NCBI GenBank assembly: GCA_023053545.1
Contig: JAKZAN010000005.1
Location: forward strand, 992,001 to 1,056,000
Source of the DNA: Lepidurus packardi
Lineage: Eukaryota > Arthropoda > Branchiopoda > Notostraca > Triopsidae
DNA length: 64,000 nucleotides
Direction: 5' to 3'
Shown here: in pieces, positions 1 to 64,000 of the stretch
How positions within the stretch are numbered: the stretch's first letter is position 1
Layout of the letters: every line of letters starts with the position of its first letter
Position numbers and translations under genes: made by a program
Notes under the pieces: generated by a model
Database searches by the model: none
Told to the model about the DNA's origin: nothing
Seen by the model: the letters and a program-made list of their open reading frames with translations, nothing else

Positions 1-87
1 GGCTTTTCAACTGGGTCCACTGCCGAAGACTATCTTCAATTGAAGCCTTTATGACGCTAAACTCCGTCCACTTGATAAGAAGACAAA

Positions 88-1200
88 GATTCTTGTGAGT
101 TGCAGTTTCATCTTTGCTGGCATGGTAATTTTTTTATTTGAATGAACTAGATTTTTTTTATTAGTATCTGCCTTGTTATTCGCTAATGGGCTTCAGATAG
201 AGCTCCGTTGTGCTAATATTCCGTATTGGGGAAATACCACGAGCAGGTCTGCTCATTTTCCGCGTGTTTTACAATATAGCAACGGAGCTTCCCCGGCGTT
301 GGGTGGGCGTGGTTCGAGTGCATTGTTTGGCCCGTGAAGGACCAGCAGGCAAGGGACCGTATTTCGTGTATGGTGTTGAAGAGTAAGTTTTAAGTTCTTA
401 ATTTTTTTAAATTCTATACTAATGTTGTTTTTATTCAAAGAGACTAATTGGATCTCCTGCATTGTTACTGGACATAATCTTTAAAGATGTCTATCCCTTT
501 ATGTCGTTAAATTCCGTCCATTCTTATAAGGAAATAGAGATTCTTGTGAGCTGCAGTTATCAGTTTCATCAGATTCATGTTGGTGTTCATTACGCAAGGT
601 ATTTTTTTTTTAAATTTGAATGAATTCGATTTTTTTTTAATGTTCGCCTTTTCCTTGGCTAATAGGCTTGAGATAGAGCTCCATGGTGTTAATATTCTGT
701 ATTGCGAAAATGAGCGAGCAGGCCCGCTCATTTTCCGCGTGTTAGGTCTTACATGGTTAGCAAAGGAGCTTCTCTGGTGGACGTGGTTCGAGGGCATTGA
801 GGAGCCCGTGAAGAACCAGCAGGCAAGGGACGGTATCTCGTGTGTGGTGTTGAAGAGGTGGAGTAAGTTTTCAATTCTTGTTTTCTAAATTTTATACTGA
901 GGATGTTTTGATTCAAATAGGCTATCAATTGGATCTCCTGCGTTATTACTCAATATTCTCTTCAATGACAATGCCTTTATGTCGTTAAATTCCGGCCGTT
1001 AGAAGAAAACCAAGATTCGTGTGACCTGCACTCGAATTCAACAGTTGCTACCTTGGCGTTCACCACTGGAGGTAAAGTATTTTAATTTGAACGAACTAGT
1101 CTTTAAATTAATATTTGCTTGGTCCCAGGCTGTTATGGGCACAGTATAGAGGTTTCACAGTATGCTAACAGGGCTATCTTCCAATGTTAAGGTTTTCTGA
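88..1200 (+). repeat. Tandem exon/intron-like modules
   Basis: A unit beginning AGATTCTTGTGAG(T/C)TGCAG recurs at about 88, 538 and 1013, a period near 450-475 bases. Each unit carries GT...AG intervals that look like short introns: 125-196, 383-440, 599-665, 863-920 and 1072-1128 (57-72 bases). The blocks between them, 197-382, 441-598, 666-862 and 921-1071, are exon-sized and better conserved between units than the intervals. Donors read GTAATT, GTAAGT, GTATTT, GTAAGT and GTAAAG. No protein is recognisable, so this may be a non-coding transcript or a decayed gene. The same modules occur in copy B (16928-18040) and, diverged, at 15980-16200. Confidence 0.55.
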
Positions 1201-2149
1201 CGACCTTCTCGGTCCCCAGAGTAATATTCAGGTAAAAGGCCAGAAAATGAAAGGGTACATTCGCAAACCTCCCAGTGCAGTTCAAAAAAGGTCACAACGG
1301 TTTACAAAGCGCGTAATTTAAATCTATTGCTTTAAACTATGTGAGCTTAAAATAAAAGATGAATTAACTAGGTCAAAGCACAACACGTATACACATTATA
1401 GACTAGTTCGCGTTACCCAGGTTGGACCACGAGGAGGCAGTCTATTTTGCAACCCATACATAGGTGTTTTATAGTATACAGGTTTAACCCCATATACCAT
1501 AAAATACCCATGTATATTAATGTCTATATGTGTTGTTAGGACTATCTATGTCTATATACGAGTTATCCATTACATTGGTACTTTACAACTATTCCTAAAT
1601 GTTACTAACTTTTGCAAGTTTAGTATTTTTCTTAACAAGTTTAACTACGGCTCTTTCTGCTACAGCTACATTTTCTTCTTTAAGTGTATAGTAAATCCTA
1701 ACTCGAACGAACAAATTAAAAAAATAATCAACTGGAAAAGCTTCGCATGTCAATTCAGATAAACCAAGGAGTTTAAGTTTAGCAACAATAACACTAACTA
1801 TCCCTGGCTCACAAAAGGATTCCTGATAAGTTTCCTGAAAAACGGACTCACACTTAAAAAGATAGTGAATAGAGGCCCTAGGACCCTACGTCAGCCACAA
1901 ACTCCCTAGAGTGCCGGAGAGAAAGGTCACCAGTCCCCCGTTTTGTGAATGTTTTGTTCTCTTTTCGAACCTTTTTATAGTAGATTTGGAATGCCTACTT
2001 CTGGGGTAGGATGGGCAAGTCTGTGAATCCATCCCTCCTATGTTCCTTGTTACCCCCACATCCTCTTGAGACCGAGAAAATCGTGTTAATCCCTTTACAT
2101 TGGAAGATACCCCCAGTTACCATACTGTGAAACCTTTATACTGTGGTTA

Positions 2150-2616
2150 TGGGCTTCATATGGAGCTCCGTATAGAAGTACGGTGAGCTGGTCCGCTCGT
2201 TTGCGATGATTTTTTGAAGCTTAGCTTGTTCCTTTGATAGTCCATCTTTGTTCCGAAGAGGTTCAGTAGGTTTTTTTTATTTGTTCAGTGAGACTTTGTT
2301 AAAATGTAATTGCTTTGTTCAATTAGATTGCGCATTGGTCAAGACAAGCCTGTCGTATGGTGTGCGATGCTTTCCCTCCTCCCATCCCGCTCAGCCTAAC
2401 TTTAGCCCTGGCCTTGCATCATCCTTTGGAGAAGAAGAAAAGACCCGCAACTTTAATCCGCTAAGCTGATATTCGGCTACTTGGAGGTAGCTAATTCACC
2501 TCTTGTGGGAATCAGGAGAACCAGAAGGAACAGGTATGCCGGAGTGAAAGTGTTGTGGCTGGTTAGGTCTTTTGCCGCAACTTTTTGCTTCCTGGGGGAG
2601 AAAGTCTTCGTTGTTG
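2150..2616 (+). repeat. Dispersed module family, segment C (first copy)
   Basis: This stretch contains a GGAGCTCC-type block followed by a block with GAGAACCAGAAGGAA, AGTGTTGTGGC and GGTTAGGTCTTTTGC. The same ordered blocks recur at 13670-13960, 16120-16740 and 24967-25500 with increasing divergence. The family is therefore a local low-copy repeat present at least four times in 26 kb. I cannot assign a function; the copies contain short open frames but none is shared in length. Confidence 0.6.
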
Positions 2617-2619
2617 CAA

Positions 2620-4363
2620 TTTCGTGCTTAGGCTTTTTACAATAAGCGCATTCAGAATTATCTTCGCGGCCAGTAGCAAGTACGTTGACCACCCTGGGGT
2701 CTTTTCCCTTTCCCTTCGACTTCCGTGATCCGCGCTTAGATTTCGCCTTTGGCTATCCTTCTCGTCGTCGGAATCGTCTGTATCGGGCAATGTGCGGACG
2801 TTGCTTGCAGACTCTACTTTGGTCTCCAGCCAGGAGTCGAAATTCAGAAGATGCGCAGATCGTGGCTTGAGCCTTTCGATCTCCTCTCCCCATTTGCTCA
2901 TCAGTGTGAGTGGCAGCTTGTCCTTCAGCTGTTGCACCAAAACTGTGGACTTCAACTCGTTGTCGTGACCAGAAGCGATAAGGGTGTCTACGGCATTATG
3001 AAGCTCTTCGGAGAACCCTTCCAATGCCTCAAAATCGTTTTCTTTGAACTTGGGGTACTTCAGCACGCTTCGCAAACAGGCATTCGTGACCTTTTGCGGG
3101 TGACCGTATTTCCGGTGGAGCTTCTCCAAAGCTCTTCGGTATAGCACCGGGTTGTTTAGAGCTCCCCGGACGGTTTTCCGCACCTTCGGGTCCAGTAATT
3201 GTCGGAGAACCGCCATGCGTTGGTCATCAGTTTCCAGTACGTCGTGGACCATGGACTTAAACGTAGAGATGAACAATGGCAAGTCTTTAGGGTTCCCGGA
3301 AAAATGCATGATGTCTATCTTCTGCATTTGTGCGGCCCTGCAGCTATGCGACGGCTTCGAAGGAGTTGTTTCCGAGGAATAAATCCAAGCCTCGTTTGGG
3401 GTTATGGGTGGCAAGGCAATCAGGTAATTCGTAGAAGACGGCACGCTTAAGGGCAGCGACGAGGTTACCATGGGCTGTTGATTCGTAGCAGTCAAGGCCG
3501 AGCTTCCACCAAGGTTAATGACAGGCGGAGGATTTCCAACTGGATGGGGAATAGAGGTGTTGGGACTAACTTGCGTATCGGGTACAGGGTTCAAGGATGT
3601 TACGAGAATCTGCTCCTCTGCACGTTCCTTGCTCGATCAAATCTTGAAGCTCTCGTTGTTTCTTCCTCTTCAGCAACTCCTGCCGCTCGATCTCAAGCTC
3701 CTTAAGTCTCCTCTCCTCAGCTGCTTCCTCCCTGGCATTCCTTTGGAGTTGGTTCAGCTCAAGCTCTGCTAATTGCCGTTATTGTCGCACAAGCTGCAGC
3801 CTGGAAGAATGAGAGGTGTTGGTGCTACCTCTTGACATTTGCGAGCGTTGAGACGGGGCTATCGATGCCACTGTGGACGCTGCTGAGCTGCCGGCCCGTG
3901 AGCGAATATATTTGTCAATAGCCACATAGCAACTGTTGACTGAGGCTTCAACGTCAGCGATCCAACTTAAGCGGTCTTGTCCGAAAATCATGTGTTCAGC
4001 TTCCGCTTGGACAAGTCTTTCGTTGAGCTCTGTACATTCTTGAAGACGCTCTACGAGTTGCTTCCGATAGTCTTTGATAAGCGACCGGGACGATTTTTTG
4101 TCGATTGCTTTGTGGATTTTGGTCAGAAGTCTGGTTGTTTGCGCCTTCGATTGGGTTCGAAGTGCTTTTACGACATGCGGTTCTTCACGAACGCCATGTT
4201 CTTCATCGCTGGAATCTTCGGCTTGTCTACTTAAGATCTCTCTGGAAGGTCCGGGATGAGGAGGATCAGCCACAACACGACTTTCAGCGGGAGTGCGCTG
4301 ATCTTCTTGTCTTCCTCCTGCGGGAAGAGCTCTCGCGGCCTCCGTAAGTGCGTTTTTCGACAT
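2620..4363 (-). pseudogene. BEL/Pao gag (DUF1759-type), degenerate
   Basis: The start is an ATG at 4363. The first part (4363-3779) has an N-terminal helical, charged region typical of BEL/Pao Gag, then meets an in-frame TAA at 3779-3781. The same frame continues with a Glu/Arg-rich coiled stretch to about 3640, where a one-base frame change is needed. The next part (about 3630-2700) holds the DUF1759-like core: a FSGNPKDLPLF motif, then a long helical domain ending in LHRKYGHP. A third frame (near a CCCC run at about 2700) carries a partial zinc knuckle, CAYCKKPKHE, cut off by the junction at 2617. Gag would package element RNA; this copy is inactive. Confidence 0.75.
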
Positions 4364-4377
4364 AATTACTTCAGAAT

Positions 4378-4395
4378 TCCCGGGTTTCGACACCA
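4378..4395 (-). promoter_or_regulatory. tRNA primer-binding site
   Basis: On the minus strand the 18 bases read TGGTGTCGAAACCCGGGA, complementary to a tRNA 3' end including CCA. It lies three bases inside the LTR, as expected for reverse-transcription priming in LTR elements. I have not assigned the tRNA. Confidence 0.65.
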
Positions 4396-4398
4396 AAA

Positions 4399-4720
4399 TG
4401 TTATATATGCGCAGGTTTTAAACTGACACGACACATATATAGGGCTAACGTCTTTATTTTCACTCTTAAAACTTCCAAACAATCAAAACACACTTCAACT
4501 CGACTATACTTTCGTCCGTCTCGTGTCGCTGTCCACTGTCCGCCCTTCTTCTCTAGCAACTACCAAGGGTCTGTCTCCTAATTCTTGAAATATCAGAAAC
4601 GTAGGTCGTTTTCCCTTGAACCCATAAAACGTAACCCAGTCGATGTCGATGTCCCATGAGTCAAGTCAAAGCAGGTCAAGTCTTTAGTCATCCCTTCCGG
4701 ATTCGCATTTATCCGGAACA
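4399..4720 (-). repeat. BEL/Pao 5' LTR
   Basis: About 322 bases with inverted ends (TGTT at 4399 on plus, AACA at 4717-4720). The inner boundary is supported by the adjacent primer-binding site. The outer boundary is inferred only from the TGTT/AACA symmetry because no second LTR lies in the window. Confidence 0.5.
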
Positions 4721-4721
4721 A

Positions 4722-5317
4722 TGATCATTGAATACTGACATATACCCAAGTGACAATACCCAAGTGAAGATGAAAACTTTAACCACTTAATCATAATTAA
4801 TAATAAATTTGAATACAAACTACAACTCGTTTGAATTTGAACACAACTACAACTTTTAAAACTCGTTTTCAGGATTGCTCACGTTTAATAATAATACATT
4901 TGAATACCAACTACAACTCGTTTTGTGTTACAAACTACTACAACTCGTACAACTACCTCTACAATTTGACTACAAACTACAATTCGTTTAAATTCGTTTA
5001 AACACTCGTTAAGCGAAACTGATTTTCCCATTTAAATCAGTGTAAAACACGATAATGCGTTCCCTGCGAAATATTTTTTTTTAAATGTTTATTCAAATAA
5101 AATTACAGGTACATGCTTATAAATCGTTAAAGATCGTAACAAACTGGAAAAAACATTGATTGGAAAAAACAGGATTGCTCTCGTTTTATAATAATACATT
5201 TGAATACAAACTACAAATCGTTTTCAGAAATAATAACAAAGCATCGGGCGGGGCTAGCGTGGGGAGTGGAGGAAGGCTTTAAGGTGGGTTTCCCACTATG
5301 TCAGTATTCAATGATCA
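4722..5317. mobile_element. MITE-like element with perfect 21-bp TIRs
   Basis: Positions 4722-4742 and 5297-5317 are perfect inverted repeats of 21 bases (outer ends TGATCATTGAATAC). The 596-bp interior is AT-rich, non-coding, and repeats TACAAACTACAACTCGTTT-like phrases. No clear target duplication is visible. It begins two bases after the BEL/Pao LTR end, so it may have inserted beside it or been the earlier resident. Confidence 0.55.
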
Positions 5318-5321
5318 TACT

Positions 5322-5615
5322 GTGGTGAATTTTCCTGTGGGGAATTGTCACTAGAGAAAAGTTGTGGTGAGTTTACAGGATTAGGTAAATACACGTTTTG
5401 GCTGTGGTGAATCTTCTAGTCCCCGAGAAAAGTTGTGGTGAGTTTACAGGATTAGTACAAACAGGATTTGGCTGTGGAGCCATTTGTGGTGAATTTTCCT
5501 GTGGGGAATTAGAGAAAAGTTGTGGTGAGTTTACAGGATTAGTAAAAACAGGTTTTGGCTGTGGTGAATCTTCTCGTACCCAGCAAGTTTTCCTGCGAGG
5601 CTTTCCCAACAAATA
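5322..5615. repeat. Minisatellite with open frames on both strands
   Basis: The phrase GAGAAAAGTTGTGGTGAG starts at 5354, 5425 and 5512, and TGTGGTGAATTTTCCTGTG at about 5322 and 5484, so there are nested repeat units of about 71-87 and 162 bases. Plus-strand translation gives repeats around SCGEFTGLV and TGFGCG; minus-strand translation gives repeats around NPVNSPQLFS. Repeat-encoded frames open on both strands can arise by chance, so I do not call a gene. Confidence 0.6.
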
Positions 5616-6250
5616 AGAGAAAATCGTGAGATTGGGCTGCTCTTGGCTCTTTCAAGCATTGCTGAAATTCGAAGGAAACGCCTGTATATGGTATTCACCC
5701 TGGCTTTAGAAATCTTGACAATAAAAGCTGCTCGTCCATCACTTCGTAAAATTCACAGGACGGAAACATTCTGTACGGAGATCATAAAAAACACCTGGAC
5801 TAGCTTTTGTACAAAGGCTCTTCGAGCCAGGCATCTCTACATTGCTGCGTGTATGACAGCTTTTTTCTCTTCTTGTCGTTGCCGTCTGAATCTGGTTTCG
5901 CACCTACATCTATTATAACGTAAGCTTAAAAAAAAGCAAAGTTCAATTTTAATATAGTATACCAGAATCAAGAGTTCAACAGGATCGCAATGTACAGATG
6001 TTTCTTCTGTATTACGTTCTCTTGCGCTTGGGCCTGCCACTGGCTCTTCGCTATCGCAATCAGGCTGTTTTCTTTTAGATCCCTGTTGTTCAGTGCCATC
6101 TTCTATTGTAGATGCATCTTTACGAAGCCACTTAAGCATTTCTTACGAACGTTTAGACTAGATTGCATGTAATTAATGATAGAAGTCGATCTCAGACACA
6201 GCACTCTGAATTTATTTACAAACAGAAACAGCGTTGCCATGCGGTTTTAA
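5616..6250. other. Intergenic, nothing recognised
   Basis: Short open frames only (for example 5643-5918), none with a recognisable domain. The segment ends at the TTAA flanking the next transposon. Confidence 0.5.
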
Positions 6251-6467
6251 GGCCACGGTGTGGTGTAAGTAGTTGACTATTTTCCGTCAAAAGATGTCGC
6301 TGGCATAGACCCCTATATCCTGAGAATGCTACAAATAAATATACACCTATGACTAATTTCTCGCACTAGAGGTCTGCACACAATAATTAGGGTAAAGTAT
6401 GGGGTAAAGGGAAAAGGTCAGCTTATGCTAAGGAACTTCCTCCCTATGTTCGCTTGAGAATGGGAGG

Positions 6468-6740
6468 GAATACCAATTTAACTGATAATCCAATTTGCAT
6501 GCGCTAGACGTGTAAGTATTTAGAAATGGCGAAATAAACAATTATATTTTCTTAGAAAATTGTCATTACCATTCTTTATGGTCAAGATTGACACCGTCGT
6601 TTTATGTATAAAATACCAATGGAAGGGATAATCCAATTTCCAAGCTTTAGAAGTGTACTTAGAAATTCCGAACTAAATAATACTATTTTCCTAGAAAATT
6701 GCCATTACCGTGCTTTACACTCAAGGTTACCACCCATCTT
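6468..6740. repeat. Subterminal direct repeat in transposon 1
   Basis: Two units, from about 6469 and about 6612, share ATACCAAT, GATAATCCAATTT, TTCTTAGAAAATTG-type phrases and a CATTACC block in the same order, at perhaps 75 percent identity. They may be transposase-binding sites, as subterminal repeats are in other transposons. Confidence 0.5.
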
Positions 6741-7527
6741 ATCGCTCGTCTTAGCGATCACTGTTTATATTCTAGCTCTAGTCAACTAATAGCCTTCGAA
6801 GATCTTGCTCTTTTGGGCTTTCGTTCGAAATGTTGATGACCGGGTTAAAATTGCCATGTTAAACTGCTATGGCCCTGCTGAAAAGTGTAATGCACGCTGA
6901 TGATCATCTTGATGCCGATAGGTCATTGATCGCTAAATTACATCTTGCAATAGTTTTTCCTGCTTGGCCCCAGCGTGAAACTCTGGAATGTAAAATAAGT
7001 TACTGAATATTTTAGCTTTTAGACATGAATCAGTCAAAGGAAGTAACCAATAAAATAGATTCCAAATTATTGAGGATCAGTATTTTGCAACAACCTTCAC
7101 TTTCGATCTCAAATTCACTACAACAACAAGCTTTGATTATATCCCAACGGAATAACTGGAAACGCATAATTTTTCTACTGAGGGGAATTCAATATTTCTC
7201 AAAACTGAAGGACTTTTTAATTTGTAGTGTTTGTGTAATTTGCCAAAATGCGATTTCAAAGAACATTCACTTTTACTATTTCACTAACTTTTCGGAATAT
7301 TGTTATGAAACTTTGACTAGAACGCATTCCGTAATCAGAGATCAGCATCAGCGGTTCTTGATTTCGGTGTTACCAATTTCTTGAATAGTTTCAAACATTA
7401 TAGCATTGTAGTTGATCATTTAAAACGACAACGAAAAAGTTCATTACTGCGTTCGTGAGTCGTACAAACATTGAGTGGCGCAAGTTATTACGTTATTTGT
7501 TTTTTGCATCGGTACTACTGACTGAAA

Positions 7528-10320
7528 ATGGCAAGAAAAAAAATACTGTCATCCTGTAGCAAACAGAAGCTGAGAGGCGTTGCTTTGAAGAACCGAAGAG
7601 AAAAGCTTTGCCAAGAACACCCAGCAGATCCAGATGAAGTATCGCCAGGTGAAAGTTTAAAATTACAAACTTCTTGTACTGTAAGTTCCAGACCTGCTAT
7701 AGAATCAGTTTCCATTGAGCCTATAGCTAGCACTAGCTCCGTTGTTTCCAATAGCTTTGCTAGTTTAGATCTCCTTGACAAAGAAACGAACTGTCTCGAA
7801 GATGACGAAATTTCACGCATTCTTAAAGAACAGGCAGAAATTGATGCTGTAGAACTTAACATTGAACCTGTTTGGTATTCGCAACCAAAAATGAAGAAAG
7901 AAGTTGACGGACTTTGATTAGTAAATGTTTGCCATTTCTTGTCAGGGCACAATAAGATTTTTGAACACTACGATATTTGTCGCTCACCCATTCCTTTCCA
8001 AAAGGAAGTTAAGAAAGGTTTTTGGAGCAGTTTTGCTTTCAAATGTGAGAAATGCCAGGATAATATTTTTATAACAACTGACCAGGTTTCTCCATATGCG
8101 CATGTAAGGCCTACCCAAAAGAACATTTCGCCGCATGCTGCACGCTTGAGGTCAGATAAAGTTCAGGCTCTGTCCGTCAACACAAAAATTGCAATGGGAA
8201 TTATGCAAATTGGTGCAGCCCATAACCACTTAGAAGAATTCATGGCAACCGTTGGCGTTCCTTCAATGAACCGCAACTCATTTATTGAACAGGAACGTAA
8301 AGTTGGGAAAATATGGGAGAAAGAGGCAAAGCTAGAAATAGAAAATGCAGGGAAGGAAGAACGTGAATCGGCTGAACGGGCTGAACAAATCGACGAAGAC
8401 AACACGCCGTACATAACCGTAATTGGCGATGGTGGGTGGTCTCAAAGGAGCCACGGCACCAGGTATACAGCCAAGTCAGGTGTGGGCGTAATCATTGGTG
8501 CGCGGACCAAGAAAATATTGCATGTAGGAGTTCGTAACAAATATTGTTCCATTTGTCAACAAGCTAAGAACAAACAAGTGGATCCTCGCCCCCACGAATG
8601 TTTCAAAAACTGGGACGGTCCGTCTACAGCAATGGAAAGCTCCATTATTGTAGATGGTTTTAGAGATGCTGAAGACAAGCACGGCTTGCGCTATCGAACG
8701 TTTATTGGTGACGGGGACTCTTCGACCCATAATGCTATCCTCGCTAATACTCCTCGCACTCAGAAAACCGTCCGCAAGCTTGAGTGTGCAAATCATGTAA
8801 TGAAAAATTTCACGAAAGCTCGGTATAAACTTCAGGGCAAAACCCCTGCCAATAAGAAAATTTTGACCCCTCTTTTGATACGTAAACTTGGCGGTGCAGC
8901 ACGAGGTGCAATCAATCGTAACGCTAGATTGAAGGGAAATGTTGATCAACTTCGTTCATTTCTGAGCAATGGTCCCAGACATTATCTTTTGAATGACCAC
9001 ACTTTTTGCACTGCGGCCAGCGATGGTGGAAAGGGTTGTAAGTCAGTGGGTCAGAAATTGAAACAGAATGTACACACTGCTTTGTACACTGAAGTAATGG
9101 AGATCTTGTTGGGCTGTAGGAGCAAAGCTGCAGGTTTGCTTACCGAAGTTACGACTAACCTCGCAGAGCGGTTTATGTCCATGGTGGCTAAATTCTCTGG
9201 TGGCAAGCAATTTCTCCGCTCGCAAAGGGGATCTTATAATTACCGATGTTATGGTGCTGTTCTAGAATATCACCATGGACGAAGTTTTCAGGCTGCTATT
9301 TTGAAAAAATATGGTTCCTGTAGCATTGCTACAGAAAATTTTGCCAAGAATTGTCACGACGATATTCTTTCGTTCAGAAATCGGTTAGAGAAGTCACGGG
9401 AAAATAATGCTATTGCTTCTCCACGACAAGCTTTGACTCGGAGGCGCGAAGCTTTCGCAGGACCTGATTGCCATTATGGAAAGCCAGATTTGCCAGAGGA
9501 GATCTTACGTGACAGGTGCAAACTGATTGTTGCTCAACAGCAGCTTAGCAGGGAGCAGATTGTGGCCCTTGAAGAGAAAACTAGAGAGCAGGCTGATTCT
9601 TCTGATTGGTTTGATGCAAGGGCGAGTAGACTGACCGCTTCTCACTTTGGCAAAGTGTGTAAGCTCAGAGATACAACTTTGCGTCAAAATACATTGCAAG
9701 CAATACTAAGTCCTAATAACATTAGCACAGAAGGTACTCGTTACGGACAGGCCAATGAGCCAAATGCCAGGAAAGACTACGAAATAAAGAACTGTGTGAC
9801 TGTAGTCCCATCAGGGTTTTGGGTGCATCCTGAGCTAGGTTACCTGGGAGCATCTCCCGACGGCCTTGTAGGTGACGAAGGACTTATCGAGATAAAGTGT
9901 CCCCTAAAGGCAGAGACAGCGTCTTCCTTCATTGAATTTGTAAAATCAAAACCGAAGGACTGCTTTCTAGAGTTAGTTGATGGTGACAAACTGAGATTGA
10001 AGAGAACGCACAATCACTACTACCAAGTTACAGGACAGCTTGCCGTGACCGGAAGAGCGTGGTGTGATTTTGTTGCATGGACAAAGAACAGTTTGCAAGT
10101 TGAGCGGATTGTGTTTGACAGGGTTTTTTGGGAAGACACAATGCTTCCAAAACTCAGAGCCTTTTTCATGGACTGTATGTTGCTTGAACTTGCAGACCCG
10201 CGGATGGGACAAAAGTTGGCTCCGCGGGAGCCGCCTTACGTTTTGGCCGCTATAGAGGCTAAAAAGGTCGCAGACCAAACAAACGGTAAAAAGGCCGCAA
10301 AGAGACCACTTGATCAGTGA
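7528..10320 (+). pseudogene. DDE transposase-YqaJ nuclease fusion, one nonsense codon
   Basis: One frame of 931 codons from the ATG at 7528, broken only by TGA at 7915-7917; the stretch after it (7939-10320, 793 aa) is intact. Aligned with the sister gene at 22325-19731, the TGA sits where that copy has Arg, so a CGA to TGA change is likely. Counting from 7939: a CEKC zinc pair near 36-39; first catalytic Asp 164 in GDGGW; CSIC at 203-206; second acidic site 258-260 in GDGDSST; CANH 283-286; likely catalytic Glu in EVTTN (403) or AER (410). A PD-(D/E)XK nuclease of YqaJ type follows (about 557-725), with Asp641 in SPDG, Glu651 and Lys653 in EIKCP. The first part should cut and join element ends; the nuclease role is unknown. 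Confidence 0.8.
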
Positions 10321-10419
10321 TCTGATGCACATATTATGTTGGTCAAACATGCACATGGATTAAAATTATAAATGTACCGTGAGGTCAACTTATTGAAAGC
10401 TTATATGAAATGCACGTCA

Positions 10420-10710
10420 AAGCCTCTCGTGAGATGATTTCCTTCATGAAATCATTGAGTTCACCAATGAAAAACATCCGAGAGGTTGCTATCAAATATA
10501 AAATGCCACCGTGAAATGGTATCTTTTAAATATACCATTGAGCCAAGAGTTTTTTGCATCCGGTGATGACAATACTAACTAATGCCTGAGAGTAAAGGAT
10601 AGTTTGAGCCTCTCGTGAGATGTCAAATATAAAATGCCACCGTGAAATGGTATCTTTTAAATATACCATTGAGCTAAGAGTTACTTGCATCCGGTGATGA
10701 CAAAATTAGA
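10420..10710. repeat. Direct repeat downstream of transposase
   Basis: A block starting TCAAATATAAAATGCC occurs at about 10492 and 10623 (spacing about 131) and runs on through GCATCCGGTGATGACAA in both. A GCCTCTCGTGAGATG phrase precedes each. It lies in the 3' part of transposon 1 and is non-coding. Confidence 0.65.
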
Positions 10711-11502
10711 ACTGATGCCTAAGTAAAGCTAGTTTTCATTATTACAAACCAACACTTAAGGTAAGTTTCTTTACTAAATGTATGTATTTGTACTGTAAAT
10801 TTTCCAAATTTACACGCCAAGCAGCTAACTGCAGCTATACTTATAGTCTTAGCTTTCGTAACCAAGCCGGAAATCTTTTCACCTTTTCTAGACCCAACTT
10901 GGTTCGCTTTCTTGACCTCTTTCCCCTCTTTGCTAACAGGGGGAAAATGTTCGAGAAAAGCCATTCGGAGACAAAAAGAAAAGGGTAAAATGCCACAAGG
11001 TATTTGTGCCCTTGGGTTACTTTAGGCTCGAGCAAACCCAATTAGTGACTTGTCATATCCTTCCCCCTACTTTTACGGTATCTCCTTTTCATCCTCATTC
11101 TTGAGTTCTGCACAAGCTATGCAGTTTCCTGCCTGGTCGTTATTTTCTGAGTGGCAGCACAATTTCTCATCCGAATTTCATAAACTTTAGTACAACTTTC
11201 CAAGTAAACAGTAAGAGATAATTGAAAAATTCTTTCTTTAAAAATATCATAATAATAAACTCGAAAAATCTGGGTTCGGTTTTTTTTTCTATATCAATAT
11301 TTTAACATATTTTAATATGTTCTTCTACGTAAAAAATTTATGGAAGCCAAATATTAAAAACTAGCAACCCAGTTAAATTGAAAAAGAAATACCATACATT
11401 ACTGTCACAATACAATTTGATTATATTGCAAAGGGACTGAGAAAGGTGTAACTTAAGTTTGCCATGCTATAGCGCCATAAGGAGTTACACTACACCGTGG
11501 CC

Positions 11503-13589
11503 TTAATGCAGCCTTTCGTAATACTCATGGCGACTCCCATGGGAACCTTGTTCGCCACTTTCTTGCACTGAGTGCAGTCAGTCGTTTCTAGTCACACTAG
11601 GGTATCCCACAGCTATGACGTCACGGGCATAAGAGGGCGAACCTGGTGCTCCACTCAGAACATGCATTCAGTGTTCCGGAAAGGAAACGCAACTAGGCTT
11701 ATTTTCGGTGGATTTCTGGCATTGATGAATTGAATTATTATACCTAAACAGTAAAGATTTATTTATTTTTTTATTAAAACCTCTAGATTTAGAAATAAAA
11801 TGTCAAAAACCTCTAATCTGGAGGAAAACCTCTAGAAGTGGAAGCACTTATATCGTGCAACAGTTTTGACAGAACAGGCCCGTCAAATGGAATGTCTGTA
11901 TTTCTTTTCTGTGTCCCACCTGGTCGTTCTTTTTTGAATAATTAAAAGACAAATGTAGGGCTCGTTTACTAATTGAGGGCAACACCCATGTCGCACCTTT
12001 GTGCACAAAATACCTTTTTCCTTCTTGACAAATCGAAAGAACGGATTCCCTTCCAGAGACCTGGGGTCAATCTACACAGTAAAAGCTAGGGGAAACACGA
12101 TAAGAAGACTTTATTGTCTGCAACTGGCATAATGAAACAGCAAATGAGAAAAAGATTCCAAAAGTTTCAAAAATGTGAAAAAGATTCAACCGACATGATA
12201 AAACAGCCAAGATGAAAAAAGATTGTGAATCAGTTCATTCCCAAAACGCCTCGAAAACGGGAGCCTACTGCTCCAGACAAAGTAGAAGGCGTTTTTTCTC
12301 AAAAGTTTGTCTTTATTTCAAACGAACGGGCATGCATTCTCCCACAGTCCAACAAGTTTGCATAACTGGCATGAAAAGGGGTTGCTCATTGCACGTTTTC
12401 CAAACTCTGGAGCTGATTGCCGCGATTGGCCAAAAAATCCGCTCTCCCGCGCTTCGTTTCGTCGCCTTTCAAACGCCAATTTAGCCACCTCCCCCCTTTT
12501 CCTTCACCTTTTACCATGCCATAGCAACAACATGCTCTCTTTTGACGTGGAAATCGAACAGTTTCAAGTCTGAAACTACAACGCTGTATAAATATACTCT
12601 ATGCCTGCGGTTGCATCAACTGTGATTTTGCTTTCAATTCTTGATTTGCATTGTGTGCATTAAATTTATGTATTTATAAATGTAAACGAACGTTTATATT
12701 TAATCCATTCAGACGACTTTTAAAGCAAATGTAAGCTTTTTAGTTTAATCTGCAAATGTGGCTGCGAGGCGTAGACTCCACAGTTTAATTACTTACCAAT
12801 ATTTTACTTTTTTTTTTTCTTTTACAAAAATCATTGAATTTTCTATTCAAAATGTGTAAAACGTATTGTTAAAACGCCTCAGGTAATTTGCTCCCGTTTT
12901 ATTTTAAATGTATCGACTCCATCGGACTTTAATCAAACTGAAAGCAATCAAAGCTTAACTGTTAACCAAGCAGCGTGACTATGTTCACATTTTGTTCATT
13001 AACAGCGGCACTATTGCTTATTTTCGAAATTATTCCTGCGTCACTAGGTTTCGAACGTTTTCAAGTTTGTTCGCTCCCACTGACTACATAGTGCCATTCA
13101 TTCGCTTAAGAATAAGTCTCAAGTTCCCGTACACTGCCTTTCTTTTCCTTTAATGAGGCGAAAATTATGTCTCCACTTTAAAAAAAAAAATCCAATCCGA
13201 TTTTAGCCATATTCAAATTTCGCTTAATTCCTCAAGTCTCGTGACTACCAACAAAGATACACTCCCGGGGAAAAATCCCGTGTTTAAAATAAAGAAAATA
13301 TCAGTGGAAACCAATTTTTTGAATTTTCCGGTTGAAAAACGTAATATTTAATATTCCCTAGCAATGGCCGCCATAGCCGGTACCGCGTCCGAAGCGAGCT
13401 AGCGAACAATTTGCCGTCCTTGTTCCATGCCGCTCAACGCGAGAGCATTCGCATACACGGCTGGTCAGCCAATTTTCGGTTTGTCCAGTGGGTGGGATGA
13501 CGTGTTTTTCCGGGACTCAAATCAAACTTGTTAAAGCTGAAGACCTTAAGTTGTGTTTAAACATGAACAGTATTACTAAGTGATGTCTC
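11503..13589. other. Intergenic, no gene recognised
   Basis: AT-rich sequence with short repeats such as AACCTCTAG (about 11780-11835). Open frames near 12212-12573 have no recognisable domain. Confidence 0.5.
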
Positions 13590-13960
13590 TTTTCTGTTTA
13601 TTAGGTGGTGACAAATTTCACGAACAGTTTACAAGGGTTCAATGTGTGAGTGTGGTCTTTTCACTCATCCAGTTCCGCTCAGCCAACTTTATCCCCGTGC
13701 GTTTTGCCATCCTTTTGGAGAAGAAAAAGAAAAACGCAACTGTTTCTGCTATTTATCTGCTAAGCTGAGGCTGGGTGGAGACAGCTATTATTCACCTTCT
13801 GATGGGAGCCGTCACGAGAACCAGAAGGAAAGGTATGCCAGGAATTCAAAGTGTTGTGGCCGGTTAGGTCTTTTGCTGCAACATTTGAATTTCCTGGGGG
13901 ACAGAAAAGTCTTCGCTGTGCCATACAATAGGTCTTAAATGGCAAAAACAGCGAAAACAG
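13590..13960 (+). repeat. Module family, diverged copy
   Basis: The ordered blocks seen at 2370-2616 recur here with many substitutions: CATCCTTTTGGAGAAGAA, GAGAACCAGAAGGAAAGGTATGCC, AGTGTTGTGGCCGG and TTAGGTCTTTTGCTGCAAC. The segment follows a TTTATTAG acceptor-like site at 13604. Confidence 0.55.
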
Positions 13961-14252
13961 GCTTTCACTCCATTTGGGTCCCTTGCGATTTTGTCTGCGA
14001 TTTTGCCGTGTTTCCAAGACTGTTTGCTGTTTTGGGGCCGGATAAGAACTTTTCAGAAGAGGTAAGAGCTTATTTTATTTTTTCCAGTGTGGTTTTTTGG
14101 TTTCTTTCCCTAGCCGAGGCGTTCACTTTATGTTTGAACATATTGGTAATATGTTCATAGAAGGTAGACTGATTTTCCAGTGTTTAAATAGCTGAGTTTT
14201 AGCGTTTTTATTCCTATTTTACAGTTTTTATTCTTGTTCCTTTTTTTTCTAG

Positions 14253-14525
14253 GATGCTCATGAGACCACGAGAGAAAAGGAGGAAGAACTCTCGAAGGTC
14301 CTGTGTTGCAACAGCTACGAAAAAGGGGAGCAGAAACTGGACCTGGTCGACTTGGGGAAAAATCTTCGTCTTTTCTACCCCTGCTACGTCTAGAGGCGTG
14401 GGGACGGGACACATTGGAGTCTTTTCAGAAAGGGGAGTACATTTCGTGTATTACTCTCTGCTTTCGCCTGTGTTCGTCTTTTTGAGCATCTACCGAAGAC
14501 GATGTCAAATTTGGAAGTCGAGGTA
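14253..14525 (+). other. Possible exon
   Basis: An open stretch of about 270 bases is preceded by a pyrimidine-rich run and CTAG (ends 14252) and followed by GAG/GTAACTT at about 14521-14528. Similar acceptor- or donor-like sites occur at 14055-14062 (GAG/GTAAGAG) and near 14817 (TTTTGTAG). The translation is basic at its start, with no domain I recognise. It could be one exon of an unidentified spliced transcript related to the module family. Confidence 0.3.
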
Positions 14526-14914
14526 ACTTTTTTGTTTCCCCCAAATAAGTGTTAAATTCTCAAACTTTTGAGGGAAATTTCTTTCTCATTTGAGTCTCTT
14601 GAGTCATTCTTTTAAATAAGAGCTAAAATTCAAAATACTGAATAGAATAGTCCAATTTATCCTTCAATTTTATGCAAAATAAAAGATTTATACATGCTCT
14701 TTGAGATTCAGAAAGTCTTTTGCATTAGAAAGAAAATGTTGTTTTAAGGATTTAGCCTTTGACTCGTTTGTACAAGTTCCGACTAACTTTTTTCCCCCTT
14801 CTATGTTTGTTTTGTAGGGCCTCCGTAATGGAGACCGCAGGAAGAGGGTGGGAAGGAATCCTTTTGGGGCTGCGAAACTCGTCCAATGTCTCGAAGCGAA
14901 AAGGAAGATGTTAA

Positions 14915-15819
14915 TAATAGCGATTTTCACTGGCCACTCTGAGAGTGTCACTCTACTCTGGCAAAGCGTACTCCGAAACTGCAGATTCGCCGTGAGATCT
15001 CGGATTTGCTACTCCCAGTGGAGGGCGCTGGTAATTTTAGGAGTAAAGCGCAGCCATACTTGTTTACGCTTTTTACCCGCGCAACTTACGTTTTTTTTTA
15101 AGAAGTTTTTACTGAAATAAATGGCGGTTTTTCAGAAATTTATACGTACTAGTGAAGGTGGTTTACCAATGATAGGAAGCGATTTTCTTTGTATTTGTTA
15201 TTCTGTATTTGTTTTGCAAATATCCTCTTATTGATTCGGAAATATGTTAGGAGAAATCAAAGTGCAGGCTGTGTCAAGAAAATGCCTTGAAATTTGTAAA
15301 CATGTCAATTAGCAGCTCTGAAACTTGCCGAGTAATCCTAAAGTTTCGTTTAAACTGTTAACAAAATTATTATTAAACTGTGCCTCTGTGTGGAACAGAT
15401 ATGCTACATACTTCCCAATCTGAATACTTGTGCACATTCGATATAAAATCTGGAATTCTGGGTTTTGACTCTTCGGATCTTTCTGCTAAAAGCATACACA
15501 TCATTCTTCCATAATTTTCTTCGTCACTGTCACTACTGGAACTTGAAGACGTTTCTTCAAGCAAAGCAAGCAACAATTTCTCTCTATTTGGATCCATGTT
15601 TCCCGCGCAAACGAACGCACTCTGGATATCCTACTCCGACTTCAAAGACGGGGTAGCCGAGGGTACTCTTTTTGACTCGAAACGAAGTGAGATTTCCACT
15701 GAAGGGCGTCAACAAGAGTAACTCCCCCTCTGGCTGGCTCAGTGAAAGACGCCGCCGCTACTCGGAGTAAAAAAGAGTACTCCAGAGTACTCCAGAGTAG
15801 CCAGTGAAAATCGCTATTA
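14915..15819. mobile_element. PIF/Harbinger-like element, internally deleted
   Basis: The ends are inverted repeats: TAATAGCGATTTTCACTGGC at 14915-14934, and its near complement ending at about 15819. The ~905-bp element carries only the N-terminal part of a transposase on the minus strand. TAA lies next to the left end and TTA next to the right, so the TWA target duplication expected of this superfamily is not cleanly established. Confidence 0.55.
15373..15597 (-). pseudogene. PIF/Harbinger transposase, N-terminal fragment
   Basis: A 74-aa frame begins MDPNREKLLLALLEE, followed by a Ser/Asp/Glu-rich stretch and a PRIPDFISNVHKYSDWE motif. That layout is typical of the N-terminus of animal HARBI1-like transposases, ahead of the helix-turn-helix and DDE domains. 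Both later domains are missing, so no active enzyme is made. It lies within the TIRs of the 14915-15819 element. Confidence 0.5.
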
Positions 15820-15979
15820 CTCACCGAGTGTCGACAAAAGGTACAAACGCCGAATACTCTTAAATTGTAGCGTCTTTCATAGTGGTTAATACTGGTTGTT
15901 TTCTCTTTTCTTCTAGTTCTCGGAGCCACAATGAAGCTAAAAATATGAGCAAAATATCATCCACTTTAGAAGAAGAAGA

Positions 15980-16740
15980 AGATTCTTGTAAGCTGCCGTT
16001 GTTAAATTCACTAGTTTTGTCCATGGCGTTTATAACGAAAGGTAAAGTGTTTTAATGTTAAATGAACTCACTTTCCGGAAATGAATATCTGCTTAATCGT
16101 TTAGGCTATTGTTGGCTTGAGATGGAGCTCCGTTTGCGCTAATTTTCCGTCTCGACAAATTTGTGAGCTGGTCCGATCATTTGGGAAGGTTCTTTGCAGG
16201 GTAAGTTGTTCCTTTTATAATATCGCTCCAAATATAGTTTTCTGCAGTGGAAATATGTCATTTATTCGTTGGGTTTTCTCATTCCTCTTTGCTCTAGGCT
16301 TCCGTTTTTGAGCCCTTGGTGCTCTTTCCTCGCTAGTTAATGCGAAGGCATTCCCAAAGAAAATTATGCGTACATCTATGGCGATTTCTCCAGCTGCAGC
16401 ACCGAAGATCATCGTCATCATTATAGCTCTTCCCTCAACCCTTGCCTTGCCTTTGAACGCCGTCCTAGCTGATCCCGCTGATCGTGTTTACGTCGCCTTT
16501 GATTCGGATTCGCCCTTTCTTGTGATGGAACTAGGAAACGCAGAGGGCACTAGGTATGCTAGGAGGTTTGGTTGCGGTAAATCGCCTAAAGATTTGCTGC
16601 AGTTTAACCTTCTGGGGGTCAGAAAAGCTTCCGTTGCTCCATTATGCGTTAGGTCTTCGCGTATTAGGTCTTTAAATGGAGCTTTTCTGGGGTTGGGGGG
16701 CGTGATTTGGATGGATTTGGCAGCCCGATGGAGCTAGGCA
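15980..16740 (+). repeat. Module family, diverged copy
   Basis: AGATTCTTGTAAGCTGC at 15980 and a GGAGCTCCGTTTGCGC block at about 16125 match the tandem modules. GTAAAG at 16042 and TTTAG at about 16106 mark a matching intron-like gap. Further right, GGTATGCTAGGAG and GGGGGTCAGAAAAGC match segment C. It lies directly left of copy B. Confidence 0.5.
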
Positions 16741-16840
16741 GGTCAGGGTTGAGTTCGAGTGTGGGTTCAAGAAGTGGGGTAAGTTTTTATCTTATTTTTT
16801 TTTGCTGAATACTAATAGTTTTAGTTTTTAATAAAAAAAG

Positions 16841-18326
16841 GCTTTTCAACTGGGTCCACTGCCGAAGACTATCTTCAATTGAAGCCTTTATGACGCTAAA
16901 CTCCGTCCACTTGATAAGAAGACAAAGATTCTTGTGAGTTGCAGTTTCATCTTTGCTGGCATGGTAATTTTTTTATTTGAATGAACTAGATTTTTTTTAT
17001 TAGTATCTGCCTTGTTAATCGCTAATGGGCTTCAGATAGAGCTCCGTTGTGCTAATATTCCGTATTGGGGAAATACCACGAGCAGGTCTGCTCATTTTCC
17101 GCGTGTTTTACAATATAGCAACGGAGCTTCCCCGGCGTTGGGTGGGCGTGGTTCGAGTGCATTGTTTGGCCCGTGAAGGACCAGCAGGCAAGGGACCGTA
17201 TTTCGTGTATGGTGTTGAAGAGTAAGTTTTAAGTTCTTAATTTTTTTAAATTCTATACTAATGTTGTTTTTATTCAAAGAGACTAATTGGATCTCCTGCA
17301 TTGTTACTGGACATAATCTTTAAAGATGTCTATCCCTTTATGTCGTTAAATTCCGTCCATTCTTATAAGGAAATAGAGATTCTTGTGAGCTGCAGTTATC
17401 AGTTTCATCAGATTCATGTTGGTGTTCATTACGCAAGGTATTTTTTTTTTAAATTTGAATGAATTCGATTTTTTTTTAATGTTCGCCTTTTCCTTGGCTA
17501 ATAGGCTTGAGATAGAGCTCCATGGTGCTAATATTCTGTATTGCGAAAATGAGCGAGCAGGCCCGCTCATTTTCCGCGTGTTAGGTCTTACATGGTTAGC
17601 AAAGGAGCTTCTCTGGTGGACGTGGTTCGAGGGCATTGAGGAGCCCGTGAAGAACCAGCAGGCAAGGGACGGTATCTCGTGTGTGGTGTTGAAGAGGTGG
17701 AGTAAGTTTTCAATTCTTGTTTTCTAAATTTTATACTGAGGATGTTTTGATTCAAATAGGCTATCAATTGGATCTCCTGCGTTATTACTCAATATTCTCT
17801 TCAATGACAATGCCTTTATGTCGTTAAATTCCGGCCGTTAGAAGAAAACCAAGATTCGTGTGACCTGCACTCGAATTCAACAGTTGCTACCTTGGCGTTC
17901 ACCACTGGAGGTAAAGTATTTTAATTTGAACGAACTAGTCTTTAAATTAATATTTGCTTGGTCCCAGGCTGTTATGGGCACAGTATAGAGGTTTCACAGT
18001 ATGCTAACAGGGCTATCTTCCAATGTTAAGGTTTTCTGACGACCTTCTCGGTCCCCAGAGTAATATTCAGGTAAAAGGCCAGAAAATGAAAGGGTACATT
18101 CGCAAACCTCCCAGTGCAGTTCAAAAAAGGTCACAACGGTTTACAAAGCGCGTAATTTAAATCTATTGCTTTAAACTATGTGAGCTTAAAATAAAAGATG
18201 AATTAACTAGGTCAAAGCACAACACGTATACACATTATAGACTAGTTCGCGTTACCCAGGTTGGACCACGAGGAGGCAGTCTATTTTGCAACCCATACAT
18301 AGGTGTTTTATAGTATACAGGTTTAA
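16841..18326. repeat. Segmental duplication, copy B left part
   Basis: Matches 1-1487 with only isolated substitutions seen by eye (for example TTATTCGC versus TTAATCGC near 17018). It ends at TTAA 18323-18326, where transposon 2 is inserted. Confidence 0.9.
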
Positions 18327-18369
18327 GGCCCCGGTATACAGAACCCTCTTATGGGTGAATAACATGGGG

Positions 18370-18649
18370 AAATTCGGGGGCTGATATCTTAAAAACTACT
18401 CAACCGATTAAAATGATACATATAACAAAAAATCGATCAGAAAAACATCTACTGCAAGTGATCGAGTTTTTTTTAAAAAATTATGTAATTTAACTAAAAA
18501 ATTGAAGGCAAAGTTTTGGGAATTTCTAAATAACCGAAAAATTGGAAATCGGGCCATCACTTGCAGTAGATATTTTATTTCTAGATTTTTTACAATTTAA
18601 AAAAAATACATCGGACGAGTAGTTTTTATGAAATCAGCCCCCGAATTTT
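18370..18649. repeat. Imperfect palindrome near the left end of transposon 2
   Basis: AAATTCGGGGGCTGAT at 18370 and AAAACTACTC at about 18391 recur inverted at about 18617-18649; an inner pair, CATCTACTGCAAGTGAT and ATCACTTGCAGTAGAT, is also inverted. It may be a subterminal structure or a nested small foldback element. Confidence 0.65.
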
Positions 18650-19730
18650 AATAATTTAGCTCCCTATACAGTGGTGCCAATTTGCCATGTGGGGGAATAG
18701 GAAAAGTTTGCAGTCGGTGCAAGAAAACAGCGGGCTATATGAATGAAGGATTGGCCTTGAAGGAAGGGATAGTTGATAATGCCTATGGCACGCCTTCTCT
18801 ACAAAACATTTCCCCTAGAATTCTCTTTTCTTCAAGAACAACCGTTGACGGCCGACGTCACCACTCCTCAGGGTGGGACTTACTTTGTAAACAATAACGA
18901 AGCTACACGAGTTTTCAGTTAAAAAAATTCATTCAGTTTTACAATAAAAGTTTTCTAATTAAGGGTGGATCACATTGGTATGCAGTTCCAGTTGCAAGTA
19001 GTCTAATAGTAATATAAAATAGTTGCTTCCCTTGACACATTTTCGATAAAGCAAGAAAAAGACTCATTTCCAAAATTATAGTTCCATAAGCCTAACGATG
19101 GGATATAAGAAGAAATCTGCCATTCTTTTGACGTGGAGTTGGGCATCTTCTAAACTTACGTCTCAATTGTACGCCCGATTGAAATATGTGTCTTTCTAGT
19201 GGGTTTGTGTAGATAATGTTGACACTATGACAAGACATGAATTAAATAATTTTTTATTACTAAAATGAGAAAAAATAACTAGGCTTACCACAAGTAGTTC
19301 GCAAAACAGCATTGCGCTTATCATTTAAAAAAATATTCGACGTGAACTACGCATCTAGCATCCCAGTGACCAAACTTCTTCACATTTTACAGGTGTGAGC
19401 CAAACTCAATTGACTTATATGTTGAACGTAGATATTATAAGATTTCCTGCCGCACGCCTTTATATTCTTTGTAACCCTGTTGAAGCGAATTGTTTAAAAA
19501 AAATACTCATTACAGAGGTGATTCGCCAAAGGCATTAGTTGACAACCTGTAATATAAAATATTTATTACGACCACGTAATGATTTTGCGTTCACAGTACC
19601 AGTAAAACGTGCTAAAAGATCGAACATATGTGTTCTTTATTTACAGTGACATAATAAACGTAATTACATTGGGAAAAAATAAAGTAGCGTCAAAAGTTTG
19701 CATTTAGACATGAAATACGAAAATGATGTC

Positions 19731-22700
19731 TCATTTTCTTTTTTTTCTGTTTTCCTTTCCCTTTTTTTGTCTATTGGCCTGGACTTTCGTTCTTCGTGAG
19801 ATAGCGTCTAACACAAACTGGGGCTCGCGAGGATTTTCGCTTCGTTGTAGCCGTGAGTCCGCAAGTTCAGGTAGGAAGCTGTCGTCAAAGAAGCGTTTCA
19901 GTTTGGGAAACATGTCTTTGCTCCAAAAGTCTCTATCCCGTTTGATTCTTTCGACATGCATGTCATTTGGACACCATACAACAAAATCACACCACTGTCT
20001 ACCAGTAACTTCAAGTTGTCCTTGAATTTGGTAGTAGTAGTGGTGGTTCTTGTTGATCCTTAGCTTGCGGTTTTCGCCAGGCAGTAGTCCAATTGACTGT
20101 TTCTTTTCGGAAATAACGAAGTCATAAAGGTTTTCCGCGTTTTTTGCACTGCTTGGGCACTTGATCTCAATCAAGCCATCCTTTTCGACTACACCATCGG
20201 GAGATGCACCCAAGTAGCCGTATTCAGGGTGTACCCATAGCCCGGAAGGTTGGACAGTAACTTTTTTTAAGTTTTCGTACGCTTTCCTCGCTTCAGGTTC
20301 TTTACACTTGCCGTACTCTGTAGCTTCTGAAGTCCAGCTGGACGGGAGCATAATTGCTTTCAAAACATTTTTGCGAGGAGTAGAATCCCGCAATTTACAA
20401 ACCTTCCCGAATAACGAGGCAGTTACTCTGTTTCGTCTACCTTCTATCCACTCAGGGCAACTTCCCTGGGCGCGGGTCTTTTCTTCCAGTGACACAATTT
20501 CTTCTGATGTAAGCTGCAGAAGATGACGTATTCGATCTGCTTCTCTTTCAAGAGAATCAGGGTCCAAGTCTGTGTTTCCGTAATGAAGGTCCAAACCTCC
20601 AGAAGGCTCTCCACCCTGAACAACATCAGCAGAAACTGCTGTGTTTTGCCGTTCTTGAGACGATCTAGAATAACGCTCTCTTCCTGCTCTGGTGCTTGCA
20701 AGGTGTTTTAACTCAAATGCGTCAAGCACAGGAGAAGTAACTTTATATTTCTTTAAAATGGGAACATGAAATCCTCTCCCATAAAGGAAATTCAACACAG
20801 CACCATAGCAGCGGTGCGTGTACGCTCCCCTTTGCGAGCGAAGAATTTGCTTTCCGCCAACAATTTTGGCAACACTAGACATGAACCTCTCTGCTGCGTT
20901 TGTAGTCACCTCTTCTAACAAATTGTGACTTTTCTTTCTCACGTAATCAAGTGCTGCACAAACTTCACGGTAGAGGTTCGGATCTATCTTGCTTATCTTG
21001 TTTTGTCCAGCAAACTCACAGCCCTTCTTCCCGGGCAAGGGTTTCTCGCAAGATCGGTGGTCCCCAAGTAAGTAATGCTTCGGACCATTGTCCAAGGCCT
21101 TGCAGAGGTCCTCAGCGGTACCCTTATTTCGCGCATTTCTTTTTATCGCACCTCGGGCAGCACGTGTAAGTTTCGAAATAAGGGACTTCACGAGTACCCT
21201 TCTGTACTTGATGTTTTTGGCCTGAATCAAGTAAAGCTTCTTTGTGTAATTCTTGATTACGTGATTGGCGCATTCGATTTTTTTGGGAAGCTTCTGACTT
21301 CTAGGCGTAGTTGCCAAGATTTTATTGAAAGTCGAAGAATCTCCGTCCCCAATAAAATGAGAAATACGTACCTTATACTTTTTTTCACATTCTCTTATTC
21401 CTTTGCTCAGGATGTCCGCTTCCATAGCTGTGGAGGGACCGTCCCAGTTTTTAAAACAATGATGGGGTGTTGGCGCTTGTTGTAAACGGGCAGCTCTGGT
21501 ACAAACCGAACAAAACTTGTTGCGAGTGTCAACGTATAGTACTTTGTTTGTATATGCACCAATTAGCACACCCACGCCAGATTTTGCTGTATAGCGGGTT
21601 CCGTGACTTCGTTGGGACCATCCACCGTCACCGATAACGGTGATCAGTGGGAACCCTTCGTCATCAACGTCGCCTGCAGCTATAGCAGCTTCTATCTCTT
21701 CTTCCATCGCTTCACGCGTTGCTTCTTCTACTTCTTTGTGCCAAATTTCACCAACGGAGTGCTCCTTCTTACAAAATGTTTTTTTAGTCATGCAAGGTAC
21801 ACTAATGACTGAGCAAAGTTCCTCTAAAACATGATGCCCAGCACCCACCGCTACCAATCCCCAAGTCATTAGAGTGTTTATGGATAAAAATTTCTTGTTA
21901 GGTGGCAAAATTATATCCTCTTCGTCATCAGATGTAGCCATCCTTTTCTTCGGCTTAGTCATTTTTCTGAAGCCTCTCTCTGAATCAATATACCACTCAG
22001 TTTGACATGCATCGCACCGTAGAAATAATGCGGTGAAAAAACCTTTCCTCAATTCTCTGCGAAAAATTAACCTACCTTTGCATGATTCGCCATGAGTCAA
22101 GAATACTTGTGCTGTAAGCTGGACGACATGCCCTAAGTCAACTATTCTTCTGCCTTTCACCCCACGCAACAACTCAGGTTGACTGAAAGCAGCTTCCTCT
22201 ATATTCAGCTGAACTGCTTCAGTTTCCGCCTGGTCAAAACTTGCAGAAGTAATTTCGTCAGATAATAAATCTTCATCATTACTTCGTTCAGCCACAGGGC
22301 TACTTTGTTCAGTAATGGCGTTCGCCTAGGATAATGGAGTTAGCGTTATGAATTTCATGGGATTGACTAGTACTAGTCACTAAAATCACTCACCTGGCTA
22401 TACTGTTTTTTCTCATCTACAATTATCCGTTCAAGTTTCACCCCACGCAACAACTCAGGTTGACTGAAAGCACCTTTCTCTATATTCAGCTGAACTGCTT
22501 CAGTTTCCGCCTGATGGTCAAAACTTGCCGAAGTAATTTCGTCAGATAATAAATCTTCATCATTACTTCGTTCAGCCACAGGGCTACTTTGTTCAGTAAT
22601 GCCGTTCGCCTAGGAGAATGGAGTTAGCGTTATGAATTTCAAGGGATTGACTAGTACTCAGTAAGTCACTAATCACTAACCTGGTTATACTGTTTTTTCT

Positions 22701-22803
22701 CCTCTACAATTATCCGTTCAAGTTTTTCACGTTGAATACGGAGGTACTCACGGGGATTTTTTTTCTTCCTCTTGAAATGGCCCGAATTTCTCTTAGAACC
22801 CAT
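19731..22803 (-). CDS. Transposase-YqaJ nuclease fusion, three exons
   Basis: Proposed exons are 22803-22681 (basic start MGSKRNSGHFKRKKKN), 22609-22394 and 22325-19731; the introns of 71 and 68 bases have GT...AG ends and preserve frame, giving about 977 aa. Counting from 22295: CDAC zinc pair near 94-97, first Asp 223 in GDGGW, CSVC at 262-265, acidic pair 317/319 in GDGDSST, CANH 342-345, Glu of EEVTTN about 461-462. The YqaJ-type PD-(D/E)XK nuclease covers about 614-790, with Asp700 in SPDG, Glu710 and Lys712 in EIKCP, and a basic tail. No stop or frame break is visible. The first domain should excise and insert the element at TTAA. The nuclease may process ends or repair intermediates, which is inference. 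Splicing is predicted, not observed. Confidence 0.8.
22326..22681 (-). repeat. Tandem duplication spanning an exon-intron-exon junction
   Basis: The exon 1 tail (KLERIIVEEKKQYNQ), intron and exon 2 head (ERSNDEDLLSDEITSASFD to LLRGVK) are repeated. The middle exon therefore begins like exon 3 and ends like exon 1 (KLERIIVDEKKQYSQ). Both donors (GTTAGT and GTGAGT) and both acceptors (CCTAG) are intact. The unit is about 215-290 bases. Confidence 0.75.
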
Positions 22804-23223
22804 CTCAGAATAAATAGAAAAACCAAGTCACATGCGTTTTCGCGTACTGACGAATAAAGATTGTTTAGGCAAGAGATTCTTTTGATAAAACCCTTTCCTA
22901 TATAACGCGTCTGTCCTCGCCTTTGTAGTTTACCCATTCTTTTATTGCCTGACGGGGAGAAAAGACTAGTGAAAGAATAAATGGATAAATAGTAATAAAA
23001 GGGTCATCGAGTTGACGGTATTTGGCTTGACCTCAGGTTACAAGGGAGAGTCATTTTCTGTAAGTAGCCGAAATAAAGTTACCCATTACATTAGCAGGCT
23101 ACGCGCAGTCTAGCAGTGACTACTTAGCGTCAGTGTTTTTTTAATTATCTTCATTGATTATTGGTACGTAATTTTCATTATGTTTAGTTTAGTGAAATTA
23201 TTTTAGAGTATTTATCAATAGGG

Positions 23224-23754
23224 ATGGATCCGTTTATGCGGCAGTTTGCAGAAAATCTAATGGGTAACGCCAGATTGCTGCTAATTCGGGAGGAAGAAGA
23301 GCGAGGAAGAAGCGGAGTAAGCAGAGGCCGCAGTATTCAGGGTTATGTAAATTACCGTGATCGACGCGATTTTACGCACCCCTATAATGGCCGTGCTCGG
23401 GTATCGCAGCACGGCAGAATCAGGCCGGAGGTACCGCAGGCTACAAACTTTGCACCGCGAGGCGCGAATCCGCGTTTCTTGGAGGAAAATGACAATACTA
23501 GGGCTTATACAAGGAACCAAAGAAGACGCGAGAGACGTCAACAAGTAGATGTTGACATGGAAAACTTCTTCAGGGATCTAGGTCGCCATATCTCTGACGG
23601 AAACATTGATTTGCCTGACAACATTCGCTCTTTTTACATGTTGCAAGCGCATCTCACTCCCGAAAACGGAAGCAACGGCGTAAGAGCTCCTCCTGATCAG
23701 GAATTTCGACAGATGTCCATTAACGAGAATGAAGAACAAAAGAAAATGGAATAA
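23224..23754 (+). CDS. Second gene of transposon 2, unknown function
   Basis: A 176-aa intact frame starts at the ATG at 23224, 420 bases from and divergent to the transposase gene, so the two may share a promoter region. The product is highly charged: an EEEERGRSG stretch early, an Arg-rich stretch NQRRRERRQQ near residues 97-106, and an acidic C-terminus with no membrane segment or signal peptide. I do not recognise a domain. Its place inside the TIRs makes it a candidate accessory protein of transposition, such as a nucleic-acid-binding partner, but that is inference. I found no equivalent in transposon 1. Confidence 0.55.
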   Translation: MDPFMRQFAENLMGNARLLLIREEEERGRSGVSRGRSIQGYVNYRDRRDFTHPYNGRARVSQHGRIRPEVPQATNFAPRGANPRFLEENDNTRAYTRNQRRRERRQQVDVDMENFFRDLGRHISDGNIDLPDNIRSFYMLQAHLTPENGSNGVRAPPDQEFRQMSINENEEQKKME

Positions 23755-24302
23755 CAATTCAATTGTACTCAGAAAAATAATCTTCTGAAGTGGTGGAATA
23801 CAAGTAGATTAGATGGGATAAATCGTTGTTTTGTTGAAGAAACTACTGTTTTTAGAACACCCAGAAACTTATTTATTCAATAAATTAAGCAAGGGGACGC
23901 TCTAAAGTATGCTTCCTCATGCAAGTATAATTAATTGTTTAGCCAACAAGTTCAGGTTCTTTTATTACTCAATAATATAAACTTGAAAAATCATATAACT
24001 GGTTAATAGATATAAAATTGATAACAGAAAAGGAAAGAAAGTACCATGTATTTAGTATAAACATAAATATCCGTAATAAAATCATTATTTCATGTCATGT
24101 TTACGCTTTTTTCCGCTACTGCAGCAAACCGTATGGTAATATCTGATATAAAATGCAAGGGGGCGTAGCCTTCATACGGGGTTTCTATTTGACTAGTACG
24201 CCATCTGTTGTTAGCCACGCTAACATTGCCTATCCTCTAGGGAAGCAGCGGTGTCCCCATCTATTATCGGAAAAAATCCTGGAACATGTGTATACCGGGG
24301 CC

Positions 24303-25436
24303 TTAACCCCATATACCATAAAATACCCATGTATATTAATGTCTATATGTGTTGTTAGGACTATCTATGTCTATATACGAGTTATCCATTACATTGGTAC
24401 TTTACAACTATTCCTAAATGTTACTAACTTTTGCAAGTTTAGTATTTTTCTTAACAAGTTTAACTACGGCTCTTTCTGCTACAGCTACATTTTCTTCTTT
24501 AAGTGTATAGTAAATCCTAACTCGAACGAACAAATTAAAAAAATAATCAACTGGAAAAGCTTCGCATGTCAATTCAGATAAACCAAGGAGTTTAAGTTTA
24601 GCAACAATAACACTAACTATCCCTGGCTCACAAAAGGATTCCTGATAAGTTTCCTGAAAAACGGACTCACACTTAAAAAGATAGTGAATAGAGGCCCTAG
24701 GACCCTACGTCAGCCACAAACTCCCTAGAGTGCCGGAGAGAAAGGTCACCAGTCCCCCGTTTTGTGAATGTTTTGTTCTCTTTTCGAACCTTTTTATAGT
24801 AGATTTGGAATGCCTACTTCTGGGGTAGGATGGGCAAGTCTGTGAATCCATCCCTCCTATGTTCCTTGTTACCCCCACATCCTCTTGAGACCGAGAAAAT
24901 CGTGTTAATCCCTTTACATTGGAAGATACCCCCAGTTACCATACTGTGAAACCTTTATACTGTGGTTATGGGCTTCATATGGAGCTCCGTATAGAAGTAC
25001 GGTGAGCTGGTCCGCTCGTTTGCGATGATTTTTTGAAGCTTAGCTTGTTCCTTTGATAGTCCATCTTTGTTCCGAAGAGGTTCAGTAGGTTTTTTTTATT
25101 TGTTCAGTGAGACTTTGTTAAAATGTAATTGCTTTGTTCAATTAGATTGCGCATTGGTCAAGACAAGCCTGTCGTATGGTGTGCGATGCTTTCCCTCCTC
25201 CCATCCCGCTCAGCCTAACTTTAGCCCTGGCCTTGCATCATCCTTTGGAGAAGAAGAAAAGACCCGCAACTTTAATCCGCTAAGCTGATATTCGGCTACT
25301 TGGAGGTAGCTAATTCACCTCTTGTGGGAATCAGGAGAACCAGAAGGAACAGGTATGCCGGAGTGAAAGTGTTGTGGCTGGTTAGGTCTTTTGCCGCAAC
25401 TTTTTGCTTCCTGGGGGGAGAAAGTCTTCGTTGTTG
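24303..25436. repeat. Segmental duplication, copy B right part
   Basis: Matches 1484-2616 nearly exactly, with one extra G in the G-run near 25413. It ends at 25436, where copy A meets BEL/Pao sequence; copy B continues with further module-family sequence (TAGGTCTTGAATGGC). Confidence 0.9.
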
Positions 25437-25855
25437 TCATTCATTAGGTCTTGAATGGCAACAGCGGAGCTTTTCTGGGGTCATGGAGTCAAACGGGTTG
25501 GTGGAGGCTCGAATAGAGAACGCGAAGACGTCGCCTGGCAGGGTTAAGAGTTTCGCCTGTGGACATTGCACCTTGCACCCCTCGTCCCCAGGTGCCTGTA
25601 TGCCTGGGATTTCATCACGTCTGCTAACCAGAAAAGCTATGCAGCCCCATTTCCGGTACGCGTCAGGTCAGGGTTCGTGGCGTTCCTTCGGCCTGCTCAG
25701 GCACTACCTCAACGAAAAGCAGTCCTATTTAGTGCATGTGAAAAAGAAGGTGAGAAAGAAGAGAGGTGGGACGAGTCAGGCCTGGAATAGTAGCGTTCAT
25801 TCGGCCTGCTCAAGCATAACCGCAACATCTTTAGCCGGCTTGATATAAGTTACAT

Positions 25856-25930
25856 GCCAACGGCCATACCACGCAGAATGTACCCAGACTCATCAGCTCC
25901 TGGAAGTCAATTTCCGATCGCTCCCGAGCA
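25856..25930 (+). pseudogene. 5S rRNA-like sequence
   Basis: Starts GCCAACGGCCATACCACGCA, which matches the conserved 5' end of animal 5S rRNA from its first base. A weaker match follows (GAAGTCAA could correspond to the 5S box A region). The rest is diverged. The first 36 bases are identical to 33435-33470. It could be a 5S pseudogene or a 5S-headed SINE. Confidence 0.45.
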
Positions 25931-26331
25931 AAACCCGTTTTCTAGTTCATAGTTCATCACGAGAGTTAGAATCCCGTGATAGTGTCAATTTTTTTGGCGT
26001 GATTATTAAAAAGGAAATTGTGCATTTCCAATTTTCCCCCATTCTCTCCAGTAAGCTGTCGTTAGGCAGATTCCACATACAAATCAAGACAGTCTGGTTA
26101 AATCCCTCCCCCCCCCCTTTTTTTGCCTTTTTCTCTCAGTTTCGAACTCACAAAGCTGGTATCGAACTGTTTTTCCCCGCCATTCCTCCCCAGTAAGTTA
26201 ACAGACTCCAGACACTCTGGTAAACTCCTTTGTTTCCCCCTATTCTCAGTTTATAACTCGGAAAGCTGGTATCGGGCACGCGCCCATACACTGTTTGTTC
26301 TTTTCTTCCCATTTGAACTCACACAGGTGAA

Positions 26332-26871
26332 GGATCGTCCATAAATGGCGCCACCCAAAAAATCTCGAATTTTTTACCCACCCCCCCTCTCAGTTACCTA
26401 CCGTCACCCCACCCTCTAAAATGGCGCCATCACCTCTCACAAAAAAGGGAAAAAAAAATAAATAGGAGATCTTGTGTAATGAGATCGCTTGCTTTTTAAC
26501 AAAATTTCAAGCAGACGCGAGGGCATCTGAATCCGTCCTCCACGTAATGAGCCATTGTTCCATTACAATATGCCAATATGGGCTTTTTTTAACCGACATA
26601 TTGACAATCCTTGAAGAGTTAGGTAAACGCTACAAACTCTGTCTACTTAGGAGCTAGAAATAGCAAGAAAACTTTCACAAAATTGTGAAAATACAAGAAT
26701 AACATTCACGCTTTGGCACTTACGTAAAAATGGTTTGTACAGAATCACCAGTTAAGTTTAGAGTTACAGGATGGCGTCACTAAACCCCCTCCCACCCTCT
26801 CGTCATCTCGCGTCATCGTTTACTGAATCCACCCACCCTCTCCCTGGTTGGCGCCATTTATGGACGGCCCC
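26332..26871. mobile_element. MITE with CGTCCATAAATGGCGCCA ends
   Basis: CGTCCATAAATGGCGCCA lies at about 26336-26353 and inverted at 26849-26866, with an almost matching base or two beyond on each side. The ~540-bp interior is non-coding, with C-rich tracts near both ends. No target duplication could be fixed. Confidence 0.55.
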
Positions 26872-27177
26872 TGAGTTATACGGACCTATACATCGGACCT
26901 ATACGCTAAACCTCTTTGAAGGGACCTATAGAATTTCGAAATTAAATTTCGGGTTTTCGAAAAATCTTGAATCGAAAGTTAGACGGCTTGATTTGGGAAA
27001 CTGTGCCGCTACAATAAAGTGTGGTGACAACGTACTTTTCAGAAGCAGGAACAAGCTTACAGAATTTGCCGGCAATAAGCAATCTATCCCTTTTCTTCTT
27101 TACTTGTTGTTGTTGGACTGTTTTTAGTCAAAAACTGTGCCATCTAACGGGCACATTATCGACTACTTCTGTCCATT

Positions 27178-28898
27178 TTTTTTATAAGATTATTTCTTAA
27201 ACAAACTTTCTTTTGATCTTATTATTGGTCTTGATCTTTCTATTGATCTTATTATTATTTTATATATTATTATTACACCACTTCTATTAGTCTAGTGTCT
27301 TTAAAGTAGTCTACTAGACAGTTTCTTAACTTATATTGTCTTTCTGGTTCAATTTCCCCTAATCCTAATACATTTTCCATGTTAAAAGTTACTCCGATCT
27401 GTTCTACTTTTTTCCTCCATTTTTCTCTTTCGTATTCGTATGATGGGCAATACACCAACCTGTGTTCCACTGTGTCTGTTTGTTCCCTACAGTTTTCACA
27501 TATATCTGTGTCTTTAAGCTTAAATCTCTTCATCCACCAACCCACCTTTGCATGTTTGCTTCTTATTCTTAAGAGCGCTACGGCTACTCTTCTATTCGGG
27601 TGTTCTAGCCATGGTTGCGGTTTGAGAGATATGGCCGCTTGTACCAATTCTTGTTCAGATTGAAGTTTTAGCATTCTTAAAATTCTCTTTTCGTTCTTTT
27701 CTTTATAAAGTGACATTATTTCTTCAGTTGTTAGTCGTCTGTTTATAAAATTTTCTGATCCTTTTCCCAGCTTTGCTGCTAAATCTGCCTTTTCGTTGCC
27801 CTTAAAACCCTCGTGTCCTGGCACCCATTGTATAGCTACGTCTTTCCCTTGAGTTTTTAAAGCCATAATTGACCTTTGGATTTCCTGAATGACTCGGCTA
27901 TATTTCCTGTTATCATAATTTTTTATTGCCAAAACTGCCGCCTTTGAATCTGTAAATATTACATATTTGTTTTCCTGTGCTGTATTTACGAATTGTAAAG
28001 CTTCCAAAACTGCATACAGTTCGGCTGCCATTACTGATGAAAATTTCGGTAGAGCGAGAGCCACCATCTTGTCTTCATACTCCACATATATCCCTGCTCC
28101 TACGTTTCCTTCGTCGTCTTTTGAGCCATCTGTAAAAACTCTTTTTCTATCTTTGTAACGCTTCTCAAAGAAATCTAAAATTGTTGCGTGTTTTCCGGCC
28201 TGGTAAACTGATTTCGTGGCAAGTCCTGGTATTGAATCCGTTATACCTTCTACATCGAAATCCCATGGCGCGATTTTTTTCTCATAGATATTTCCTATTT
28301 CTATTTCCGGTAGTTGGTAGGCTTCTATCCATGTACTAATTTGTGCATATATTCTTTTTTCCCTGTGATCTAGGACTCTGAATACTACCTCGTCTTCATA
28401 ATAACGTTCCATCATTCTGTTGCGATACCTTAAAGCTAGTTCTTCCCACCTATCTCTGAGCGGTGTTAGTCCTGTTGAGCACAGCTATGGGCGTGGTTTT
28501 CATTGCCCCGAGAATTATTCGTAGTGCTCTGTTTTGTATGGCTTCTATGCGTTTTAACATGCTCTTGTTGGCGTCTTTAAAAACTATTGCCGCATATTCT
28601 AATTTTGCTCTTATTAGTCCTTTATAAAGCGTTAGCATTGTTTTTATATTTGCTCCCCAACTTGTCCCTGCCAATTTTTGCAGTATTAAATTAGCTTTCA
28701 TTCCCCTTTCTCTCATCTTTTCCATGTGTTGTTTAAAATGTAGTTCCTTGTCGAAAGTGATTCCCAAAAATTTTCCTTCTTTTATTTTTTCTATTTCCGT
28801 ACCTCTGATTTTGACATTAACTTCTGTTTCTGTCTTTCTTTTCTTTGTTATGACTAGACATTTCGTTTTTTCGGCTGCTATTTCAAAACCGTTCATAT
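27178..28898 (-). mobile_element. LINE 3' part (RT thumb, RNase H, 3' UTR, A tail)
   Basis: The minus-strand sequence begins mid-RT at about 28898 and ends after a 3' UTR in an A-rich tail at about 27178-27186. It joins the style and family of the 5' part at 33510-36791. The RT core with the catalytic YADD box is missing between the two parts. Whether they were one insertion is inference. Confidence 0.7.
27273..28896 (-). pseudogene. LINE ORF2 C-terminal part with RNase H
   Basis: The first piece (28896-28450) is the RT thumb and connection region, starting MNGFEIAAEKTKC. A frame change near 28480, consistent with loss of two bases in a TC repeat, leads into the second piece (28415-27273, 380 aa). 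That piece holds an RNase H domain: FTDGSKDD (first Asp), ELYAV, FTDSKAAV and WVPGHEGFKGNEKADLAAK. A C-terminal Cys/His motif, CENCREQTDTVEH with a later YCPSY, follows. RNase H-bearing LINEs include the I, R1/LOA and related groups. It is not functional as it stands. Confidence 0.8.
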
Positions 28899-28899
28899 G

Positions 28900-29636
28900 T
28901 CACATACTATTTGATCATCATGCAGTACGTAAGGGACAACGGCAAAACTGAAGCGAAAGTACCGTAAACTACGATGTCCTTGGTTGGAATGGAAAGCCAT
29001 TAGGAGACGCCCCATTCTTAAACGACAGTAACGTCAGTCCTGAATGTGGTCCTTTTTGGTTAGTTCCGGAGGGAAATTGATCACGTTCAGGAGGAGAGCG
29101 TTTGCGTTTTTGGGGTCCTATCTAGTATAACGGATCTTGGGATACGGGCTTTCCCTGCGCTAAAGAAACTTCAGGCAGTGCTCATTATGGAACTATTCGC
29201 CTTGAATTTTCCTGAAATGCAAACCTTATCTTAGTACGTACCATAACATTCCAAGATATCCTGGATTCAACAGCTCCAGATGCAGATGATTTCTGTCTGT
29301 AAAGAGCAATGCTGTCCTATTCTTTACACGTTTAACTGTTATTAGCACCCTTACATAAGAAAGGAATCGATTTGTTTTAGCAGGGGCTCCAAGCTAATAA
29401 CTTAATTTTAATACTTTCATTGAAATTCTGTTAATCTTTAATAGCTCAGACAACACATGTTGAGAGTATGAGTAACGTTACAAGTAAAATTGAAGCTCCA
29501 CAAGCTCTCATATCACAGCCAGCGTCGAAAGCACCCCTGTTGTACGTTAAGTACCGACAAGGGGTGCTTGGAAACTTCTATGACTTTTAACCCGTGCCAT
29601 ATAATACAAACTTCGTCATATTATTACCAATGAGTT
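28900..29636. other. Spacer between LINE part and numt
   Basis: No coding region, RNA gene or clear repeat recognised. Confidence 0.45.
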
Positions 29637-31110
<1,474 letters not shown>

Positions 31111-31176
31111 AATATAGTGGCTGATAAAAGTATTAGACTGTAAATCTAATTATGAGTTTAATGTACTCCTATATTA
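31111..31176 (+). tRNA. trnY: trnY-like (numt)
   Basis: Acceptor halves AATATAG and CTATATT pair perfectly; the anticodon loop CTGTAAA contains GTA (Tyr). It lies opposite in strand to cox1, as in arthropod mitochondria. It is probably a non-functional nuclear copy. Confidence 0.7.
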
Positions 31177-31178
31177 GT

Positions 31179-31239
31179 GATTTTATAGTTAAAAAAAAAT
31201 TGAGAGTGCAAATCTTAGGATGCAATGTGGCTAAAATCT
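31179..31239 (+). tRNA. trnC: trnC-like (numt)
   Basis: Acceptor halves GATTTTA and TAAAATC pair perfectly; the loop contains TGCAAAT with GCA anticodon (Cys). It overlaps trnW on the other strand by about seven or eight bases, as is usual in arthropod mitochondrial genomes. Confidence 0.6.
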
Positions 31240-31296
31240 AAGAAATTTTCTTAATTTAAGCTTTGAAGGCTTATAGTTTACTTAACTTAAGATGTT
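31233..31296 (-). tRNA. trnW: trnW-like (numt)
   Basis: The anticodon loop CTTCAAA contains TCA (Trp in mitochondria) near 31264-31266. The acceptor stem AACATCT/AGATTTT has one mismatch. It follows nad2 directly. Confidence 0.6.
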
Positions 31297-31302
31297 TTTA
31301 TT

Positions 31303-31890
31303 TATAATAAATAAAATCAATTGCATAAGAGTAGGCGTAAAATAGAAAAGAAGGATAAAAAAATAGTGAGTTTTGTTAAGTTGTAGTTTAGTTTTTTATT
31401 TCACATAATTTTTCTATATAATAGATTTCTGTTAAATGAAACTCGTAAATAATAATAAAGAGTGAACAAAGTGGAGACAATTAAAATTATTAATCTAAAA
31501 ATTATTATTGAAGTACTAGTATTTTTGATGATAAGTCAATTTGGTATAAATCCTAAAAAAGGGCGTAATCCCCCTAGGGAGAGCATATTAAGGATAGTAG
31601 TAATTTAATCATAAAGTTTAAACAGTGGTTGGAGTTAATTTGAATTAAAGAGATTAGTTGGTATAAATTAAACAGTTGAGTCACAGAGAATAGAACAATC
31701 ACATAGACAAAAAAGTAGATTCACATAACTGAATTGTTAATTTGGGAGGCAAGTAGTAATCAACCCATATGATTAATTGATGAGAATGCTATTATCGAAC
31801 GTAAGAGGTTTAAATTAATCCCCCCTAAACCCCCAACAACCCCTCTTAATATAGCTGCTAGGAAAATAAATTTATTATAAGTAAGGGATC
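31303..31890 (-). pseudogene. nad2: nad2 numt, C-terminal half
   Basis: NADH dehydrogenase subunit 2, a membrane subunit of complex I. In mitochondrial code the minus strand shows GGLGGINLNLLRSIMAFSS, INHMGWLLAS and a GGLPPFLGF motif, all typical of nad2. The N-terminal half is absent and replaced by the 3' end of cox1. A gap or stop lies near 31590. Confidence 0.7.
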
Positions 31891-32036
31891 TTGTTAGTAA
31901 TTCTATGGGTAATTCTATGTATCTATCGTCAGAGGGGGGAAGGTTGTGGGTTCGTTCAGTTGATGAAGTTAGGTTAAGTGAAAAGAGAACAGGTCTTTAT
32001 GTGATTATTGGTTCTCAAATAATAAAGATGAATCCC
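31890..32036 (-). pseudogene. cox1: Second cox1 3'-end fragment (numt)
   Basis: Minus strand, mitochondrial code: GFIFII, RPVLFSLNLTSSTE and HNLPPSDDRYMELPM, the cox1 C-terminus. It overlaps the same region as 29637-29740 but differs at many bases, so it came from a different mitochondrial template or has a different age. Confidence 0.7.
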
Positions 32037-32969
32037 TAAACGTCCAATGTTTTCCACGCCGGGGCGTTTCTTGTTTGGTTGAGAAAGTGCTACGCTTAGG
32101 CCTGACTAGTGCTCCGCTATTTGCCGTTCATCATTCACTTTGTACTACGACCCATGTTTTGTATACAATGCAAGCATGGCTGGAGCGAGTAAATCAAGTA
32201 AATTGCAAGGCGTTCAAGTAACTTAAGTGCTTCAAAGGATTCCAAAGGAAAAACTATGCAAAATGCACTCGAAGCCGTTGTCCTAAACGACCTAAGTATT
32301 CTGAAGCTTCCCGAAAAAGCTCTTTTGGGCGGAACTGATCCTTGACTGATGATCAGTTCTGATCAAAGACCGACCCTTCGTTCAGGACTGTAAGGATCAT
32401 TTGAAAATGTATATTGTATGTGTGAGCTTTTGATACAAATAACTTGAAGTTAACGCATGGCCTTGTAATCATTTTGTATACAAATGAATGATTTTGAATG
32501 ATTTGAATTGAATGATTTTGACTTGTGAACTAGGTAATAATTTTTTATCATGTTTTCAAATACATACAGAGAAGTACAAAATAATCTTGCAAACTTGTAG
32601 ATAATGGAAGGTAAGGCTGTAGGTGATCGTCATATATTAATCAATACAAATGTATATATTTATTTAGGTATTATTTCTTTCAAATAACCTTCAAAGACCT
32701 CGACAGCCTTTCCTGGCTCCGGATAATCTTAACCTTCAATTGATCCTCTTTTTTCGTGTAAGACTAACCACTTTAGCATGATTAGTTCGTGATTCATGAT
32801 TAGTTCGTGATTCTTGTAACCTTCAATAAAATGGGCCAAAAACAGTGACTTGAGCTTTTCGCCATCGGTAGGCCATCCACGTTGACATGAAGGAGAAGCG
32901 TCTCTGGAATATCAGAAGGCGGAAGCATCTTCATAGCGCGAGTCAATCCAGGTATCAGCTTAAAATTCT
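32037..32969. other. Spacer, short repeats only
   Basis: GAATGATTTTGAATGATTTGAAT-like repeats near 32483-32520 and a direct repeat of GATTAGTTCGTGATTC at about 32778-32816. No gene recognised. Confidence 0.45.
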
Positions 32970-33434
32970 AATACTTCCCTGGTGCCTTCAGTGTACGTTT
33001 CGCCATGTAAAATACTTCCCTCTGCCTTCAATGTACCTTTCACCATGTTTCCTAATTAATAAGAAATAAATTGTGTTAAGTTGCGTAAACTTAACGCTTT
33101 GCTGTTATTTTTCTTAAGAAACAAATACTGTACCTCCCTGAATTGTATGTTTAAGCCCAAATGAAGATAACGTTCAGTTAGTTGTAAACAATACACTGCA
33201 ACGAATTTTACAAGTTAAGTACGAGACTGAGCAGAAGGGTTTCGACAAGGAGCACGTATTGTGATATGGCAGTTATAGTTATGGGTAACTACTTCCCTTA
33301 CCTTGCGTCACAAGCTCCTGCTCCTGTTTGTTCTTCAATTCCCGCTTCGTACCAATTTCAACTAACGTCATTGCCATCTACCGTGTACATCCTGTACAAC
33401 CTACTCACGTAGACAAAAATATTAGACGTTTCAG
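32970..33434 (-). mobile_element. Partial third copy of the foldback element arm
   Basis: Similar, at perhaps 85-90 percent, to 42105-42555 in the right arm of the 40214-43435 foldback, in the same orientation. It includes the complement of the MAKRTLKE start codon region (around 32990-33013), the TTAAGTTGCGTAAACTTAACG block and the GTAACTACTTCCCTTACC block. The outer GACGTC-rich part is missing. Confidence 0.7.
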
Positions 33435-33487
33435 GCCAACGGCCATACCACGCAGAATGTACCCAGACTCGTCTTTAGACGTTTCAG
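33422..33487 (+). repeat. 40-nt 5S rRNA 5' fragment with 13-bp direct flanking repeats
   Basis: The insert 33435-33474 begins exactly at the first base of 5S rRNA (GCCAACGGCCATACCACGCA). It is flanked by two perfect copies of TTAGACGTTTCAG (33422-33434 and 33475-33487). That is the structure left by target-site duplication on insertion of a short retroposed RNA piece. Confidence 0.6.
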
Positions 33488-33509
33488 CCATCCTACTCGC
33501 ATAGCATAG

Positions 33510-35359
33510 CTTGACCAAACCGAGTCATATGCCTGTTTAAGATCTAGTAGGAGTATAGCTGTACAGTCTCCCGCCTGGATAGATTCGAAGGCGTCCTCCT
33601 TCAGTCTGACTAGTTGATCTATTGTACTTCTTCCTGGTCTAAACCCCGTTTGATATATTGACATTATGTTATACTTTTCAGTTATCCAATTTAGTCTTTT
33701 TACTAATAAACGCTCAAATATTTTCGCTAGACACGAGATCAAAGAAATAGGTCTATATGATTCAACTTTTTCTGCGCTTTTCCCCTGTTTTAATATCGGA
33801 ATTACCGTTGCATTTTTCCACTCTTTGGGTACTTGTCCTACTCTTAGTATCAGATTATATATGTTATACAAAGCTTCTCTGAAGTTGTTTGGTAAGTTAC
33901 TGATTATTTTGTAGTGAACTAAGTCCCTCCCCTGACTAGTGCTGGGTAATCTTGTTAAAATTTCGTTGAACTCCCATTTAGTGAACGGCCTTTCCAATTC
34001 TTTCCACCTGCTACTTCCTTGTATAAATTGTTCTACCTGCTGCCTAAGAAACGTTTCCTGTTCTTCATTCTCCTTGCTCGTCTGTAGTTGTGCCCCACTT
34101 TGAACTGCAAAGTGTTTCGCAAACTCTTCTGCTATATCCTCTTCTTTCTCGCACATATCCCCGTTCTCCTTTATTACATTTCCTAAACCCTTTCTTCCCC
34201 TGCCTTCCATTCTCCCAATAAGTTTTCATACCTCTTTCATACTCGTATTCCCCCCTAACTTTTCGACCTAACTCTCCATGCCCTCCTTTTGATGCTACGA
34301 AAGGTCTTTTTGCATTGAGCTTGTGCTTTTTTATAGTTCTCTAAGTTAGTTGTTGAAGGGCTTCTCTTGAATTCTCTGTAACCTTTTCTCATTATGCCCA
34401 TTAGCCTACTGCACTCCTCGTTCCACCACATTTTCCTATTACTAGTCTCTTTCTGGTTATTTTTCTTTGGTCCTCCTTTGAGCGGTATGTGTCTTCTGCA
34501 TACTTCTATGAGCTTTTCTACAAATGTATTATATTTTTCTTCTAACGATCCGTTTCCTAGTATGTTTTGGATTTGTGTTCCCTTCAGCTCTTCTACTAAA
34601 CTTTGCCAATTTGCCTTTTGAAAAATCCATTTATATGTATAGGTTTCGTATGTTGTGACTAATTTTTCTTGAATCTGAACTAACTGCGGTAAGTGGTCGC
34701 TAAGTAAAGGTGCCCCGTTTCTGACCGTTGTTTTTGTTACTAAATCTGGTGTCGCAAAAGTTAGATCTAGTGTAGAGTTTCTCCCGTTTCCTTCAATATA
34801 TGTCTCACTTCCTTTTTCTGTTACTAATTTGAGCTCCTCCCATTCCTTTAGGAAATCAAAAAGAATTCTTCCTCTCCTATCCGATATTCGGCTACCCCAC
34901 ATGCTGTGGTGAGAATTGAAATCTCCCATTAACAAAAAACTGTTTCCTTTCCCAATTTGTCCCATATAATGTTGATATTCTGATATTGATATTCGGTGCT
35001 CTTTATCTTTTTCCTGTAGGTATAGCCCAGCTAAATAAAGCTTCTTTCCTTGTCCCACTACTTTTATGCCTATAAATTCTAAGGCCCCGTTATTGTATCT
35101 TTTGATATTTATTTTCTCCCACTGAATACCTTCTTTAACCAAGAATAGGACTCCTCTCCCCCCTGTCTCCTTTTCTGTCTACTCTACATTCCTCGTAACC
35201 TCTTAAATTAGTTTTCACCCCTTCTTTTAGCCACATTTCACTAATAAAAATGACATCTATTCTCTTTTTTAAATCACTTAAATAGGCTGTTAAAGAATCT
35301 ACGTTGGCCCTTATGCTCCTGGCATTCCAAAATAAAATGCTTATGCCCTCGCAATCCAT
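33510..35359 (-). pseudogene. LINE ORF2 N-terminal part: endonuclease and RT start
   Basis: Three frames in sequence. 35359-35135 has the endonuclease start (FWNARSIRANVDSL). 35142-34255 has GDFNSHHSMWGS, the DLTFATPD strand and the SDHLP box, so the catalytic Asp/His residues are present. 34210-33510 has the RT fingers (PISLISCLAKIFERLLVKRL, GFRPGRSTIDQL) and ends after the first catalytic Asp box, LLLDLKQAYDSVW. At least two frame changes separate the pieces. The second Asp box (YADD) is absent, so RT is dead. Confidence 0.8.
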
Positions 35360-35401
35360 GTTAATATTTGTTGTATAAAGTTTCCATTCCTAATAACATT
35401 T

Positions 35402-36791
35402 TTAACTTCCTTGCAGATTTCTTCCCATATTTCTTCCCATTTCCCTCCTGTTCAAAACTACTGAAATTATTTTTCTGACCAATCCTCCTACCCAGATCCC
35501 CAAATCAGTTGTCTCTTTTTCATCTTCTGACTTCTCTTCATCTTGTTGACTTTCCTCTCGATTTGTTTGTCTCTCGTTTTCCTTTTTCTTACCTTGTAAC
35601 ACCTCACTGTAACTTTGTTTCGCTATTACTAAAGTTTTCTTCGCTTTTTCCATTAGTTCTTGAACTGTCTTGTCTTCTTCTTTTTCTGCTATTTCACCTG
35701 TCCTGGTGTTATTAACCGATATTTGACTCGTTTCAATGTGTTCTACATCGATACGTTTTATGGTCTGATCGCCTAATGTGTCCGCTTTTCGATTTGCCTG
35801 AGTTTGGTTCCCTTTGGCTCGTTTAAAAAAACTCACAGTTCCTGTCCGCTGCAGTATGTTGCTTTTTACAATTAGCACATGTTGGCTCCTTTCCCTCTCT
35901 CTTGTTTTCGCAGATTGTCGTGGCGTGTTCTCCACCACAGTGCCCACATCTATCCCTTGCCTTGCAGACAGAGCTGATATGCCCAAATCTTTGACACTTA
36001 TAACATCTGATGGGTCTCGGTTCGAAGTGATGAACTTTTATTTTTAGGTATCCTAAGTTCAAATAGGATGGCAATTTGCCGTTTTCAAAAATAAGGTGGA
36101 AACGGCTAGTTTCCTCTTTAACTTTTCCACCGTTATCTATTCTTCGCTCTTTGTACAGGGCTCTTACCCCGACTAATCCTGCGATATTCTCTTCCTCGAT
36201 CTCTTTTTTAGTCGCCCCATATATTGTTACAATCCCGTGTTGCAAAAACTTAGGTTTGGTTATCCTGACCTGAACTTTTATTTCCCCTATCTGTTTTATC
36301 TTTAGTAATCTATCCGTTTCCTCCTGATTGGTCGGAAAAACTAACAGTTCTCCAGCACGCGTTACTTTGATTTTCAAATCTCTCATATTCAACTCTCCCA
36401 CCATTTTATTAATTTTGAAGGGGCTTAGCTTATCAAAACTCTCCTCATTTTTTAGTGCTCGGTATGCTACTGGACATTTCTCTTCCGCTTTCTCTAATTC
36501 CTCCTCTGTATCCGTTTCCGTAGTCGAAACCTGTAGTCTTCTACGTTTGCTTCCTACATCAACCTGAGCTTTCTCCCTTTCTCCCTGCTTTACTTTCTTT
36601 ACCTTGTTTTTCCTATAGGAAACCATTTTAAACCCTCCATCTTTTTCTGCATTCTCCGTCTCTAGATCCTGGTTTTCGTCCTCGATATCGGAGCTTTCCG
36701 AAATCTCAACTTCTTCGTCTTCTAAATCTGGTAAATTGTATCTCTGCTCGCCCCCCACCTCTTCACTAGACCCTCCACCTCTCATCCCCAT
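35402..36791 (-). pseudogene. LINE ORF1 (Gag-like) with CCHC zinc knuckles
   Basis: The start is the ATG at 36791; the upstream hydrophobic extension comes from a T-rich leader and is unlikely to be translated. An acidic N-terminus and a Lys-rich segment come first, then an RRM-like region, then zinc knuckles CYKCQRFGHISSVC, CGHCGGEHATTIC and CANCKKQHTAADRNC. The frame ends at 35823 in a run of seven Ts; one base fewer restores the frame that continues to 35402 with a charged tail. ORF1 proteins coat LINE RNA in ribonucleoprotein particles. Confidence 0.75.
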
Positions 36792-36929
36792 ACAGTTAAA
36801 AAAAAAAAAAAAAAAAAGCGTTAGGGTAAAACAAATTGGAAAATAAAATAGTGTAAGATAGCAAAAACAAAATAAAACTGGTAACTCTAAACTTGTCACC
36901 TGGTTCCACGAGGTTTTGCTGCACAATAT

Positions 36930-37510
36930 TTCGCACTGTAATTCTGAACAACCTGTCGGTTTGAAATCACAAATGGGAATCTTTTCTTCTTTACTTTCTT
37001 CTGCAAGGCTTTAGCCAAACAAAACAAACACCACTGCCATCTAGGTTGTTTCGAATCAATAAGCTAAGGCCTACGAGAGCCTTTAGGGCTCCGTATAGCT
37101 TGGCTTGTGACACCCAAGCCTCCGCTAGAAGGCGCGCATCGTTTGTTTGGATGAATACGTGAACGCGCATTGCTTCTCTGCATTAAGTGGTCAGCAGGGT
37201 AACTTTGAGATCACGCACTCAATTCGTATCAAGGGGTTCGAAACTTGACTGTAGCCTCGTACACCTTGCAAAGTCGGTTACAATCTTATCTCTTTGTAGC
37301 ACGTGTAACTTCACTTGTGACTGAATAACTTAACAATTACATAGATTGTAGCTGTGTACCACTACAATAACCGTTGTAACTTTAGTTTTAGCTTTTGTAA
37401 CCGTACTTTGTAGCGTTGTAACCGTTGTTTGTAGCTTTATTACCGTACTTTCTAATTTTGTAACCATATTTTGTAGTTTTGTAACCCAGTAGCCTTCCCT
37501 TCGGCCCTTG
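36930..37510. repeat. Spacer with degenerate ~21-base repeat
   Basis: From about 37365 to 37490, phrases like TTTTGTAACCGTACTTTGTAGC repeat with substitutions. The complement translates as a heptad-like VTKLQSTVTxL series, which is a property of the 21-base unit rather than proof of a gene. No gene recognised in 36930-37360. Confidence 0.5.
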
Positions 37511-37659
37511 TTCACTTTACTCCCCACATGCTAAACAGTAACCCAGGAATCTGCAAATTGTAGAGTATTTCCTTGAGTCAATCGCGAATGGAGTGAATCG
37601 CGGTTCATCATCCAAACCATGCCTGTTTCGATGACAATACGCCACAAATTGCAAGTTAA

Positions 37660-37730
37660 ACTTGCAGTGCGTTAGTTCAAAGTCAGTAGTTCAAAGTCAT
37701 TAGTTCAAAGTGCATTAGTTCAAAGCCGAA
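37660..37730. repeat. Short tandem repeat TTAGTTCAAAGT(CA)
   Basis: Four imperfect copies of (T/C)AGTTCAAAGT-type units directly upstream of the reading frame at 37772. Confidence 0.7.
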
Positions 37731-38101
37731 GCCCATAGTGTAGAAACAAACTACATTTTTATCTTGTTACAATGTCTAAAGAAGTAGAAACGCAGACAGA
37801 AGACTGCCGAGAATACTGCCGAGACTATGTTTCAACTGCCGAGAAAGCTTTATTCGAAGATTTAGCAAAATCCTGTGTATTGCGACCGCATATTGCTGAA
37901 CTGCTTAAGACTTTGGGTATAATAGTTGGCTTAGTTTATCGGAACTTGACAATGATGCGCTTAAGCAAATAGAGACGCTGGTAAGAACGAAAGTAGCAAA
38001 GCGCTGGATAAACGCGACGACTTCCGAGCGAAAGTTAATTTTTGGAGATTTCTTTTGTACCATGCCGGAGGAATTCGAGTTCATGCCCAGTGAGCTAATA
38101 C

Positions 38102-39593
38102 CAGAGCCGGATTAACCTTTTGTGGGCCCTGGCGCAAGTTATATTAATAGGCCCCTTCCGTACTTTTAAATTTGACTCAAAACTGGAGGACACGTAGTCG
38201 TTTTTTATGTGGAAATAAAAAACGACTACGTGATGAAATTGTGGAAATACAATTTCATTATTTACATGTTTCTTCGCCGCGCTTTCGCAGAGGCAAATAC
38301 ATTAATAATATCATCAAAATCGAGTGAAGAAACAATGTCACTCTCAATGCTCATCAGCGTGAGGTTTACAAAACGATCTTGGGTCATCGAGGAACGTAGT
38401 ACACTCTTGATTCGCTTCATGTGGCTGAACGATCTTTCCCCTGTGCAGTTTGATACTGGAAGTGTCAGGTAGATGCGCAGAATGACGAAGACATTTGCGA
38501 ACGCCGTTTGCAAAGCATGCTCTCGGATGATATTAAGCATTCGTGTTGGACTACACGGGGAATCGGGCATTGGCAAAAATGACCGAAGAAATAAGCGCCA
38601 GTGCTCCCATTCTTCCTTCAAATCGGCAGAAATATCGTTAGGATACATTTCAATGGCCTTCTGCAGTGAGGACGCAATACCGTCAGCATCAGTCTCAATG
38701 TAATTGAGGAAGCGAAAGCTGGAATCGACATTGGCATATGCCGCAATTCTCTTTTGTAAGTCTCCAATGAACAAGTCAATAATCACGAGAAACGTTTGGA
38801 TGCGGAATTGATTTTTGCTGTTGAAAATGACAGTCGATGCATTGCCGTCATCCGCATATCTTGTGGGGAATCGCTGGCGTTTTTCTTTGAAGTCAGAGGT
38901 GCCACACAAGGATGCTGCAGCGACGCAGAACTCCTCAAAATGATTTCTTTGCTCTGCCACATAGTCTGCAAGTGACTTTAACAGAGCGACCGCCAAGCAT
39001 AAATCAATCGATTGTGACTGAAGACGCTTGCTGGTTTGATTTGTCCTCTGGAGTACAACATTCCAAAATACTGCCATAAGAGCCGTCTCCAACGTTTCCA
39101 TCGTCTTATATAAGGACCTGGCTGTGACCTTAGCATCAGCCTTCTGATCAGGGTCGTTTGCAATTTTCTCGAGAACACGGTGATATATATGGTAGTGCGC
39201 GACAAGGCTCTTTGTAGCGTCGGCACGTGCTGACCACCTTGTTTCACTCAAGCTTTTAGGTAAGCATATTCGTTCTTCTAAGCCTGCCCCTTCCGCCATA
39301 AATGTTTTCAGAAGGCCCCAGCGATAGGTTGAAGCTGAGAGGACAACATATAATTGCTCAAGAAATCCGAAGAAGGAAATCGCATTCACACAGAGCGCTA
39401 CCTATACTAGCTACTTGCCATACCGCCCCCCTGCATATTGTATACCGATACAGCAGTTAGCGGGGACACACACACGCTCACTCACTCATAAAAAATAGGC
39501 ATTAAATTTATTTGCACGCATGGTTTGGTGGGCCCCTGAAGCCTGTGGGCCCGGCGCACTTGCGCCACTTGCGCCATTGTTAATATGGCCCTG
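38102..39593 (-). mobile_element. hAT transposon remnant, 8-bp TSD
   Basis: The ends are CAGAGCCGGATTAAC and the complement of CAGGGCCATATTAAC, typical of hAT elements. Both sides carry the perfect 8-base duplication GCTAATAC (38094-38101 and 39594-39601). The interior encodes only the C-terminal part of a transposase, so this 1,492-bp copy is non-autonomous. Confidence 0.9.
38262..39389 (-). pseudogene. hAT transposase, C-terminal part (ZMYM1-like)
   Basis: A 375-aa open frame. An SETRWSARADA motif lies near residues 47-57, where many animal hAT proteins have RWxxR. A long helical region follows, and a C-terminal hAT dimerisation block TLPVSNCTGERSFSHMKRIK begins near residue 309, then LRSSMTQDRF and LMSIE. 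The N-terminal zinc finger and the first catalytic Asp region are missing; full-length relatives are about twice as long. It lies wholly inside the 38102-39593 TIRs. The open frame could still be translated, but it cannot be a complete enzyme. Confidence 0.8.
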
Positions 39594-39601
39594 GCTAATA
39601 C

Positions 39602-40213
39602 AATTGAAGCATACTGTAGAATACGCTAAGAAAGGGTTTGCTGGTTAGGATGCGAGAAGTGATAGAAAACGGGCAATAGTAATTTGTGTTAAATAAACAG
39701 ACAGAAAGCATTACTGAATTTTACCCAGGTTCGAAATAACAAATTAGTTTAATGTTGGTATTCTTTAATCTATTTCTTAATAATAGCGTGGCTATTTGCA
39801 ATTTCTCTTTTCCTTCTTTAACGATTGCCCTGTTTTATTCGCTTTGTAATCCAGAGCGTTTTCGTATTGTGTGTGTTTGATGATGGTCACCTATTGCCGA
39901 TGAAAAGGTAGAATAAAAGAACTAATTTCAAACGTACTTACAATTACAAGATATTCCTATTTAAGATGTTCCTATGCGGACATTAGCCATATGCATATGA
40001 CAATGCATTTTACATTAGTGAAACTCAGGAGACTTCAACACTCGTTAAGGTTGCACATATAAGGAATCACGTTGTTTTCCCATCATTACAAAGCTTCAGC
40101 AAAGATTAAAACAATTCACAAACAAAACCAAGATAAAAAGTCTGCACACTTGTGCGTCTGTCTGTTCGGTTGTATCTAGACTACCACGTAGAGACGTAGA
40201 GTCGGGTTATTAG
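39602..40213. other. Spacer, nothing recognised
   Basis: No gene or RNA seen after the short tail of the interrupted frame (ends about 39649). Confidence 0.4.
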
Positions 40214-40236
40214 CAAGTAGCACATGTTGGTCGAAA

Positions 40237-40770
40237 AATGGTTGAAGTGACGTCGGCGACGTCAAATTCTGGCGTCACTTGAGTTACGTCAAATCGCTTA
40301 AAAATTTGACGTCTTATCGACAACTCCCGAACGTCGAAATTTGACGTCTAAACTCTCGTCGCTGGCAGGTAGAAGTGACGTTGAAAGTAGTCGTCACTCT
40401 GCGACGTCAAATACCCTAGAAATTCGACGTCACGTACACTTCTTTTGGACGTCGAATTTGATGTCGAAATTGACGTCGCTGGGAGGTTGAGGTGACGTTG
40501 CACAGAGCCAGCATTCATGAGCTGGTTCTGGCTATATAGCTTGCAGGTTGAGGCGACGTCGCAAAGAGCCTATTTCTGCGCCCCGGTTAGGTAAAATGCC
40601 TGGTCTTGGGAGAATTTCTATTTGGTGACTCTAGACCTAGAGTCACCAAATAGAAATTCTAGATCTAGAGTCACCAAATAGAAATTCTCCCAGGACCAGA
40701 TATTTTATCCGGGGCGCAGAAACAGGCTCTTTTTCGACGTCGCCTCGACCTGCAAGCGACGTCAATATAG
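40237..40770. repeat. GACGTC-rich subterminal zone, left arm
   Basis: I count eleven GACGTC hexamers in about 530 bases, many as TGACGTC or CGACGTC, plus near-matches; chance would give well under one. The mirror zone is at 42880-43412. Dense subterminal motifs are transposase-binding sites in CACTA and some other transposons. Confidence 0.75.
40600..40700. repeat. Nested palindromes inside the left arm
   Basis: TTTCTATTTGGTGACTCTAG alternates with its complement three times around TCTAGACCTAGA- and TCTAGATCTAGA-type centres, ending in GAGAATTTC/GAAATTCTC. A matching set lies at 42957-43038 in the right arm. The order of the small palindromes is inverted in the right arm, as expected. Confidence 0.75.
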
Positions 40771-41517
40771 GCGATCAAATTCGACTTAAAGTATGAGTCG
40801 ACTCATACTTAAAGCCGACGCTTTCTGAAATGGGCATTCTTTAATAAAAATAAAGGTTGAACTGCTGTTTAAATTTAAGAGGGATAATTTAGAAGAATTC
40901 TCATGGTCGCCCTTACGTATCATTTTATTTCGGTGGCGTCATACGTAAAAATTGACCATTAAATCTTGTACAAGTTTTTATTAATATATGACGTAAAACT
41001 AAGTTGTCTGTTCCGTTTATTTTTATTGCATATATATAATAACCAGACGACAGGTGAGCTGTTAACTAGGCTTTGGAAGTATCCGTATGAAACGTCTGAT
41101 ATTTTTGTCTACGTGAGTTGTTACCAGGATGTATAGTACACGGTAGATGGATGCAAGGTAGACGGATGTACACGGTAGATGGCAATGACGTTAGTTCAAA
41201 TTGGTATGAAGCGGGAATAGAAGAACAAACAGGAGCAGGGGCTTGTGACGCAAGGTAAGGGAAGTAGTTACCGTAAAACTTTAACTGCCATATCGCAATA
41301 CGTGCTCCTTGTGGAAACTCTTGTGCTCTGTCTCGTACTTAACTCCCAAAATTCGTTGCAGTGTAGTGAATAGCAAATTCGTTGCAGTGAATTGCAAACA
41401 TACAATTCAGGGAGGAACAGTATTTTTTTATTTCTTAAGAAAAATACAGCAAAGCGTTAAGTTTTACGCAACTTAACACAATTTATTCACAGTTTTTCTT
41501 ATTATTAATTAGGAAAC

Positions 41518-42049
41518 ATGGCGAAACGCACACTGAAGGAAGATGTTGGCCGACGGCAACTCTTAAGGAGAATGGCAGCGGAAGTGGACACCGAATTTTC
41601 CGAAACGACGGGCAGTTGCGAAATGCAACCGTCAAGTCATGAACTTAAGCCTTATTTTGAACAGTTACTGCATCAAGGCGAAAGGCACCCGTCACATGGA
41701 CCATCGACAGTGCCTTGTTTACAAACCGTGACAAGTCTTAAGCTTGCTTGCGAGCAGGGCTGTGCCACCTTGTCTGATAGCTACTTCCCAAATACCGAGG
41801 ATACCAACGCGGAGGTATTTGTTGAGCTCGAATTCGAACATAGTGAAGTAGATGACGATGATTCGGACGAGTGTGACGAGTATAGTGAACTTTGCTTTCG
41901 AGAAGTTTTTGGACAAACTCCTGTTGGAGAATGTGAAATTGAAGATGAAAGTGACAGTGAAAAACCATCTGAAGAACAGTTGGTGGTGACCTTAAAACTT
42001 GCCAACTGGGCAAGAGAATGTGGTGTACAGTACACCACCTCAACCTCCC
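41518..42049 (+). pseudogene. First coding segment of a DNA-transposon gene, captured in foldback
   Basis: The ATG at 41518 is followed by MAKRTLKEDVGRRQLLRRMA, then a Cys-bearing middle, an acidic stretch (EVDDDDSDECDEYSE) and LKLANWARECGV at the loop edge. That order, a basic start, an acidic middle and an (L)xxWAxxxxV motif, resembles the first exon of some animal CACTA/EnSpm-like transposase genes; this is from memory of the layout and weak. From 42050 onward the frame reads only the complement of its own start, so the real sequence stops there. The same start codon region exists inverted in the right arm (42120 leftward). Confidence 0.45.
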
Positions 42050-43435
42050 AAATTCGGTGTCCACTTCCGCTGCCATTCTCCTTAAGAGTTGCCGTCGGCC
42101 AACATCTTCCTTCAGTGTGCGTTTCGCCATGTTTCCTAATTAATAATAAGAAAAACTGTGAATAAATTGTGTTAAGTTGCGTAAAACTTAACGCTTTGCT
42201 GTATTTTTCTTAAGAAATAAAAAAATACTGTTCCTCCCTGAATTGTATGTTTGCAATTCACTGCAACGAATTTGCTATTCACTACACTGCAACGAATTTT
42301 GGGAGTTAAGTACGAGACAGAGCACAAGAGTTTCCACAAGGAGCACGTATTGCGATATGGCAGTTAAAGTTTTACGGTAACTACTTCCCTTACCTTGCGT
42401 CACAAGCCCCTGCTCCTGTTTGTTCTTCTATTCCCGCTTCATACCAATTTGAACTAACGTCATTGCCATCTACCGTGTACATCCGTCTACCTTGCATCCA
42501 TCTACCGTGTACTATACATCCTGGTAACAACTCACGTAGACAAAAATATCAGACGTTTCATACGGATACTTCCAAAGCCTAGTTGACAGCTCACCTGTCG
42601 TCTGGTTATTATATATATGCAATAAAAATAAACGGAACAGACAACTTAGTTTTACGTCATATATTAATAAAAACTTGTACAAGATTTAATGGTCAATTTT
42701 TACGTATGACGCCACCGAAATAAAATGATACGTAAGGGCGACCATGAGAATTCTTCTAAATTATCCCTCTTAAATTTAAACAGCAGTTCAACCTTTATTT
42801 TTATTAAAGAATGCCCAATTTCAGAAAGCGTCGGCTTTAAGTATGAGTCGACTCATACTTTAAGTCGAATTTGATCGCCTATATTGACGTCGCTTGCAGG
42901 TCGAGGCGACGTCGAAAAAGAGCCTGTTTCTGCGCCCCGGATAAAATATCTGGTCCTGGGAGAATTTCTATTTGGTGACTCTAGATCTAGAATTTCTATT
43001 TGGTGACTCTAGGTCTAGAGTCACCAAATAGAAATTCTCCCAAGACCAGGCATTTTACCTAACCGGGGCGCAGAAATAGGCTCTTTGCGACGTCGCCTCA
43101 ACCTGCAAGCTATATAGCCAGAACCAGCTCATGAATGCTGGCTCTGTGCAACGTCACCTCAACCTCCCAGCGACGTCAATTTCGACATCAAATTCGACGT
43201 CCAAAAGAAGTGTACGTGACGTCGAATTTCTAGGGTATTTGACGTCGCAGAGTGACGACTACTTTCAACGTCACTTCTACCTGCCAGCGACGAGAGTTTG
43301 GACGTCAAATTTCGCCGTTCGGGAGTTGTCGATAAGACGTCAAATTTTTAGGCGATTTGACGTAACTCAAGTGACGTCAGAATTTGACGTCGCCGACGTC
43401 ACTTCAACCATTTTTCGACCAACATGTGCTACTTG

Positions 43436-44673
43436 GGTAGCGACTTGAGGAGCAGGGAGGAGAGGCTCGGCAGAAAGGGTCGTAATAGTTTCTGACAAGC
43501 TTCAGACGGAACAGTTTTTTAGAAGTTTTTTGTTGGACGCTTAGTCTGCTCCACCTGGTCCGTTTCGCAAAAGGGAGGTTTGCTCTTCTATTCATCTTCA
43601 GCCGGGGTTTTCTGAGTCAGTGTTGGTGAGTGACGGTTCTTATCGTCAAGGGGGGAGGTTGGGTTAGGGTTAGGGGGTTTGGGTGGCCGTTTTTGAACCA
43701 GTGCCATGATGTGTCTCATCGACCTTTGGCGCAACAGGACAGAATATTAATTCCCGGGCTATGGCATGCGTTGCAATCATAGCACAGAGTTGCGCTCATA
43801 AGTCTGTTCCGTCTGGACGGACGGACCGCTTCTGTATACAGTTTTACAAATTACAAAAAAAAATACAAATACACCAAGCGATTGAGTCCTTGCCTTTTTT
43901 TTAAGGGGGAGTCTAGTTGCTGTCAGGAATGAAGCGTGTCAGAAATCCTCTAAACAAGGAGTTGGTTGATTTTAGGGGCAATATTTTTATAGCTGGCCGC
44001 CGTCTAGTTAGAAAAAGAAGTTCAATCTGATCTTGGAGGAAGTTGATTCTTGATTCTTCTTTTCCTGAATGTCGCAGCGTTACTGGCAAACGATACGGAA
44101 AAGGAGAGCCAGTGAGTTAGAAAATTAGAAGCATGAGCGAGATGATAGAAAGATTTACGTTAAAGTATTTCTTCGGTTCTTTCTTAGATTACATTAGAAG
44201 GAGGCGGGGAAAAAAAGACACGTGGATCGGCATCTTTTGTCGCTTAGGAGCCAGGAAGGACTGCCTTTTTCCTTTCCAAATAAGCGGGGCTTCGTTTGTT
44301 TCTAATCTGACTACTGATGTTGAAAGATGAGAACGCTTTTCTTTTTCGTGTTGGACGAGTTATTATTATTATGGCTGGGTTCAGCTGCATTTAACTTGGA
44401 ACTTTTCGCGGCAGCCAGTGTCCAGAAAGAAATATGCTGAGCGTCCCCAGCAAACTCGCTCGATAGTGATCTAATGAGTCTTGTTATAATTCCTTATTTT
44501 TATATTCACTATTACGGCCTCACCGTAATAGTGGGTCATTTAAAAAGTCTACCCGACTCAAAACCTGTGCATTGAACTGACGCCGTTTAGAGCTGGCTTC
44601 CCCTTCCCCCACCCCACAACTACGGTCAGCTCGTGCAGAATAGCTGACGATTTCTGTTAATGAAGCGAACATA
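43436..44673. other. Spacer with hairpin and short telomere-like tract
   Basis: GGGTTAGGGTTAGGGGG near 43662 resembles telomeric repeats but is only two units. A perfect 11-bp stem with 5-base loop (CACTATTACGG, loop CCTCA, CCGTAATAGTG) lies at 44507-44533. No gene recognised. Confidence 0.6.
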
Positions 44674-44802
44674 AGGTTGTTTCCAAATTCACCAACGCCA
44701 CCTAGCGAAGATCTTGAGAACTAGTGTTCCGCCATTACAACCCCATCAATATGAAACTCTCGCATGATACAGTGGTATACTTTCTCTCGCTTGCCACTTA
44801 AA

Positions 44803-45195
44803 ATGGGTGAAAATCAAGACCCAAAGTGGACAAACTGCATAGAAAAGGTGCCTCAGATTACCGAGCAGCTAATTCACGAGTATTTTACCTCCCAAACGTC
44901 CTCAGCGAGACATTACAATAGGAGTGAACTATTTTTGAATGACCATTACGTTACGAACACGGAGACTCAAATTTCGGTCTGTGGGAAAGAAATTCGCGTT
45001 CGCGCTAAGTGTCACAGAAGCTTCAAGAAAAACGACAAGCCACACAATGTTGAGTTTCTGCTCAGAACATCGAATGCATGCAAATCGTGGCAAGACTTAA
45101 TTCTGTCAGCCGTTTGTTCATGCACTGTGGGTCCGTTCATGCATCCGGAGACTCCATTCCGGTGTACAGTTTCATTAGGCTCTGATTTGCTGTAA
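44803..45195 (+). CDS. SWIM-type zinc-finger-like fragment
   Basis: The frame from the ATG at 44803 (MGENQDPKWTNCIEKVPQ) has VPQITEQLIHEYF early, then RVRAKCHRSFKKNDKPHNVEF and ILSAVCSC. This layout matches, from memory, the N-terminal part of arthropod SWIM-finger proteins that often also carry a YqaJ domain; the CSC would be the first half of the SWIM finger. The expected downstream CxH is missing and the frame stops at 45195, so it is a fragment or one exon. Its role inside the element is unknown. The strand is opposite to the THAP gene. Confidence 0.4.
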   Translation: MGENQDPKWTNCIEKVPQITEQLIHEYFTSQTSSARHYNRSELFLNDHYVTNTETQISVCGKEIRVRAKCHRSFKKNDKPHNVEFLLRTSNACKSWQDLILSAVCSCTVGPFMHPETPFRCTVSLGSDLL

Positions 45196-45315
45196 TGGCA
45201 TCAAACGACATTTGACAGGATTTGAATTTTACTATCTCACGTTGTGCCAATGACAGATCCCGACGCGCCTCCTCCAAGGAGACCTACACATATTATTTTA
45301 ACATTGTTTGTTGAA

Positions 45316-46103
45316 CTACACTGATTGTACCTTCAAGAGTTTGTTTTCGTTTTCAGCCCTGAACCTGGCAATTCTCTCCTTCGATACATCATACATTAGT
45401 GATTCCTTCTCTCTCTTCATATCTTCCAACAGCAAAAGGAGTTCATCTACTGTTCGTTCAGTGTGTGGCTGATGCGGCTCAGAAGATAGTTGAATCTCAG
45501 GGGTAGCAAGATTAAAACTGTCATCTGTTCGCACTGTTTGCGACTCAGATGGTTCAAGCGATTCTTGGGGCGACGGTTCAAGTTGACTGGAACACTCATC
45601 ATTGTTATCGATTGGTTTACCTACGTCGAAGGTTTAAACTTCCAAATTATACTTTACATTAATGTACAAAGCTATACCCTGCTCATTTACACCCTGAGCT
45701 TCATCTCCAAGGATACTCTCAGTAAGGAATCTGCGCTTAGCAGGTAGTTTTCTCGGCTTTGGACTTGGTTTAAAATAAAAAATGGAAGGTAAGACACCTG
45801 GCCGAAGTAGCTGCCTTCCAGAAGGAGGATTGTAAGAGTAAAAGTCCTCCACTTTGTAATGCTTGGAACAAATTATGGTCCTGCTCGTTACCTGCATATA
45901 AACAAAGTCAGTTTTAATGTTAATGTACTTAATATTTCACTTGCTCTGAAATGTGGGCCAATGTCTCTTCTGATTCTCAAAGCAAACTGCTTCTGTAACT
46001 TCGGCTCTTTTGGTAGAACATGAAATGAGATTTTGGGCCCATCGCTCTTTTCCCCCAAGTTTCCCGTCTGGGATTTGCATCGAGGAACACAACAATACCG
46101 CAT
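45316..46103 (-). CDS. THAP-domain protein, three predicted exons
   Basis: Predicted exons are 46103-45945, 45891 to about 45687, and about 45603-45316. The first intron (45944-45892, 53 bases) uses GC...AG ends (AGA/GCAAGT and ATGCAG), the only junction that keeps the THAP frame. The THAP C2CH finger has Cys4 and Cys9 in MRYCCVPRC, a Pro in LPKEP, CSKH after the junction, and a GVLPSIF end in place of AVPSIF. The usual invariant Trp is Phe here. Exon 3 encodes a Ser/Glu/Pro-rich linker and a coiled coil (VDELLLLLEDMKREKESL). It is probably a DNA-binding protein, possibly recognising the element's own ends. Downstream splicing from a GTACAA at about 45327 is possible. Confidence 0.6.
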
Positions 46104-46246
46104 TTGTATGCTTTAGAAACTCAACTAAGTAGAAAAACAAAGAAACAATAACACACTGATTTATGACAACTGCCAGCGAATGGGGTTGTAATGGCGGATT
46201 TACCATTGTTTCTCAATAGGTGGCGTATTTTGGAAACAACCCTATA

Positions 46247-47670
46247 GAAAGTTTCCTACCTGTAAGAAACCCGGCGTGGAAGTTTACACAATCCAATGAC
46301 GAGAAAACACGGAGAAAATAAAAAAGGGAAGTGAAAGGAAAGGAGAAGCTGCCGTTCAAAGCTCCCAATCAACTGCAAGAGAACACAAAATATTGCGACT
46401 CTTAAAATTATCCAATACTATAGTCAAGGTCCCGTAGTAGATGCCACTTATTGCAATCCCTGGTTGCTAGAATCAGCCGTTGCAAAATAAAGAATATGGT
46501 CATTTGGTATCGACAAGAAAATGTAATTTCGTTCTTAATATCACAATTTTTTTTTCTTATTTACATCATAAAACAACCTACGCACATGTACTGTACACAT
46601 GTACACATTTCCGATTTTCGGTTATTAGAATCTCCGCTTAATCGAAGTAATATTCGCTTGACAAACGTGATCACAATAAGCGACATCTACTCTGATGAAA
46701 ATGGTATCAAAAACACCTGCACTCAAATGGATGAACTATATTTTATTCTTATTTTTAAGCTTACGAATGTTGTTGACAAAGGATACTTGGTTTCATTAAA
46801 CCATGCAGGAAACAAATCTTTAACGTCCAGAAAAATGGCACCCTATTTAGAAAAATTATGAGTTGTGCTCTTACCATTAAAAAATATAAATTAAAAAACT
46901 CACCTTGATAAAATCAAATTTTTGGTCACTTGATCAATCGGTACAAGCATCCAGAATTCCGAAATGGGAAGGAGACTAGTATTGCATTTCCTGAATTTAA
47001 AATTAGTATTTTTTTTTACTCGATATTGAGCTTATTTTGAACTGACGTGTGTCGTTTAATCAATAATCCATAATCAATTATTGTCCGGGGATACAAATAA
47101 TAATAAAACGGGAGGAAGATAGTACTAGCATCCCTGTGCTTAAATGAAATTATTAAATTGCTTTATTATGAGCAATCTCTAACTTAGAGCGTTGACTGGA
47201 TAAATGAACCCCTGAACATAGAATTCTTTTTATTTCGTTTGGCTTTCGTTAACTTACGCGTGTTCTTTGGTAAAGCAGGATTGGTATACCACAGTATGCG
47301 AAAATCAAAATAGAGATGCAAAGGATCGACCAAAATTATTCTTAAAAAATAAAGGAAAGAAAAGGGAGTTAGTCTATCGAGCTTATAAATAAACAGGCAA
47401 GTGCGTAAGAAGCCCGCATGGGAGCGCCAGCTCGGCAAGGTCGGTTGAGCGGGTTGAAGGCTTCCGGAGTCGAGGAGAGGGAGGTCCAATGTTAATGACG
47501 ACGCGGTTCAGTCCACTGCCGCTAGATAGTGGGAGGTCCGAATTTTCCAAATGGTGTTCCAAATGGTTCCAAATGGTGTCCAAATGTTCCAAATGTTTCA
47601 AAGGTTCGAAATGTTCCAAATGGACCGAGGCGTATGGGGGCAAAAGAGTCGCCAGTATGTCTCCCGAACA
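46247..47670. other. Spacer; short CCAAATG repeat near 47530-47630
   Basis: The open frame 46451-46861 has no recognisable domain. TTCCAAATGG and TTCCAAATGT repeat about seven times between 47535 and 47625, just upstream of the Harbinger fragment. Confidence 0.5.
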
Positions 47671-47679
47671 AATCGTTTT

Positions 47680-48130
47680 CATATATATTTACCGGATTCC
47701 CTGGTAGCTGCCACGACTCGTATGTCTTCCAGCGGTCTTCACTCTTCAGACCCCTAGATTCTGATAACTGTGGACAGATTCTTAATTCACAAAACTACCA
47801 CTTGATTGGGGACAGTGCGTTTCCATTGAAGAAGTGGTTGTTGGTACCGTACAAGTTTCAAGAAAACCTTTCTGAGTCCCAAAAATTGTATAATAAGAAA
47901 CTGTCTGGCACCAGAATAGTAGTAGAACAAGCCTTTGGGATTTAAAAATGAGATTTAAAAGATGCCAGAAGGTACATGGAACGGTAGAAAATAGTGTTAA
48001 AGTTGTTGTTGCTTCTTGTGTTACATAATATTGGCATAGAAAATGGAGACTTCTGTATTGGCAGCACTGTAAATGATGGTGATGGTAACAGTGATGTTAA
48101 TTTGCCTGAAAGAAATTTTGTACCCACTAA
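47680..48130 (+). pseudogene. PIF/Harbinger transposase C-terminal DDE fragment
   Basis: The plus strand encodes GFPGSCHDSYVFQRSSLF, then YHLIGDSAFPLKKWLLVPY and SGTRIVVEQAFG. These are the second Asp region, the GDSAYPL strand and the third acidic region of HARBI1-like DDE nucleases. After 47945 the similarity (KVHGTVENSVKVV, then HNI) continues only across several frame changes. The N-terminal helix-turn-helix and first Asp are missing. It is convergent with the Myb gene, the usual two-gene layout of PIF/Harbinger. Confidence 0.75.
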
Positions 48131-48337
48131 CAGTGGACAAGCTTAACGAGAGTCTGTGAGGCAGAAACTTGCAAGAATATTCTTGTAGATGATTATGGCA
48201 CACATTGCTGCAGTTTCAGAACAAGGTTAACATTTTCTGAAATCAAAATTTTATTTGTGTGTATATATAAGTAATGACTGTAATTACATTTTTAATTAAG
48301 CTACATTCAAATTGCATATTCTTTATAAAACGAACGT

Positions 48338-49362
48338 TTAGTCAATCAGAATCTGAAGATTCCCTCCTTTTCCTTTTTTTTTATTTTCCTTAATACTTTG
48401 GAGGGCGTCACGCAATACTCCTACAATAGCGTTGGTTGCTGCCATGATTTCCTCGTGTCTCTTCTGCTTCTTTTCTTCTTTCTGCATATCTCTTTCTTCT
48501 CTTCTTTTTAGTAACTGCGATCTCTGTTCGTGCGACTGTTCCAGGATTTCCATTATTTTCTCCGTCTTTGATGCCTTGGACGGTTTGATTTTTTTAAGTG
48601 GTCGTGACGAACCAGTCTCTAACGGATCGTCCATATGATCAAACTCGTCTTCAAAAACTATACCTTAAGAGAATAAGATTTCATTGAATAATACATGAAA
48701 ACTTACCTGCGTTGCTCGTTGATGTTCCTGGCAAATTTCGTCTTAATTCACTCGGATTCTGTTCCTCTTTTAGAGAGTCACCGAGGTATACCGGGTGAAT
48801 GTTGTGTCCCTCTCCTAACGAAGACATTTTCATAATTGAATTTCAATTACTATTATAATGATTAATTACCAATTATGTCCTGAATTTCCTCTATATACGG
48901 TGGAGTATTCAGTAGTACGTCAGCTCCACTTCCGGTCTTCTCAGATTCTTTGACTTAAGTTTTGTACGCCTTCATTATATTTTGCCATTTTTGGTCGACT
49001 TTCAGTACAGGATTTTCTCCGAGGTAATACCCAGCCTCAGCCAGTGAATTTGATATAATTGTCCAGGTATGCTTTTTTCTGGTCTTGTTATCGCTCAAAG
49101 CTGACCAATGTTTTTTTACAAGACCTAATAAGGCATCAGTTAGCATTTGCGAAGAAATTTTGTTATAAAAATTACTTAAAAATAACCGCGTCGCCTTATC
49201 GTCTAGGGCTTTACTCGTTGCGCTTTTCTTTCCTATCCATATTGGCTTCTTTTCTTCTTCAACAAGGTTTGTAAGTTGACTCTGATGATTGTTAGAATTC
49301 TCGGTCAGTACAAAGTTTTCTTCAACTTCCACAATTTCGTACACGTAGCTTTCCATACCCAC
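48338..49362 (-). pseudogene. PIF/Harbinger Myb/SANT-like gene, three exons, one stop
   Basis: Predicted exons are 49362-48870, 48814-48707 and 48663-48338; introns are GT...AG and frame is kept, giving about 308 aa. Exon 1 has a Myb/SANT-like domain: PIWIGKK, FLSNFYNKI, KKHWSALSDN, WTIISNSLAEAGY and KVDQKWQNIMKAYK. A TAA at 48955-48957 interrupts it just after KAYKT. Exon 3 has a Lys-rich coiled coil (EQRSQLLKRREERDMQKEEK). In this superfamily the Myb protein binds transposon ends and helps the transposase reach the nucleus. It reads opposite to, and converges on, the transposase fragment. The stop suggests decay. Confidence 0.7.
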
Positions 49363-50124
49363 ACAACGCCCGAATCCTGAGAAAAACAGAGAAAGGGGGG
49401 AAAATTCGTTAGTTTAAAATTAATTCGCTTAACAATAATAGACATTGATTTGCTTAAATGTACCTATAAAATTTCTTGGTAGCTTTCGATTCGCAATTTT
49501 TTGGGACTGTTTCACTTGTAGTCCTACAACTGTACTGTAATATTAACAACAGTGGATTGGCTTTAAGTATGCAAAGTCAAGGTCAATTTTAATCGAAGTC
49601 ACTTCACTAGGGAAATTACAATGGTGACGAAAAAGGGAGACAGAAGTGCTTTCGGTTTGCATTCCAATCTCACAGAAAAGAAACACAAAGCACAAGAGAA
49701 TAAATTTAAAAGAGTGATTTATTCTTCCTGGAATGACCAATTGTATTGCAAAACATTTCCGAAACAAAGGAAGTTCTTCATTGTTCTTATTTGCTACTCA
49801 CTTTACAGGGATTACAGTAAAATAAATTTATTGCAGATTTATACACGATTTAAACAAGAAATAAAAATGGGAAAATACACAAGAAACATGATACAAAACC
49901 CAATGTTTACAAACAAATGGTAATGGGAGGGCTTTTGGGGACTCTTCCTAGTTCTACTGGGCTCTTGAACCCAGTAGAACTAAATGCGTTCTTTGCATGA
50001 GGCGGGAAGCCATCCAGTTGAGCGGTTCACGTGAAAATGACAGTCGAGCTCTACTGGGTTTACAATAAAATGAAGGTTCACCCTAAACGGAAAACCCGTT
50101 GTCCAGTTCAGTTGACGATAAAAT
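49363..50124. other. Spacer with 13-bp hairpin
   Basis: TAGTTCTACTGGG at 49949-49961 and its complement at 49970-49982 form a perfect stem with an 8-base loop; CTCTACTGGGTTTACA follows at about 50050. Open frames here (49621-49923) have no recognisable domain. Confidence 0.55.
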
Positions 50125-50973
50125 ATGCCTTTACTCTATGGCCAAAAGTGTAGACATCGTAAGAACAACGCAACTCCGCACCATGGCCACAAGAGAGCTC
50201 TGTTCCCTACCACAGACGACCTAACGCGGAAAAGGTCACACCCGGAAGATTACAATTTCGACTCCTTACTAGCCATGATTCTAACTCTTCAAGAGAGTAA
50301 CAATTTGCTAGTCCAACAAGTTTCTGCATTAACCTCAGAAGTTCAAGCACTACGCAAATAATTTAATTCTAAAACAACTACCGCCCACAACGAAATCCAC
50401 ACCCCAACCACCAACGAGTGGACAGAGGTGGTGAAAAGGAAATCTCGGCCCAAATCAACTAATACAGCTACTCTAACTCCCGCGGAGCCTCAAAAGGCGC
50501 GACGAAGCAATCTACCGAAAGAAGACGTCACTTTAATTATCGAACAGCAAGACGCATCCACAAAGAGTGAAATAACAAACCCAGAGAAACTTGTACAATT
50601 TATAAAAAAAGACCTTCGTGGCAGCGATCCGGTGGCTCGCCCGGTCCTCATAAGAAAAACACGCTTGGGCAAACTTGCCATAACATTCAAAAACCCCCAA
50701 GACAAACAGAAAGCGGACTCACTACTTAAGACAACCACTCTACCTCATTTTGGCCCGGTCAAGACGGCGAAACCAAACACAAAAATAGTAATTCATCAAC
50801 TCCCCAAGAACCAAACATTGGAAAACATCGGTACAGAACTCACCAAAAAAAACTCTATTATCTTCACTCACACCAACGCTCACTGGCTGAACCAACAAAG
50901 CACTAAAAATGTTGGCTCTATAATCATTCATTGGCTCTATATTCCTCCCATTCACCAGTCCCTGTCACACTAA
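50125..50973 (+). pseudogene. LINE ORF1, one nonsense codon
   Basis: A single frame from the ATG at 50125 to 50973 with one TAA at 50359-50361. The first part is basic, then a short leucine-rich coiled coil (LLAMILTLQESNNLLVQQVSAL). The second part has WTEVVKRKSRPKS followed by an RRM-like region (KLVQFIKKDLRGSD, LRKTRLGKLAITF-like) and IVIHQLPKN. No zinc knuckle is left. ORF1 proteins bind LINE RNA. Confidence 0.6.
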
Positions 50974-50979
50974 AACATG

Positions 50980-53421
50980 GTGCTACCGACAAACCAACTG
51001 GCAAAAACTAAGACTCGACACTGCACAAGCCGTCCTTTTAAATCATCAACTTTTCAACAGACTTAACAACCCATGAGACCTAGACGTACCTGTATCCAAA
51101 CTGACATCCATAAAACAAACGACAATGCACCAAAACATTCCCCAACGCACTACAGGACAATACAGCAACCCATGGTGGAGGACAGAACTCGATCTGCTAC
51201 GTAGACAAACAGCCAAAGCACTCAGACTTTACAAAACTACACGGAAACCACAACACGAAACTGAATGGAAAACCACCAGAAACTGCTACCGCTCAAGGAC
51301 TAGGTTACTACGAGATAGATATTGGGCAGACAAAATGACGACTCCTGACAATAAGTTTCTATGGAATCTTAATAAACATCTAAGACAGAAAGATTCCCTA
51401 ACCAAACTAGACCGCCTGAAACAAGCAGACGGACAACCATTCACTGACTGTAAAGCAAAAACGAGTTTTATCGCGGAGAATTTAATTGGTGGAACCCCTA
51501 TAATAAACTCACCTACATCAGTTTCAAATCCCCCTACATCTCACGTTCCCAAGAACGGAAGACACAAGGACTCGGATTTGACTGCTCCCTTCACCCCCGA
51601 GGAAATTCTAGAAATCGTACAGAGTCTAAAACCCTTTAAAGCCCCAGGCGTCGACTCCATTCAAGCCAACGTCCTAAAAGAACTCTGGAGTACAATTGGC
51701 AAGACAGTGTTACAAATTTACAACGCATCCTTTACCCTGGGACATTATCCTCAATCATGGAAAGCAGCAAAGGTCCTACCACTACCTAAGCCGAACAAAA
51801 CGGACTACTCATCCATTAAAAATTTTCGTCCCATAACGCTTCTTCCGATGCTGGGAAAATACTGGAAAAAGCTATTTCCAAACGACTGAAAGTATTCCTG
51901 GAAACCGCAAACATACTCTCCGACGCTCAGTGGGGCTTTAGACCCAACCGATCAACTACCGACGCTCAAATCAAACTAAGCAACGCAATCTTGACAAGTT
52001 TCAACAAAGGAAAAATTCCCACAGCCCTGTTATTGGACATAAAAGGCGCTTTTGACAATGTATGCCACACTAGGTTAATTAAAGAACTCTATAAGATCCA
52101 AGCCCCACAAAAATTAGTACTTTGGACCAAAAGCTTCCTTAAAAATCGTACGGCATACATTCAATGCAAAACAGAGTCCAGTCCAATTCTCACGGTAACG
52201 AAAGGTGTACCACAAAGTTCCCCTCTCTCTCCAACTCTCTTCTTAATCTATGTTAACAAATCCTTAAGTGTCATCCAAAGGAAGAGAATTCGTACGCAGG
52301 CCTTTGCCGATGATCTCCTTATCCACGTGTCAGGTCGCTCCAGTGCGAACAATGTCAAGCTGATCTCAAACAATATCACTGCTTTGGAAAAATGGGGAAA
52401 ACAACTTCATCTAGAGTTTTCAAGAGAAAAAACAGAACTCATACATTTCTCAAGAAAACGGACCCCAGAAAGATGCCCTTTGACTTGGGACCAAATCCAA
52501 ATCATTCCCAAAGAAACGGTTAAATATTTGGCCCTAATTTACGACACTAAATTAAATTGGCAACATCACACCAGCTACCTCGCTTCGGAGTGCCATTTTA
52601 ACCTACAACAAATACGCAAAATGAGCCACATCTCGAAAAGAACATCATGTATACAATTAAAAACTCTTTTCTAGTCCACGGTGATATCAAAACTACGATT
52701 TGGCTTCCCAGCCTGGAGCAACATTTCTCCAAGCAATCTTAAACCATTGGGTCAAATATACAGGAAAGGACTCTTAACAATTATAGGAGCATTAAAATCC
52801 ACCCCCACGACAGCCTTGGAAATCGAAACTGGCCTCCCCCCGCTACTAGAAAAATCGTTTCTAAGAAATTTCGCGACCAGGAACTGGGATAAATGGCGAA
52901 CCCCTTCAGGAGTTCCAAAAAGGAAGAGATACACTACATGTTACGAACGGGCAACAAGCAACTTGGAGACAATTTGGCTCAATCCCCCACTAAACGAAAA
53001 AGACGCATACCAAAAAATCGACACACATACCATAGACCAGTGGACACATCTCTGGATGTTAGCAAAAAACTGCCTTCAAGAACTCGGAGCTGGACCACTA
53101 CACAAACCTATTATAACGTTGAAGCTACCAAAGCCTGTAATATCAACAATAATCCAACTACGCACAGGCCACTACCCTACCAAATCCTACTTACGAAGAG
53201 TCCAGAAAACTGACAACGATTGTTGTTCTTGCCAAGACCAGACCCGACAGGACATTACCCACTTACTCTACCACTGCAGACGACTTAACAGACTTAGGGC
53301 CACTCTTTTACGACAATTAAGTAGCCACAAACTACATTTTAACACAGAGACACTTTTAACCAATCAAAAAAATTTTCCAGATGTTTGCGAGTTTTTCAAG
53401 GAAGCTAAAAACATGATTTAG
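50980..53421 (+). pseudogene. LINE ORF2: RT domain, frameshift and nonsense
   Basis: Starts with the linker and NPWWRTELDLLRR, then PFKAPGVDSI and NFRPITLL. A one-base loss in an A run near 51857 shifts the frame. The RT core follows: WGFRPNRSTTD, LLLDIKGAFDNV (first Asp), KGVPQSSPLSPTLF and QAFADDLLIHV (catalytic ADD). A TAG at 52672-52674 interrupts the frame. The last part (to 53421) has SKLRFGFPAW and a Cys/His motif, CCSCQDQTRQDITHLLYHC. RT residues are intact, but the endonuclease is gone and the frame is broken twice. The clade may be Jockey/CR1-like, uncertain. Confidence 0.8.
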
Positions 53422-53581
53422 GAGTATTGTAAACTCCCTGGTTAATCTACCCTCCCTTCACTTAAGTTTATAACATTTGCTTAAAAGAGCGATGTAATAA
53501 AAGACATTTAATAAAGATAACCAACAATAGGCGGAAGCCTACGTTGGTATTGAATTAAAAAAAAAAAAAAAAAAAAAAAAA

Positions 53582-53802
53582 TCAGCGTCCTTCAAGCTTT
53601 CCACTAGTACTTCGGCGAAATTTTCAACTTTATGATGAACATCGCTTGCTTCCTCTAACCACTTCTGTAATGCTCGCTTATAATTGTAACCGCTAAGATT
53701 TTCACTGCTTTCAAGTTCGAGAAAGATCTGAATTAAGAAAGCTGACCCTGCCAATATACTTCGATAGCAGTTAATCACTAAAAGTAATGTTTTTATGTCC
53801 AT
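53582..53802 (-). pseudogene. Unidentified frame cut by LINE insertion
   Basis: The minus-strand ATG at 53802 (MDIKTLLLVINCYRSILAG) opens about 74 codons, rich in Leu and Glu, and runs straight into the LINE poly(A) tail, which would add only Phe. The rest of the frame, if it existed, should lie left of the LINE, but I did not find it there. Confidence 0.35.
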
Positions 53803-54679
53803 TCTTCGTATGATATATGTTTACGTTTAAAATAAGGATGTTTACAAAACTGACGGGAGCGAATGCTAAAAACCGTTTTATTTGGTATGACGCGTCCGAG
53901 CAGCGCGTCCAACGCTCGTCCTAAATAAAACGAATTTAGCGATTCATGCGGACGTTTCTCACTGACGCGATAGGGCGCGACTGTAGCAAATAAAACGCAT
54001 AGAGGGAGCGTTGAGGCCTTTCCTTACGGAAAGTTTGTTACCACTTTCAAGAGCCCCAGGCTAACCCCATGAGAGGAGGAGGTTGTCCAGAACTTCTTGG
54101 GACAGCGGGAACTAAGGAAAACGGAGTTGAGCTGTAAATCGATACCAAATGGACTTCTATCGATTTCTTTGCCTTAGCGGAGACCAAGCGGGAAATTCTT
54201 AAACATTAATCCGAACTATAACCGGATCATAGCGACCATTTAGAAAATGCACATATTTAAATAATATAACGAGTATGTATAGAATAGAAACAAAAAGTTG
54301 ATACATGAAAAAAGGCGGGGGAGGGTTACAAAAAATGGGTTTTGACATTGCAAGCATAGGAATTTCCAACATAGGGATGCGGAGGATTGATTTTACTCCT
54401 TGGTATGTCAATGTTATTGGTTGTAAACATTTCAAAATTATAAGTTAGATAAATTTAAGGATTATACATCCCATTAGCCCAGATATTACAAGTTCTGACT
54501 TGTAAAAAAATTGCATTTTACATCAGATATAAACTGAAATTATAATATTTGATTAAGCGCAACGATAAGATCACATTAGTCCTGCATGTGTACGTGTTCA
54601 CATTAGTTCTCAATTAGGACACCAAGTTCTCAATTCGTATATACCGCTGCTGGTTGTAATTGATTCATGTGTATAATAT
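53803..54679. other. Spacer; small inverted repeat
   Basis: CGTTTTATTTGGTATGACGCG at about 53874 and the complement of a related phrase at about 54000 suggest a ~130-bp degenerate hairpin element. No gene recognised. Confidence 0.35.
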
Positions 54680-55080
54680 TGTCACGTCTAAATCTGACAG
54701 GGCATCAAATCCGTCAGGAATTAGAGTAATGTTCGGGAAAGGTGGATTTACAGAACTGTATTCGGGAAGATTACAGTGGTAAAGTTAAGAGGACGAAAAC
54801 ACTACATGAAAAACAGAGGACTACTGCCTAACACACTACTAGGAGAGTCTACCCTCTTACGCTCCCACTAACAGACTACTGACTCCAGTACTGCCACTCT
54901 CTAACCAACTGACTTGGTTAAGTGGAAACATCATCCTCACTCTCAGGGATCCATCCTGCCTGGTGTATCCGTACAGGACGCGTAATCCGGTACACAGGCG
55001 GATGGATCCTCTGATGTTACGCTGATCTTAGCAAAGCGAAGCGTGAGAAAAAGCAAGCAATGCGAAATACAGCCGTGACA
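54680..55080 (-). repeat. Gypsy element 1 3' LTR
   Basis: 401 bp with inverted ends TGTCACG...CGTGACA. The inner edge is fixed by the polypurine tract. A strong inverted repeat lies at 54947-55009 (GGATCCATCC and GGATGGATCC arms). A ~135-bp piece of the same LTR is found inverted at 60762-60897. Confidence 0.8.
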
Positions 55081-55096
55081 TTACCCCCGGCCCGCT
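55081..55096 (-). promoter_or_regulatory. Polypurine tract
   Basis: On the minus strand CGGGCCGGGGGTAA lies immediately before the LTR TGTCACG, the position where plus-strand DNA synthesis is primed in LTR retroelements. Confidence 0.6.
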
Positions 55097-55325
55097 TTCG
55101 AACGTCCCGGTCGAAACAAGCGGACCACGCGTCGATAGCGCTATCTAGAGGCAATGCCAGGCGAAATTTAATGACAAGCTTGCAAGCACATGGTTAAAAT
55201 CAGCAAGCGTACACACCTAATAGTTGATAACTACTGGTTAAACACTAGACTAAACCGTGGATACTTTGGGGTAACTGGTACTGAGGGGAACAAGTACGAC
55301 ACTACCACTACACTGATTGTCTTGA

Positions 55326-56057
55326 TTACTGGTCGGCGGCTCCCTCCATAGTCAGCGGGAGTACGCCTCCATGGTCACGCATCCTTACTTCTATGGCTCG
55401 CACACGTTGCACAAGTGCGTCGATGTTGTAGCTGGGTCTGCCCAAGGCGGCTGGCTCATGGAGCCGTAAGGTTGCCTCCAATTGCTCGATCCGTGTCAGG
55501 AGCGCTTGTTCACGTCCAGCGGTTACTCGCCATAGGCACCAACTCAGGATGGCGACGATCACTAGTACTACCACGGTAAACGACCCGGAGATGGTTATCG
55601 AGGGATAGCTGATATCGCCCCATACGCCGGGAGCTTCCTCGAAGAGATTTCTGCGCTGCTTGGCTGCTTTCTGGAAGGTATCCCACGTAGTTCTCCAGCT
55701 GGCGGCTACGTCACCACTCTCCTTCTCCAGGGTTTTAATGTGATCTACTATTTTCGAGTCTACCCAGGTAAGGTTGGCCGTGGGCAGGTGTGGTTGGGTC
55801 AGGTTAGTTGGAAAAGCGGACAAAGACCAAGCCGGCATGCGTGAGGTGATATTGGACTGCCCAAAAGAGTCCAAGGAAGCGGCTAAAATCCACTCCGGGC
55901 TGATGGCCACACATGCAACGGGAACTTCGAGAATTCCCATCCCCTGAATTTTTATAGTTTTGGTCTTCCCTTCCCCATTCCCTTTTAGGTTTGGGTGGCA
56001 AGCAATTGTCACTCCAATGGCCTTACCGGTTGAGTACAACCATTTACGGGGCCCCAC
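55326..56057 (-). pseudogene. Env-like glycoprotein, C-terminal part
   Basis: A 243-aa frame overlapping the end of the integrase frame by 14 bases. It has N-glycosylation-type sites (NIT, NLT), a helical stretch (about 100-145), a hydrophobic membrane segment at about residues 158-178 and a leucine-rich cytoplasmic tail. This fits the transmembrane part of an envelope-like protein in env-bearing Gypsy elements. There is no signal peptide and no surface subunit, and the N-terminal joint (KWLYSTGK) is also a breakpoint in element 2, so this is a deleted gene. Entry function is not expected. Confidence 0.6.
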
Positions 56058-59000
56058 CTTCCATTTGTTTACTTAAGCTTGCCAAAACCAGAACGCCGTT
56101 GCTCCTCGTTAAACCCTCCTCCTCGAGTGTCCGATTGCGCACTTCGAGATCTCGCTCTTCTCCCAACTTGACGAACAAAGTTGGTTCATCAAAGTCGTTA
56201 ACCCTGTCCACAAAGGGTTTGAGGCGCGAAATGTGGACTATGTCGGATTTCCGCCTTTTTACCCCCTGGACCTCGTAATCTACGGGAGACGTCCTACGGA
56301 GAATCTTATATGGGCCAAAGAAGCGATGGAGAAGTTTTTCCGACTTCCCCACTTTCCGAACCGGAGTATAAACCCATACAACATCCCCTACCTCGTAGAA
56401 ACGCTCCTCGTGAGATTCGTCATAGCGCTCCTTTTGTTTTGCCTGCACTTTACCCAGGCGTTGTCTTACCGCGCTAAAAGCTTCTGCGATACGACTTGCC
56501 ATTTGACCCGCTCTGCTTATGTCAGCGGAGCCGTCCATCCCGTCTACCTCGGCAGAGGCACCCATCGCCACATCGAGTGGGAGTTTTGGCTAGCTCCCGT
56601 AGAGGAGATAGAATGGGGAGTACCCGGTGGACTCCTGCCTCGCCGTATTGTACGCGAAGGTCACAGCGTCTAAACAATCATCCCAATCACGATGGTTGCT
56701 GCTTACGTACATCGAAAGCATGTCCGCTAGCGTGTGATTGAGACGCTCGGTTAAGCCGTTACATTGGGGATGGTAGGCCGTAGTCGTAGCGTGATTAGTT
56801 TGCATGACCCTAATCAGCTCCTCGGTAAACTCTGCTGTGAAGCAGGTACCTCTATCGCTTAACAAAGTCTCCGGTGCCCCATGTCTCAACACGAGTTGTT
56901 GCACGAAGAATTTGGCAACTTCCTCGGCCGAAGCTGATGGGACAGCCTTGGTCTCAGCCCACTTCGTTAGATAGTCGACTGCTACAATAATGTGCTTGTT
57001 ACCGCGCGGGGTCTCGGGGAACGCGCCAAGTAGATCAATCCCGACTTTCTCGAAAGGCCTGTCAACCTTGATCGGGACCATTAGCCCTTTCTTTTTCGTC
57101 GCTTCTCCTTTCCGGGTTTGACAATCCGTACAGGAGGCGACGTAACGAGCTACTTCCGTGATCATTTTAGGCCAATAGTACCTTTTGCTGATCTTGTCCC
57201 AGGTTCTTTTGAGACCTAAATGACCAGCAGTGACGTCGTCATGACAGGCGTACAAAACCTCCCTTTTCAGAGAAGCAGGTACACAGAGCCTTAGGCGACA
57301 TTCGCCGTTTCTCACTAAAATCCGAAAAAGTTTTCCCTCCTTCATCGTGTATTGCACGACTTGGCGCCTCCGTACGGCCTGCGGATTAAGTGTTTCCAAG
57401 ATGGCAATAAGCTTTGCCCATCTCGGATCTGAACGTTGTTCTTGTTCCACATCAGCTAAACGCTTATCAACTGCTTGGACACCAATCCCGAACACTACCG
57501 GGCCGTTGTCGTCGCCTTCTCCAGCTGGGGGGTCAACGGGGTTGCGTGACAGAGGGTCAGCATCATTATGAACCCTCCCACTCCGATGTACGATTTGAAA
57601 CTCGTATTCCATCAGAGCGAGGGCCCACCTAGCTAACCGCCCTGTGGACTCCCGTTTGGTCATTAGCCAACACAATGCGTGATGGTCTGTGACAGCTTTG
57701 AAAGGTTTACCCCAAACATACGGCCTAAATTTCTTTACGGCCCATACGAGAGCTAAGCATTCTTTCTCGGTGGTGGAATAATTCCGTTCACTTTTATTAA
57801 GGAGCCGGCTCGCATAAGCGATAACCCGCTCTTCGCCATCTTGGCGCTGTGCCAGAACCGCTCCTATGCCAAAATCACATGCGTCAGGATGGATCTCAAA
57901 TTCACCATCCAACTCTGGGTGAGCTAGAATAGGCGCCGAAACAAGAGCTTGCTTGAGGTCTTCAAAAGCAGACTGTTGCTCGACACCCCATACAAATGGT
58001 GTATTTAATTTTGTAAGCCTTGAGAGAGGTTCGGCCCTAGCTGAAAAATCTTTCACGAATTTTCTGTAGTACGAGCATAGGCTCGTGAAACTACGAACCG
58101 CCGTAAGATTTGCCGGCGTTGGAAAATCCGTGACGGCTGTTAATTTACCGTCATCCGGCCTAATACCCTCCCGGTCCACTATGTGTCCAAGCACCTGAAC
58201 AGTTTCGCAGCCAAAGCGACATTTGCTAGGTTTTAGCTTCAGCCCTGCTTTACCTAAGCATGCCAAAATGGCGTCAACATCTACCACATGCTTCTCGAAA
58301 GTTTTGGAGAAAATTACCACATCGTCTAGATAGATTAGACAAATTTGCCACTTGAAACCTGCTAAGATAGGTGCGTTACAAAGCCCAAATGGCATTTTCG
58401 TGAATTGGTATAGGCCATCCGGTGTTATGAATGCCGTTTTCTCCCTATCTTCCTCCTTTACTCCTACTTGCCAGTAACCTGACATGAGGTCTAAAGTGCT
58501 GAAGAATTTCGAACCTTGCATGGAGTCCAAGGCATCATCCGTCCTGGGCAAAGGATAAACGTCCTTGATCGTGACGGAATTTAGCCTCCGGTAGTCAACG
58601 CAAAAGCGCCAAGTACCGTCTTTCTTCTTTACCAAAACTACGGGGGAAGACCATGGACTGCTTGATGGTTCTACCACCCCTGCCTCTATCATTTCTTCCA
58701 CCTGCTGCCTAATCAGCTCTTTTTCCCTGTAGGCGCTCCGGTAGGGAACCTGCGAAACGGGATTTGCGTTACCCGTATCTATTCCGTGCTCTACCACGTT
58801 GGATGCACCTAAATCTTCTGAACCCCCGGCAAAGCACTGGCGATGCTTACTTAGCACCTCTCTAAGCGCTTGCCTTTGATCATCGTCTAATCGATCAGAG
58901 ATACAGCCATCCAGGGTCTCGTCAGTAACTACTCCTTCCTCTGCTTCCACTACGTGGGGTACCTGATCTTCGACACTGCCTAAAACTGTCCCCGCAGCCA

Positions 59001-59700
59001 CCCATTGGGCCTCCGGACCAAAGTTTACTAGCATTACCGGACCGTACCCACCCTGAAAGGTAGTTATGCTTCGACCTAAGCTGATCCCTTTTTCGATTAA
59101 TAATCGCTTCTCGGGTTCTACCAGGAAATCCTGAGCTTCGTCTTCAGACGGCGGTGTTAGTTTACATTCGCCCCATTTGTCTGAACCCTGGTTCACAAGG
59201 TGGACATTAATGGGTATTCCCGATCGTGGGGGAATTTTGTGGGCCTGCAAGGAGGCTAACCTAAGCGGCCTACCTTGCTTCTTTTGACTTTTCCCTTTTG
59301 ATGCCAGCAACAGGCAACTGAAAGGATTCTCTCTCTCGCTGGGATCGCTAGAGGTAGGATCAGCGATCTTACTAACGTCTATGTCACTGTCACTTCCGGC
59401 TTTTTCACTTGTCAGAGGAGGTCTACAGTTGGGACTTTCGCTATGGATTTCTGAAAGAATTTCGCAACAATCTGTGCCTCCGGGGTCCCATGCCTCGTCC
59501 TGACCTAACCTTGCCTCGTGGCACTCCACATCCACCACCGCAAGTCCGTGGGAATCCTCTCTCGCGGCAGAGCCAGTACTTTTGGTTTCGCCCTCGGTGG
59601 GGGTTAACGGGCGAACAGCGGAAAAATTCAAATTCGCGCCTTGGTTTACCGTTTTCGTGGGAGGGGCAACTAGCAGAGCTCCGTTGACGGTCTCGCGGGG
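56044..59700 (-). pseudogene. Gypsy pol: RT, RNase H, integrase (one stop)
   Basis: Minus strand, in order: linker, RT (VVLVKKKDG; catalytic IYLDD near 58325), RNase H (DACDFGIGAVLAQ, YSTTEKECLAL), integrase zinc finger HHCC (HLGLKRTWDKISKRYYWP, CTDC) near 57100-57250, DDE residues (VGIDLLG, LLSDRGT, NGLTERLNHTL), then a GPY/F module (FFGPYKILRR). A TAG at about 56590-56592 interrupts the integrase between core and GPY/F. About ten residues are missing in frame after FGLCNAP (near 58370), between RT motifs. The open frame continues upstream to 60429, but its first ~70 codons are the complement of the inverted env fragment. Inactive copy. Confidence 0.85.
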
Positions 59701-60214
59701 AGATCCCTGAAAAAGAAAAATGCACATGGAACGCAAGAAGGGTGGCACTAGAGAGAGGGGTGTAGAATGTCTTCCCCTCTCTTCTTGGTATTTAGCTACT
59801 AGAGACATAGATACGGGCAAGCTCTTCGTTATATCAGTATCTCGCCGTATCTCCAGAGGGATTCCCCAACACCCTTTTTCAGTTCTTGCGCTCACACGCG
59901 CCTCACCAGGGGAGGTGATTTCCCGTTGTCCCTGGATCGCGCATACCACGGTGTTAAGCTCACTAGCTACATCCTGAATCTGCCTCACGAAGGTCAGGGC
60001 CTCCTCACAAACGGTATCGCGTGCACATTCCTCGTGGCGTATCTCGGGTTGCCCTGCGGGGGTTTCCCGTGGGGCACTCATGCCATTGGCAAGGACTTCA
60101 GTACATTGAGGAACCAGAGGCGCCACCTGTTGAGGAGTTTTTAAACAGTCAGGGAGACTAGTTCGTCCTCGAAAATTTGAGGCTGAGATCGAAACGGGGC
60201 TTCCCCGCAGCAAA

Positions 60215-60739
60215 AACCTCACTTCACGCATGCCTGCTTGGTCCCTTTCCGCTTTGTCCATTAACCTGACCCAACAACATCTGCCCACGGCCAACCTTAC
60301 CTGGTTGGATCCAAAAATAGCCGACCACATCAAGACGCTAGAGAAGGAGAGTGGTGACATAGCCGCCAGTTGGAGAACGACTTGGGACGCGTTCCAGAAG
60401 GCCGCCGAGCAGCGCAAAAACATCTTCAAGGGAACCCCCGATGAGTGGGATCACATCAACTATCCCACAATCACCATCTCGGGATCGTTCACAGCCCTAG
60501 TGTTAGTAATCGGTGCCCTCCTGAGCTGGTTCCTGTGGCGGGCCACCACCGGGCGTGACCACGCCCTCCAGGTACGCGTCGAGCACCTGGAGTCCGCATT
60601 ACGCCTCCAGGGGCCCGCCGCGTTTGAACGACCAAGTTACAATCTGGATACGCTCTTACGACGTGTTCATGTGCTCGAAGCGAAGGCGCGGGCCCATGGA
60701 GGCGCTTTCCCTGTAGCCCTAGAAGAGGCTAGTGTTTAA
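60215..60739 (+). pseudogene. Inverted env-like fragment
   Basis: The plus strand encodes the same C-terminal env-like region as 55326-55850: MPAWSLSA, a helical stretch, a membrane segment at about residues 85-104 of the 170-aa frame, and a leucine-rich tail. It differs by many substitutions, so it comes from a related but distinct copy. It is followed by LTR sequence in the same orientation, as in a normal element 3' end. Confidence 0.75.
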
Positions 60740-60761
60740 GAAATGCTGTTATGTCCTAGTC

Positions 60762-60897
60762 CCCCTGTTCTCTGTACAAATAGTCCCTCTTAACTTTACC
60801 ACTGTAATCTTCCCGAATACAGTTCTGTAAATCCACCTTTCCCGAACATACTCTAATTCCTGACGGATTTGATGCCCTGTCAGATTTAGACGTGACT
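60762..60897 (+). repeat. Inverted LTR fragment
   Basis: Matches the complement of 54682-54805 (CTGTCAGATTTAGACGTGAC end). In the plus orientation it is the end of an LTR following the env fragment; the interval between env stop and the full LTR start is deleted. Confidence 0.8.
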
Positions 60898-63240
60898 CTG
60901 GGCTGATGGCCAAGCATGCAACAGGTACCTCGATGATTCCTATCCCCTGGATTTTTATAGTTTTGGTCTTCCCTTCCCCATTCCCTTTTAGGTTTGGGTG
61001 GCAAGCAATTGTCACTCCAGTGGCCTTACCGGTTGAGTACAACCATTTGCATTTACAACCTTGCATGGAGTCCAATGCGTCATCCGTCCTGGGCAAGGGA
61101 TAAACGTCCTTGATCGTGACGGAATTTTGCTTACGATAATCTACGCAAAAGCGCCAACTACCGTCTTTCTTCTTGACCAACACAACGGGGGAGGACCATG
61201 GACTGTTTGATGGTTCTACCACCCCTGCTTCTATCATCTCCTCCACCTGCTGCCTAATCAGCTCTTTTTCCCTGTAGGCGCTGCGGTAGGGAACTTGCGA
61301 AACGGGATTTGCGTTACCCGTATCTATTCCGTGTTCTACCACGTTGGACGCACCTAGATCCTCTGAACCCCTTGCAAAGCACATGCGATGCTTACTCAGC
61401 ACTTCTCTCAGCGCTTTCCTTTGATTATCGTCTAATCGATCAGATATACAGCTATCCAGGGTCTCGTCAGTAACTGCTCCTTTCTCTACTTCAACTATGT
61501 GGGGTACCTGGTCTTCAACACTGCCTAAAACTGTCCCCGCAGCCACCCATTGGGCCTCCGGACTAAAGTTTACAAGCATTACCAGACCGTACCCACCCTG
61601 AAAGGTAGTTATGCTTCGACCTAAGCTAATCCCTTTTTCGATTAATAATCGCTTCTCGGGTTCTACCAGGAAATCTTGAGCTTCGTCTTTAGACGGCGGT
61701 GTTAGTTTACGCTCACCCCATTTGTCTGAACCCTGGTTCGCACGGTTGACGTGAATGGGCATTCCCGATCGCGGGGGAATCCTATACTCCCTTAAGGAAA
61801 CTATCTTCTCTACTCTCGTATCTTCGTCTTCGTTGATCTTTAAATCCGGGAAGAGGACCTCATCCTGTTCTATTTTCTCGTCTGTTTGCTCATGGGGACA
61901 ATAAGGGGTTTCCGGTGACTCTCTTTTTTCAGCTGTGGAAGATTGTACTAAAAATTCAGAAAGCTCTCCCCCTTTATCTGGCTCCTTCGGCCTCGGCGGA
62001 GCCGAAGACCTTTCAATCCCAGGCTTCACCTTTGGAGTCTCACCTCCACCTCGACGGCACGACCACGCCCAACCCTCCGTAATCGTGGTGAAGATCTGCA
62101 CGGCCTCCGTCATTTTCTCGTCGGCGAGATGACCTGACGGCCGGTACTGTGCGCCATCCCGAGGGACTCGGGGCTCACCTATTCTTTTGCAGAGTTTCTG
62201 TTTACTCTTCCCCCTCTGGGGAAGCCTCTCAGCGCGCTCAGTGATGTCATCTGCCTTGGGGTTTGAGGCTAGAATTGCTACCTCACTATCTGTAGGCGTA
62301 GGGTTGGACTCCCTTGACGTAGACGGATCCTCCAAGCTTATTAAATCGACTTCCTCCTCTTCGTCAAAGCTAATCAAATCTTTCTCTGACTCCTTATCAA
62401 AGCTAATTAAATCCCCGCCAAAATCCTCCATTCGCGTCGTATTTTGGCGAGTTTGAAAATTCTCGAGAGGATCTAACGCACCCAGGGGCGCCATGGTCAC
62501 ACCCACGCGAACTGGTTCAAGCATGGATGTCATTCTGATCGCATTGCTGAACGCAGCGATGGATGGTACATCCGAATGGTCTGATTCTACCCTAGCGGGA
62601 CTAGTTGGCTCTTCGTTACGCTCCCAAGTACCCATTTCTCTTTTCAACAAGGAAAACAGGCTAGTGGGGATAGTGGACACTCCTATTCGGTCCCGCCCCT
62701 GCGGCGAGGACCCAATTTCTGTGTCTATCGCCCCTACTACCGTTTTGTCCTTGTTTTTAACCCTCTTTAGGCAACCGGTCGCCTGTGCAATTACGTTGCT
62801 AGCGCTATCTCCGATGGGCTTTTCCTCACTTTCCCGATGACCTGCGAGGGTAAACCCATCATCCCTATATCGGAGGGTCACATCACCTAATTGCCTAAGC
62901 AAATCGTTGCCTATGATCAGTTCTGCCAAGCCGTTGTTAAAGACAACGGCTTTCGTGTATACCTCCTTCCCTGCGAGTCGAACCCCGATATTCACACCAC
63001 CTCGAATCTGAGCACGCTCGCCGTTGGCTACAACTATCTCGGGTCCCTCCCAGGCTACCAGCTGCGCCGGGGTACGTAAGGCCCAATCTTCAGAAACCAC
63101 GCTCACGGCCGCACCAGTGTCGATGATGGCTACCGTTTCGACTCCATTACACACTACCTTTTCTCTGACGAGGTTGGGACAAAACACACATAAGAGGGGG
63201 ATCTCAATGACCTGGGCGACTCCACCCCCCGGAGCCGCCC
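60898..63240 (-). pseudogene. Gypsy protease-RT, truncated, joined to env segment
   Basis: The pol frame is one base back (-1) from gag; the two overlap near 63250. A retropepsin lies at the start ([10 protein letters not shown], later ELIIGNDLL), then a long Glu/Ser-rich linker, then the RT start ([17 protein letters not shown]). RT stops after DALDSMQG and reads straight into the env-like segment [11 protein letters not shown]; from 60897 it reads antisense LTR. Active-site boxes of RT are therefore absent. Protease would process the polyprotein; this copy cannot make a full enzyme set. Confidence 0.8.
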
Positions 63241-63243
63241 CTT

Positions 63244-64000
63244 CTAGTTTTCCGAACCAGAATCTTCTCTATCGCTATCCGAGCGCAGTCCTGATGGTCG
63301 ATCCGATTTTGACTTGCCACCCTTATCCCTGCTCTGGGATTCTTTATTCCCTTTCCCCTTCCCGATTCCCTTGTGGTCTTGACCACGCTCCCTGGACTCA
63401 GGGTTGACACAGTAACGTGCAATGTGCCCTGGTTTCTGACAGCGATAGCAAATAGGTTTCCCATCATGCGTGCGGGAATTTGGGGAGTAAGAACGATTGG
63501 GAGAATAGGGACGGCCAACCTTACCTTGCGGTTTCGCGAAACTTTCGCGGAACTGCTGGAATTCACCGGCGAGTTTGCTGAGAGCCTCCGCAATGGCACT
63601 GGATTCCGATCCTGAGCTGGGTATAGGATTTTCACGACTCGTAGGGGCAAAAGGGGTAAACGACCCTTGCCCTCGCACACCAACACCAGCCACCGCGGCA
63701 CGTTTTTCGGCTTCTTCGCTACGGATCACGTTGGTCCACCAGGCTTGAGAAACTCGGCTCCTTTCCTGGCTGAACTCAAGCAAGTTAGCCTCTTCAAGGA
63801 ACTTGTCACACGTTTGCACGTTTAAGCGTGACAACGGCTCCACTAGACCAGGCCGTAGGCCTCGGAAGAGGTGATTGAGTTTGTCATATTCGGACATGCC
63901 GGGATTAATCTCCCGGCACAGGTTGACTACGTCCATGTAATACTCGTTGACACTCTCTTCCGAACGCTGCACCCGCATTTGCAGCTTGGCGTTGCTGCGG
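63244..64000 (-). CDS. Gypsy gag, 3' part (open at window edge)
   Basis: The frame is open from the right window edge to TAG at 63244. It has [17 protein letters not shown] and [15 protein letters not shown], the capsid C-terminal signature of Ty3/Gypsy Gag. A Ser/Pro-rich linker follows, then one zinc knuckle, [14 protein letters not shown], and a Lys/Arg/Ser-rich tail. Gag assembles the particle and binds RNA. No stop is seen in the visible part; the start lies outside the window. Confidence 0.85.

Follow-up and report, generated by a model that had tools for sequence, protein, structure and literature searches.

A complete DNA transposon of 5,976 bp, read on the minus strand, lies at positions 18327-24302 of the window (the whole stretch of 64,000 nucleotides that was analysed). 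It is bounded by perfect 14-bp terminal inverted repeats (TIRs), the left one, GGCCCCGGTATACA, at 18327-18340 (plus strand) and the matching right one at 24289-24302 (minus strand), and these are flanked by TTAA target site duplications at 18323-18326 and 24303-24306. A search of the assembly from which the window comes (344 contigs, 108.6 Mb) gave 14 forward and 15 reverse occurrences of the exact 14-mer, against zero for the backwards control, and TTAA adjoined 29 of 29 ends; chance TIRs are therefore excluded. The ends pair into 14 copies, and one end (C46) has no exact partner. Since the flank of the latter is identical to that of the C8 copy, copies were counted as 14 pairs plus one end, which is probably the C8 locus on a redundant contig. 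An assembly artefact was ruled out, as the 14 loci have each their own flanks. With the terminal 300 bp as DNA query, 14 left and 15 right ends were recovered at 99-100% identity and in the same places. These results bear out the perfect TIRs, the flanking TTAA and the apparent intactness that an earlier examination without database searches (hereafter, the sequence-only reading) had noticed. The left-end search also returned the copies' own palindrome and three 69-bp matches (83%) to a related terminus at C8:137425, C46:199178 and C2:5653814; the corresponding 69-bp stretch of the element runs into the palindrome, and at the C8 site TTAA adjoins after one extra base. Rfam gave no matches to the sequence at the gathering cut-off.

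The main gene of the element is predicted to be spliced from three exons on the minus strand: a basic one of 41 aa beginning with MGSKR (22681-22803), a second of 72 aa (22394-22609), and a third of 864 codons plus stop (19731-22325), which holds transposase and nuclease. Both introns between them (71 and 68 bp) are of the GT-AG type, and the modelled product of 977 aa agrees with the spliced gene of about 977 codons proposed before. An MGSK start is also present in the mussel homologs P0037 and P0040. Within the 864-aa frame, residues 58-428 (21042-22154) match PF20700, a Mutator/Kolobok-like DDE transposase domain (E 5e-74), with the third acidic residue, E479, lying beyond the match, and residues 625-777 (19995-20453) match PF09588, the YqaJ or lambda-exonuclease-like nuclease domain (E 9.4e-20). 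Viral_alk_exo was matched as well (E 8.4e-7), and no other Pfam family was hit at E values up to 1. All the motifs from which the fusion had been read, GDGGW, GDGDSS, CANH, EVTTN, SPDG and EIKCP, are inside this single open frame. The predicted model of the transposase half has an RNase-H fold, the absence of which the sequence-only reading had named as a ground for giving up its proposal; its nearest solved structures are ISCth4 and Hermes.

Residues were counted in 38 proteins, namely the window protein and 37 hand-picked from 47 two-domain homologs, the remaining 10 being checked for key residues only. Setting gaps aside, the DDE triad was found to be kept at D233 (35/36), D327 (38/38) and E479 (38/38), together with C352 and H355 (38/38). 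A second CCHC zinc finger past the first catalytic D is invariant (C272, C275, H288, C290; 38/38). In a further zinc finger, located after CxxH and before the last E, H417, H423 and C426 are present in all 38; the fourth column holds Cys in 37 and Pro in the window protein, where, judged by eye, Cys 436 may replace it. The nuclease domain keeps the lambda-Exo catalytic and 5'-phosphate-pocket residues, and the catalytic residues are kept in 48 two-domain proteins and in 22 of 22 ORFs of the same genome.

Three features are particular to this family: a duplicated exon, a second ORF and a left palindrome. The tandem duplication spans the end of exon 1, the intron, exon 2 and the start of exon 3, and both copies keep their GT-AG ends and the frame. 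Its 284-bp unit of exon plus intron (22246-22529) is missing from 2 of 10 whole copies (C2 and C5a). As judged from sequence divergence, the duplication seems to predate the spread of the copies, since its units are about 94% alike and whole copies more than 99.4%; therefore, C2 and C5a have probably lost the unit. The second ORF, divergent from the transposase gene, encodes a predicted Arg-rich protein of 177 aa from the ATG at 23221 (23221-23754, plus strand; open frame of 188 codons; AATAAA at 23879-23884). The second gene reported earlier thus holds up as an ORF open in 15 of the 15 places found; it gave no match in Pfam and no homolog in the protein database, and the genome search found it only in this family. 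The palindrome lies just inside the left end (18370-18648), with arms of 93 nt at 18370-18462 and 18556-18648 that are 76% alike, and it is predicted to form a very stable DNA hairpin (z -10.4; 0 of 100 shuffles).

Ten copies, that of the window included, were fetched in one piece. The other nine differ from the window copy by 2-7 substitutions each, with a deletion in 4/9 and an insert of about 650 bp in 1/9, and the 864-codon frame is kept in 8 of the 10, a 2-bp deletion breaking one and a 1-bp deletion another. The flanks of all 14 pairs were then joined at one TTAA and searched. Contiguous empty sites with one TTAA were found for at least 6 of the 14 copies, including that of the window (4/11 in one search that scored 40 of its 823 candidates, and 2/3 in another); therefore, insertion duplicated TTAA. 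For the window copy, the joined flanks are identical over 296 bp to window positions 1338-1633, a repeat copy with its one TTAA at 1484-1487, and the repeat around this empty site is common, with two mismatches, to 16840-18326 and 24303-25417. A seventh case, C1b, matches at 92% over the junction, within the window. Later inserts were seen at five loci (C6:8765041, C4:2546418, C5:12080754, C6:3443199 and C8:89393), one of which is among the ten whole copies. The C6:8765041 copy (L017) seems to have split an exon of a host gene resembling those for short-chain dehydrogenases, its flank, read by eye, giving GGIDVLVNNAA and then GTAAGT. It holds a nested TIR element of about 650 bp (L017:5649-6300) with 42 exact ends in the genome, and two similar nested inserts of about 11.5 kb, starting with GGGTTGGCGT, were noted in L020/L021 and L027/L028.

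To see the fusion in a wider frame, homologs were gathered in a protein search that scored the 8000 candidates sharing most words. Both domains were present in 47 of the 89 homologs found, the sources among the matches listed being stick insect, tick, beetle, mussel, coral and brine shrimp. Genome counts of PF20700 and YqaJ matches are lower bounds, further families lying outside the loci read (for instance at C3:2212668 and C4:1477362). Among the matches listed, 38 of 39 PF20700 frames of at least 800 codons are fused to YqaJ; the latter follows just downstream in a frame of equal length and is therefore in the same frame. In the exception, C1:2638367, the frame holds a stop and the YqaJ match comes 586 bp on, in a shorter frame. 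The other copies also have the same termini, so that neither different ends nor domains always in separate genes, either of which the sequence-only reading would have taken against itself, were encountered. YqaJ lies within 6 kb downstream in 61 of the 68 PF20700 matches listed (of at least 68), and 26 of the 80 YqaJ matches listed (of at least 80) are not the nearest downstream of any PF20700 match. Using 48 rows, with own-genome copies cut to three and rows of fewer than 200 (transposase) or 120 (nuclease) residues dropped from the trees, the correlation between transposase and nuclease distances is 0.479, a value that none of 2000 permutations attained. Several clades are found in both domain trees, and the three sampled families of the genome form one clade in each (support 100/100 and 100/99); deep branches differ.

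Judged by its features, the element almost certainly belongs to the KolobokE lineage of the TTAA-specific Kolobok transposons, as a young and probably autonomous member, and it represents a new family of this known lineage. The sequence-only reading had known of no published mechanism for such a fusion. The fusion itself is not new, as Kojima & Bao (2022, PMC9587614) define KolobokE by it. The 4-bp TTAA duplication of Kolobok is present at 29 of 29 ends and agrees with the single-TTAA empty sites. Kolobok termini are 5'-RR and YY-3', unlike those of piggyBac (PMC9587614), and the element has GG...CC. The residue counts and the predicted model supply the DDE residues, the C/DxxH motif between the second D and E and the RNase-H fold. 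The second CCHC finger of the window protein is described for KolobokE, which shares it with KolobokP, D and 5 and with a few solitary families; the finger between CxxH and the last E, likewise found here, is reported for KolobokE with the third Cys extremely conserved and the others variable (PMC9587614). The retrieved passages on KolobokE in that paper mention no second ORF or subterminal palindrome. In the open-licence literature, outside which subscription papers mostly lie, we found no description of the function of the KolobokE nuclease; KolobokE is named there in one paper, and YqaJ was not found named together with Kolobok. Other assignments were rejected: piggyBac, because the Pfam search showed no piggyBac-type transposase domain; MuDR/Mutator, with a target duplication of about 9 bp, because of the 4-bp TTAA duplication and despite the Mutator-like Pfam name of PF20700; and ISL2EU, because there is no DDE_Tnp_4-type transposase and YqaJ is fused instead of forming a separate ORF.

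The window contains an element of a second KolobokE family, 5,252 bp long, at 6251-11502 (plus strand), with the TIR GGCCACGGTGTRGTGTAA and TTAA on both sides. Its open frame (7918-10320, region 7522-10320) follows an in-frame TGA at 7915-7917, and the 800-codon frame at the same offset is found in seven fetched copies (L034, L044-L047, L049 and L051, L044 being the window copy). This stop-bearing lineage seems to have kept spreading, perhaps with the help of an element acting in trans, by readthrough or from a start further downstream. The longest ATG frame that does not overlap its transposase gene is 119 aa long (7016-7381), and the element has no detectable match to the 177-aa ORF. In the rest of the window, retrotransposon-like frames are densely packed at 27273-63725, and a hAT-like frame was read by eye at 38262-39401.

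Selection was compared between the two domains. Between families, dS is saturated, so that only dN is comparable, and it was 0.36-0.41 for the nuclease and 0.29-0.43 for the transposase. Within family A, L044 and L039 differ by 13.5 nonsynonymous and 1.5 synonymous changes in the nuclease versus 5 and 11 in the transposase. Against L039, the ratios for L033, L035, L044 and L029 were 0.11-0.16 in the transposase and 1.8-2.6 in the nuclease, the latter on only 1.5-2.5 silent changes. The nuclease ratio was 1.4 for L036 against L039 and against L041, 0.42 for L033 against L036 and 0.28 for L044 against L036; the other close pairs, L037-L039, L044-L045 and L053-L057, had too few changes. This amino-acid excess is contrary to the prediction of close recent constraint, and selection, recombination or drift may be its cause. 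A mostly amino-acid-changing patch was noted in the nuclease half, at codons ~580-835, separating L037 and L039-L041 from L036, L033 and L044; it distinguishes L036 from L039 although their transposase halves are nearly the same.

As to what the nuclease does, we tentatively favour the idea that it is an active 5'-phosphate-dependent exonuclease of lambda type that resects 5' strands at the transposition break, favouring templated repair; its catalytic activity, substrate, in vivo polarity and effect on repair are what we infer here. The DDE half would bind the TIRs and cut and join at TTAA, and the C-terminal half, an enzyme of the lambda-Exo type, would degrade double-stranded DNA from 5' to 3' in a 5'-phosphate-dependent manner. 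A DDE transposase cut at TTAA would leave 5'-phosphate donor ends, which are the substrate of a lambda-type exonuclease, so that, being fused to the transposase, the nuclease would arrive precisely where its substrate is formed. Carried to the break by the transposase, it would resect the 5' strands, most likely those of the donor-site ends. A full-length template (sister or homolog) would then be copied into the gap in place of end joining, and the donor element would be restored. The sequence-only reading had likewise suggested that an end-resecting nuclease perhaps steers repair after excision, which is plausible; no test of such a role was apparent among the titles and abstract openings listed. 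In favour of resection we count the absence of short TIR-paired derivatives: among 32 pairs of two KolobokE families, the shortest is 5,111 bp (exact TIR matches, with 10 of 74 exact ends unpaired), versus 405-1,134 bp in 17 of 18 pairs, and 10,166 bp in one, of the single control family, another TIR family found inside the C6b copy; youth or a founder effect could also explain it. Counted against resection are the disagreement of the deep branches of the two trees, the amino-acid excess in the nuclease of family A, and the fact that no excision footprint was seen.

A copy-out/paste-in mechanism like that of the IS256 family, in which replication yields a circular copy and leaves the donor intact, and the nuclease does no more than trim flaps or flanking DNA of the intermediate, seems unlikely to us, if worth serious attention. 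It would likewise give full-length copies only, and the solved fold nearest to the modelled transposase is that of ISCth4, a copy-out/paste-in enzyme (PMC7780238); Kojima & Bao made a similar comparison for KolobokP footprints (PMC9587614). Since copy-out needs no resected donor break, the likeness to ISCth4 counts against resection. We regard as improbable that the nuclease trims the integration product or the excised ends (a short 5' flap or tail) with no effect on the choice of donor repair. The retained 5'-phosphate pocket suits such a role, and comparable ones have been put forward for the DnaQ-type nuclease of KolobokD, proposed to degrade intermediates from 3' ends (Kojima & Bao, PMC9587614), and for the DnaQ-like exonuclease of Dada, suggested to process cleaved 3' ends (PMC3706591); lambda Exo, however, is described as processive (PMC7496540), so that resection fits better than trimming. 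That the domain is a tolerated passenger, serving to bind DNA or to regulate while movement does without its catalysis, is very improbable: the amino-acid excess between some family A copies and the existence of Kolobok lineages encoding a transposase only (PMC9587614) speak for it, and the conserved catalytic residues, the similar dN of both domains between families and their co-inheritance against it.

Returning to resection, a bolder version, which we hold to be doubtful, is that KolobokE is a repair-steering transposon, in which the resected donor break would force templated restoration, making movement net replicative and leaving no internally deleted copies. This would explain both why only long TIR-paired copies were found and the lasting linkage of the domains. 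By analogy with phage exonuclease-annealase pairs, the Arg-rich second ORF could encode an annealing or strand-binding partner of the exonuclease. Transposons have repeatedly recruited nucleases. This young family, whose copies are intact and nearly identical, whose ends are known and for which many empty sites exist, offers a practical test system in which it can be asked whether a transposon can choose the host's repair of its donor site.

Among known systems, ISL2EU (PHIS superfamily) is also a DDE transposon with a YqaJ exonuclease (PMC4482050). YqaJ is common to both, whereas in ISL2EU it is in a separate ORF and accompanies another transposase. An ISL2EU-type element of this genome (L059:327-2941) has DDE_Tnp_4 and HTH_Tnp_4 in a 620-aa transposase and, on the opposite strand, a separate YqaJ nuclease of 214 codons; a frame of this length occurs in at least 8 YqaJ matches of the genome, and L059 is one of the 26 that are not nearest downstream of PF20700. 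In the predicted model, the window nuclease resembles lambda exonuclease, LHK-Exo and YqaJ in fold, active site and 5'-phosphate pocket; to our knowledge, these are stand-alone enzymes not fused to a transposase. The modelled catalytic region of the transposase is similar in overall fold to ISCth4 (IS256 family) and Hermes (hAT), which, as far as we know, have no nuclease domain and make other target duplications. Kol0 has a second protein, KolX, with a cytoplasmic ballast fold; the second ORF described here gave no Pfam match and no database homolog. Lastly, in the passages retrieved on them, KolobokD, KolobokP, KolobokH and the Dada elements of fungi and brown algae appear as related DDE transposons that have also recruited a nuclease or helicase; their recruits are of DnaQ type, His-Me finger or RecQ, whereas that of the present element is of lambda type.
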